Notes under the pieces: generated by a model
Databases searched by the model: none
What the model saw: only the letters and a program-made list of their open reading frames with translations
Told to the model about the DNA's origin: nothing
Made by a program: the position numbers and the translations under genes
Source of the DNA: Cenococcum geophilum 1.58
Taxonomy: Eukaryota > Ascomycota > Dothideomycetes > Gloniales > Gloniaceae
DNA: 64,000 bases
Direction of reading: 5' to 3'
Assembly (NCBI GenBank): GCA_001692895.1
Contig: KV748243.1
Location: forward strand, 441,248-505,247
Shown: positions 1 through 64,000 of the stretch, one piece after another
Layout: each line of letters begins with the position of its first letter
How positions within the stretch are numbered: position 1 is the first letter of the stretch

Positions 1-2470
1 GCCTATTAGTTACAAAATATATCCGTAAAGTATACTTAGGATATTCTACGGACCTACTGGATTAATACGTACGTTAGACCTCCTAAGTATATTACCTATA
101 ATGCCGGTAAGAACTTTATTAGCAAGGAATTCTAGTAGTATACTACGGCTATAGCTATATTAACAAAAGCAGTTCCAGTTAAGGCGTATTAGTCCGTTAG
201 GCTTATTAAATAAGCTTACCTAGCTCTACGGAGAGCTTACTAGATTATTACGGACGAATATAAGGATATCTAAAAGGAGCTAGCTCTATAGATAGCCGTA
301 AAAGCCGTTAATAACACTACTAGCCTAGACGGACTAGTACCTACCCTCTTAGTCTACGGAGCCTACCTAAAAATAAGTAATCTAGACCCTCCTACCCCGT
401 CTATTATAAAATGAACAGCTATAATACGGAAGGTAATAGCTAAGATAGTTAAGCTATAGGCTAAACAAACTATTAATAACGCCCTATACTACTGCAACGG
501 ACCTAACACGACCTTAGTATATAACCTCCCGCTTAACTCTAAAGTCCTTATATAGCGTAAAAGCGGTAAGTAGACCGGACCCTACTGTTTACTAGCTATA
601 TAAAATAAAACGTGCTATATATAACTTTCTAGCGGCCCAACTAACTTTAGGAGCACGTCCGTAAAACCCTACTTTTGGCCTAAAAACACCTATAACATTA
701 AGCTAGATAAACTAAAAGCAACCGCCAAATTAAACAAAACAGAAGCACCCCTGCCTACTCTAGAAGTCCCCTAGGAACCTACTAAACCTACTAAACCTGC
801 TATAAAGCGTGGTTAAGGACGCCCCTAAAAGTACCCTATAACTAAGAATACTATAACAGAGAATTACCTAACCTCCGCAAAAATATCTATAAGGCAATCT
901 CCGCCTATGGATATATTAGTTCTAATATAGGAAACCCCTTTTACGGACTTACAACATAAAGAGATTAACGGACTACTTAAAAAGGGTATCTTTACGGTTA
1001 TAACGGAGAAAGACGTCCCGTAAGGCGCCCATATATTTAACTTACGCTTTATTAATAAAATTAAGCACCCTAGTACTAACAAAGCCTTTAAAAAATTAAG
1101 GCTTATTATATAAGCCTATAATGACTAAGGGAAGGGCTTAGTCCTTACGTAATAGCCTATAATTTAATAAGTCAGCTAACGAATTATACTTACACTTACG
1201 CCCGGACTATAGTAAAGTAAACCCGTAGCCCTTTACCTACAGGATATCTCGCAAGCCTATATGTAGTCTAATACCTACCTAAGCAAAGACATCTTTATAT
1301 AACCACCCCGTAAGCTTAACCTATAACTAAAAACAATTTTATAAGTTATAAAACCTCTCTATAAAGTACCGGAAGCTAGAAACTACTAGTTTAAGATGTA
1401 TTACTAGCACTACGTTAGTAAACTTAAAACGGAACAGTTAACCTATAACCCCTACCTCCTATACACCCAATTAAACAGCCTTAGTATTATTAAACTCTAA
1501 ATAGATAATACCCTATTCTTAGCAGACTAGACCTTTATAGACGCTAAAGAAACTAAACTATAAAAGGCTAAGTTCTTAATAAAGCTGTAAAAGCAGTTAA
1601 CTAAGCAGAATCTAATTAAGTTTAATAGAGGCCTAATTACCTAAAAGGGCAACCTAATTAAGCTGACTTAGAAACGCTAAGCCTAAAATCTAAAGCCTGT
1701 TACAGCGAAGCCTATAGACCTCACTAGCTCCTGCGGAGAGATTTGTAAAACCGTAAATATAAAGGACTAATACATTGCCCAGCGCGTAAGAGGCGCCTAT
1801 ATTACCACTGTCTATTAACCTAAATCTGCCTATAATTTGTCCTTTGTGGCCTAGGTAGTAGATCTATAAAAGAAAAATATTAAGCAGCTTAATAAGCGTA
1901 TTTAGTGGCAAATTAATAATACAGTAAGGGGACTCACTTTTATACCACTAGACCTAAACTCCCTTAGCCTACTAGTATTTATAAACGCCTCCTTTGCTAA
2001 TAATAAAGACCTATTATTACAAATTGGCTTTATAATTATACTTACAGACTGTAATTAGGACGTAAATATACTATATTAGTCTTTAATTAAGTGCAAATAA
2101 GTAACCTAAAGTGTACTAGCTTTTAAACTATATACACTAGCCTATAGCTTTAATATAGTAGCCGTAATCAAATTAATAGTCTAGAAGATTCTATAATTAG
2201 AGTAGTTACCCCTAGTCTTATACACTAATTTAAAGTCCCTCTATAACTGCTTAGTTAAGCTAGGTATAATATAAGAGAAGAGGCTTATAGTCGACCTAAT
2301 ATGCTTATATTAAGCCTATAAACAACGCGAGATTACGGAGGTTAAATAGATTAGTAGTAAAAATAACCTAGTAAACGCTATAACTAAGGCAAAGCTGTAT
2401 TAAGCCCTTAAAACCCTAATTAATATAAATAGGCTTAACCTAGAAGTTATAGAATGGGTAAAACGGGATT
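1..2470 (+). mobile_element. Ty1/Copia retrotransposon fossil, 3' part
   Basis: Translated pieces on the plus strand look like the Copia order: the end of the integrase around 350-690, reverse transcriptase from about 930 to 1600, and RNase H from about 1940 to 2440. The left end lies outside the window. The element is heavily broken by RIP-type mutation and is a fossil. The stretch 2470-3190 is probably its 3' untranslated part and a possible LTR, but I could not pair it with a second copy. Family assignment rests on the order integrase before reverse transcriptase and on Copia-like wording of the RT segment. Confidence 0.75.
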
Positions 2471-2479
2471 AACGGAGCA

Positions 2480-3200
2480 CCTATGGTATATTTATGGCCT
2501 ATTAGAAGGCTATACAGCTTATTATACGGTCCGTTCTATAGACCGTAAGCTATTAGATAATTGGCATAGGTAGATTACCCTAAATTACTATAGACTGCCT
2601 ATGTTACGGTACAGGTAGAAAATGGTGGAAAAGCTGCGGTGGAACTTAGTGGACTTACGTAACCTGCCGAATTCTGCTATATTCTGCCACGGTAGTCAAA
2701 TTAACCAATTACAATTTTCCATCCCCGGGATAGAAAATCGCTATTAGCTCGCTTAGCACTAGCGCCTTAGCGGCCCTTAAGGTTTAACTTACAGCCAGTT
2801 TAGAGCACCATTTAGAGGCAGCCCAGAGGGCACATTAGGGGGGTTTCCTATGTACTCCCTTTGCACCTTATAGTTCTATTTCTTATATATTTCTTCTATA
2901 TTTTGCGGTTCTATTAAAGCAATTACAGAGGCTATATATAGGTGGTTTTATTCTTTAAGTACCGCTAGTATATAATTATAGCACCTGTTATACTAACCGC
3001 GTGCTTACGCGTTTAGTACACTAAGTACGCGTTTACGCGTCGGTGCACTAACCACTTACTTACGCGTCTGGTGCACTTACGAAGCACTAACTAATTAGGG
3101 GGAGGTGCGTTAGTATATAGACCACGTAGTCTACCTTAATAGAATTAACAGTTACTACTATCCTAAAGAGCATATAATATTATACATATTTCGTGCCCCG
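2480..3200. other. Tail region of Copia fossil with TACGCGT cluster
   Basis: No coding potential is visible. The segment 2983-3085 contains several copies of TTACGCGT or close variants mixed with GGTGCAC, an unusual CpG-containing patch in otherwise RIP-mutated DNA. A sequence beginning TGTTATACTAAC at 2983 and ending TATTATACA near 3191 has the TG..CA limits of a small LTR of about 210 bp, but no second copy lies in the window, so this is only a suggestion. Confidence 0.35.
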
Positions 3201-3846
3201 GGATACGACTCACTCATGCTATTAAATTAGTACGAACAATTATTATCCGTTAATTAATTAACTACTGCCTATAATTGTCCAACTATGACTAGCTGTGAGT
3301 TAGTATCTACTATACTAGTGTTATTATTTAATCTTAAGGTAGTTGCTGCTATAGACGCCGTTATAACTACTACTTTTAGTAGTATATTATTTAACTTTAT
3401 TAATACCGTAATCTTAGTAGTAAATATATAATAAAGCCTTATAGGAAATACTATAGCAGACTTATTAATGGGCTAAGTATATAGGTAAATAAGAAGTTAA
3501 AACGTAATAATAACTAGTAGAGTAGTTGCCTAATAGATTAACTCTAATTATATTTTAAGGTTTACTACAAAGAAGAGAACTATCTAGGTAGGGACTATAG
3601 TCCTTTAAATATATAATACTACGCCTAAGAAATATACTAAGTACGTTAATACGTTAGTACGTCAGTATATCGCGTTCCCACGTTTCTATATTTCTATATT
3701 CCGAACTTATAACATAACTAGCTATATAACTTAGCTACCCATTATCCTATAGTTTAACTAGCTCTAGCACCTCCTATATTTCCTCTACTAGTCCGTTTAT
3801 ATCTCTTCTTAGTAGTGCTACTACTGCCGATATAAGGTCTGTAATA
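3200..3846 (-). mobile_element. Ty3/Gypsy fossil, 5' end only (gag start plus 5' LTR)
   Basis: On the minus strand this piece matches the first part of the two large Gypsy elements further right: an LTR (3427-3846, 420 bp) followed by the start of the gag region (about 3426 down to 3200). It is clearly more diverged from them than they are from each other, so it belongs to an older or sister subfamily. The rest of the element is missing. It is a broken fossil. Confidence 0.7.
3427..3846 (-). repeat. Diverged Gypsy 5' LTR
   Basis: The 420 bp align from end to end with the 423-425 bp LTRs at 7886, 17803, 18507 and 26036, with mutated versions of the same terminal sequences. The adjoining sequence to the left matches the gag start of those elements, so in minus orientation this is a 5' LTR. 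Confidence 0.65.
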
Positions 3847-3854
3847 GTAGCTAG

Positions 3855-5560
3855 GTATATATAGTAGTAATTTAGGTAGTATAATAGCTTTAAAGCTAAT
3901 TGTAAATATTAACGCCGCCTATTTAGTTATTGTAGTTAATAGAGAGCCTAAGAAGCGTTAACTTCTTAATTAAATTATCGCCCTAAATATTAGCTACTAG
4001 CTTCTTAAGGAAGAAATTATATACCTGCAACTAACGCTAATTAACTTTATTAACGTCTTTAATACTATATAAGTCAGCTATTATTAAAAACTGTATTAAA
4101 TTCTTATCCTATTATATAATTAAAAGCACTAAATTAACTACGCTAATAACTACTCCTATAATAAAATTAAACAATAGCCTTTCCTTTCTTTTATCAGCCC
4201 TTTTATATACCTCTAGATAGTCCTTTAAGTTTAATTAAGCCGTACTAGCTGTAGTAATTTTAAGCTATTAAAGTGCCTAAAGTAACAGAATATTTATAAA
4301 GTAGTTATCTAAAAATAGGCAAAATTGGCGAGCCTAAAGAGGAAACTATTAGGTAAGGTAAAGGACGTACTTAAAGGTATTTAAGAGAATAATATCTTAA
4401 TAATCTGTTTAAAAAGGAAGCCTAAAAAAGTAGCTAGGTAAGGTAAATATAAAGCTATAGTAATATCTATATTAATAAAGGCTTATTATTTTAAAGCCCT
4501 TAAGTACTGGCTTACTAGGTAATTTAATTATAGCTATAAATTATCTAGTAAACCTTACTATTATTTTATTAAAGCTAACTATAGATTTAGGTATAATATA
4601 CTTTCTAAACGCCTTGCCTAAAGAAGTTATTAATGGCTTAATTTTCTTAAAGACCTAATATTTAACGCCCTCTAGTAGAGGTAGTAAGATATAGAAAAAG
4701 CGCTTAAGTTACTTCTATCTTTTTGGCCTATAAATAAGCTAATTAAATGTCTAGGATATTTAGGATTTATAGCCTAAAGATCTTATACCTAAGTGCCTTT
4801 AAAGACGCCTATATAAATAATAAGCCCTACCTAAATTATTAATTCGCTAGTAGAGGTCTCCTTTTACGCCTATAATTATTTACCTATATATTATCCTAAT
4901 TAGTAATATCCGCTAATATTTTAAGAGGCTATATATAGGTTTATATTAATTATAAGCTTCTTAAATATACTAATGCTAAAGAATAATAGAAATACTTAAA
5001 TTAGTAGGTCCTATTTAGATCTATACCTACTAGACTCTATACTAATTTAATCTACTAGTATATAGTAAGTAAAGCGCTTACTATCCTTATCCTCTTTAAA
5101 AGGGTTATTAGATTTAATATTTGCGTTAATACCACTAATAGGCTTACTAGCACGCCGAGCGGTAAATATTAACTTATTTAGAAGGTTAATAACTTTAAGG
5201 TCTAGTTTAGGAATAGTAGCTATAAGCTCCTATAAAGTAGGAATAATAAAAAGGCCTATTCTTATAACTTCTTTAGCTAATAGCTTTAGTAGTTTGGTCT
5301 TATCTACCTTATCTGCTTTATCCTTAGTAGTTTTACTATAAGCCTTAAAAACGGCTCCTAATTTATCTTTAATATCCTTTATCTAGCTACTTAGCCTAGC
5401 CTCTTTAATACCCTTAATTAGCACTACTACCTCCTGCGTAGCTACTGCTAATAAGCTATTATATATATACTATGTCGCTTAAAAGGATTATAAATAGGAC
5501 TCTTAGGCTTAAGGTGCTTTTAGAGGCTTTAGAGGCTTTAGAGTGTAATATTTTTTAGGT
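3855..5560 (-). mobile_element. piggyBac-like DNA transposon relic (DDE_Tnp_1_7)
   Basis: The minus-strand translation, interrupted by many stops of RIP type (CAA/CAG to TAA/TAG), keeps the order of motifs of fungal piggyBac-like transposases. Around 4690-4740 there is a KRFF-type segment, around 4510-4620 a segment reading close to the family phrase for the catalytic core (..VRFTxR..KPxxxGFKI..), and near 3890-3950 a match to the family phrase MGGVDxxDQLxxYY close to the C-terminus. N-terminal sequence reaches to about 5560. I could not define terminal repeats or the TTAA target. The relic cannot encode protein now. Alternatives are unlikely given three collinear motifs. Confidence 0.65.
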
Positions 5561-6369
5561 GGTATAAGGATAATATTTATTAATAATTAAATAATTAAAC
5601 AGACGGCGATAATATTAAAGCTTTTTAATTAACTATATTAAATATTATAGGCTTCCTAGCTATATTGCTGCTATTTACCGCAATATCTAAGCATTAATAA
5701 GGCGCTAGTACCCTTGCTGCTAAGCAGCCGTACTAACTTAAGACTTTAATACTGAGCTCTATATAGTATAGAGCCTCTAGATTGGCTTATAAGGCGTATA
5801 TATATAAAAAGTATATAAATTCTTACTATATAAAGTGATATAATTATATTATAAAACCGCCAATCTATGCCAATTATTTATATAATATTTATTTTTAAGA
5901 TAAGTATATTCTATTATAATAATTTTATTTAAATTATTGCCAATATTTAATATTAACACTGCAAATATTGACAAATGCCAATATTTTATTGGCTGGAATT
6001 TCGCTTATTAAAAACCCCACTGCTAGCATAAAGGTTCTTATCTTATTACACGTGATATATACACGTACGTTTTTCCTTATTAAGACTAGATATTTCCTTA
6101 TTAGGTTCGATTTGGAGCTCCAAGATCTACGGCCTCGAATCCACTCTATTCAATCAATTAAATTGATAAGATCTACCCCAATCTAATTATGGCTCCACCA
6201 CGGAGCTCTAGAATTAACCCAGTCCAAAAGATCACTGCCTAGGAATAAACAGATTTGAGCTATATTTGGTCTTAAAATGAGATATCTAGATATTTCGATT
6301 CGGATTAGGACCCTCCGACATACGTGTTAAAAGAACTCGTGTGCAGATTGATCTATAAAGAAAATGAGG
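5561..6369. other. Left flank of the hAT element, no gene recognised
   Basis: AT-rich DNA without a recognisable gene. It is less mutated from about 5990 on. A reading frame beginning at the ATG at 6189 runs with a few stops toward the hAT terminus at 6370, but I do not recognise the product. The words TTGATAAGATCT and GCCAATATTTTATTGGCTGG resemble sequence found in the hAT ends, so part of this may be an older copy of the same family. Confidence 0.4.
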
Positions 6370-7885
6370 TTATCCCTTAGCACGGCAGCGTCCAACGAGT
6401 ACGCGGTCTGTGCGCGAACACCAGTTTCAAAACAGTGCTGGCACCAATAAAATCTTATCCAATACGAACCAATAAAATATCGGTATTGCCAATATTGCCA
6501 ATATTCGGATAATATCGCAATATTTCTTAGCATACCAAAAAATTTTACCGCCACCTAAGGTTACCTTTTATCTATATAATATCGTACAATATATCTTCTA
6601 GAATTTAAGAAATTAAGGATTTTGGATTATCTCTTACTTTTAATACCAATAAGGAAACTACAGACTTAATTCCTTTAACAAAAAAGTTATGGAAGACCTC
6701 TCTAATCTATAAGCATTATTATACACTAACGCCGGAAAAAAGATTAGAAAAGCTAGAATAAAAATAGATTTAGTATAAATATTGTCTAAAATATACGGCT
6801 TAAAGTATAATAAATATAAGACAGTATCTAGAGAGTATTTATGGAATTACCGTTAGTAAGGTACCTAACTCTAGCATTTATATAACAGCTTCTAAAACTA
6901 TTAAAGCGTTATACACTAAGCTTTTTCTCCGGCTTAGTAATAGTAAAGACGACCTTAATTAAGAGATCCTTCGGCGTATGGTTAATTAATAGGTCATTAA
7001 CTAAACCCTCCTAGATCTGATTATTATATAATAGCTTCTATTTTTATATATAGAATAGCCAGAATAGCATGCCTTTATTTAAGCAATAAATCCGCAGGGC
7101 TATATATTTATGCTAATATCTTATAATATAATTAAGCAGAGGGTAGGGGCTTAGTTTCCGTAAGCAAAAGATATTATATAAAAAAGGCTTTAATTATTAT
7201 AAATAAGTATCTATCTTACTATTAATATTTAGACCTTACCAAGTTATAACCTTTTACTTGCGATTTACGCTAGCTTTATTAATACCTAGGATCGCTTTTA
7301 AAATATCTCAATTGCCCTTTATACGGTATATGGCTATAGTAGTTTAAATTAATAGGAAACCCTTCGCCCCGTCCTTAAAGATTATAGAATTATAGGAAAT
7401 ATTAGCGTTCTTATTAGTAATAATTCCATCATAAATAATACGCTTTATTGTATAATAGCAACTTATCTTAGTATAGAGAATTAAATTAACTAGAATCAGA
7501 CTTTCTAACGGCTCCGCTATATAGGCTATATCCTTAATCTTATTACTAAAGCTTTTCTTTTTACTAATAATAGCAAAAAGTAACTTATAGAATTATATAA
7601 TAGAGAAGATAAATTAGGAGAAGAGTTAGATAATAAACGCTAAAAAGAGAGAGTAAATTTAATAAGAGCGAAGATAGGTATTATAGGGAAGATCTATAAT
7701 CTCGTTATCTATATCTGTGCCTCGCCTAATTATATAAATAAGTTTAAAGCACTTTCCGGAAAGTTAATCCCCCTAGGTAATTATATAAGATAGAATAGCT
7801 AGTTCTATATGCTTTATATTATACTTAAGATAGAAGTTCTTAATGTGCCCTAGAACTATACTAAAGCGTATATTTATAAGGATAC

Positions 7886-8308
7886 TGTAACGGAACCTTA
7901 TAGTAGGAACTACAATAGGCTCGTTATTAGGCTAGGTATATAGGTAAGTAAGTTAAAGTTAACAACGTAATAATAACTAGTGGAGTAGTTGCCTAATAGA
8001 TTAACTCTAATTATATTCTAAGAATTACTATAAGGAAGGAACTATCTAGGTAGGGACTGTGGTCCTTTAAATATATAACCGTACTCCTAAGAAATCCTTC
8101 TTATACATAATATATGTGTACTCTATCTACTTTATTACGGATTATATAGATTATATAGATTATATAGATTACCCTACGTAACCTTAGTTACTATTCCTTG
8201 TTATATAGCTCTATTAGCTCTATCCTAGACCATGCCTAAATTAACTAACTAGCTTCTTTTAACTTTTCCCTAAGTAGTCGTAATATTATACTTAAAGCGT
8301 CCATAATA
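7886..8308 (-). repeat. 3' LTR of Gypsy element A
   Basis: It begins TGTAACGGAACC and, apart from RIP-type changes and a few others, matches 17803-18225 over 423 bp. GATAC lies directly left (7881-7885). It contains three copies of the nonamer ATTATATAG or a close form near 8143-8172. Confidence 0.88.
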
Positions 8309-11300
8309 CTATCTCCCTCCTTTTTATCTTTATCCTTAAAGATCCTAAATATCTCTAGGTTGTTTACTAGAGGTATAATATCCGTCTAATTAATTTAGTT
8401 AATATTATTGCTTATTATGCCTAAAGTAATTTCTTTATCTTTAACTGCTTGTTATATTTGCACTATAGCTGCGATATTATCTCTTAGTGAGATTATACCG
8501 TCTTTATATTCTTGCTGTTTAAAAGAGGGGTTAGTCTGTATTGCGTTGGCAAACCTATCTTTATAATAACCGTCCTCTTATTTAAAGTGCACTAAAGCGA
8601 ATATTTATTCGTCCTATAATGTTTACTTTATCTCTAATGCTAAATATATATAACCTATTGCTCTTAATAGTTGTCTAGTTCCCTAATTAATTTATCTTAG
8701 GGTTTTGTATTTAATTTACTGCTATATAGCTAGATAATAAACTATCTATTGCTCTTGCAGAGCTATATTATTCTTAGGACGCTAAATAGAAGGCTGCTAA
8801 TACTTAGTAAAGGGCCCTTAAGTCTCGTCTAGCGGCGTCCGCTTAACTAATCCGTTTTAAGAAGGTTTGTAAGAAGGTGCGTTTTAAGGAGTAGAAACTT
8901 ATAGAATAGGGTTTATAGGAACTTAGTAATAAAAGAACGGATTCTCTTTTAATAGAGAAGGAAATAGATCTAAGTAGTTCGGCAACTGCTCTTCTTAGGT
9001 CCCCCTTAGGTAACTTATTCTTTAGCGATCCTTTTTTATTAATNCTACCTAACCTAATCTCTTCCGATACTTCTATACCTTTCCTATAATATTCTTTAAA
9101 TTCTCTAATAGCTCCTAGGTAGTTTTAGTGTAGCCTATTTACTTAACCTTATACTACATTTTATTATTAATGTCCTTATAACTAATAATCTTTAAAACTT
9201 GCTATTTATCTTCTTTCTATCCTCTATATATATCTGCTTTATAAACTAATAGCTTAATATTCCCGTATACTGGCTCTAGCATTATAATATACTATATAGG
9301 GTAGATCTTTATTTTAGCNAGTANGTNTAACTTAAANATAACNNGTNAAATNNTNTATNTAATTTTAAAAGGTCCTAGTCTAACATAGTCTAACTTCTTA
9401 CTTAGTTATTAACTTTTAAAATTTTTATATAGTAGCTATACTTTATCTCCCTCCTTAAGATCTGGTCCCTTAGATCTCTTAGTATTATAGTACTTTTTTA
9501 TTCTCTTTTATACTTTTTTTACTAATTTTATAAGGTTTATATAAAGATTTATTAATATCTTTATTCTTTCTTTAGCTATACTACTCGTTTTCTTTACTTA
9601 CCGTAGTAATAATAATATTCTTGGTTTATATCCGTAATTCGCCTTAAATAGTAATATACCTATTCCTTCTTAAGGTGTTATATTGTATATAAACTATATA
9701 ACTAGTAATAGCAATACCTAATTGTTCTATACGTGATTAATATAGTGTCTTAGATACTACTCTAGTGTCTAGTTTAATCTTTCCGTTTAACCGTCTATCT
9801 ACAGATAATATATAGTAGAAGTTGCTGCTCTAACTCCTTATTCCGCTAAGAATACCTTCTAAAATGCTGCTATAAATCTTAGATTTCTGTCCGATATAAT
9901 TTTACTTAGTGCTCCGTATTTTATGAATACTTCTTTAATATAGATTCTAGCGATATCTTTTGCTGATATTTCTTCTATATATGCTATAAAGTATCCCCAC
10001 TTTATAAGCTTATCTACTATTACTAAGATTATGTTATAATCTTATCCGGTAATAGGGTTTTTTAACTTTAGTAACTTAATAATAAAGTCCTATAATATGA
10101 CCTCCTATGGTCTTCCTAGTATTTTAATAGGTTGTAGCCCTCTATATAGCTTCTACCTCGTTAGTTTATTCCTTTAGTAATTTAGATATTCCTTTATAAT
10201 TTTTTATGCTAGTTTTTAGATTCTATTAATAATATATTCCTTTTAGAGTCTTAATACTAGGCCCGTGGCTCTATTATATCCCTAAGTTATTCCTTTATAG
10301 AAATCTTCTATAAAATACTCTACTATGCTTCTTAAGATATACTTTACTTCTTAATTTCCGTATATATCCATCTATAGATCTTCTAGCTATACTTCTAGAA
10401 TTCTTTATACCTAAAAGCTTTCTAGTGTTTTATAGACTCTTTCTAGTTCCTTATTTTCCTAAGTTGCTATAATCTTTAGATAATTATACTTAATTAATCT
10501 GTCTATATCTTTTCGTAGTAAAGCCCCTAATAGCTTCTTATTGTTTTATAGTTTAGCCTTATAACTTAGAGCATTTGCTCTCGTGTTATCTGTACCCTTA
10601 GTATACTAAATCTTAAAATGGTATTTTATAAGTATCTCTACTTATCTAACCTGTTTTTAGTTAAGTTCCTTTATTATTAGGGATCCTATTAGGTTCTTAT
10701 AATCCGTTTTAGCTATAAATGGTTTTTCTATACCTTATAAGAATGCTTTCTATTTTTTTAGTGCTGTAACTATACCTAATAACTCCTTATTATAAATGTT
10801 ATAGTTTAACTCTAGTGGTGTTATCTTTTAACTATAGTATACTACTAGGTGCTATCTATCTTAATATTTCTATATAAAGTATGCCCCTAGTATATAGTCT
10901 AATATATCTATTTCTATAACTGTTTTTAATCCTAGTTAATAGATCTTAAGAACTGGCTCCTAGGTAAATAACTCTTTAACTTTTTTAAAGAGTTCTTGCT
11001 GTTTCTTTCCCTATACCTATAGTTCTTCTTTCTTTATTAACCGTATAAACGGCTTAATATCCTTTAACTACTACGCTATAAACCTTCTATAGTAATTACA
11101 AAACCCTAGGAACAATCTTAACTATATAACGTTCTTTGGTTTTTACTAATTTACTATAGCCTTAATTTTCTTTAGATTTATACTAAGTTAGCCTAGTTTA
11201 ATAATAAATCTAATAAAATTAGTCTTCCTAGTAAAGAACTCGCATTTCTTAATTGCTACTAGCATTTGTTCTTCTTATAGTCTCTTTAAGACCCATTTAA

Positions 11301-12073
11301 TGTGTTCTCTGTGTTCTTCCTTACTTATTAAGTAGATAATAATATTATTAAGATATACTATAATAAATTCATTTAAGTATTCTTCTAATATATTATTAAT
11401 ACGCTTCTAAAACGTTACTAGTGCATTTATAAGCCTGAATTATATAACTAATAGTTTATATAGTCCTTCCTTTAACCTAAAGGCTGCCTTTTATTTATTG
11501 CCTTCCTTAATTCTAATCTAATGGTATACCTATCTTAGATCTATCTTTATAAAGATTTATGTGTTACCTATCCTATCTTAGATTTCGCTAATTAAGGGTA
11601 AAGGATACCTATCCTTTCTAGTAATGTTGTTTAACTATCTATAGTTAATATACAACCTTAGTTTGCTATTTTTCTTTAGTATAAATAGTACTAGATATCC
11701 TATTAATAACTGTGATAGTCTAATGTATCCTTTTTATAGGTTTTTTTAGATAAACTCTTTTAATGCTTTACCTTCTTCTTTGGTAAGCTTATAGATTAGA
11801 AAGAACCTTAGACTTATTTTTAGTTCTAATTCTATCTTATAGTCCTACGCTATATACTCTAATAGCTTTTCACTCTCTAGTAACCATAGTTTCTTACTAT
11901 ACTTATAGTATCTCTTTGGTATATAACTTAAGCCTTGCTTAGTCTCTTTATATATCGCTCTAACCTAGTATTATACTAACTTAGCTTATTATCGCATTTT
12001 GCGGCGTTAAGTATCTTTAATATTAACCTAACCTATAACCTAATTAATCCTTGGGTTATATTTCTGTAACTAA

Positions 12074-14448
12074 ACCTTCACCACACATGCAACCTTACCA
12101 AAAGGTAGCGCCACACTCCAAAACTTACGCATACCCATCTTACCATCAAAAACAATCGATTTTCTAACTTTCAAGACCTAATTCCTACTGCCTAGCGAGC
12201 TAGAGGTGGATTTATTTGTCGTTTTACCCCCTTTCCCCCAACAGAAAATTCTTCTTAGGGGTGGTCCTAGCTTGTAAGCGAGGCACGGACAGGAACACTA
12301 AAACCACTACTACTACTACCACCACCAATACTAGGGGTCTAGTATCACTACTACCTTTAAACCTAATCTCCCCAGAAATCCTCTAGTAGGATTAGTAAGG
12401 AAAAAGGGTATAAGGATAGTAAAAACTAGAAAACTACCCCTACAAGATGCCAAGGCCTACCAGGCCTAAAAAGAAACCTCCTATAGAGACAAGTGACGAC
12501 AACGAGTCTATAGGTGTAAGGGTACTTTTGGTCCCTTACTCGGCTACATCCCGGGAGCTCTTAGGGGCTGCTAAGGCTAGCCTTCGGCTAGGCCTTGGCC
12601 ACCCCTTATAAACTCCTCGGGCTTGCAGCCTCCTTCCTCCCCCATCGGTTCGTCTCTCCGTACGAGGCTATTGCCTACTCTTTACCATATCGTCCTCTTC
12701 CATCGACTCTCCTTGTGACTCATGCTCGGCTTGCCTGCTCCCTACCGTACACCCTGGCGATACTGCCTCACAATAGGCGAAACCCCTATAGAAAGAAATG
12801 ATAATAGATTTCTATTTTCATCTTCTTTTCTTTCTCCTCCCAGCTTGTCTAAGAAGGGAGAGAAAAGAGAACATCCTTAAACTTCTTCTGAAAAAGAAAA
12901 CTAAAAACCTATAAAAAAGAAACCAATAACTACTACGGATGGCATACCTAGTACACCTATACCTTTTCCTCCCCTTTCTCCAGAACAATACCTATAAAAA
13001 GCTCTAGAAAGCCTAACCCAGGCATATAAAGGGCTAGAAGAAGAAGAAAAAAAAGAATAAGTTAAANAGCTAGAGGACTATACAAGGAGTATTCTAGTAG
13101 GAGAAAATCCCTTTATAAAAGGAAAAGAAATGGAAAAAGATGTCCTAAAAGGGCTAGTAGAAGAAGTAAGGGCTCTCCGTAAGGAGGTAGCCCCTACTAA
13201 NNAAACTTACGCAGAAAGACTAAGGAAGAACCTNCCTTCCTCGTCCTCTCTACCCTTATNACTACNACCTCCTTNTAGTAGGAGTCCTCCTACTTCTACT
13301 AGAAGTAAGAAAAAGCAGTTATAAGAAAGGAAGCTAGTCCTAATTATAGACGAAAAGGACTAACCTCTAGATATCTTCTCTATACGAAACAAAGTCAATT
13401 AACTATTTGTATTAAAACTGCAAGTAGAAAAACCAGTACTAGCATCTATAGCTAGAACTAGAGGAAAACAAAATATTCTCCTTACTACTACAGAGGAGTA
13501 TAATGCAGATTTCCTAGTTAAATATAAGGAGATCTGGTATAACTGCTTTACCTTCTAAAGAGAACAAAAACTAGAACTATGGGTTTAAGTTATAGCCCAT
13601 GGGGTTCCTACCCTACCTTTCCTAGGAGAAGGAGGCTCTAAGCTTCTAAAAGAAGAAATTGAGACCTTTAATCCTATAAAGATATAAGGACTACCTAGAT
13701 GGATCTTATCTAGCGAAAAAAGACATAATCTATAGACCAGATTTGGCTCTATAGTTTTTACTATAGAGAACGAAGAAAAAAGACAAGAAATCCTTAAGTA
13801 AAAAGAGATATTAATTGCAGGTATAGCTACTAAGGTAGTAAAATACCTCAAAATCTCTCCTACTACGCAGTGCACGAGCTGCCAAAAATTTAGCCATATA
13901 GGAGATAGGTGCTTTACTAGGGCCTGCAGATACTATGCGGCTGCATATTTATCTAAAGACTATTCCTGTTCTACCTATATAATAATAGGCAAGCCTTGCC
14001 AGCATACCACCCCTCTTTGCATTAATTGTAAAGAAAACACTTTGCTAATAGTAAAGACTGTGAGACTCTTAAAGCTACTAAACTAGTACGCGAAGGAGAT
14101 TTTATAGAAGAATAAAACAGATAGGATTCTAGAAGGAGGCAACTCCTACTAGACTCTTAAAAAGATATTAGAGAGCAAAAGAATAGAAATAAATTGCAAA
14201 AGGACAGGGACAGGGGTTAGGATTTCTTATAGTTTTTCTTACCATTTTCTTATTCCCTAGTAGTTGTAGTATCTTAGTGCTTTACTAGGAAACTATAAAC
14301 TACTAGGACATAGCTACTAGTATATATTAAGCTGCCTAGAAAGGATTTATGTATATAGAACTATAGCGCCATAGCCTAAGGCTGCATGCGCAGTATTGTA
14401 CGTAGTATAATATAATGGATAAAAAAAAATAAAAAATAAAAAATAAAA
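12074..14448 (+). mobile_element. Tad1-like LINE copy carrying only ORF1
   Basis: The insert sits in Gypsy element A and is flanked by a 14-bp target duplication (12060-12073 and 14449-14462, one mismatch). It ends in an A-rich tail from about 14418, as expected for target-primed LINE insertion. An ORF1-like frame starts at the ATG at 12445 (MPRPTRPKKKPP). Near 13870-14060 it reads as CCHC zinc knuckles (CTSC..F.HIGDRC, then CQH..PLC.NC) typical of the Tad1 gag-like protein. Several stops and N bases interrupt it. About 280 bp after the knuckle region the tail begins, so reverse transcriptase and endonuclease (ORF2) are absent. This is either an internal deletion or a non-autonomous form. Confidence 0.75.
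12514..12791 (+). other. GC-richer, un-RIPed 278-bp segment inside the LINE ORF1
   Basis: Between two copies of CTATAG (12508-12513 and 12786-12791) lies a segment with clearly higher GC and normal CpA/TpG content, unlike its surroundings. It starts GTGTAAGGG and ends CTATAG. It contains a strong hairpin, GTAAGGG paired with CCCTTAC (12516-12532 area), and a second fold around GGCTAGCCTTCGGCTAGGCC. A 68-codon frame is open (12595-12801) with no recognised product. It may be a later insertion of a short element, or an unspliced GT..AG segment. Confidence 0.4.
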
Positions 14449-17400
14449 ATTTCTATAACTAAGGTATTCCTAGTACTGCCTTATTATTCCCTAATAGTAA
14501 TATATTAAAAGACATCTTAATTTATCTCCCTTTAATGGTTAACTAAATAGGTCCTATTTTAAGATTAATAATGCCTCCTCTATAGGCTATTAGATCTCCT
14601 AAAATTATCACTAATAGGTAAGGGTGCTCCTTTTTCCTGTATAGTAACCCCATTCTTTTAACTGCTGCTAGTAAGATATAGTTCCTCATTGCTCTACTAT
14701 CTATTAATACTTTAAACTGCTAATCTTACTATTTAACTTATAAATTTAGGTGTTGTCCTTAAATTCCTTTAAGGGTCTAAGGCTCTACTACTGGCTCCCT
14801 TTAGTCCCGTAAGCCTCTACTTTTCCTAACTATTAGCTGCTTAATTCTGTCTATACTTAGTCCACTTTTAGCTAATACTTAGTTTACTTTTTATCTTTAA
14901 TATACTATAGACACGTATTCTCTAGGCATTCCTATTACTATTATTTATCTAGGTATTCTTCCGTAAGGAATTTTCCTAGCTAAAGTATTAAGTTACTTAA
15001 CTCCTAAACTTTTACTAGATGCTAGCTATATATATACTTAGCGTTCTGGTATTTCTATTCCTTAGTTATCTAATATATTTTTATAGGATATTTTTAATGC
15101 TTGTTTTTAGGTGCTCTATATATATTATATATATTATCTATATACGCAATTTATAATAACGTATAGTGTGCTTAGTGCTTTAGGTTAACTCTTAGCTCAT
15201 CTTTATTCTTAAGTTTAAACCTCTATTATGTTAATCTAAACGTTATAACTTTATTTGTAGGTACTAAGATATATCTCTTGCTTCTCTAGTCCTCTAAACA
15301 TTCCTTTAGATCTCTTAATATTATAATTAAGGCTCCTTTAATATAACTTATCGCCTTTTCTATAATTGGGTAGTCTTAGATAACTTTTTCGTCTAACTAT
15401 ATATAGAAATCTTCCTACTTATTATTATGCCTTTGCCTATACTACTTTTAGTATAGCTACTGGAGTATATACGGCTTATCCATAAGGAAGTATCTTCTTA
15501 TTACTATATTATAACAGCCCTTTATATATTGTTCTTTGAACCTAGTTAAAATCCCTAGATCCTCTTCTTGTTCTAGTTTAGTAAGCTATTTAGCTCTTAG
15601 TGTGCCTGCCCTAGGCCTATTAGTAATTCTTTATATAGGTGCTCTATCCCTTATACGTCCTAACGTGCTAAATCTCTTATTTAGTTTTTATTCTTACTAT
15701 AAGGCGATTCTTACTCTAAATTCCTCTATGGTTTTTTTCTTTTTGCGTCTTATAAGTAGATCCTTAAAGTCTTCTTACTTCCTAATCTTAGTATTAACTT
15801 TTTAATCTTTAGGCCGAACGCTATATTCTCTTAGTAAGTCTTCTAGGTTTATATATTTATCTCTTAATCTAGTTGCTATTTATGCTATAGATTTTCTAAT
15901 TTAACTAATAGTCCTTATTTATGTCTTAAAGTCTTAGTCCTATAGGATTCTCGATCCTAAGCTTGCTTTTAACTTAAGCCTTGCTCCTACCTTAGTCTAA
16001 CTAGGCTTATTAGGTATTCTTATCTCGTCTTAAAAGTCTTAAATCTTACTTATCTTATCTTAAGAGTCTTATGCCTATAGGAAACTCTGTCCTAAGCTTA
16101 TTTGTATATCTTTAAACTAAGCTACTACCCTACTCTATTGGTTTCTATCTGTTGTAGGTCCTTAGGTCTGCCTTATCTTATCTTAAGAATCTTAGTCGTT
16201 TCTTATCTTATTATGAGAATCTTAAGCCTTTAGCTTCTTGCCTTTATTAAATGCCGAAGTAGTTTATTGTCCTACTTCTCTTACGTCTCGCGAAGCGATA
16301 GATATCGTATTTAGTGGGGTCTTAATCCCTACTAATATTCCCTATTCTGTAGTGGAATTATCCTCTACCTTTATTATAATATCTCTGAGGTCTATATGCT
16401 CCTAGTAAGCCGCCTTTATCGCCTTATTATTATGGAATGTTTCGCCTTTATTAAACTTATTGTCTTTAATGTCTAATCTGCGAACTGGTTTATTAGTTCC
16501 TCTATACGCTATAGATTTTAGCTCTTATAGCTAATAGCTTGCACTATACTTAGCGTCTTTATAAATTTGGTATACGTTATTATAATAGAACGTAAAACTT
16601 CTAATTAAACATTCTTTTATTCCTTGTAGTATACTATTATCTCTTTATACGTATATGTCTTCCACTACTAGTCTAGTTCCCTTTATTATATAGTAACTCT
16701 AACTATCTTTATAATCCCTTATAAAATAACCTTATTTCCTGTAATTTATATAAGCTCTATCTTTAAACTATTAACTTTACTATAGAGTCCGCCTAAATAT
16801 CTTCTACTGCTAAGATCCCTAGTTTAGCCTTTGCTCCTTAGTCCTGTAATTACTAGATCCTTAATCTTTAGGTTTCTATAGTTTTTTACTCTATTTTTTA
16901 TAGGCTTCTTTAGTACCACTTAGGTCTATTGGCTTTGTGCTATACTATAGTTTCTAACTTAGCTTTAGTTAATGCGTACTTTGCGCCTTATATAACTATA
17001 GAACTCTATATTAACCTCTTTTAGCCTGTTCCCTTTAGTAGATCTAATTGTTAATCTTAATTACCTAATCTATTAAATCCCTTAGGGTATCCGTATCTTC
17101 CATTAGGATAATTACGTCCTAGACTTTAGCCTTAAGTCCCTATTTATACTATACTATAAGCGCCTTATTATTCCACTCTACTTATATCGCTAACGTCTGG
17201 AACTATATTGTATACTTAATTGCTAAGGTTTATTACGTAATGTCTTAGAGTTTTCTTTCTGCCGTAGTTACTGCCTCTAGGTCTCTAAATATTTATATAA
17301 GTTGCTCTGTAAACCCTTCCTAGCTTAAGAATATAAATCGCACCTCTTAATTGGTGGTCGTTATTCCGTTTGCCTATATCTCCGTAAAGTAAGGCTTAAA

Positions 17401-17802
17401 CTACTTAAGTGCTCTTCCTAATAGGAATAGTCCTGTATAGGCTATTTGATCTATAGGTATAGGTAGCTTTGCCCCTTTTTATATAACTTTAAAATGCATT
17501 TGCGTAAGGAATCCTTTAAGCTTTAATCTCTCTCCTAAGAATCTCTTAATTAATAGTAGCTTGACCCTTACTACTCCTATTCTATTAACCCTTTCTTCTA
17601 GTGCCGTATTGTTTATTGTTAACTAGTTAATTACCTCTTATAACTGTCTGACTGTTATAGGTTGTTATAAGTTAGTATCTGCTATACTGGTGTCACCTAA
17701 CCTTAAAGTAGTTGCTGCCGTTAATGGCGTTATAGTAGTGGCTGCTTTTAGTGGTATATTATTTAACTTTCTGCACTTGTAACCGTAACTAGGTAGTAAT
17801 TA

Positions 17803-18225
17803 TATAATGGAACCTTATAGCAGGAACTACGATAGGCTTATTATTAGGCTAGGTGTATAGGTAAGCAAGTTAAAGTTAATAATATAATAATAACTAGTAG
17901 AGTAGTTGCCTAATAGATTAACTCTAATTATATTCCGAGAATTACTATAAGGAAGGAACTATCTAGGTAGGGACTGTGGTCCTTTAAATATATAACCGTA
18001 CTCCTAAGAAATCCTTCTTATATATAATGTACGTGTGCTCTATCTACTCTGTTACGGATTATATAAATCGTATAGATTATATAGATTACCTTATATAACC
18101 TTAGTTACCATTCCTCGTTATATAGCTCTATTGGCTCTATCCTAGACCGTGCCTAAATTAACCAACTAGCTTCTTCCGACTCTTCCCTAAGTAGTCGTAA
18201 TATTATACTTAAAGCGTCCGTAACA
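17803..18225 (-). repeat. 5' LTR of Gypsy element A
   Basis: This is the partner of the LTR at 7886-8308, same length and orientation. It ends in GCGTCCGTAACA at 18225 and is followed by the target duplication GATAC. The gag start on the minus strand lies immediately to its left (about 17711-17790). Confidence 0.88.
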
Positions 18226-18506
18226 GATACGATTAATAAGAGAGATAAACTTACTCCTTCTAATATTACTCTCTGTTATATAATAGAGCAATTTCTCTCT
18301 ATTTTTAAGAGTGCGACTCTATTTCTTAAAGGTTAATAAGCAATAATTAAACAAGTTCTTAAGGTTATTAAGATTATTAGAGAATATCTTAAAATCTCTT
18401 TGGTATGTCGTATGATAATATTAATTGCTTTTACTAATTTAAGTAAAAAGAAAGCTAATAGCTTAAAAATTGAATTAAATATATAAAGGCTAAGTTTAAC
18501 TTCTAT

Positions 18507-18931
18507 TATTACGGACGCTTTAAGTACAATATTACGACTACTTGGAGAAGAGACGGAAGAAGCTAGTTAGTTAATTTAGGCACGGTTTAGGATGGAACTG
18601 GTAGAACCATATAACGAGGAATGGTAACCGAGGTCACATAATATGCTACGTATTAAATAAGAGAAACAAAAGGAACTTACATACCTTACGTATAAGACGT
18701 ACATCATATATAAGAAGGATTTCATAGGAGTACGGTTGTGTATTTAAGGACCCTTAATCCCTACCTAGATAGTTCCTTCCTTATAGTAATTCTCAGAATA
18801 TAATTAAAGTTAATCTGTTAGGCAACCACTCCACCAGTTATTATTACGTTGTTAACTTTTATACTTGCATTTCCTATACACCTAGCCTAATAACAAGCCT
18901 ACCGTAGTTCCTGCTATAAGGTTCTATTATA
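18507..18931 (+). repeat. 5' LTR of Gypsy element B
   Basis: 425 bp, matching 26036-26460 base for base except for scattered, mostly transition-type differences. The consensus ends are TGTTACGGA...TCCGTTACA, a 9-bp terminal inverted repeat with TG..CA limits. Confidence 0.9.
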
Positions 18932-21900
18932 TAATTACTACCTAGTTACGGTATTAATATAAGAAGTTAAACAATATGCCACCAAAAGCAGCCACTATAA
19001 CGCCATTGACGGTAGCAACTACTTTAAGGTTAGGTAACGACACTAGTATAGTAGATACTAACTTATAGCAACCTGTAACGGTCGGACAACTATAAGAGAT
19101 AGTCGACCAGTTAATAGAAAATAATGCGATATTAGAAAATAGGATTAATAGGATAGGCGCAGCAAAGGTTAAGTTACTATTAATTAAAAGATACTTAGGA
19201 GAGAGATTAAAGCTTAAAGGATTCCTTATATAAATGCACTTTAAGGTAGTATAGGAGGGAGCAAAGCTGGCAATACCTATGGATTAAATAGCCTATGCAG
19301 GACTATTTTTAATAGGAAGGGCACTTAAATAGTTTAAGCCTTACCTTATAAAAATACAAGTAAACGGCATAATAATTACTAACCAAGAGGTACGGTTTAT
19401 ATTCTTAAGCTAGAATAGATTTATAGAACGACTTACCTAAATATTTGGAGACCTAGAGGCAGTAACCACGGCGGAAAGAAAACTCTAAGACATTACGCAG
19501 CGAACCTTAGCAATTGAGTATATAACGCAGTTCTAGACGTTAGCAACGCAAGTAGAGTGGAATAATAGGGCGCTTATAGCATAGTATAAATAAGGACTTA
19601 AGGCTAAAGTCTAGGACGCGATTATCCTAATAGAAGATGCGGACACCCTAAGGGAACTAATAGATTAGGCGATTAAGATTAATAATTGGATCTACCAAAG
19701 GGAATAGGCTAAGAAGGGCTAGGATAGAGTTCTATAGTCGTATAAGGCGCAGAGTACGCAATAATAAAAGCTAAGTTAGAAACTATAGTATGGCGCAGAG
19801 CTAATGGACCTAAGTAGTACTAGAGAAGCCTATAAGAGATAGAGTAAGAAACTATGGAAACCTAGGGGACAAGGATTAAGTAATTAAAGGTCTAAGGAGC
19901 AAAGGCCGAACTAGGGATCTTAGCAATAGAAGACGTTTAGGCGGACTCTATAGCAAGAAAAATGGTTTAAAAAAGGAGCTTATATAAATTGTAGAAAATA
20001 GGGTTATTATATTAGAGACTATAGAAGTGGGTAGAGTTACTATATAGTAAAAGGCATGAGACTAGTAGACGATATACACGTATAGAGGGATGATAATATG
20101 CTACGAGGAACAAAAGAATATTTAATTGGAAATTTTGCGTTTTATTATAATAACACATACCAAATTTATAAGAACGCTAAGTATAGCGTAAGCTATTGGC
20201 TATAAGAGCCAGTACCTATAGGATATAGAGGAACTAATAAACTAGTTTATAGATCGGACATTAAGGATAATAAATTTAACGTAGGCGAAACATTTTATAA
20301 TAATAAGGTAATAAGAGCGGTTTACTAGGAATACGTAGCCATCAGAGATATTATATTAGAGGTAGAGGATAATTCCACTACAGAATAGGGAATATTAGTA
20401 GGGATTAAGACCCCACTAGATACGATATCTATTACTTTATAAGATATAAGAGAAGTAGGACAGCGAACTACTTTAGTACTTAATAAAGGTAAAAGGCTAA
20501 AGGCTTAAGATTCTCACAGTGAGATGCGAGATGATTAAGATTCTTAAGATAAGATGAGGCAAGCTTAAGGACCTACTACGGATGATAACCGATAGAGTAG
20601 AGCAACGGCTTAGTTTAGTAATATACGAATAAGCTTAGGATGAAGTTTCCTATAGGTATAAGACTCTTAAGATAAGATAAGTGAGATTTAAGACTTTTAA
20701 GATAAGATGAGAATACTAAGTAAGCCTAATTAGACTAAGGCTAGAGCTAAGCCTAAGTTAGAAGTAAGCTTAGGGTTAAAGAATCTAAGGAACTAAGAAT
20801 TTGGAGTACGAATTAGGACACCCATAAGTAAAAAGCAAGGAGCTTCCTTACAGATTAGAGAATCTGCGGCATAAACAGCAATTAGACTAGGAGACGAGTA
20901 TATAGACCTAGAAGATTTACTAGTAGAATACAGTGTTTAGACTAAAGATTAAAAAGTTAATACCAAGATTAAGAAGTAAGAGAACTTTAAGGATTAAAGC
21001 GCGAGACGCAAACTAAAGGAAACCATAAAAGAGTTTAGGTAAAGAATTATTATATAGTAAGAATAGAAACTAGATAAAAGATCTAGTATATTAGGGCGTA
21101 TAAAGGATAGAGCACTAGTATAAAGAATTACTAATAGGCCTAGGGTAGGTATACTAAGAGCTAAGTGGCTTACCAAACTGGAAGATAAAGAGGATCTAGG
21201 GATCCCTACTAGGTTTAAAGAATAACATATAAAGGGCTATTACAATATAGTAATAAGAAGATACTTCCTTATAGATAAGCCGTATATACTCTAATAGCTA
21301 TACTAAAAGTGGTATAGGCAAAGGCATAATAATAAGTGGGAAGATTTCTATATGTAGTTGGATGAAAAAGTTATCTAGGACCACCCAATTACAGAAAAGG
21401 CCATAACGCACATTAAAGGAGCCTTAATTATAATATTAAAGGATCTTAAGGAACGTTTAGAGGACTAGAGAAGCAAGAGATATATTTTAGTACCTACAAA
21501 TAAAGTTATAACGTTTAGATCAATATAATAAAGGTTTAAACTTAAAGATAAAGATAAGTTAAGAGTTAACCTAAAGCACCTAGTATACCACACGTTATTA
21601 TAGATCGCGTATATAGATGATATATACAAGATATATAAAAATCCGAAAAAAAAGAATTGGAAATACCCTATAAGAATATATTAGATAATAGATAAGCAAT
21701 AATATAGGAACGCTAGATATATATATAGATGGCATCTAGTAGAGGTTTAAGAGGAAGGAAGTTTAGTACTTTAACTAGAAAGATTCCTTACGGAAGAATA
21801 CTTAGACGGATAATAGTGGTGGTAATGCCTAGAGAACACGTGTTTATGGCATATTAAAGATAAAAAGCGAACTAGATATTGGCCGAAGAATAAGCCAAGT

Positions 21901-24900
21901 GCATAAAGATTAAGCAGCTAATAGTTGGGAAAAGTAGAGGCCTACAGGACTAGAGGGAGCCAGTAGTAGAGCCTTAGACCCTTAAAGGAATTCAAGGATA
22001 ATACCTAAATTTATAAGTTAATTAGCAAGATTAACAGTTTAAAGCGCTAATAGATAGTGGAGTAATAAGGAACCATATCTTACTAGTAGCAGTTAAAAGA
22101 ATGGGATTACCTTATAGATAAAAGGAGGAACTTTACCTATTAGTTACGATTTTAGGAGATCTAATAGCCTATAGAGGAGGGATTATTAATCTTAAAACAG
22201 GACCTATTTAGATAACTATTAAAGAAAGACGAATTAAGATGTCTTTTAATATCCTACTATTAGGACGGGACGAGGCAGTATTAGGGATGCCTTAGTTATA
22301 GGAATATAATCTAAGGATTAATTAGATTACAGGTTAGGTCGATATTAGGAATACTTAACGCCGCAAGATATAATAATAAGCTAAGTTAGTATAGTACTAA
22401 GTAGGAGCGACCTACGAAGAAATAGAGAAAGGCTTAAGTTATATACTAAAGAGATACCATAAGTACGGTAAGAAACTATAGTTACTAGAAAGTAAAAAGC
22501 TGTTAGAGTATATAGTATAGGACTATAAGATAGAATTAAAACTAGAAATAAGTCTAAAGTTCTTTCTAATCTATAAGTTTACTAAAGAAGAAGGTAGAGC
22601 ACTAAAAGAGTTTGTTTAGAAAAACCTAAGAAAAGGATATATTAGACCATCGCAGTTATTAGCAGGATATCCAGTACTATTTATACTAAAGAAAAATGGC
22701 AAACTAAGGCTATATATTAACTATAGATAGTTAAACAGTATTACTAGAAAGGATAGGTATCCTTTACCTTTAATTAGCGAAATTTAAGATAGGATAGGCA
22801 ATGCGCAAATCTTTATAAAGATAGATCTAAGATAGGCGTACTATTAGATTAGAATTAAGGAAGGCGACAAATAGAAGGCAGCTTTTAGGTTAAAGGAAGG
22901 ACTATATAAACTATTAGTTATACAATTCGGGCTTATAAACGCACTAGCAACGTTCTAGAAGCGTATTAACAATATATTAGGAGAATACTTAGATGAATTT
23001 GTTATAGTATACCTTGACGATATTATTATCTACTTAATAACTAAGGAAGAATACGGGGAACACGTTAAATAGGTCTTAAAGAGACTATAAGAAGAACAGA
23101 TGCTAGTAGCAATTAAGAAATGCGAGTTCTTTACCAGGAAGACCGATTTTATTAGATTTATTATTAAACTAGGCTAACTTAGCATAAATCTAAAGAAGAT
23201 TGAGGCTATAGTGAATTAGTAAGAACTAGAGAATATTACGCAGTTAAGATTATTCCTAGGGTTTTGCAATTACTGCAGAAGGTTTATAGCGCAATAGTTA
23301 AAGGATATTAAGCTATTTACGCGGTTAATAAAGAAAGAAGAACTATAGGCATAGGGGGAGGAATAGAGAGAACTCTTTAAGAAAGTTAAGAAGTTGTTTA
23401 CCTAGGAGCTAGTTCTTAAGATCTATTAACTAGGACTAAAAATAGTTATAGAAATAGATATATTAGACTACGTACTAGGGGTATACTTTATGCAGAAATA
23501 TTAAGATAAATAGCACTTAGTGGTATACTACAGTCGGAAGATAATACCACTAGAGTTAAACTATAATATCTATAATAAGGAGTTACTAGGTATAGTTATA
23601 GCGTTAAAGAAATAGAAAGCATTCTTATAAGGCATGGAGAAACTATTTATAGTTAAGACGGATTATATGAACTTAATAGGATTCCTAATAATAAAGGAAC
23701 TTAACTAAAGACAGGTTAGATGGGCAGAAATGCTTATAAAATACTATTTTAAGATTTAGTATACTAAGGGTACAGATAATATAAGGGCAAACGCTCTAAG
23801 TTAAAAGGCTAAACTATAAAATGATAAAAAGCCATTAGGGGCTTTACTGCGAAAGGATATAGACGGATTAATTAGATATAATTATCTAAAGATTGCAGTA
23901 ACTTAGGAAAATAATAAGTTAGAAAGAGTCTATAAGACACCGGAAAGCTTTTAAGTATAAAGGATTCTAAAAGTATAACTAGAAGATCTATAGACGGATA
24001 TATACAAAAACTAAAAAGTAAAGTATATCCTAAGAAGTATAGCAGAGTAATTTGTGGAAGAATTCTATAGAGGATTAGCTTAAGGACACAATAGAGCTAG
24101 AGGCTTAGTATTAAGACTTTAGGAAGAGTATATTATTAATAGAATCTAAAGGATAGCTAAAAGGGTTACTAAAGAGTGTCTAAATTACTAAAGGAATAAA
24201 CTAACGAGGCATAAACCATATAGAGGGCTATAACCTATTAAAATACCAGAGAGACCATAGGAAGTTATATTATAGGACTTTATTATTAAGTTACTAAAGT
24301 TAAGAGATCCTATTACCGGATAAGATTATAACGTGATCTTAGTAATAATAGATAAGCTTATAAAGTGGGGATACTTTATAGTATATACAGAAGAAATCTT
24401 AGCGGAGGATATTGCTAGAATCTATATTAAAGAAGTGTTTGTAAGATATAGAGCACTAAGTAAAATTATATTAGATAGAGATTTAAGATTCGTAGTAGTA
24501 TTTTAGGAGGTATTCTTAGCGGAGTAAGGAGTTAAAGCAGTAACTTTTACTATATATTACCCGCAGACAGACGGTTAAATAGAAAGACTAAATTAGACGC
24601 TAGAACAGTATCTAAGACATTATATTAATTACGCGCAGAATAATTGGGTATCGTTATTACCAGTTATATAGTTTATATATAATATAACACCTTAAGAAGG
24701 AATAGGCATATTACTATTTAAGGCAAATTATGGATATAAGCTAAGAATATTATTATTACTACGGTAAGTAAAGAAAACGAGTAGTATAGCTAAAGAAAGA
24801 ATAAAGANGTTAATAAATCTTTATATAGACCTTATGGAATTAGTAAAGAAAGTATAAGAGAGAATAAAAAAGTACTATAATACAAAGAGATCTAAGGGAC

Positions 24901-26035
24901 TAGATCTTAAGGAAGGAGATAAAGTATAGCTACTACACAAAAATTTTAAGAGTTGATAACTAAGTAAGAAGTTAGACTATATTAGACTAGGACCTTTTAA
25001 AATTATATAGAGGATTTTACTAGTTATATTTAAGTTAAACTTACCAGCTAGAATAAAGATTTACCCTATATAGTATATTATAATGCTAGAGCTAGCATAT
25101 AGGAATATTAAGCTACTGGTTTATAAAGCAGACACGTATAGAGGATAGGAAGAAGACAAATAGTAAGTTTTAAAGATCGTTAGTTATAAGGATATTAATA
25201 ACAAAATATAGTACGAGGTTAAGTAAATAGGCTATACTAAGACTACCTAGGAGCTACTAGAGAATTTAAAGAATGCTATAGGAAAGGTATAGGAGTATTA
25301 GAAGAGATTAGGTTAGGAAGTATTAAAAAAGAAGAATTACTAAAAAATAAGTTACCTAAGGGGGACCTAGGAAGAGCAGTTGCCAAACTACTTAGATTTA
25401 TTTCCTTCTCTATTAAAAGAGAATCCATTCTTTTATCGCTAAGTTCCTATAGACCTTATTTTATAAGTTTTTACTCCTTAAAATGGACCTTCTTACAAAC
25501 CTTCTTAAGACGGAGTAGATAAGTAGATGCCGCAATGCGAGTATCTAGGGCCTTCTATTCCGCATCCTAAGAACATTCCAACTTAGTAAGGGCTTAAGAT
25601 AGTTTACTATCTAGCTGCGCAGTAGCAGATTAAATATAAGACCCTAAGATAAATTAATTAGGGAACCAGACAACTATTAAGAGTAATAGGTCGCGTATAT
25701 TTAGTATTAGAAGTAGAGCGAACATCACAGGACGAGCAAATATTTACTTTAGTGCACTCCGAATAAGAGGACGGTTGTTATAAAAATAGGTTTACTAACG
25801 TAATACAGACCAGCCCCTCTTTCGAATAGTAAGAATATAAAGACGGCATAATCTTACTAAGAGATAATATTGCAGCAATAGTGTGAGCACGACGTTGGGC
25901 GTATAAAGAAGAAATTGCTTTAGGTATAATAAGCAATAATATTAACCAAATTAATTAGATGGATATTATACCTCTAGTAACCAACTTAGAGATGTTTTAA
26001 ATCTTTAAGGACGAAGATAGAGAGGAGGGAGATAG

Positions 26036-26460
26036 TATTACGGACGCTTTAAGTATAATATTATAACTACTTAGAGAAGAAACAAAAGAAGCTAGTTGGT
26101 TAATTTAGGCACGGTCTAGGATAGAACCGGTAGAACTATATAATGAGGAATAGTAACTAAGGTTATATAATATGCTACGTATTAAACGAGAGGAATAAGA
26201 GGAACTTACGTACCTTATATATAAGACGTATATTACGTATAAGAAGGATTTTATAGGAGTACGGTTATGTATTTAAGGACCCTTAGTCCCTACCTAAATA
26301 GTTCCTTCCTTATAATAATTCTCAGAATATAATTAGAGTTAATCTGTTAGGCAACCACTCCACCAGTTGTTATTACGTTGTTGACTTTTGTAATTGCATT
26401 TCCTATACACCTAGCCTAATAACGAGCCCACCGTAGTTCCTGCTATAAGGTTCCGTTACA
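26036..26460 (+). repeat. 3' LTR of Gypsy element B
   Basis: 425 bp, the partner of 18507-18931. It ends TTCCGTTACA at 26460, directly followed by the target duplication TCTAT and then hAT transposase sequence. Confidence 0.9.
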
Positions 26461-27743
26461 TCTATGCTTTAAAGCTAAATTAATTGCCTTACTACGCTAC
26501 GGCTCGTATTCTTTATCTAGAATATTATATAACCTAGCTTAAGGATATAGACAATAATCCTATTAATCTATACGTCGCCTATAAACTCAAAGTCTAAAGC
26601 CTTTAGAAGAAATTCCGCTAAGAGAATTAATTCCTCTCTTAATTATATAATAGCCTTTAGAAACCGGCTAATTCTTTAAGTAATTAGGCCTAGCCTCTAA
26701 ATTAGTTTAAGAAACTTTATTAAAATATAAAGCAGAAACACACGCGACCTTAAAGTTAAGATAAATTTAATAATTACTATAATAAAGCAGCGTTGTACGA
26801 CATTAAGATACCCGTATTAGAGTAGTGGTTATAGGATATACAGCAAAAACAATGGCCATAGCTTTCGCGCTAGGCAATTAAGATCCTATTAATCCTATTA
26901 ATAAGTAATAAGCCAGAGATAATCTTTTTAGGAGGTTGTCGTACGGTTACTTAGGATAAGACGTTAATAATAGCAGTAATATTAGAGCAATAGAATATAA
27001 AAGAGATTAAAAAAGGGGAGACCTACTTTAAGATAATTTTTAGGAGGACGTTATATAATATTATGGGAAAGGATGCAGCTTAGAATAGGAGAAATTTTAA
27101 AAAGTAGTCGTACGAGAAGAAAGGGCAGAAAGGAGATAATATAATATTAATTAGATTTTCCGCCACCCTAATCGTATAATTGGAATTTTTTTAATTTTTT
27201 TTAATTTTTATTTAATAAAAAGCTTTTTCTATAAAGTAATAAGGCTCTATTATAATATAAGGCTGCGTAGGGCTGGTTATTTTGAATTTTGACCCAATAT
27301 TGGCAATATTATATTGCCGATATATTGCCGATAACCGATATCTTATCGGTTCGTCTTGGTTCGTATCGGTGCCAGCTCTGTTTCAAAACAACGCGTATAT
27401 CTATATAGAATTCAATCGATTACGCCGCTACTATGCCTTTCGATCGTGCTGGAATCGATGCCGACCTTGTTCAGCCTACTTAGCTCTAAAAATTGAACTT
27501 ATATAGCAATTTTATAAGGAATTTAACAAACATTACCAGCTTTGTATTGCGAAGCACGAGTATTTGATTCAGCTGATTTAATTGGCTGGTTCTTATCGAT
27601 AACCGTTGGACGCAAATTGCCGTGCTAAGGGATAAATACATGGTGCCAAGAGGACTCTTGACGATCGAAATGTAGGAAGATTGTGATCTACATCCTGACT
27701 GACAATACGTTATGTAATTTCAATATCCAATATAGATCTTATA

Positions 27744-28225
27744 CAGTGATGTGCACGACCAGCTTCCACTGGAAAATATTTATTTCGCTTCGGTACGCGG
27801 GCTCGCCAAATCGCCACCAACTGTACAGAGTAATTGTAGCGAACGCATGTGCCTGCACGCAAGGACCTTTTTAGTAGTTGCCCTGGAGAATCGCCTTGGT
27901 TGGCCAGGAGAACTAAACTAAGGACGCACGCGCCCTCCCCTCCCCCTTAACTGCGCCCCCCCGCTGTGGCCTCCAAAACGCGAATATAAAGCTGTTCCTG
28001 CAATTGCCGATGAAATTTGGCAATATCGTACGGGTGGAAACCTCACGATATTAACGAAGATCACGGCACTACAGAAGCAAGGTTCTTGCAGCTAAGCATA
28101 CGGCTTCGCTACAATTACTACGTACAGTTGGTGGCAATCAGGCGAGATTGGATGCGCGTACCGAATGTAAAATTTTGGAGCTCTCGCTAAGGGGGGGGGG
28201 TGGAAGCTGGTCGTACACATCGCTG
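27744..28225. mobile_element. Tc1/mariner-type MITE (482 bp)
   Basis: Long terminal inverted repeats begin CAGTGATGTGCACGACCAGC on the left and CAGCGATGTGTACGACCAGC on the right (reverse complement); 24 of the first 26 bases agree and homology continues for about 150 bp inward. A TA dinucleotide flanks each end (27742-27743 and 28226-28227), the target duplication of the Tc1/mariner superfamily. No transposase is present. A run of ten G (28191-28200) lies at the inner edge of the right tip. CpA and TpG are normal, so this copy escaped RIP. Confidence 0.85.
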
Positions 28226-28227
28226 TA

Positions 28228-28928
28228 CCATCCGCTGAAGTGTATTTGTTGTGCTCAGATAATTAGCCTTTAGAGGACTCTATCAGGCAGCTCATTCCTG
28301 CTGTCTCGCGCCTTAATTAATTTCGTTCGCTTGTTATAAAACGCGAACAAGGCTCGTAATTTGGGATAGCAAATGTGTAAAGCGCTTAATTTCCTCAAAT
28401 TTCCATTCCGGTTCATGAAGAAAATAGCCCAGGGGAGTATCACCTGAAGAACGCATGGTCTTATCCACCAAATGATACGTAGGTTGATTGAATGTACTTG
28501 TAAGATTGGTAGGTCCTTCCATGCTTACAACGAAATAAAATTTTTGAATTGAAGATACACTTTAACATTAGCTTTTATGCATGAGGATCTAATGTTCTCC
28601 TTGATGATATAGTATCCAAGGTTCAGATATGGCATCAATTTTAGACATCAAAATCATAACATAGCCTGAAATATACCATTGAGAACTTCTATAGATTGCT
28701 TCAAATGTTTTGTGGTTTATATAGAACATAATGAAGCTTGCGTGAGGTTAGTTGTAAGTGGTTATCTTAAATGGACAACATCTATAGACACCCACGCACT
28801 TTCTAAGCCTGCAGGATCCTTTTAGACATATATTCAACATTGAGAACAAGTGAGAGCATTTAGGATAAGACAGCACCGCCATGAAATGTCCAGTAGAGAG
28901 AACTCTAGACAATAACGAAGAATATAAG
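28228..28928. other. Intergenic, nothing recognised
   Basis: No gene, repeat pair or RNA could be supported. A 62-codon minus-strand frame at 28334-28522 has no features I recognise. This is the 3' flank of the membrane-protein gene that ends at 28929. Confidence 0.5.
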
Positions 28929-31211
28929 TTAATCGGATCCTTTCGGCACAAACCCTCCTCCAGAGCTGAATCGTAATTTCAGCTTTCCTATACTTCGATC
29001 TATCGGCTGTGCGCCAGTCGGCTGCCGCTGGAGAATTTCTTTTATCTACAACCTGTCAGAAAGCCTTTAATGCACGATTGAATAGTTCTAGTGTCCCTTG
29101 AGGAATCTACTATTGCAATGGGCAAAGCTGCTTACCCCTGGGTTCTGCATTGTAGCTGCAAATGTAGACACCGTTGCATCATGGCTTACTCCATTGAGAT
29201 AGAACGCGTAGCTACCAAAGATGACGGAGACGATGGTGAAAAGGATAGCTAAACCATATGCAAGAAAAAGGTTGGTAGCTTCATATACGTAAATTGTTTC
29301 GCTGAAGGTTGTAGTAACATTTGCGGCAACCCATTTGCTGCGGATAGAATTCTATCAACTCCTAGACATTTCTGATGGGCGTATTTGCATGACTAGCGAG
29401 TTTTACGAGAACATACCTAAGAGTCTGGTCATTCATCATACTTAAAGAGGAATTAAGCGCAAATTCCTCAATTTCTTCAGCTAAAGAACTGTTCTGGACA
29501 TTCTCTGGGCCAACAACTTGCCCATCAGACCCGGCCAACGTGCCAATCCTTTGACTCATATCATACCATTGTAATGACTTTGTTAAATTGGTATTCATTG
29601 TTTCGCTGGCTAGCAAAAACCTTGGCGATCCAAAGGCCGTCATTATACCATGCTACAGAGCCAAAGAGATAAGAGCATATCCCTTGAAAGTATGCAGAAT
29701 AGGAGTTGAGTATATCATTATCGCTCGCCGGTTGATAGAGGTTGGCTGCATTGAGCCACCGCTTTTGAATATTGCTGATGGACGGAACGTGGTTGGTAAA
29801 ATTGACTTTGAAGGAGACAGATGCATTGTAAAGTCCGCAGCTCACGAATTGCATCCGCGTCTGGTTATTCGGATATTCGGCAATTGCAATCCAAATTTGC
29901 CCAAGGAATCTATCTGTAGATATTGTTCTTGATTGAGTAGAATTCCACCAGAAAGTGAGATTGTTACTCTCATAGTATGGAACCACTGCAAAATACCCGA
30001 TGTCACCTTCTGCTTGTAATTTACCATCTGCCCAGTTGTGTCTCCAATGAAAAGTCTCTTTGTCGAGGGGAGAGTTTCCGGGGAAGCCGACGGCTGGACT
30101 ATCGGCTCCGCTTGTTTCAGAAACTATTTTAACGATAAGGTCTTCCAGGGTTGCATTGGCTGGATTGCATTGCATCAACGGTACATACACTTGCAAAGCA
30201 TAGGATGTATTCGGCTGGGAAGATGGTGGTTGGAACGAAAGTCTTTCACCTCCAGAGACTACTGCTCCAATGATTCTCCCAAGGCGTGCTGAGGCTCCCT
30301 CCGCCGGGGTGTCAGATCTCGTCCTGTAAGTGAAGACCCGCTCCAGGCTGGAGTTTGATATATCCATCTTCAGTACCTGCATATTAGCAAATTCAAGTTT
30401 CTCCGCGTGGCCTACAGAAAGCGTCGCAGGTGTAAAGAGGGTAGATAAAGGTATGCACCTGTCAAAGGGGGTGAGTTGCTCTTCACAGATGTGTATGGAT
30501 CCTTTCCTGGCTTGTGCATGCTCACCATAAGACTAGAGCAAGAACGGCCCCAATCTGGATCTCCCGCCACAATTCCCAATTCAGAAATGACAGGATGTTG
30601 CCTCCTATGCCAAAGGCATCATTAATAGTCTTGAGAGAAACGAACCGGTACCTTAAAGTCCGCCATAGATGCTGGATATAGGCAATCCCAACGGCAGTCT
30701 TCAAGCACAATGCAACAACTATAGCGAAGGCGTTGCCAAAACTTGGTCAGTTAGAGGGTAGCTGGAGTCAAATATAAACGAAAAATAACGGCTTGGCTTA
30801 CCGAAGAGCCCATTGCTATCTCCCTACGTTCCCAACTACCCGGCCATTGAGCCAGGTGTAATAGCAGTGGTGTCCAATAGCGAGACATACTCCGGCTACT
30901 AGGGACGCTATCATCACCGTGGGAGAGAGCCAGTGAATGTAGCGTTGGGTCAGAGGTCCATTATGATGCCTTGGGTTGTTCGATGGTTCATGCTGGTAGA
31001 GCGGCGGCTCTCTATTATACACACCGGCGGCCTGATTTCCCTCCGTTACTATATTCGTGCGTTCTAAGAGCGGTACGAGAGTGTGTTGGGATGAGGTTTT
31101 AGAGTGTGGCTTAACGGGAGTAGTTGGGCTATTGAATGATACTGGGGACACACGCCCGTGTCCTTGAATGGGTGTAGTTCCCTCTCCAGATAGAATCGCG
31201 GAATAATACAT
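28929..31211 (-). pseudogene. Fungal multi-TM protein gene with one in-frame TAG (family often labelled formylmethionine deformylase-like)
   Basis: Six exons on the minus strand: 31211-30802, 30741-30526, 30458-29567, 29493-29417, 29337-29136 and 29027-28929, with introns of 60-108 bp, all GT..AG. They sum to 1896 nt, exactly 632 codons. Hydrophobic segments are LSPTVMIASLVAGVCLAIGH in exon 1, AFAIVVALCLKTAVGIAY and IGAVLALVLW in exon 2, and NLFLAYGLAILFTIVSVIFG near the C-terminus. A long outer domain with many N-x-S/T sites lies between them. The C-terminus reads GAQPID..IGKLKLRF...GFVPKGSD, as in this fungal-only family of unknown function; the deformylase name is a database label, not an activity. 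One codon, 30816-30818 (residue 132), is TAG just before QWALR, where the family has Q (CAG to TAG, RIP-like). A weaker donor at 30839 would skip the stop in frame but would remove the conserved QWALR motif. Confidence 0.7.
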
Positions 31212-32090
31212 TGGAATGAGCCATTTGTGAAGAAATTTACGGTAGTTGAGAGTTTTGAACGATAGAGTGATTATTAGACTACTTTGTTGAATGGCAGTAA
31301 CAGAGGAAGGACAGAATTATTTGGGAGGACGGCCTGAGGGCCAGCGCATGGACGTCTGCAGAAACGCGCATAGAAGAGCATGACGTTTGCTTAAGCCGAA
31401 CTGGTTTTCGGCCCCATTGCTTAGAAGTCAAGCCACTGACTCTGAGGCAGAAGAAGCAATTACTGAGAGTTCTTATGATGTCTCCTTACGGCAATACAGG
31501 AGTCGCTGTTTCAACGATAGTTATACTTTGAATAGGGTCGGATGACGTTGGTTGATCGCGTCCTGCCTGTCTCGAGATTCCCCAGAGCACGCGTGGTTCC
31601 GAGAGAACCGTCGTGGTGGCCGAACAGCAGGCTGCGCAATACATGGCGAAAGGGGGGATAGGTCACAAAACGGAAGTGAGGGATAATTATAGAACTCCGT
31701 CAAGAGCGAGAAAACCCCGCATACCCGGCGGCGTATTGAGGCGTTAACAAGTGTGCCACATTTCTAACATACTTCAGCCATTAAGCCTTTTGGTTCGCCT
31801 ACTTGAAATACAAGATGTTTTCACGTCTCAATGAATGCTCGGTGAGTGTCGTTGATAAGCGACGTAAACTCATACATTTCTCGGGTATCGATGCATCAAG
31901 GAGACTACGTGCAATCAGGATGTACTTGCACGCAATATGTGAATATACTATAAAAGCATAGAAATCTTCTATATTATACGGCATATAATGTATACACCAA
32001 CCACAACAGATTCTCTCTTCCTCAAATCTAACTCTCTCCGGAAACGGATGGCCTATGCGGCGCCTTACGAAGCCAATAACACTTCAAATG
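31212..32090. other. Upstream region of the membrane-protein gene, nothing recognised
   Basis: GC content is mixed and only short frames are open. I see no motif, repeat pair or RNA fold that I can support. The part next to 31211 is presumably promoter of the minus-strand gene. Confidence 0.5.
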
Positions 32091-32097
32091 TCGTCAA

Positions 32098-32850
32098 TTA
32101 AAATGTAGACACGCGCCAAACCCACGTCCAACCGTACCTCTGTTTGGCTTGACGCGGAAAAAGGCAATCCTCGACCAGCACTCGTCCGCCTTCCACAAGC
32201 CCACCAGTTATACCCAAAGCTGCGGTAAGATCTGCCCTACATTCCTTCAAGGCGGGCTCGACAACCTGCGGTTGCTGCAAGTGCGTATTATCTTTCGCCG
32301 TTCGAGTCAGGCAAAAGTATTGTCCAAATTCCTTTTCAGTAGATATCTCATCACTAGGCCTCTCATTTGTGGCGCCAAAGCCTGCTCAAGCCCTTTTGCT
32401 TCCTCCGCATTGGCCCTGGAGTTGGGATGCGTCGGATATCGACCGACTCTCTCTCAGCCTTTATAGGCAGGTATATGAAGTCGTAATCGCGCTCGTGGAC
32501 GGTGACTTCGCGATTAAGCGGGAGAGTCATGCTTTCGAGATTGCGTAAGGACATGCTTGTTGAGGAAAATGTGGTGGGTGCAGTGTATTAATTGCGAGGA
32601 AGTATCGTATAATTTGTTTGAGAATGATCGGTGGCTTCTAGACGCTCAGGATGGTTGTAACCGATTTCGAGTTTGAGGTTCTGTACGGAGAAAGACGACC
32701 AAGTAGGCATGAAGCCATCCTTATAGTCGAAGGCTCGGAGGATATACCCTCAAAAAGCCGAGTCGCGATTGGTAAAGATGTTCTTAAGGCCGAGTACTGG
32801 AGGCGGGCGAAGTATGCGGTCATAACTTCCTCCCGAACATGAATCGGCGA
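32098..32850 (-). pseudogene. Degraded gene remnant, not recognised
   Basis: Minus-strand sequence has a coding look that jumps between frames. From the ATG at 32554 it reads MSLRNLESMTLPLNREVTVH.., then GRYPTHPNSRANAEEAKGL.. in another frame, then ..QVVEPALKECRADLTAALGI..VEGGRVLVEDC in a third, ending at a stop at 32098. Upstream (32590-32850) a further frame reads ..AFDYKDGFMPTWSSFSVQNL.. with a stop. I do not recognise the family. Frame changes without splice sites suggest a decaying gene, but a small intron-rich gene cannot be excluded. Confidence 0.3.
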
Positions 32851-32948
32851 CTAGTGGATTTTAGGCGACGCTGACTGGAGTTAAGCCGTCGGTGTTTATC
32901 CCTGCCGTCACACGTGTTGCGCAGCTGAGTATGTTGCTAGCGATTAAT

Positions 32949-33643
32949 TTATCTCAGGTGCCTCAGCCGCTTCGTAGATGATTGGCAGGCCCGCCCCTTT
33001 GCATAACTTCTTACTAACCCTCAACTCCACGTGACCCAGCAATCCTCTGCGAAGCGTCTGAGAGCTTATGGGCGCGTGTTTGGTGCAACTCGTATACCAT
33101 TTCCAACGTATGTCAAATTCAAATAGCTATATTAGGGTTAATTCAGCAGCTATTGCTACAGTTCGCGATGCATTTACATTATAATCTCTCCTACTAATAT
33201 ATTCTAATTAATTAAACTAGCTAACTAACGTATTAGGGGGCGAAGTACAGCCTTAAAGTTTAAAGACGTGTTTTTAAACCCGTATCCACCTAACCAGCTA
33301 TATTGGAACCTTAATCGCATTTTACCACCACAACTTATTTTTCCCTAAGATTGGGTAAGCTACTTTTTANNNNNNNTAANAAGTAGCTTACCNAATCTTA
33401 GGGAAAAATAAGNTNTAGTGGGGAAGTTCTATCTNAAAAGNANAAGAAAACTATNAGGTGTAAGGGTGNAAAACGCNACCATTNTCCCTCAGACCCTCGG
33501 AGAGGAATTGCCTCACACGTGCTCTGATTGGCTAGATCGCTTGCGCACGGTACCTTCCTTGGCAGAATTTTATGACAGAATTGTATAATATTCATAAAGT
33601 GAGAGGCGAATTCCTCAACGAGGGTCTGGGGCACCTGAGATAA
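32949..33643. mobile_element. Non-autonomous hAT-type element (695 bp) with 8-bp target duplication
   Basis: Terminal inverted repeats are TTATCTCAGGTGCC at 32949-32962 and its exact reverse complement at 33630-33643. Both ends are flanked by CGATTAAT (32941-32948 and 33644-33651), an 8-bp direct repeat as expected for hAT insertion. No transposase is visible. Inside lie a long palindrome with an N gap (about 33331-33421) and a second fold-back in which CAGACCCTCG.GAGGAATT at 33489 pairs with its reverse complement ending near 33627. Confidence 0.8.
33331..33421. repeat. Long palindrome with N-filled loop
   Basis: CTTATTTTTCCCTAAGATTG and the adjoining GGTAAGCTACTT are followed, after a loop of N bases, by their reverse complement. 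The arms are about 40 bp each. Ambiguous bases cluster in and after the loop, which suggests the hairpin disturbed sequencing or that two copies were merged in assembly. Confidence 0.75.
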
Positions 33644-33651
33644 CGATTAAT

Positions 33652-34247
33652 GGTATTATTACATTAAGGCTCTTAGGCTAGATAAATAAGCAGCCGAAAT
33701 GGTACACATATAGAGCCACCTCGCCCAGAAGGGTTCACACGAAAGACGCAACCGTTGACATACAAAAAATGATATCCCTTCCCCTGGCGAAGTCCTACGA
33801 TAATTAGACCGTGCGCGGAACACCAAAATACTAGAGTTATAAGTACGCGTATTACCTCTATAGATTCAATAATATATTGTCACACAGGAACGCAGGTGTA
33901 TGGCGGTGTGTGAGGAGGCTCCATAAGGTGGACGAAGAATGAATCTATCCCTCACAATTCGTCCTATGGTTATCGATAAGATCCAACACGATAGAACCAA
34001 TCGGATTAAGTTTGGATGTTCGTTTGTTATTTTGCCAGTGCACGGATCACTTTCTGGTAGGACGCTACCGTTGCATGGATATACAAGCGATGCTATCACG
34101 TGATCGCGGGAAATCCCCCCAATACCAACATATATTTAATCAACCATGCCTTTTAATTGTACTTCCAATGGTGTAGGTTTTATTTTATTAACTTAGAAAG
34201 TAGAAAAACCCTCTCTATAGCCATAGCTATTATCTTACTTTAGGCTC
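33652..34247. other. Intergenic, with a 17-bp repeat shared with the following MITE
   Basis: No gene is recognised. GTTATCGATAAGATCCA at 33969-33985 is repeated exactly at 34280-34296 inside the next MITE, so part of this stretch may be a decayed copy of the same hAT family. Confidence 0.4.
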
Positions 34248-34609
34248 TTATCCCTTAGCACGTCAATTCGGGTCCAACTGTTATCGATAAGATCCAGTCA
34301 ATCGATCGAGCTGCACTCAACGCCCGTACTCAGGAATATGAAGCTTTTGATGGAGGCTAAACACCATAGTATTTTGATATATAAGCTTATTCTTTAGAGC
34401 TGAGTCGCTTAATATGAGGTGTCTAGCACTTATCTTTTATATAGAAATTCTAGCACGATTAGAAGGCATTGCGGTGGGTGTTATTGAATCCCGTGCTCGC
34501 CAAAGGGTAATCACACGAATCCAAACAACGCGTATAGTCGACCTCGTTGATCTAATTGGCTAATTCTTATTGATAACGAATGGACGAATTTTAGCGGGTT
34601 AAGGAATAC
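34248..34609. mobile_element. MITE sharing termini with the large hAT, upstream of SLP2
   Basis: The left end starts TTATCCCTTAGCACG, identical over 15 bp to the tip of the hAT at 6370. The right end, in reverse complement, reads GTATTCCTTAACCCG.. and aligns with the left end over about 55 bp, including the block TTATCGATAAGA / TTATCAATAAGA. No coding potential exists. No convincing 8-bp duplication flanks it, so the copy is probably old. It ends 115 bp before the start codon of the stomatin gene and so lies in its promoter region. Confidence 0.65.
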
Positions 34610-34724
34610 TCACGAATAGCCTTAAGCGAAGCACGTGACGCGCATGTGACGCGCAGGGGCTTGCAGGCGAAGCTCGGCGACGACTTTCCTTGCAGCATCA
34701 CTCCGACCACATCACGGCTTCAAC

Positions 34725-36097
34725 ATGGCGCCAGCCGCTCAGCTGGTCGAGTCGGCCATGTCAAGCTTATTTCGAACCTCCAGCAACCGAATAGGGACAC
34801 TATCAAGGCCCGCCATTGCCGCGCTATCAACTCCACCAACTTCTCGCCATCCATCTCTCCTCCCCATCCGGCACTTCTCTCAGTCTCCCCAGTCATTCGC
34901 GCAGACCACGGGCAATAGCCTCTTCTCTCTCGCTTCGGCCACAGGAGTTGGTAGCTCGCCCACATCCTACTTTCAGAGACAGTCTCTTCCTGCGAATACC
35001 ATCATCCGCTTCGTACCACAGCAGACGGCATGGATAGTTGAGCGCATGGGGAAGTTCCACAAGATATTGCAGCCCGGATTCGCCATCTTGATACCGTTTC
35101 TGGATCGGATAGCATACGTCAAGAGTTTGAAAGAAGCAGCAATTGAGATCCCCAGCCAGAGCGCAATCACGGCGGACAACGTCACATTGGAATTAGATGG
35201 CGTATTATACACGCGAGTATTCGACGCATACAAAGCTAGGTACGGCGTTGTTTTCTGATTACGTCCTGAAGGTACCCTAACTAATTTACCATTCTATGAA
35301 GCTATGGGGTCGAAGACGCCGAATACGCCATCTCGCAGCTCGCCCAAACAACCATGCGCTCAGAAATTGGCCAACTCTCGCTCGACCACGTGCTCAAAGA
35401 GCGCGCTAACCTCAACGCAAACATCACCGCTGCCATCAACGAGGCTGCCCAGGACTGGGGCGTCACCTGCCTGCGTTACGAAATCCGAGATATCCATGCC
35501 CCGGGGCCGGTTGTCGAAGCTATGCACAGACAGGTTACTGCGGAGCGAAGCAAGCGCGCCGAGATTCTGGAATCCGAGGGTCAGAGACAGAGCGCGATCA
35601 ACATTGCTGAGGGAAGGAAGCAGAGTGTGATCCTGGCGTCCGAGGCGCTGAAGGCGGAACAAATCAACATGGCCAGTGGTGAGGCGGAAGCAATCTTGCT
35701 GAAGGCGCAAGCAACGGCTACGGGTATTGATGCGGTGGCAAAATCCATTGCGCAAGGCAAAGGCGCGGCACAGAACGCCGTTAGTTTGAGCGTTGCGGAG
35801 AAGTACGTGGACGCATTTGGCAAGCTTGCCAAGGAAGGAACATCAGTTATTGTTCCTGGTAATGTGGGTGATATTGGAAGTATGATTGCCAGTGCAATGG
35901 CGGTCTACAGAAAAGTCAATGAAGGACAAGCTAAAGCGATGGCTACTAAAATGTTAGGCGGAGGTACCAGCGCCTCGACCCCCGGAATCCAGAAGATTGA
36001 AGAGCTCGAGAGGGAGGTGGAGCAGGTGCGGACTACGACAGATGACGTAACGAGCTCTGTACTGGATAGTTTCGACAAGACAACGAACAGGCATTAG
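34725..36097 (+). CDS. SLP2: Stomatin-like protein 2, mitochondrial (SPFH/prohibitin-domain family)
   Basis: Two exons, 34725-35239 and 35302-36097, give 436 aa; the 62-bp intron (gtacgg..gaag) carries a CTAAC branch motif. The first 60-70 residues are Arg/Ser/Ala-rich with few acidic residues, as in a mitochondrial presequence. The SPFH domain follows (IIRFVPQQTAWIVERMGKFH.ILQPG..ILIPFLDRIAYVKSLKE), then the helical stretch AERSKRAEILESEGQRQSAI and a coiled-coil-prone tail. In other eukaryotes SLP-2 is an inner-membrane scaffold that binds cardiolipin and prohibitins and organises respiratory complexes. No spare ATG upstream fits better. It is convergent with BNA7, 192 bp apart, and a MITE ends 115 bp upstream. 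Confidence 0.93.
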
Positions 36098-36289
36098 GAG
36101 AGTTCGTGGCACTAAAAGGAATTTGTAGAACATTACTTTGTATCAATAGATGAAAACACCACCGCTCATATTCGGGTAGGTATTCTTGATTTTTGAATCA
36201 AGCATACAACTTGAAACCCTCACATTTGTTCATCGCTTTTTTTTATACACTTCACTCTGAAGACTATACCCCATTTACCCCTCAACACC

Positions 36290-37369
36290 TCACCTAAACA
36301 ACTGCCTCACGACCTCCTCGATTAACATAGCCACCTGTGCACCATCCTCCCACACAAAGTCGTGGGTCCCCTTGATTTTCTTGACCACAATAACCCGCTC
36401 CCCCTCGCCCCCACCCTCCCTAGCCCATCCCTGCCTCTTCAAAACCCCCTCCATGGCTTCCACCTGCTCCCACTCCACTAATTCATCCTCCTCACTCTGT
36501 CCCAGTACAATCAACCTCACCTCGTGCCGACCATATGTACCCTTAACCGGACTCGCCCGCTCCCAAACGTCCCTCTCCGTCCCAAACGCACCCTCCAGAA
36601 TCTCCACATACATCTCCTTGACCCCGGGCTGGCTATGATTCCTCAGCAGCAGCGGCAAATCGTAGATACCCTCCAGCAGAACCAACGCAACCGGCGGCCG
36701 AACGTGGGCAGAAGCCGGAACACCACCCAACCCAATGCCGGCCAAGCGTTGAAGCAGCAGCGTTGCGCCGCACGAATGCCCAATACCGACCCACTCATAC
36801 CGCGCCGCTCCATCCGCGCCTGCATCGCCTTCTACCGCATCTCCGCCCGCTGACCCACGCCCGACGCCGTACGTGCTCCTCAGCCACTCGAACGCGGCAT
36901 CGACGTCCCGCACGTGTACCGGGTGCCGCACGTTCCTGCTCTCGTCGTGCGGATCGCTAGGGAAAGTCGGGTGCGAGTCGTAGGGGCTGAGTCTGTAGTT
37001 GAGGCTCGCGAAGCCGGCGATGTGGGCGATGGAGGCCGAGGGCGGGAATGCGGGGGAGGGGAAGAGGTGCGCGAGCGCGGGCCGCAGCTGGGAGGATGTG
37101 AGCTCCGGGTCGCGCCAGGCGCCGCCGTGGACGTAGCTGTGGGCGAGTGAGTTTTGGGTTGAGGTGGGTGGGAGATACGCGTGGGCTGCGGCTCCAGCAG
37201 AGCGCAGACGAAGTGGGCGTCGGAATTGGCCTTACATGATCCAGACGGTGTTTGTGGGCGAAGATTCCGTAAGTGGGCGGGGGAGCCAGATGTCGAGGGT
37301 TTGGAGGGGGGTAGCGGGGGAGGTGTAGGGGATGGAGGGGATGTGGTGAGGGTGGGATTGTGCCGTCAT
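36290..37369 (-). CDS. BNA7: Kynurenine formamidase (arylformamidase), alpha/beta hydrolase
   Basis: Two exons, 37369-37236 and 37136-36290, with a 99-bp intron, give 326 aa. The oxyanion-hole motif HGGAW lies at residues 48-52, the nucleophile serine in GHSCGA near residue 166, and the catalytic histidine probably in GTHDF near the C-terminus. The enzyme hydrolyses N-formylkynurenine to kynurenine and formate, the second step of the kynurenine route from tryptophan to NAD. The HGGxW motif and length fit Bna7 and arylformamidases rather than large lipases. GC-rich third positions contrast with the repeats to the left. Confidence 0.88.
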
Positions 37370-37671
37370 AGCTTGATCAAGTACTTGATGCAGTCACGCG
37401 AATGTGAGAATCAATGTGATGAGAGTGAAATGGTCTTATTACCACAGCCTTCCTAGACATATATCTAGGAATCGGCAAGGAAGATAGAAGAGCCGCCAGC
37501 AAACGTCTATCTACAATGCCAGCCCCACCGCTACGCATTATTGTACAGAGGTATCCGTTCCTGTTCCTGTTCCCATATCCGTCTGTCCCGGTATTGTACA
37601 CTTCTTATTCGTACAAGGCCTTAAGTCTACTAAAGTCGCGGCGAATATCATGCCCAAAAATGCAGCATGGC

Positions 37672-39165
37672 TTATTCCACTTCATCTCCCCATTGGTTCG
37701 ACCCCTTTTTTTCCTGTTTCCCTTTCGCCCAGACCCCTCTCCACCAAGGATCTCCGATTTCAGCGGCAATCTTGCGCGCCCGTTCCTCGTGCTCGGAGTC
37801 GAGCTCGAACTTCCGCATCCGTTCCGCGATTCGCGGATCTAGCACGATGTCGTCTAACCACACTCTTTCCCCACCATCATCAACTTTTCGCTCTCGTACA
37901 GATTTGTGCCACTCTGCTTCTTCATGCTGAAGTTGTCGCTGCTGTTCCCATTGGCTAGCGCTATCGTTCGATTCCTCGCCGGAAGGTAAGGGGTTGCTCT
38001 CAGGATTAAAGTGCGATTCTCCAGGGCTACCGTAGGGCTCGTATACTGCAAGTACAGCAGCTGCGGTTTGCCGGCCGATGTCGTCTGCAAGGTGTCGGCG
38101 GTTTAGAAATCGATACATGCGGATTGGCGTATTAAGGAACCCAAGGAGGTGAGGAAAAGGTATCGTAGTCGAAGGTGGTAACTCAAGCGGGCAATTCGGG
38201 GAGATTACGGAGGTTCCATAGGAGGCGGTGGTGTTGAATGGAGGCGGTTGCTTCTTTTTAGCGGGTTTCTTAGATTCTTCCTCTGCTGGTTTCTCAGCTT
38301 CCGGAGTAGCTGGTGGGGTTACAGGAGCAGTTGGGGAGGCATCATCAACAGGCGTCGAGGCCGTGTCCGTACTAAACTCAGTAGAAGTCGGTTGTTCAGG
38401 AGCGGTAGTTTCTAGTATATTGGAGCTCGTAGCCTCCTGCACGGCATCCGTCGGTGATTTAGGAGGATCCAACGGCCCTAACCACCCCTCGTGCAGGCCC
38501 CTGATATATTCCTTCCACGTATTCCTCCCAATAATTATGTCTCCCGCTGGCCCATCCCAGGCCTTCACTCCTGATTTCTGCCGTGTTTGCGCTAGCACCA
38601 CATCCAAATCTTCCTCCAACGGCTCCGCCGACTCCTCCCCCCTCGTTTTCCTCAACTTCCGTATCCGCTCCGCCAACCCAGCTCTTACATCGCCCTCCAT
38701 CCGCCCCTCCACCGCATCCCAATCCAACGCTGCCGCCACGAGCATCGGCTTCACGTACTCATGGAAGTGGTCGCGGGCGGACATCAAACTGTCAGCGGGG
38801 GGTGCCGATAGGTATATCGTGACTTTCCGCGGCATGGTCTGCGTATCGAGCGGCTCCTGCGCAATGTGCGAGACCAGCTTCGCCCATTTCTTCTGCACAC
38901 GTTTTTTCTCCCGCCGGTCGTACACCAGCGCCGCCGTCCAGGAGCCGGTAATTGCGAGGAAGATCATCCAATTGCGCGATGGGAGCCGTGGCCGGAAATT
39001 GGGGAGGCCTAGTCATTGTGAGCTTGGGAATTGGAATTTTGAGAAAGAGAGGACGGCACCCATCATCTTGAACACTGGGTTGGGGGGTCTGGGAGGTTTT
39101 GCGGCTGCTGGGCCCGCAGAGCCTGCAGGTTTGTTCTGCGAAGCTGCCGCATCCTGATCTGCCAT
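37672..39165 (-). CDS. TIM54: Mitochondrial import inner membrane translocase subunit Tim54
   Basis: Two exons, 39165-39060 and 39008-37672, give 480 aa; the 51-bp intron (gtgccg..actag) restores the family phrase GLPNFRPRLPSRNWMIFL. One membrane segment (about residues 50-66) near the N-terminus is followed by YDRREKKRVQKKWAKLVSHI, which is characteristic of Tim54. An acidic and Pro/Thr-rich middle (about residues 240-300) looks disordered. Tim54 stabilises the TIM22 complex, which inserts carrier proteins into the inner membrane, and exposes a large domain to the intermembrane space. It lies 302 bp upstream of BNA7 on the same strand, with no sign of shared regulation. Confidence 0.9.
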
Positions 39166-39407
39166 ATCTGGGGGATCGCTGGTGGTGATAGGGCTGGGAT
39201 AGCTATAGAAAATTCTTGGAGATATGAAAGTTCGGCTTTCTTTGGGAGCAGGGCCTGCTCCGAAGGATTTCGACCATCCGCACAATGGCTTTCTCTCATT
39301 CTGCAAACCCGCATCTATGCAATGATTTCCAACATTTTTACGCCTGGCTCAGCCGATACCGAGAGGCCCGCAGACGGATCGGCTCGAGCTATGAATTGGC
39401 TCAGCTC

Positions 39408-40956
39408 CTATATCATTCTAACTGAAGTCGAATCCTTCTCATCAATACACCCAACGAAAGCCCCTGGAATATAGACTCTCTCATTCAATTCGTCAATAAA
39501 AGCAAGTCCAGGTGCACCAAATGCCCAGCGTACCTTGGTCGCTACCAAGACAACAACATCATCAGATTTCATAGGTTCCAAAGGAAAAAAATAGCCTTTG
39601 GCTGTGGAAACATATTCCGAACTTCCTCTAAACCCCATAGTCTGGAGAAAAGTGTAAGCCAAATGATGCAATGGCAGTTGTAGTTGCGTATTGGTGGGTT
39701 TGATCCGTTCCCTAACAAATCTTTCCCCATCCTCTTCGATTGGCGACCTCTGAAACGTCATCATGAAGTCCAAGTACAAAGCACTTCCTTCTTTATGACC
39801 AGGTTGACCCGCACCCCAGCCGGGCCAAGGGAGTATAGATGGTAAGTCCCCAGCCACCGGTCGCCAGCGTCTCATGAAGGCCGGATCGCGCTTCGCAGCC
39901 GAGTAAATAAAAGAGTAATCGCCCTTGCTCTCGCATAATACCATGAACGCTTCGCAGGGGTCTATTGTGCCAGAAAAATCTGCGACAGTGGTGCTAATCG
40001 CGCCAATCATGGCATAGAAATGGTCGCCCGGTCGGCTCGAGGTCCTCTTGTCCATGTTGGACATGACCTGCAGCGCGGACCGCTCCTCATAGCCTGCAAT
40101 CGCGTAATCCCCGATGAGGTCCTGGAAAGCAGAAAGGCGCGGAAACTGCTGCTCCTTGTCGAAGTTGGAGCCTTCTAGGCGGGATAGCGTGTACCCCACA
40201 CAATTCATGAAATGGTCTCCAGCAACAAGAGCGCCATGTGGCCCTTCGCAAGTAATGTATAGTTCCTTGCTGTTGACAGCTTCTTGATACGTCCATGCTC
40301 TGGATATCCAATCCTCTTTCTCTAAATTATGGAGGCTGTCATGGTCAATGCGGTGCGACTTGCTCATTTGCTCGAGCGCCGTCTGTGCTCCACTTGAGAG
40401 TACGACGAGGACTTCTTCGGCCAGAGAGTAGATGTAGCCCATACTTCCCAAGCAGCGAGCCCGCTCTTGCGGCTCTTCAGGGACGGAGAGGGCGTCTATC
40501 CATACGCGCTTGCAGGACGGTCGATGCTTTATTGCAGTAGCTAATGCTGGCAGTGTCCGATCGGAGATATCGAAATTAATACGGAGCGGGCTAGGCTCTC
40601 GCCCAGGCCCCCAACTATAAGAAATGCAGGTAAACACAGGCTCCATTACATCGTCTGCTTCAAGATCATGCGGTTCAAGTGCCCAATGATATCCTTCAAA
40701 CTCGAAGGAACTAGATTTTGCCTCAAGATCTGGAACCAAGAGATAGAGTAGCATCTTCGGATGATATTGAAACGGCCACTGTTGTTGTGAGATGGGGGAA
40801 AGCACGATAGAGGAGTGTAGGAGTAGCAATAATAATACAAACCTGCACATGACCAAATTGAGGTGGGGTGTGATCGCCAGCCACAAAAATGGGGAGATGC
40901 TCAATTGTAGTGCTCACATCAAGTGATTCGCGTACAGCACTCTGCGACGAGAGCAA
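39408..40956 (-). CDS. Heterokaryon-incompatibility (HET) domain protein
   Basis: Two exons, 40956-40843 and 40778-39408, with a 64-bp intron, give 494 aa. A longer single-exon reading from 40904 is open, but its first 40 residues come from the intron and do not resemble the family. HET blocks are clear: FTCISYSWGPG, then KRVWIDALSVPE...RARCLGSMGYIYSLAEEVLVVL, then WISRAWTYQEA. The C-terminal half (about residues 290-494) has no domain I recognise. HET domains of this type trigger cell death when unlike strains fuse, or act in NLR-like immunity; most family members have no known partner. The gene may be accessory. Confidence 0.85.
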
Positions 40957-41139
40957 GATAAGTACAGCTGCGGGCCGCTTTAAATTGTGCTGAATATGTT
41001 TTTAAGGCCTCATACATGATAACGTAGGTAACGGGGTTTTGACCGCTCCCTGGATTACCTAAAGAAGTATACACCGCTCCACAATCGACTTTCTCAGCTA
41101 CATACTTTTCCACGCCTTAACTCTACCACCAGTCTACCC

Positions 41140-41412
41140 ATGCCTCGCTGGCCTCAAGCACTAGATGCGGAGGACCGTATACAAGCTGCTCTTACTGCCT
41201 GGCGAGCAGGCAGCTTATATCGCAGCCCCCAAGCCTGCGCGAATGCCCATGGAGTTCCTCCTATTACTTTTTAAAAACGACTCCAAGGCAGCCATGCAAC
41301 GTTGAAACAATCAACTGCGGATGAGCTTCAAGAGTCCTCTACTGCCGCCGCTACGGCTGCGGCTCTTGTCAAACAACTTCTTCTCTTAGGCTCTCGACGT
41401 GCTAAGGGATAA
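41140..41412 (+). pseudogene. Remnant of a pogo/Fot1-type transposase N-terminus (HTH psq domain)
   Basis: From the ATG at 41140 the translation is MPRWPQALDAEDRIQAALTA.., then W.AG...SPQACANAHGVPPITF and a stop. This follows the pattern of the psq-type helix-turn-helix that opens fungal pogo-like transposases (RIQ.AL.A...G...S...AA..Y.VP..T...R). It continues after the stop with KRLQGSHATLKQS. The remnant is short and the rest of the transposase is missing. It ends at CGTGCTAAGGGATAA (41398-41412), the exact 15-bp tip of the hAT family in this window. Between 40957 and 41139 I see only upstream DNA of the HET gene. Confidence 0.5.
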
Positions 41413-41455
41413 AGCTAATTTAAAGTGCTACGTACAGCAATCGGCGCTATCCATG

Positions 41456-42561
41456 TTAACCTAACCAGCCCTCAGCTCCATCCCTGACTACCGAGATGTC
41501 AGGATGCACATGCACCTTCCCGACTGCCTTCCGTCCCGATACCCATCCAATACTTCATTAACCCTCTCCCATCTAGCCCCTCGACAACTTCATATCCTAA
41601 CGGCCTCACGATTCCCTCATCAATCTAACTAGGAAGATGCTTCCAAAACCACACTCATAACTCCCGATGCACACGTCCCGACCCAATCGAGAATTTATCC
41701 TCAAACCCTTCCCTTTCCCTGTCACACTCTCCTCATCGGCCACCAGCGTCCCCTTCACCCTGCCTAAAAGCAGCCTAACCTCCTCTCCATTCACCGCAAC
41801 CCGCCCCCCACCACCGCTCTCACCCTTTCCTCCACATTTTCCGCATGCCGATCAACGACATGCGTCGCCCCAAGCTCTCTATCAGTAACTTCACATTCCA
41901 CTCCTTCGCCGCTGCTACAGCGACAATAATCCCGAACCCTGCTACGTGCGCAAACTACACGCCCATCCTCCGGCAATTCGCTCCCGCACCCAGCACCACG
42001 ACTGCATGCCTTTCCGCCCTAAACGCGTCGCGCTCCGCCGGCGGCGCATACGGCGGCGGGACGCCGCAGCCAGACGCATGGAACAGCGCAACGAATGCGG
42101 CCATCGCATTCGTCGGGAAGGTCGCGACGGCATCGTCGGTGAGCGAGTCGGGGATGCGCGCCGCGAGGTCCGCGTCGACGAGCGCGTACTGCTGCAAGCC
42201 GCCGCGGTCGAGGAAGCCCGCGCCGGTCTGGCTGAAGACGTGATCGCTGGCCGGAAGCGCGAGACGGCTGTTCCGACGCGCGTGGCGGTGCCGGCGATGT
42301 CGTTGGCGAGGATGTAGGGCGCTTTGTCGCCAGTGAAGAGGCCCTCGTCGCGGATTTTTTTATCGTGAGGGTTTACTGGGCTTGGGTTAATGATGGGAGA
42401 GGCAGGTATTGGTTTCGATGGAAAGCGGAAGGGTAGAGGGACATACATCCAACGCTGATTACTTTGACTAGGATTTCGTTCTCTCGTGGTTCAGGGATTG
42501 GCCATGTGCCCAGAACGACTGGATGGCCGATGGCTTCTACGAATAGAGCTTGTTGAGACAT
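41456..42561 (-). pseudogene. Zinc-type alcohol dehydrogenase-like (MDR superfamily) pseudogene
   Basis: The start is intact: exon 42561-42447 (MSQQALFVEAIGHPVVLGTW..), a 71-bp intron, then NPHDKKIRDEGLF..LANDIAGT, the enoyl-reductase-like pattern of fungal MDR proteins. The gene is broken at least three times. A G is missing near 42246, where RPGDHVF is expected after RFR. A TAG near 41950 stands where Q is expected (GV*FAHVAGFG; CAG to TAG). Another base is missing in a G run near 41868 (LGATHVVD continues in a new frame). The C-terminus (PLGYEVVEGLDG.., GRKAVGKVHVHPDI) is recognisable in further frames and ends at 41456. Substrate unknown. Confidence 0.8.
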
Positions 42562-43195
42562 TTTTAAGTGTCGACTTCCACTTGGTCTTTCCTAAGGTAG
42601 GTGCATCTTTAAGTACCTGCTGCTTGAGCGGGGAAAGGTACTTGTGGTGCAGATTCTCGATCATTGAACCGAATCTAGATTTTCAGAGCAAGTCAAGTAG
42701 GTGTGATTGGAAGTATAATGCGAGAAATAGAAGATAGTCCGTCACGTCTGTGGAGGTTACTCTTCGATTGACGTTGCTGCATCTCTCGAATGACAAAGTA
42801 GTAGCTTCGAGCAATTTGAAGTCTCGTTCAGGCCGAAGCTGCCAAGATAAGTAAAGAGAAGTACCTCCATGGAGGACCAACTAGACTTAGAACAGTTTCA
42901 CCTGGGCTATGGGGTATTGACTGTGGGATATAGACTCAATCAGTTAGGAGTGACTATTAGAAAGTTCTAAGATTAAATTGATGTCCGATGAGCTACCTAC
43001 AATAACGAAAACATAAAGAAACATTCACTCGTACCCTAGGCAAGTAGGTATCGTGCATAAAAAGCAATTCTAGATATCCACACATGAATACTTCCGCTTA
43101 ACCATCAAATGCCAGCCGACATTTCCACCTAAACACCGTCCCATGCCAATGCTGCGCTGAGGCACAACGCAAAAATCCACCGTATCCTTGATATA
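42562..43195. other. Intergenic, nothing recognised
   Basis: Upstream DNA of the dehydrogenase pseudogene and downstream DNA of PPN1. I see no further gene or repeat pair. Confidence 0.5.
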
Positions 43196-45541
43196 TCATA
43201 GCTCAGGCGAAGCCATAATGCTCTCCGAAATTTCCTCATAACTCCTAACCCGAGATTCAAACTCTTCCTCGATCGAATCTGGATCCAAAGTCCCCACAAA
43301 CGCCCGCTTGATAAATGTAAACCAGATAGTGGTCTTCCTGTGCTTCCCGTGCTTCCCGTGTTTCCCGTGCTTCCCATGCTTCTTCTTCTTCTTCTTCTTG
43401 TCCTTACCCTTTTTCTCTGCATCAGCGTTGCCATGCTCCACCTCTTCCTCTTTCTCGCATTCATATTTCTGTTCCTCGAGAAATTCTTGCCCTTTCTGTT
43501 TATATTCTCCAATCCTACGTGCCAAATCCAGGTAACTCCTTACCGTTAGGTCTTGAAGTTTGAATATCTTATCATCCGTAGTATTATACTCGACTTGATA
43601 CCTGAACTTCTTCGGATGCGGTTTCCGGTGTTTGCTTTCCTTCCCTTGATGTTTCCCCTCCTTCCACCTTTCGGCACCAATCATTTTATGCGCATCAACA
43701 GGACCAGATTCCTGATCCACAAAGTCGTTGTTAATGTGCGTAAGATTAGCGAAGTATTGAGCATATCCAGTAAGAGAGAGAGTCTGGGGGGAATAAGCTG
43801 GACCTGGCGGAGCAGACTTTGAAGGCGGAGATGGAATAACGAATTTGTACTTCTTGGGCTTCTTGACATTTCCCTTCTCCTCTCCGCCTTTCTTCTTCTT
43901 CTTAAGCTCAACGGAGCCATCCAGGATCGGTGATTCGCCCTTGAACAGGACTTGAGGGTCGTCTTGAAAACCACTAAGAGGAGCGTCATCAGGGATAACG
44001 AGGTCTTCTAAGCCAGTAATGTTGTATTCAAAGACTCGCAGGGTTGGAAAGTAGTTTGGAACAACACTAGCCGAGATGTGAGATACGCTGAATCGCTCGC
44101 CCCATGGACCACCAATTTTATCTAAGAAGCTTCCCTTGTCTCCCTTGCCGCCTTTCTTCTTTTTGTTGCTCCTCTTTTGGCCACGCAGTGATTCCAGAAT
44201 CCATTCCCAGGTGGACAGTTCATTTCCCCTACCATCCGTGTATTCGGCCATTGATGGCGAACCGGGTGGAGATGGAAGCTTAGCCCATTCGTCGCGGAGA
44301 TCGATCAGATAATCGGATGCAGAGGCAGTTGTTATCTCCCCATCTTCGAGCATGCTTACACGGGTATTCATAATCCCCATCTTGCCTGTTTTTGTATCTT
44401 TACCAATGTCCTTGAAATCTTGAAGCATGAAGTGATCGATGTTCATATGTCCATAGAGAGACCCAACGATGATATCTCGATATTGCTGCATCCATAGAGA
44501 GTATTTTTGCCAACACGTTTCGTCCCAGCTTAGCTTATTATCTGTCCGCGCAGGGGGCACGTGACCCATTAGGATAGCCTTCATGCCTCTATCGCGGAGA
44601 AATTGTAGCTGTATTCGTAACCAGTCCATGTGTTCGTATCCGGGCTCTGATTTGTCGGCACAGCCATCCACAGCTGAGTTCGAGTCGAAGAAGTATCTGC
44701 CGATCCATAAGTAACCTGGCCATATGTCCACTGACTCTATGCCAAAGCTTTCTTGTGACTTACATCGTGTTCATGCTGATGACCGCCAGATTGTTGGGAA
44801 TCACCTCCACGTAGAACCAACCGCCCCTCTGGAACTGGTGCCTCTGCGCCTCCGGTATGAAATTCCTCCAAATTTTCAAGTATTTCAGCGTCCATTTATT
44901 CGGCCCAGCCTTGAAGATATTGTGCGGCATCATATCATTGTTGCCAAACGTCGGAACGATAGGAATGGTAAAATCGTTTGTAGGGTCCGTGTCGTTGATG
45001 TTGTCGTCCTTCCCAAAAACCTCTGTGAACTTGGTAACCAGCAACTCATTTTGTTCCACGATCTGCTGCTCGCTCCGTGGAAACTTCTCATCGTTGTCGT
45101 GCCGCGCCGAGTCCCCCGTCCAGATCACGAAGTCGATAGTGCCCTTGAGGTTCTCCTCGATCCATTGGAAAGTCGCATTGACAAGGGATGTCGGAGTATC
45201 ACAGTTGGACGTCTCTGCGCCATAGACTCCCGCGGGCCCATGTCCTCGGTGACAAGCCGCTTCTTTCTCTGTGGAGGAGTATGTCTTGTAGAAAGGATCG
45301 AGATGAAAGTCTGGAGTAGCCCGTCAGTGTTTCCCCCTTCGCACATGGTGATCCGAGAGTATTGCAGCACTGAAGTCGACGTACCAGTTATGTGCAGAAA
45401 TCTGCCATTTAGCTTGCGGCCACGTGAAAGTGGCTGGGCCTTTATCCTGGCAGCTGTACCTGCGCCAACCTGCGGGGCAGCATTGCAGCATATGCACCAA
45501 ATCGAGAGCGCTAAAACCAACAGCGACTGCACAGAAGCCAT
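43196..45541 (-). CDS. PPN1: Vacuolar endopolyphosphatase (metallophosphoesterase, Ppn1 type)
   Basis: Three exons, 45541-45385, 45310-44764 and 44696-43196, with introns of 74 and 67 bp, give 734 aa. A hydrophobic N-terminus (SLLVLALSIWCICCNAA) acts as signal anchor or signal peptide. Metal-site motifs appear in order: FLHITDFH, WTGDSARHD, FGNNDMMP, GHVPPAR and GHMNIDHF, matching the calcineurin-like fold. Ppn1 cuts long inorganic polyphosphate chains inside the vacuole. The C-terminus is very Lys/His/Glu-rich, with KHG repeated four times (DNA about 43341-43380) after a poly-Lys run. Such a basic tail is known in fungal Ppn1 but varies in length. It lies downstream of CHD1 on the same strand. 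Confidence 0.93.
43341..43400 (-). repeat. In-frame KHG repeat and poly-Lys run in PPN1
   Basis: The 9-bp unit CTTCCCGTG (plus strand) occurs in four near-identical tandem copies and is followed by repeated TTC codon complements. It encodes (KHG)4 next to a run of lysines. Such units expand and contract easily, so strain length variation is likely. Confidence 0.8.
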
Positions 45542-46429
45542 CCTGAGAAGGATGTCAAAGATGTTAGAGGCATCCGGGATAAGAGGAAGAATAGGAGGAC
45601 ATGGCTGACCGGCGCTGAGTGTTTAAAGAAACGTGGGAGGATTTACAGGGAGGAACAGCAGCTGGCTGGCAGCGCGCACGCCCCTTGTTGACTGGTTAGG
45701 ATTTCACGTTTGTTGCGTCGCTGACGCGATGATGGACACGCCTCACCACATCCTCTGCCACACTCCATCACACCCTCCACCATACCCTCATGCACAACTC
45801 GGCGTCAGTGGGAGCTACTGGGGGCTAATAAGCACGCAGCCCAATATCAGCTGCTGGCCTAGCATGGGAAAGAGATAAGACTCGCGTGATACACTGCTTC
45901 ATCGGTATTATTGCTTTTGGAATTTGAGTTGGCTCTTGTGAAAGTCTGCCTACTCAAAATTCCCTCTAGCACACTCTAAGGAACTCTAAGGCACTCTAAG
46001 GCACTCTAAGGTATTCCGAGGGGCAAGGGGATTCCCAGAAGCTGCAAAAATGTATGCATCCTCTATTGGATAACCTGCGCGTGTCTCGCTTGAGAGTAAA
46101 ATAGCCCTAGTGACAAGGCAAGCCGCCTGTTCATGTGTCCACACCCTCCTATGCACACTCCGTATTTTGTCCTGCTAATGCCCGATGGAATGAAAAGCGA
46201 TAACATCAAATCTGAATCTGAATCAGATTCCCGCCAATATGCCTACGCCGCCCGATGGTCATATTCGTGCATGAAGAAAAAAATTCTCCCGGATCAGAAA
46301 AAGAACCTAACGCCGACGCTATGCCCTTCGTAAAAGTGAAACCCTCCAAGGTTAAAAACGCCTCTCGAAGAAACGCCTCACAATGAATAGAGATTTAGGA
46401 TTCCAAAGTCCTAACACCCAAGTCTACTC
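45542..46429. other. Intergenic between PPN1 and CHD1 with a small tandem repeat
   Basis: This holds the presumed PPN1 promoter. At 45970-46020 the 10-mer ACTCTAAGGC (or ..GGA) is repeated about five times. Pyrimidine-rich CAC/CCT stretches occur at 45740-45800. No gene is seen. Confidence 0.6.
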
Positions 46430-49400
46430 CTAAACTTTTGTAGTTGCTCCATTTACTTGTCCATTCGCCTTTGGACTACTCTCGTTCTTCGCGCCAGTCT
46501 CTTGTGCGACCAGCTTGTTGTACATTGATTCCATTTGTTCTGCAGTCCTCTTCACAGTCCAATATCTCTTGACCACAAATTCCCTAGACATGGTTAGTTA
46601 ATTCAAACTCCAAAGGCTCTCGACCGAAGGCCTTGAAACTTACCATAACCGACTTTCCAGGCTGGGCTGATCTCGAACCTCGGCGCGGATGAAGTTACCA
46701 ACAGCTATAAGTGATGATTTAAGAACTTTCGTACGAGTTGTTTCAGGGTATGATTTCCAGTTCTTGAGGCGTTCGAGCTGGTCACGGACTGGCCTCATTT
46801 TCTTCTCCGCGTATTCATCGCGGTGTAAGTTCTGGGCGCCATTCGAGGTCAAATCAACACTGCGGTTATGGTGTTGATGAGAAAGCTCCTCGGATTTAGT
46901 ATGCTTAGCCTTGTCGCCCTCACCACTAACCTTACGTCGAAGCTCTGGTGTAGCATTCCTATCGGACTGTGAAATGCGGCGGTCAACGCTAGAACGATGA
47001 TCACCACGGTGGTGGTCTGGGAGTCGATGTCGATGGTCTAGTGCACCATGCTCATTCTGCCTATTCTCGCCACGACTTTCAGTGTGACGATTCTCACTGT
47101 TGCTGTGGGCGCGCATGCGCGGTCTTTCAGAATCTCGTGCTGCTTTGCGCATGCTGTTGCTTGGCGCTGGGCTGGCTGAGACGCTCGTCGATTTGTCAGG
47201 GCGACGACTCCCACTGAGCGACTTCTTATTGTTGCGGTGGTGATTTTCAATAAGCTTCTTAGCGTTCGGGTTGGTTCCAGCTTTTTCCTTAAGCACGGTC
47301 AAAAGGTAATTAGCCCTCCTCACAAGATGCACTGCTCCTGGTGACTTCGCGTTCTTATCTTCTCCTTTACTGCGCTCTTCCTTCTTGTCAACGCGATGTT
47401 CCTCCAGGAAGAATTTATCGCCCATGCCGAGCTCTGCATCGTCCCGAATTGCTACCCAGGCACCATACCCATGCCTTGCAATGCCAACACATAGCATACC
47501 ATCCTCTCGTGCGCCCCAAGAACATGTGTAGTGAGCCGGCTTAGTTGCGTCAGGAACACGGAAGTTTTTCCAGTCCGCCGCGGCTTCGGTAACTTCTTTA
47601 ACCATGCGCATTTCAACAGGTCTCTCCACGAGAGTCTCAGCATTCAGACGCTTAACACCCTCGTAGTCGAATAGAATTGCCTTCTTGTCTTTCTTAGTTA
47701 GGGCTTTGTTCGACTCTTTCTCCATTGTTTCCAGCCTTGTTTGTTCTTCCTTGAGCAACTTCTGACTCATTGAAACCACTTTATTAAGTGTAGCTTTTAA
47801 CAAATCGATGTCGCGGCCAACAAGCTTAGCATCTCGAATCATCTCCTCTCCGCGCTCCTCTATCGAGCCATACCTTTCGTAAGCCCTGATGAGATTCCGA
47901 ATCTCCTTAACATTCAACGGCCGTTTGGGGTCATTGTCAGTACTGGAGTCATCGCCAGAACCACTTCCATCAGCCGCTGCTTCCCGAGCTGCTTCCCGAG
48001 CTCTCTTTTTGGCAGCTCTCTGCTCGCGGTCGCCTGAAGATGGGGCTTTGCGCTTCCTTGGAGCACTCTCTTCAACAAGTTTGCGGGTCTCTTCTTCCTC
48101 TTTCTTCTTCTGAACTTCCGCCTTGATGACTTCGAGCTCGTCCTTTGGAATTATGTCATCCCACTCAAGGTCAATTTTCACATCCGTATATTCAAATGTC
48201 TTCAAGAACTCCTCGCCACCATCGGAGGTGAGCCCAGGGGCTTGCTCTGTCTTGTGTTCCTCAGCGTTCTCAAGTACGGCATCGATGTCAAGTTCTTCGA
48301 GTTTCTTTTGATTACCAGATTGCTCAAACATTTTCTGTCCACGGCGTTTCAAAATCCGGTTGATTTCATCAGCAGATGTGGGTTCGCCAGCAATGTCTTT
48401 AGCCCGAGCTATTTTGTCAGAAAACTCCTTCGTTTCTTTGTCAGTGACGCCACGATGGATGGTGATGAATTCGAGCATTAACTTGTTGCGAGCACGCTCA
48501 AGAATTTCTTCTTCCACGGTATCCTTGGATACTAGCCTATAGATACTAACAGGATTTTTCTGGCCAATTCGATGAGCTCGAGCCATTGCCTGAAGGTCGG
48601 CTTGGGGGTTCCAATCAGAGTCGAAGAGGACGACAGTATCAGCAGTCATGAGGTTGATGCCTAGACCACCAGCTCGGGTCGACAAGAGGAAACAAAAGTC
48701 ATTGCTATCGGGAGCGTTGAAGTGATCAATTGCCATCTTTCGATCACCAGAAGTAACGGTGCCATCCAACCTCTGGAAGGCATAATTGCGTAATCGAAGA
48801 TAGTCTGTCAAAATATTAAGCATCTGCACCATCTGGCTGAAGATCAAGACGCGGTGGTTATCCCTTTTTAGCTTTGTCAGAAGTCGATCGAGTAGCATCA
48901 TCTTGCCGCTGGTTGTGATGAGAGCCTTCAGGGTATCCTCTTTTGTAGCATCCTCTTTCAAGATTTTTGCTTCAGCATTTGGGAAGATAAGCGGGTGGTT
49001 ACTGGCCTTCTTCAATTCCATCATGATGTTTAGGAGGGATTGCTTTGGTCCTTTTGCGCCCTCATTAAGAGCTTCATAGTTCCTAGTAAGGATATTTTTG
49101 TAATACTCGAGTTGAATGTCAGATAATTCAACTCGAAGAATCTTTTCCGTTTTCGGGGGAAGGTCATTCTCGACTTTCTCCTTGGTGCGACGGATCATAT
49201 AAGGCTTAATAGCAGCACTAAGCTCAGCGATCTTCTGGCTCGCAGTCTCGGATTGCAGGTCAATGTTCTCGTCGAGATTCACCTTGCCTGGCATAAGGAA
49301 GTCCATGAGAGCAGAGAGTTCTCCAAGGGTATTTTGGATAGGCGTACCCGTTATGAAGAGGCGGCTCGGTGCTTTGAACTCAGAGAGTTTGTTGTAAAGT

Positions 49401-51525
49401 TGTGAGTCCCGGTTCTTCAGCCGGTGAGCTTCGTCCACGGCCATGAATTGCCACTTGAGCTGTGAAAGAAACTGCCAGTCTGCAAGTACGAACTCGTAAG
49501 TTGTAAGCAGCACGTTAAACTTGACCTTCCTGATGTTGCCATCTACCAAGAGTTCGTATTCTTGAATGATCTTGCGAGCTTCCTCTTTACCGGTGTACGC
49601 AACGTAGTTGATGTCTGGTGTCCAATTATTGAATGTGTCAGCCCATGCAGGCAAAGTCGATAATGGTACAACAACAATAAATGGGCCTTCTTGACGCCTG
49701 TCGTGCCGAAGCCAATTCATGAAGGCAACAGTCTGAACAGTCTTGCCAAGCCCCATCTCGTCGGCCAGGATGACATTGTTCCCTTTCCACCAGTTGTGTG
49801 CAAGAAAGTTGACTCCATGCAATTGGAATGAACGAAGCTCGCCAAACTTGATGTATGATGGTTGTTCCTTTAAGGTGACGAAGTTTCTGCGAGTCGCAGG
49901 ATTAGCCTCTTTGCTATCGGAATATGGCAATCTGGAGGATCGGTCAAGGTAGCGATCGATTTCGGATTGAGCTAGACTGCTGACTAGAGTGGTACTTTCC
50001 CAAGTGCAACAATCGTAGGGCAATGCTTTCCCTATTGCATGTTAGATTCTGCCTCAAAAAGTGACAGCACAACGACTAAACGTACATTTCACGTAGTATT
50101 CCGTTTCTTCATCTCCTTGGCGAGTACCGATCACTCGTTCGACTTGCTGGAAGTCAAGAATGGCTTCTCGGACTTTCTCTCGGTCAATTTTATATTTGTC
50201 GTAGTCATCAGGATCATCCTTCTGATGCACCTTGAAATGCATCTCCTCTATGATAATCTTGCGGAAGTAGTTCTCTAACTTCCTAAAACCGCGGCATGCC
50301 GATACAGTCTCAAACTCTTCCCAGGTTGCATGGTAATGTGCTTTGCCTTGCCATTTGATCTGAAAATTGAGGTTAGGCTGAGAGCCAGTATACAATAGGA
50401 TGGTTGCAAACTTACAAAGTAGTCGAAGTTTTTTTTGTGTGGATTTTTAGGATCCAGCTCTAGACTCGTCATTAGCATTTGACCGACTAGTCATACGTGT
50501 TCACTTACCAGTACCCTCTTTTGGACGATGGTCGAGAACGATGTCAATAGCTGGTGAGTTATCTTCAGCAGCTGTACCCCAGTAATTTGGTGTCGTCAAC
50601 TCCGATTCTTCGTCATCAAACATATCTTCATCATCCTCATTGTAATTGGCAACAGGTCTGTTACGCCTTGTGGAGAAGCGGACTTCTGCTCGCGAGGGAG
50701 GTAATAAGCCGGCCGCTACCTGCAGTTGGCGCTGCCTCTGCTTCTTTGTGGGAACGTTTCTCCGAGCACCAACATAAGTGTCGGAATCAGAGTCCGATTC
50801 GGCAGTGGATGCGAGAGTTGGAGTGGGTTGGTGAGAAGCTACAAGAAATTCAAGTCAGAAACACAGAGGGCACTTCGGGCTCAGGAGGTGAGTGCGCAAT
50901 ACCCTTTCTTGAGGTTGAAGTCTTCTGTCTCTTACGAGGCGCCTCGGAGGCAGAATCGTCATCATCGTCATCAGTGCTCTCGACCTGTCAATTCACATGA
51001 GCACTATTTGGAAACATATGAACTGGGATACTCACGATTCGGCGGTTAGGTCGAGCACGGCCCTGGGATGATGTTAATGGATGCTTCATGGAAGATGTTG
51101 ATGGGACGTACGCTTCTCCGCAGACCATATAGCTCGGGGTTTTGGGTTATGTATTCATCATCCTCCACGCTGGCTTTCCGCTTCGATGGTCTCCGTGAGT
51201 CCTGCGACGTTGAACTACACGCCCGGCCGGTATTCAATTGAGCCGGCGGAGGAGTTTCAGAGTCGTAGTCGCCATCAGCTTCTCCTTCAGCATCCTCATC
51301 TCCAGAAGATTCCGAGGTCACTCCATCTGCCATCTCTACATCATATGATTTCCCCTGGGAGTCTTCATCGGAGGATGGGTCCCCGGCGATAGGGTCCTTG
51401 ATGTCAGAGAGTTCGCTATCACTCCGGGATGACATATCATCTATGTTTGTCACATTGAGCGCGAGAGGCGACGAATGGCCATTCGTGAGTGGAAAGGAGG
51501 TAGTAGGATTCGGAGGAGAGGGCAT
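46430..51525 (-). CDS. CHD1: Chromodomain helicase DNA-binding protein 1, chromatin remodeller
   Basis: Eight exons: 51525-51112, 51062-51036 (27 nt), 50984-50903, 50838-50509, 50459-50416, 50359-50086, 50031-46644 and 46583-46430. They give exactly 1571 codons, 1570 aa. Order of parts: acidic, Ser-rich N-terminus; two chromodomains (about residues 255-340 and 355-410, the second reading YYVKWKALPYDCCTWES); a SNF2 ATPase with ADEMGLGKT near residues 481-488, a DEAH box, and the GLGINL/HRIGQ motifs; a SANT/SLIDE-like DNA-binding region; an Arg/His/Ser-rich linker; and a C-terminal DUF4208/CHCT helical domain completed by the last exon (LWEFVVKRYW). CHD1 spaces nucleosomes behind elongating RNA polymerase II. 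All eight exons are needed for the family sequence. Divergent from RLI1. Confidence 0.95.
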
Positions 51526-52383
51526 CAGGATGGACCCGGCTAGATCAACTCACGGTCAGCTTGATAGCTCAAGAACGGTACGGCTGAGAGAATTCAGAGT
51601 AGGTGTAATGTGAATGGCGAGGCTCGGCGACCCAATATCATCAGAAGGCGACAATAAATAAGGAGACAACTTTGAATAAACAGGGTCCGACCGTAAAATC
51701 GAGTGTCTGATGACTTGGAGATGGAAGACATGAATAGACACCGTGGCGGTCAATGGCCGGCCCGCGGCCTGAAATGGGCAGTATCATGTCAAAACCAACG
51801 TGAAGATACAGGAAGTAACAGGTACATGCAGATATCGGCTAGCATTCGATGCTCTGTCGTGATATATGATGAAGATGATAGACTTCGCCGAGCGGCAGAG
51901 CAGCGCCAGCCGGGGAAGTTTGACGCAGCAATAAGAGCAAAATGGGAAAAAATAGACAGTGCACTCACAGTCCATGGCTCAGATACCCTCGGATGGGGAG
52001 ACAGAGGCTTGGTTTCGTGGTTGTGGTGGGTGGTATTGTGAGACTGGTGGGTGGAAGATGGTACGGGTAGAAGAGCGGCTGCGAACTGGGGCTTTGCACT
52101 TTGCCGTCTGTGAGGAGCGGAGCGCCAAGCCCGCTTAGTTAGCCAAGTTCGAAATTCCAGTCATGAATGAAAGCCAGAGCGCTTTCACCGGACATACCAC
52201 GCATACGACACATACCAACCGACTCACCCTTTTGCCCAGTGATCTTCTCAAGGCCGCCTTGGAGGATCACTGCTATTTGGTATTGCAGTCAGCAAAAAAA
52301 GCCACCCTCGACCGAAGACCATCTACCTACAATACCCCACTTCCTTTTGCCCCACACAAGACTATTACGTCGACAACATTACA
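51526..52383. promoter_or_regulatory. Divergent promoter region of CHD1 and RLI1
   Basis: The 858 bp lie between two divergent start codons (CHD1 minus, RLI1 plus). Open frames inside are short and show no domain. Near 52155-52210 there is a run of CATAC/CACA words. I cannot name a transcription-factor site with confidence. Confidence 0.5.
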
Positions 52384-54607
52384 ATGGCGGACAGGTTGAC
52401 TCGGTATGCCCTAGAACACAGAACACAGGAGGTTCTCATTAACTGATATCCGCTCAAAATAGCATTGCGATAGTCAACAGCGACAAGGTGCGCCAGACTC
52501 CCCACTACTACCCCTCCAACAATACAGAAATTTGACCAGAGCTGATACAATGAGGTTATAAATAGTGCAAACCTAAGGTGCGTCGCTACAAAAACTATTC
52601 ATGAGCTGTGCCTAACAGTTAGACAGAAATGTAGGCAAGAGTGTAAGAAATCTTGTCCCGTCGTGCGTACCGGAAAGCTCTGCATCGAGGTCACCCCCGA
52701 GTCTAAGATTGCATTCATCTCCGAGCGGCTTTGTATTGGATGCGGTATCTGTCCAAAGAAGTGCCCGTTCGATGCCATCAACATTATCAATCTGCCCACC
52801 AATCTAGAGACCCAGGTCACCCATCGATACTCTGCGAACAGCTTCAAGCTACACAGGCTGCCGACGCCACGACCTGGCCAAGTTCTGGGATTGGTAGGAA
52901 CAAACGGCATTGGCAAGAGCACAGCCTTGAAGATTCTTAGTGGAAAGTTAAAGCCCAATTTGGGAAGATATGACAATCCACCAGATTGGGAGGAGATTCT
53001 TAAATACTTCCGGGGTTCAGAACTACAAAGTGGGTAATAGAACTGGAAAATTTGTCGATAACATATACTGAAGCTTCACAGACTATTTTACAAAGGTGCT
53101 TGAAGATAATCTCAAGGCCGTTGTCAAGCCCCAATACGTCGATCAGATCCCGAAGGCTGTGAAAGGACCAGACAAGACTGTTGGTACTCTCATCAAAGGA
53201 CGTTCCCAGATGGAAAATTTGGAGGAGATCCTTGACGTCCTAGGTAAGATGTCCTTCTTCATTGCTGATGAGCGCATGCTAATTAGCCTGCAGAATTAAA
53301 TCAAGTCCTTGAGCGAGATATCACACTCCTCTCTGGTGGAGAGTTGCAGAGGTTTGCCATTGGCACGGTCTGCGTGCAAAAAGCGGATGTGTAAGAACTA
53401 CCGAAATATTTCTATGCAGAAAACGACTGATCTGTATCTAGCTACATGTTTGATGAGCCCTCATCTTTCCTCGACGTCAAACAACGTCTCAATGCTGGTA
53501 AAATAATTCGCAGCTTGCTCCGGCCTAACGACTATGTGATTGTGGTTGAGCACGACTTGTCAGTTCTCGATTACCTTTCCGACTTTATTTGCGTACTTTA
53601 CGGCAAGCCAGCCGTATACGGTGTCGTTACGTTACCTTCGTCTGTCAGAGAAGGTATCAACATCTTCCTTGACGGCAACATCCCAACCGAAAATCTCAGA
53701 TTCCGCGAAGAATCCCTGCAATTCCGCATTGGTGAAGCTGGAGAGGAGTTCATGGTCGACAAGTCACGTGGATACAGTTACCCTAAGATGGAAAAGACCT
53801 TGGGCAGTTTCCATCTTAAGGTTGAAGCTGGCCAGTTTACCGACTCCGAAATAATCGTCATGATGGGCGAGAACGGTACTGGCAAGACTACCTTTTGCAA
53901 AATGCTTGCAGGTGCAGAGAAGCCTGATGGCACCAAGAAGATTCCAGCAATGAACATTAGCATGAAGCCCCAGAAAATCACACCAAGATTTCAAGGCACG
54001 GTCCGACAGCTGTTCTTCAAAAAGATCAAGGCTGCTTTCTTGAGCCCACAGTTCCAAACGGATGTTTACAAGCCCCTCAAGATGGACGACTTCATCGACC
54101 AGGAAGTGCAGAATCTCTCCGGTGGAGAATTGCAGCGTGTTGCCATCGTCCTGGCACTCGGCATACCCGCCGATATCTACTTGATTGACGAACCCAGCGC
54201 CTACCTCGACTCCGAGCAGCGTATTGTTGCAGCTAGAGTAATCAAGCGTTTCATCATGCACGCTAAGAAGACTGCCTTCATCGTCGAGCACGACTTCATC
54301 ATGGCCACGTATCTCGCAGATCGAGTCATCGTATTCGATGGGCAACCCGCCGTGGATGCTAAAGCTAACTCTCCAGAGAGCCTGCTCACGGGCTGCAACA
54401 AGTTTCTCAAAAACTTGGACGTCACCTTCCGCCGCGACCCGAACTCGTACCGACCGCGCATCAATAAGTTCCACTCGCAGCTAGACCAGGAGCAGAAGTT
54501 GTCAGGCAACTACGTAAGTGAAGACTACTCACTTCATTATCCCTCCGCCCATCTGTTGTGTGATTGGGACTAACATCAGGCAGTTCTTCCTGGAAGACGA
54601 GAGTTGA
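52384..54607 (+). CDS. RLI1: ABCE1/Rli1 ribosome-recycling ATPase with Fe-S domain
   Basis: Eight exons: 52384-52403, 52463-52487, 52566-52577 (12 nt), 52627-53029, 53082-53243, 53294-53390, 53442-54513 and 54584-54607; 605 codons, 604 aa. The first three tiny exons encode [15 protein letters not shown] and CKPK, completed by [11 protein letters not shown] to give the first Fe-S cysteine set. The second set is [12 protein letters not shown] (from residue 55). Two ABC domains follow: Walker [10 protein letters not shown] (110-118) and GENGTGKTT (382-390), each with LSGGELQR and a DEPS Walker B. The C-terminus is NYFFLEDES. Rli1 splits 80S ribosomes after termination and needs cytosolic Fe-S assembly. 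Length and motifs match the near-universal family. Confidence 0.95.
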
Positions 54608-55148
54608 AAAGGGCATCCTAAAGCATAACCAGCCCCCACCACAGGGGGTTCCGTTGGATAAAGGCGTTCTAAGTGCATCTGGCGGAAACGAAAAGGGCAG
54701 CATTTGCATTCAGCGGAGTTCAGGTGGCCCGCCCGATGAAGAGGGCGGGTCTGGCGAGGATGATGACGAGGATGACTCATACTGAGGATAGTGACTAGCC
54801 TCCTGTGCCATCTCTATATTAGCCAGCCGCGGCTGATGCCTAACCGGTTAACTCAGGTAGAACGTACGGGTCAAGTTAGGGAGTCGCTATCAAACGCTTG
54901 CGATGTTACGGTTCACAATTATAGCTGATGCTCTGGATTAAGTGGCACTCTTGAATTTTTGGTTCTAAAAGTACTACGCATGCCCAAGTTATCCTAGCTA
55001 GAGTAGAAGTTGAATTTGAATAGTTGAGATGTGGTTTATCTTGGCAATTATAATGGAGTCAATTGGGTGCATCATCGAACGTGAACATACCGCAATATTG
55101 AAGGTTAAAGGTACCCCTTCAGTCGCTGATGTGCTGTTCAGTGGGAGG
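54608..55148. other. Intergenic between convergent RLI1 and PRP40
   Basis: Convergent 3' ends with no gene seen. The RLI1 side keeps an acidic-codon-like run (GATGATGACGAGGATGAC near 54757) in a short frame that I do not consider coding. Otherwise AT-rich 3' flank. Confidence 0.5.
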
Positions 55149-57717
55149 CTAGTCCTCCTCAATCTCTCCTTCTTCACTACCAGACCGAAGACCGGGGTCC
55201 TCTTTTGGTTCCGGAACAGGCTGTGCTGGTGTCCTAGATCTATGTCGTCGAGGGGAAAAGGTGTGCTCACGTGAAGTTCTCTCTCTACGTGCCCTCTGCC
55301 AAAGACGTGTTAGTGATCAATTGGAAGTAAGAGGAAGGAGACAAACCTTGCTATCCCTTCTGCTCGCGGGACTCTCCCCCTCGCTATCTCTTCGTCGCCT
55401 CATACTACCTGGGCGGCTCTCGCCATAGTCCAATTCGCTACCTTTGTCACGTGGATCCGCACGACTAACATACGATCTCTCCCGCTCTGCTTCACGCTCC
55501 CTGCGTTCGCGATCATAATGGCTCAAACTGACCTGTCTAGATCCCCTGTCCCTTTCAAACCTATCTCTATCATCCCTCTCCCTGTCTCTGCGGTATGGCG
55601 GAGAAAGGCCTGTGCTACTCCCGGTCTTGCGATACTGCCTTTCTCGATCGGCCTGTGCCTTCTTGCGGTCCGCCTCGTATGCGTCAGGCTCTGGTGAGCG
55701 AGTTCGCGTACGATGGCGTCGATGAGAGTCAGCATGACCGTTGCGATAATCTCGATCACGCTCGCGGTCCCTAGGTCTATCCCGCTCACGCTCACGATCA
55801 CGGTGATCACGCCTGCTGCGGTCACGTTCTTGATCTTCTTCTTTCTCCTTCAAGCGACGCATGAACTTATCAAACGCAGAGCGGCGCAAGTCATCCGAGT
55901 CAAGAGCACAATATTCCTCAAGCTTCTCTACGCGAGGACGTACCTGCTCCCATGTATCTCCTACCGCAACTGGTGGCTCAAGGTGCTTAATCTTAGATCG
56001 GAGATTGTCGACTGCGCGACGCTGGTGGCGTTCTGCGTGGTGTTTGTCCTCTTCGTTACGCTTCAGGACTTTGTCGCGGAGACGTTCAAAGATTATTGAC
56101 ATATCATCGCGGTCAATGTTTGCTGTACGGCGATCAGCGTGCATCACAGACAGGAAGTCTTCGAAAGTAGTTTTTGTTGTGATTTCGTAGCGTTTGTCCT
56201 ATTAGAAAATTAGCATGTATGGCCTCAGCTATGGCAATGGACAGACTGACATCTAAAACATCCAGAACTTCACCCCGCTTGCCGCGAAGGGCGCGTTCTT
56301 CTTCTTCGACGGTGTCCCAGAAAAGATCCAGTGGTGTTGATCCCGATTGACCCAGCATTGCAACATACCGAGGGTCATCCTCAATCAGCGGATGAATGTC
56401 CATCCATTTCGTACCAGCTTTGATCTTGCCAGCTGATTTAAGATCGTTCAACAGGGTGAGGAACTGATCCCTATTCTGTCTTTCGCGCCTAGCTTTGAGG
56501 TGTTTCTGTTTCTGGCGAGTGTCGTTAAAGCTACGTTCAAGTGACTTGATATGATTCTCAAAAGCTTTGAGGATGTCTAACTTGGTAAGAGATTTGAACT
56601 TCTCATCACCTGAAAACCGTTCATTTGATTGTATGATTTCCTGTGCTTTTGACCACCGTGTATATGGCTCAAGATCAAGAGCGTTAAGAATCGAAATAAG
56701 TTCATCCATGGCTGCCTTTCGATTTGTTGTCTCATTCTCAGTATGGGTTTTCTTCAGTTCAATAATGTACTCTTCAAAGAGCTGTCTTCTCTCATCGTCA
56801 GTTTTCGCAGACCGAAAGATCGTCTCCTTCTCGATGATCGGCCGAGCCGTCTTCCAGCGTGTATAGTGTTTGATCTCTGGGTGTGATCTCAGCATTGAAG
56901 CGAAGTCAGAACGGAGTTTTGAGAGCCTCTCCTTTTCCTTGTCCTTTTCCTGCGCTCGTACTTCAACCACAAATTTCTCGAATGCGGCTTTTCGATCTTT
57001 CGGGTCTTTCAAAGCCCGATATTGCGAGTCTTTAACCGCTGCGCGCACAGTCTGCTCCCACGTCCATTCCGGTTGAACACCAACGCGCTTCAGAAGCTTC
57101 ATGAAAGCCGCTTCGGCTTCTTCAAATGAAGAGTATTCAGGATCTGTTTGTGAATTTGCTGGAAGTGCATTTCGCGCATTATCCCCACCTCCATACCCAA
57201 TTTGTCGATCACCACCTACCCGTTCAGGAAGGCTGTACTCATCTCGGTCACGATCGCGCTCGCGATCTCTAGGTTGGCTATACTGTGACAGGCTGGACGT
57301 GCCGCCTGCAACAAATGTCTGCGTCCTGTCTATGTGTCAGTGAAGTAAAGAAAGCAGACTGAAAGTGATCTTACTGCGCCGGGGGTCTCTGGGGCGGTTG
57401 ATTTTGAGCTAGTGCTTTCTGGAAGACATCTGGCATTTCCCACGTAGTCACATTCGTTTCTGAATTGTGCCAATATTTCCTTCCACCCGTCGCGGTGAAT
57501 TCTTTCCATGGCGAGTTCAGAAGTGCTCGCTATGTATCGGTCAGCCCGGTTTATAAAAGACGCACACTGAGTCGTTAAAAATCACCTCCGCTTCACTCAT
57601 CAAAGCCTCGGGCTTCGTCCATTGAGTCGCCTTGGTCTGAGTATTAAAGTAGTAGACACGTCCATCAACATGGCGGGCCTCCTGCCACACGACCGGGTTG
57701 GGTGGAAGCCCGTTCAT
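55149..57717 (-). CDS. PRP40: Pre-mRNA-processing factor Prp40 (U1 snRNP, WW-FF protein)
   Basis: Five exons: 57717-57586, 57529-57375, 57325-56251, 56198-55347 and 55295-55149, introns 49-56 bp; 787 codons, 786 aa. Two WW domains open the protein (WQEARHVDGRVYYFNT..TQW and WKEFTATGGRKYWHN..TTW), followed by a series of FF-type helical repeats (about residues 140-560) rich in W..A and F..F/Y patterns. The last 220 residues are an RD/RE/RS-rich tail ending EEGEIEED. Prp40 binds the U1 snRNP and bridges the 5' splice site to the branch-point protein and to the polymerase II tail. Only the five-exon path gives the complete WW pair. It diverges from TRS65, with a transposon block between. Confidence 0.94.
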
Positions 57718-58732
57718 ACTGACACATTCAAAACTTATAATGCTCGGGCACTGCTAAGTTTGGGGTTTTAAAAGAAGTTGGCTTTAGTATGTGGCTAGGA
57801 GATTCACTTGCCGGGCGCTGTCGCGTTGATGGCTTGCATGTTACCTCAGCAAGGTCAGACCGTAGAATCAATTAGCGGACATACGTATATCCGCAAGCGG
57901 ATATCGCTAACCTTTTTTGTCAAAAAGTTGATTCTGAGAGACTTTCCTAGACTTTATTAATGCTACCCACGTAAAGCCTAGGGCTGCATATAGGCTTAAA
58001 AGAATCGCAAGAAGTAGCTCTATAATTAATTAATTTTAAGGCCTTATATATATACTCGTTGCAACGTTATAGGTATTTCTATAATCCTTAAGAACGGATT
58101 TTTTTTTGGCGAAAATAATCTTAAATTTGGGTAGTCGTGGGCTAATTTAGACCTAATATTCATAAAATATCGGGTTACCTCTCTAATTAATGAAATTTTA
58201 GTAGTATTTTAATCCGTCGTGGTTGAGCGATTCGTTACTTTGTATAGGGAAAATCGTAGATATTGTCGGAGTGCGTAATAAACCTTGCGAAAGTGCCCCA
58301 GACGTGATTCCGGTGGTGCAGACCGATTGAAAATCCGCACCAACGGAATTTACCTCAGAAGCTCAGACCAAGAAATCGATTGCGGATATAGGAATATCCG
58401 AGCTGTCCGCTAAGCTGATTTAGGACGTCAATCGTTTTCTTGGTCTGAGGGACTTTAGCGAGATTTGTAGAAAACCTAAACATCGTTTATATAAGAAGAC
58501 CTTATTAACTTTAACGAAATTAATCTACCCTCCCACAATATCTGTCGATATAAAAATTACACTAAATTATAGAGAAAAGCCTACTCTATAAGTTATGAGA
58601 TCTTTAGCTCCTTATACGCGCGCGATGTTAAGAGGAATTCGTCGCCGTAGAGGCCCCAATTCTACTACTGAGCCGCTTAGTAAACACCAACGCTGAACGC
58701 TTACGCCCACGCCGCCAGCCCTCTGCGTAGAG

Positions 58733-58910
58733 CTGTGGAGCTTTGCGAGAGCTCTGCGGAACGAAGCTTAAGGGGAGACCTGCACGGAGCTCTGCACGGA
58801 GCCCTGCACGGAGCTCTACCAAAGCTCTGCACGAAGCTCTGCTCGAAGCTCCGCTCGAAGCTCTGCACGAAGCTCTGCTCGAAGCTCTGCTCGAAGCTCT
58901 ACTCGAAGCC
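58733..58910. repeat. Degenerate 12-bp minisatellite
   Basis: About a dozen diverged copies of the unit AAGCTCTGCACG, with variants such as CTGCTCG, CTCCGCTCG and GAGCTCTGCACGG. It appears to be an older array of the same unit that is perfectly tandem at 59257-59520. Both strands stay open because the unit is a multiple of three; the frames are not convincing genes. Confidence 0.8.
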
Positions 58911-59239
58911 TTATTGTCGATTCCCATTACCAAATACTGACTGAGTGGCGTTGTCGACAGTGGCAATTACAAATCGTAGTCGTCACCTCTATCGTCAGCA
59001 TCGTCATCAGCGTTTCGCCACCTACCTTATGTATATATAGTCTCTTTTCTTCACCTATATAGAGCTCTAAAGCTCTACTAATACGCAGCACTAATATACT
59101 AGGAAGGTTCTATAATTGCCCGTACAAACGCCCGTACAAACGCCCATACAATTAATCGATCAATTGCCCATACAATCGTCTCTACAAACGTCTGCAATTG
59201 ATCGCCCGTACGAATGTCTGCGCGTCTGCACAGCTACGC

Positions 59240-59606
59240 GCCTGCACGTAGCTCTGCACGAAGCTCTGCACGAAGCTCTGCACGAAGCTCTGCACGAAGC
59301 TCTGCACGAAGCTCTGCACGAAGCTCTGCACGAAGCTCTGCACGAAGCTCTGCACGAAGCTCTGCACGAAGCTCTGCACGAAGCTCTGCACGAAGCTCTG
59401 CACGAAGCTCTGCACGAAGCTCTGCACGAAGCTCTGCACGAAGCTCTGCACGAAGCTCTGCACGAAGCTCTGCACGAAGCTCTGCACGAAGCTCTGCACG
59501 AAGCTCTGCACGAAGCTCTGCACGAGGCTCTGCTGGGCTCTGCACGAAGCTCTGCATTAAGCTCTGCACGAAGCTCTACTAAGGCTCTGCACGAGGCTCT
59601 GCCCCC
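59240..59606. repeat. 12-bp minisatellite, 22 identical tandem copies plus variant edges
   Basis: The unit CACGAAGCTCTG is repeated without a single change from 59257 to 59520 (264 bp, 22 copies). Variant copies stand on both sides (CACGTAGCTCTG before; CACGAGGCTCTG, CATTAAGCTCTG after). Because 12 is a multiple of 3 and the unit has no stop, nearly every frame on both strands is open for more than 110 codons (ALHE, ARSS, ASCR, SFVQ, AELR repeats); none has a credible start or context. The GC-rich array sits inside RIP-like AT-rich DNA and its many CpA sites are unmutated. Confidence 0.92.
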
Positions 59607-60112
59607 TAGCAGTAGTGGAGGCATTCCGGGCTAAGGGAGGATATTTTTAAGGAAGGACCTAAGTATAGCACCTACTAGGTGTTACAATAGCTTTAAGTAG
59701 TAGATATCTACGTATCTGTATAATTTCATCTATATTAGCAGACTATTTAATAAGATACAGTATATGCTTAGGCTTTTAATAACGCGTTTTTTAACTTTAA
59801 CGAAATTAATATCAGGACTAAGCAATAGCTGTATTATAAAATTTATACTATTTAGAAGCCCTAAGTCTTAAAAATAATGTATAAACTTTTAGTAATATTA
59901 ACGCGTTATATAAATAAATGAATTAGATATCCGCAATCTCTATTTAGCGGATTTTACTTAGGTTTTTAACAAAACTCGCCAAACGCCCTTAGACGTGATT
60001 TTGTAATTCGGAAGACGGCGTAGGTTATTCCGACGCTAGCTTAAAAATCACGTCTGAGCTCGCTGAGGTAACAACGGAATCACATCGGAGCCTGCTGAGG
60101 TAAGCTTGCATG

Positions 60113-60280
60113 AAGGTTTCAAGAACGCGGCAAAATTGAAAATCCGAGACTTTGCCTACATCCCTGCAAGCAAGAACCCTTTTGCAGTTGCGCCTCCGAT
60201 AACATACCCCCAACCTTTGATAGGTTATTTGAGGCGATTTATTGCATGATAGTCCGGGTAAAAAACTGAGAGACAGCCTC
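60113..60280 (+). promoter_or_regulatory. Remaining TRS65 upstream region
   Basis: Only 168 bp separate the transposon block from the TRS65 start codon. With the 114 bp left before the PRP40 start (57718-57831) and one GCTTGCATG copy, the pre-insertion divergent promoter was about 290 bp. No specific binding site is claimed. Confidence 0.5.
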
Positions 60281-62194
60281 ATGGCCGCAATCGAGCCGGA
60301 AGGTCCGCCTCGTGAAAGTGCGGAGTTTGTGGAGATTTCGGTTCTTGAGGCTATCGTTCCTGCAGCGTCTTCTATTGGTATTGAAGACCTACTGCAGTCT
60401 TGGGACGGCTCTGTGGATGATGAAAATGCATCCATCCTTCCATTTATATCTCAAAGACAATTTCTTTTATTTGGTAAGCAGTTACAGTTCGTCACTATGC
60501 GCAAGCTCTCTTTACTTATCCGTAGGCTTGTAGACGAATTAATCCCTATATATATTGTGTTAAGAACTCCACTTATCCAAGCAAGCACTTTAAAATCGTA
60601 TCTCTCACGGCTAGCAATCAACCTGGAGTCATATGCTATTAGTACTGCGTCCAATACAGATGCGGGCGAGGCTTATGTTCCACCAGCAAAAGAGCTGCTC
60701 TCTTCTGAGACAATCCAGGATAGCTATAAACCAACAGTGGTATCACACGAAAATGGACCAAGTCCACATGTATATGTAATTTGGAAGGTTAATGTTTTCA
60801 TCTGTACGAGTACCCCGCAAGACATGATCCAAGGGCAAGCGATTAACAGAGACCAGGTCGCCCGAGAGGAAGGCTACAGAAGCCCGCAATCTACCTCGTT
60901 CCTGCAGCATCACTAAAACCTCCCGAGAGGGTCAAAAATGATGTACTTGGAGATGAATATTTACCGAGCAAAGTCCCTACAGCACTCAACCTCCTTCAAC
61001 CATTCGAAAGTGACCCGGCCTTAATTGGTGCTAACCTACGCCTTTCTGCTTTACGGATAAGCAAAGTTGCCCCTACTACGCCAGTGGCGAAAGAGTTAAT
61101 ACGGCCTATTAAAATTGGATTACGGCGTCTCTTCAGAGCAGCGCCAGCTATCATATGGAGAATCCGGTACTCAAGGTGGCACTCTTCGCTGAATGACATT
61201 GCAATAATCGCATCACTTGATCTTGAGGTTGCCCCCATCACAGGCTGTAGTGTGGCTATCAAAGGGGTTGAATTGACTCTTCAGGACGGTCGAGTGGAGC
61301 CATATGTCGGTAGCGTGAGCGCAGGCAACGGGATGGTGTGCAAGCCAGGCGACCAATTCACCCTTCTTTACAAGATTATCCCAGATTCGGCAGCAAGCGG
61401 AGCTTCCGTCAATAATTCAAATGTGCACACGCTCGACCTCAAAATTATCGCGCAGGCACTTGCTTCGGAAGATTGCCGTCCTAATATTTCTGTTGAGTGG
61501 AGGACAAGCGTAGACTTTTCCATGGGTTCAAACACAGCCATTGGAAGGGCTGCGCAACTGCTCGGCCGGCCCAATCAGTCATTCCTTCCCCCAAGCCAAC
61601 GCCCCAGACTCCCTGGGCCGGACTCATTACCATCACATGACGAGCACCGCGCGCAAGAAGACGACGGCTCAGATGATATCAACATCAGTCTGACTATTTC
61701 AGGCCCCTCCCAAGTGAACGTTGGAGACATTTTTCAATGGGATGTATTTATCGTCAACTGCTCTGATAAAGCACGGAAGTTGGCTGTATTGGTGATTCCA
61801 AAACGAAGAAAAGCTGAAACAGAACGACACATTGCCCATCCGTCAACTTCTTCTATAGGCGGCCGACGAGAAGATAGGGACGAACCAATGGCTAAAGCCG
61901 TTGTAGACGACAATATCGTGTATGCCAAGCAGAAGAACTCGAAGTTAGAGCCAGCAGAACTGATCAGTCTGACGACAGACGTCAGGATAGGGTATGTGGT
62001 ACTCTATACTCTTTGCTAAGGCATTCTAACGATTTAACCACAGACATCTGAGTCCAGGGGCGTGTTATACCGCAGAATTGAAATTCCTGGCTCTCTCCTC
62101 CGGCGTTTTGAGTGTTGATGCTCTTCGTGTTGTAGATTTGTCGACACAAGAAGCTACAGATATACAGGATTTGCCGAGCGTTGTTGTATCATAA
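60281..62194 (+). CDS. TRS65: TRAPPII complex subunit Trs65
   Basis: Four exons: 60281-60473, 60534-60803, 60857-61991 and 62044-62194; 583 codons, 582 aa. The start is the ATG MAAIEPEGPP; no better upstream ATG is in frame. Intron 1 (60 bp) must be removed to restore RQFLLFDELIPIYIVLRTP. Intron 2 ends at the second AG, restoring RPRGRLQKPAIY. The C-terminal part is beta-rich with SGPSQVNVGDIFQWDVFIVN and ends LSPGACYTAELKFLALSSGV...LPSVVVS, the conserved Ig-like region of fungal Trs65. Trs65 helps TRAPPII dimerise and act as exchange factor for Rab GTPases at the late Golgi. Transposon insertion lies 168 bp upstream. Confidence 0.88.
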
Positions 62195-62741
62195 AATAGC
62201 GGTAGATATGATGAGCCGGGTACGGCAATACAGTTAAGAGATCAGATCACTCAGGCCATCCAATCTACCGGGATCTAGCTGAATATATCACTATCAAATG
62301 GCAAGGAATAACACAACAGGCCTTGCAATAGCCCAGAAATTTAAATAATGCATGCGCAAAGTCCAAAGGTAAAAATAGAGTACAACACAACTTATTACAA
62401 CGGTAGAGATTCAAAATAAATATAATTTCACATGAAGTCTCATAATAAGCGTACATGTTTCTAACTGTAATATGAAGCGTGACCAGCACGTCTGTGAGCA
62501 TCCAGATCCCCGGAGCGATCGACTCCGCCTCGAAGACTCTGCTGCGGCAGCCCGGACTTCCTCCATCAGCAGGTGCCTGCGTCCTACCAACGAAACATCC
62601 AGACGAATATTGAAGAGGTTTTCAGCATCACAATCGACCTTTGAAGAATCCTAGGACACATAGTGTTGTCCCTGACCTTGCGCCTTCAACGAAGGACCCT
62701 TCCGCTTTTCTCGTACCCGCGACGTCATTTCAAAAATCACG
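62195..62741. other. Intergenic, TRS65 terminator side and promoter of the Mpv17-family gene
   Basis: A 60-codon plus frame (62472-62654) shows no domain and may be 5' untranslated sequence. No RNA gene or repeat pair is seen. Confidence 0.5.
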
Positions 62742-63852
62742 ATGATCGAAAGCCAGCGCCGCCGCCTTCTGCGGGCTCTCAACAGCCGCTACATCTACGG
62801 CAAAGTTGTATGTCACAACCTCCCTACGAAATGCATTGGAAACACATATTGCTAACGCTTTGTGTCCCCACCAGCCTCTCCTCCACGCCGCCGTATTCCT
62901 ACTTCAGATGGCTGCCGTTTCCATTTTAACCCGCAAGTTCAACTCATACTATGCTAGCAGACCAGGTAAGATGTCTCACCAACACGTAAAAATGCAGAAC
63001 GCCTCTAACGCCTCGTTATACAGTCCTTACAACGATGATCACCAACGCCGTATGTCTCTCACCTTCGTCCCTCCGACCCCACTGCTCGACTCTCGCCTAT
63101 TAGAGAAATATACTGACGAGAGCAATATTAGGTGTTGGGTGGCATTGCAGATACTGTGGCTCAATCTCTAACAGCAATACGACAGCGTGCTGTCCGAAAG
63201 CCTTGTGGGCCCGGCGATGACGATTTCATCGCAATCGAGATCCATGAGCTCGATAAGAAGAACCCGTTTCCATCAGGAGAACTCATTCCTGATTCACGAA
63301 GACTACCGCCACCGTTTGACTTCGAAAGGTTGACAAGATTTATGGCATACGGTTTCTTAATGGCCCCGGTCCAGCATAAGTGGTTTGGTTTCCTGTCGCG
63401 GACGTTCCCAATCACGAAGTCGGCTGCATTCATGCCAGCCATGAAGAGAGTTGCATTTGATCAGTTTTTGTTTGCGCCAATCGGTGAGCTTCACATCTCC
63501 ACCAGACCTCTATGCGGAGGTGCCCACCGGAATATTGCTAATTCAGTTTCAGGACTGGCCTGTTTCTTTACCTTCATGACGGTTGCGGAGGGTGGTGGCA
63601 GACGTGCTGTCGTACGCAAGTTCCAAGATGTCTATGTGCCAGCTCTCAAAGCCAACTACATGGTCTGGCCAGCTGTGCAGATCCTCAACTTCAGGGTTAT
63701 GCCAATCCAGTTTCAGATTGTGTGTCTCAGCCTTTCTTAATCACTGGAGTACCACCAATTGCTAACGTACGATGATATAGCCCTTTGTCTCAACTATCGG
63801 TATTGCCTGGACAGCCTACCTATCCCTGACCAACTCATCAGAGGAATCATAA
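62742..63852 (+). CDS. Mpv17/PMP22-family membrane protein
   Basis: Six exons: 62742-62807, 62875-62965, 63024-63049 (26 nt), 63132-63483, 63553-63719 and 63781-63852; 258 codons, 257 aa. The fifth intron (63484-63552, 69 bp) is in frame, but removing it joins FLFAPIG to LACFFTFMTVAEG, the family sequence. Signature parts: VLTTMITNAVLGGIADTVAQ, FMAYGFLMAPVQHKWFGFL, KRVAFDQFLFAP, and VPALKANYMVWPAVQILNFR. The family has four membrane helices and sits in peroxisomal or inner mitochondrial membranes (PXMP2, Mpv17, Sym1). An insert of about 45 residues between helices 1 and 2 is typical of one filamentous-fungal subfamily. I cannot say which organelle. Confidence 0.88.
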
Positions 63853-64000
63853 ATATCCGTGCGAACTTGACGAATTTCGTTAGTCCTCAGTTGTGAATAT
63901 GTATTGGTCATGGTGTAGGCTTCAAGTCTTTTGAATGTTACTGCGCAGTGCGCTCTCGGATCATTTTGGTAGTTCAGCAGATGGATGCATGCATACCCAT
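63853..64000 (+). other. 3' flank of the Mpv17-family gene
   Basis: Short trailing sequence up to the window end. Nothing recognised. Confidence 0.4.

Follow-up and report, generated by a model that had tools for sequence, protein, structure and literature searches.

Two divergently transcribed genes in the window, a stretch of 64,000 nucleotides from Cenococcum geophilum 1.58, are held apart by two transposable elements with like ends, one sitting inside the other, and the question raised by this locus is whether such a nest is a product of chance or whether the elements of this family seek out the ends of their own resident copies. The genome that was searched comprises 177,193,698 bases (177.19 Mb) in 162 contigs, and the window lies within contig C68. 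The minus-side neighbour of the insertion contains four FF-domain stretches (PF01846) as well as a WW domain (PF00397), as in PRP40, and the plus-side neighbour an IgD3_Trs65 domain (PF12735):

56134..57717, minus strand: 5' part of the PRP40-like gene with WW and FF domains (start codon at 57717, domain matches)
60281..62019, plus strand: 5' part of the TRS65-like gene (start codon at 60281, PF12735)

At present the two ATGs are 2,563 bp apart. The insertion together with one copy of its target duplication accounts for 2,272 bp of this distance, and the remaining 291 bp agree with the original gap of about 290 bp claimed in the initial annotation, while the accompanying statement that 2.26 kb separates the start codons needs correction, as this is the length of the insertion. 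Elsewhere in the window, positions 46640-50041 encode a CHD1-like remodeller and positions 53431-54573 an ABC protein with an upstream frame rich in ferredoxin-like cysteines, which we take to be of the RLI1/ABCE1 type.

The insertion resolves into the following parts:

57832..57840, plus strand: outer 9-bp target duplication, left copy, GCTTGCATG (sequence read)
57841..60103, plus strand: outer element, 2,263 bp together with the nested element (57841-58349 and 60081-60103 belong to the outer element itself)
58341..58349, plus strand: inner 9-bp duplication, left copy, CAACGGAAT, within the right end of the outer element
58350..60071, plus strand: inner element, 1,722 bp (sequence read)
58780..58909, plus strand: 12-bp minisatellite CTGCACGAAGCT of the inner element, 10.9 copies
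59242..59602, plus strand: 12-bp minisatellite CTGCACGAAGCT of the inner element again, 30.3 copies
60072..60080, plus strand: inner 9-bp duplication, right copy, CAACGGAAT (sequence read)
60081..60103, plus strand: outer right end, remaining 23 bp (sequence read)
60104..60112, plus strand: outer 9-bp target duplication, right copy, GCTTGCATG (sequence read)

The outer element runs from TTACCTCAGCA to TGCTGAGGTAA (57841-60103) and the inner one from TTACCTCAG to CTGAGGTAA (58350-60071), and the inner insertion site is located 32 bp from the right end of the outer element. Both elements share TTACCTCAG as end motif at their four ends, and in the 64-kb window the exact 9-mer occurs at these four ends and nowhere else; with up to one mismatch it is found at 12 places (4 of them exact) compared with a shuffle mean of 16, so that there is no excess. 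A transposase frame was found in neither window element among stop-to-stop frames of at least 150 aa, because every frame of this length within the insertion passes through the 12-bp minisatellite. The junctions and the absence of a transposase frame bear out the earlier proposal of two nested non-autonomous elements, each with 9-bp duplications. As the junctions show, an outer-type element entered the PRP40-TRS65 gap of about 290 bp, duplicating 9 bp, and an inner-type element later entered the last 32 bp of the outer element, again duplicating 9 bp. Taken alone, the PRP40-TRS65 locus is an ordinary nested insertion.

The inserted DNA had also been described as partly RIP-like, and this holds for the family pattern. 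Across 30 copies of the left flank of the inner element, 83 C-to-T changes were found at 17 CpA sites vs. 75 at 88 other C sites, and 54 G-to-A changes at 14 TpG sites vs. 68 at 68 other sites; across 30 copies of the right flank the corresponding figures are 70 at 13 CpA vs. 95 at 62 other sites and 71 at 11 TpG vs. 87 at 71 other sites. Calculated from these counts, changes at CpA and TpG lie 3.5- to 5.7-fold above those at other C or G sites. The window copy itself is mildly affected only, with a modest RIP-type share of 7 of 20 changes on the left flank and 5 of 27 on the right. The AT-rich part of the window at positions 1-30000 (GC 0.33) is strongly RIP-like (TpA/ApT 1.56, second index 0.54), and its dinucleotide ratios differ from those of the gene flanks of the insertion.

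The ends of the two elements recur throughout the genome. The 20-base end TTACCTCAGCRAGCTCAGAC was found at 768 places (384 per strand) when up to two mismatches were allowed, each of the 100 matches listed being free of mismatches, and the inner-left end TTACCTCAGAAGCTCAGACY at 157 exact places; the reversed control gave 0 in both cases. Candidate similar places numbered 331 for the outer part, 391 for the left flank of the inner element and 401 for its right flank, with 40 scored for each. Among 38 elements with both ends readable (loci L001-L084, both window elements included and, where more than one right end was possible, the best one used), the 9-bp duplications were exact in 24 cases, matched at 8 of 9 bases in five and at 7 or fewer in nine. 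The initial annotation had made its reading depend on terminal motifs that recur with 9-bp duplications, and they do so: in 29 of the 38 elements the two copies of the 9-bp duplication differ at one base at most. A looser definition of the ends yielded 37 end pairs with a duplication at no more than one mismatch, 31 of them exact; in this set one pair, L067, extends over two neighbouring elements, and two pairs come from the window. The duplications of these 37 elements showed no strong base preference as a target consensus.

As to the superfamily, the earlier assignment to Mutator-like elements is plausible in view of the 9-bp duplication and of 79 matches to the MULE domain (PF10551) in the genome, most of them with stops. 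Since no transposase-bearing copy with these ends was found, the assignment rests on the length of the duplication and on the inverted ends. MULE target duplications measure 8-11 bp, and for Mutyl, a MULE group of ascomycetes, duplications of 9-10 bp and inverted ends of 22 bp are given (PMC6446971). The duplications of the family, with the counts given above, fall within this range, and terminal inverted repeats are present in a short rather than a long form, about 20 bp being common to both ends. Membership in another superfamily with 9-bp duplications, which would agree with the absence of a transposase with TTACCTCAG ends from the three MULE regions that were examined, is unlikely given the duplication lengths reported for MULEs and the occurrence of MULE domains in the same genome.

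These three regions (L081, L082 and L084), out of 79 places, contain no transposase with two TTACCTCAG ends. In L081 (C89) the MULE falls outside the 786-bp element, L082 (C11) offers a decayed MULE-like frame and no left end by relaxed search, and L084 (C19) has a MULE domain and no exact TTACCTCAG ends. L083 (C2, 186-4446), a 4.26-kb palindromic and minisatellite-rich relative of the inner element with two right-type ends, was likewise dismissed as a partner, as it is without a transposase frame or matching 9-bp flanks. L082 has one family right end that has about 42 bp in common with the outer type; at approximately 1950-4500 its decayed frame with many stops is followed by a minisatellite and the TTACCTCAG right end, an arrangement that is possibly the remnant of a partner. 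A cluster of five MULE-domain matches at C13:580946-606818, in which the final three are spaced at about 2.8 kb, is possibly a tandem transposase-bearing array. With regard to its form, the outer type exhibits the features of a MITE, i.e., it is short (L009, 800 bp), non-coding and of high copy number with inverted ends and a target duplication. With about 1.1-1.9 kb, the inner type exceeds the usual length of a MITE. Foldback elements carry at both ends long inverted repeats built of short tandem units, and the inner element in the window is not of this kind, its minisatellite arrays running in the same direction; the palindromic L083 is closer to that form.

The ends follow a common layout, TTACCTCAG, a few bases and then a hairpin, which was found in all three ends that were folded (outer left, inner left and inner right):

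57864..57935, plus strand: hairpin, outer left end (DNA fold z -5.8, equalled in 0 of 200 shuffles)
58362..58449, plus strand: hairpin, inner left end, with feet CTCAGACC / GGTCTGAG (z -6.4)
59988..60058, minus strand: hairpin, inner right end, arms 59988-60002 and 60044-60058 (z -2.2, 5 of 200 shuffles as good)

Control folds were not significant, with z values of +1.1 and +0.7 for two interior stretches and -1.3 for one flank. The hairpin feet of the inner left end are CTCAGAC and GTCTGAG, and GTCTAAG stands at one foot of the inner right end. At the outer left end of the window these feet are partly lost and are present in the copies L009 and L050. The outer right end of the window has lost the CTCAGAC motif, and its insertion site therefore belongs to a secondary class.

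To locate nested ends, every second exact TTACCTCAG situated 3' of a first one in the same direction was counted genome-wide by its position, leaving out gaps below 5, an example of which is present in C11. Equal classes of 31 bp contained 31 rows (positions 14-44), 1 row (45-75), 23 rows (76-106), 2 rows (107-137) and 1 row (138-168), with 0, 1, 0, 0 and 0 rows in the reversed controls. When the sums of neighbouring gaps are dropped (one row in 107-137, in which two gaps of a triple nest are added up, and one in 138-168), the classes hold 31, 1, 23, 1 and 0, together 56 cases. Under uniform insertion each class would be expected to hold 0.08-0.8 rows if the ends number 925-3,000, figures above 925 being assumed. 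In the first class, 23 of the 31 lie at 14-22, five at 31-33, one at 37 and two at 44; in the third, 22 of the 23 lie at 77-93 and one at 106, and the row at C10:680795 (position 93) may be due to chance.

Where the hairpin could be placed, the two peaks fit its two feet: for the inner right type the near foot corresponds to positions 14-20 and the far 9-mer ACGTCTGAG to 76-84. The near-foot junction 9-mer is CTCAGACGT in two cases, and the far-foot duplication is CTCAGACGT as well, such that the peaks mirror each other. At position 106 the insertion hit a left end of the outer type, whose hairpin is longer; here, too, the duplication, CCTCAGACC, is the far foot. The 31 junctions of the first class comprise 26 different 9-mers, one of which, GCAAGCTCA, was seen three times. 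The site used in the window, position 32, was reused within one base in C13 and in L072, both at position 33. Back-to-back end pairs with spacers of 8-11 bases occur six times genome-wide at gaps of 0-30 (12 rows on both strands). A periodicity of 11 bp (22, 33, 44) is not claimed, as the cases are few and position 17 misfits.

Whether such tandem ends are true nests can be read from their junctions. Both junctions were read in nine of the 56 cases, picked because their far end was known; an own 9-bp duplication was exact in seven (the window, L038, L040, C2:5708464, C14, C94 and C2:4283184) and matched at 8 of 9 bases in two (C78 and C11:3000119). C83 and C13:1709, read on one side only, were left out of this count. 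In four more cases the outer ends are decayed; there the duplication is exact in L071, matches at 8 of 9 in L019 and is absent from L003 and L072, so that, with decayed ends counted, 11 of the 13 tandem ends read have their own 9-bp duplication at both junctions. In L072 the second end is 33 bp away and without a matching duplication. In L003 (1021-1946) a doubled left end, consisting of 17 bp and a full end, lies inside a single 9-bp duplication AGGACGGTT; as this duplication is outside both copies of the end, some tandem ends seem to travel as a unit, and the GCAAGCTCA junction (3 of 31) may represent a travelling lineage of this kind. Deep stacks of ends are found at C11:1209280-1209480, where 201 bp hold five ends, four of them exact and one decayed, and at C13:1961300-1961450, with three ends.

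The same tendency emerged from a sample that was not chosen for nesting, namely the 37 duplication-bearing pairs, whose loci had been fetched by similarity, apart from L081-L084, which were fetched for nearby MULE domains or paired ends. A second family end within 150 bp (up to four mismatches) was found in 8 of the 37 pairs, a number reached by composition shuffles in 1 of 1,500, and in 7 of 36 when the window's own inner element is set aside. Five of the eight lie inside such an end (the window, L038, L040, L071 and L019), two at its boundary (L029 and L015) and one at a distance of 63 bp (L009). In L019 and L071 related end variants TTGACTCAGCATGCTYAGAC act as the target, and a further subfamily may exist. 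Overall, the data suggest that insertions of this family fall into the hairpin-forming ends of resident family copies far more often than expected by chance.

We consider it probable, at roughly 70%, that the elements form a non-autonomous, probably Mutator-like group that prefers its own resident ends as targets by way of a transposase binding to those ends. The insertion of the inner element into the outer one at PRP40-TRS65 would then be a case of this group-wide preference. The preferred target would be a 9-bp site overlapping CTCAGAC at the foot of a hairpin, with secondary sites approximately 31-33 and 44 bp into the end. A transposase that recognizes the ends of an element would also bind to the ends of resident copies, and an incoming element, held in the transposase complex, would be delivered to these bound ends and joined there. 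More tentatively, and with greater doubt than conviction, we suggest that by homing to transposase-bound hairpin ends the complex builds deep nests, leaves host genes untouched and inactivates older copies, whose ends are split by the newcomer.

An account that dispenses with binding by the family's own transposase, in which the shape of the DNA selects the target and extruded or bent end hairpins attract insertion at their foot, draws on much of the same evidence. The insertion positions fit both hairpin feet, the loop is nearly avoided with a single row at 45-75, the ends fold at z values of -5.8, -6.4 and -2.2, and the longer hairpin hit at position 106 carries CCTCAGACC at its far foot. 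On the other hand, the insertions at 31-33 and 44 bp fall within stem or loop, and since the hairpin feet also carry CTCAGAC, shape and sequence are confounded; selection by shape is a possible explanation, albeit a rather unlikely one.

Preference for the own ends could also be mimicked if tandem ends arose mostly by duplication of an end, through slippage or gap repair, and were then multiplied as double-ended elements. The doubled left end of L003 with AGGACGGTT outside both copies, the threefold occurrence of GCAAGCTCA and the precedent of plant MULEs with tandem inverted repeats (PMC3310237) are in line with such an origin, whereas the own 9-bp duplications on both sides in nine of nine cases, or 11 of 13 including decayed ends, and the diversity of junction 9-mers (26 among 31) render it distinctly unlikely as the main source. 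Plain nesting, finally, appeals to a repeat-filled genome that tolerates insertions in transposons, and Cenococcum geophilum has indeed been reported with 178 Mb and 81% repeats (PMC5023957), so that nests would be expected anywhere. Tolerance, however, predicts an even spread, and the distribution of 31, 1, 23, 2 and 1 rows over equal classes makes this explanation highly improbable.

Preference for resident own ends, the reading favoured here, has partial parallels in known systems. Fungal MULEs of the Hop and Mutyl groups resemble the present family in the 9-bp duplication and in the MULE domains of the genome; they differ from it in that here a terminal box is followed by a hairpin, no transposase-bearing copy was found and insertion into own ends is strong (PMC6446971). 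SaTar from guayule and AgS-MULE from rice are likewise non-autonomous MULEs with targeted insertion and multimers, but they target microsatellites and are described as uniformly non-nested, whereas in the present case the own end is targeted and copies are nested (PMC5907723). Plant MULEs with tandem inverted repeats show two ends in tandem on one side, as does L003; their origin was left open by the authors, among whose options is a nested insertion that has lost its inner duplication (PMC3310237), whereas in 11 of the 13 tandem ends read here both junctions carry the duplication that marks a nest. Nested small elements are also known as MITE multimers in rice and maize, and 11% of rice MITEs occur in multimers (Jiang and Wessler 2001 as cited in PMC10664404).

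Among the target preferences described for Mutator-type elements are genes (PMC6446971) and microsatellites (PMC5907723, PMC4486113). Insertion into own ends is not treated in the excerpted part of PMC3903597, and no report of self-insertion at end hairpins was found among the fungal-genome, MULE and MITE papers listed, most subscription journals lying outside the search. The pattern looks like a new form of targeted transposition. The PRP40-TRS65 pair provides an example of a divergent promoter with 2.3 kb of inserted DNA, which could, as the initial annotation proposed, have uncoupled or silenced either gene's promoter. If the proposed preference is true, landing in own ends at the feet of hairpins would be a countable signature of how the transposition complex finds its target, and self-insertion would act as a natural brake on the spread of the family, because each such event hits, and splits, an old end in place of a gene.
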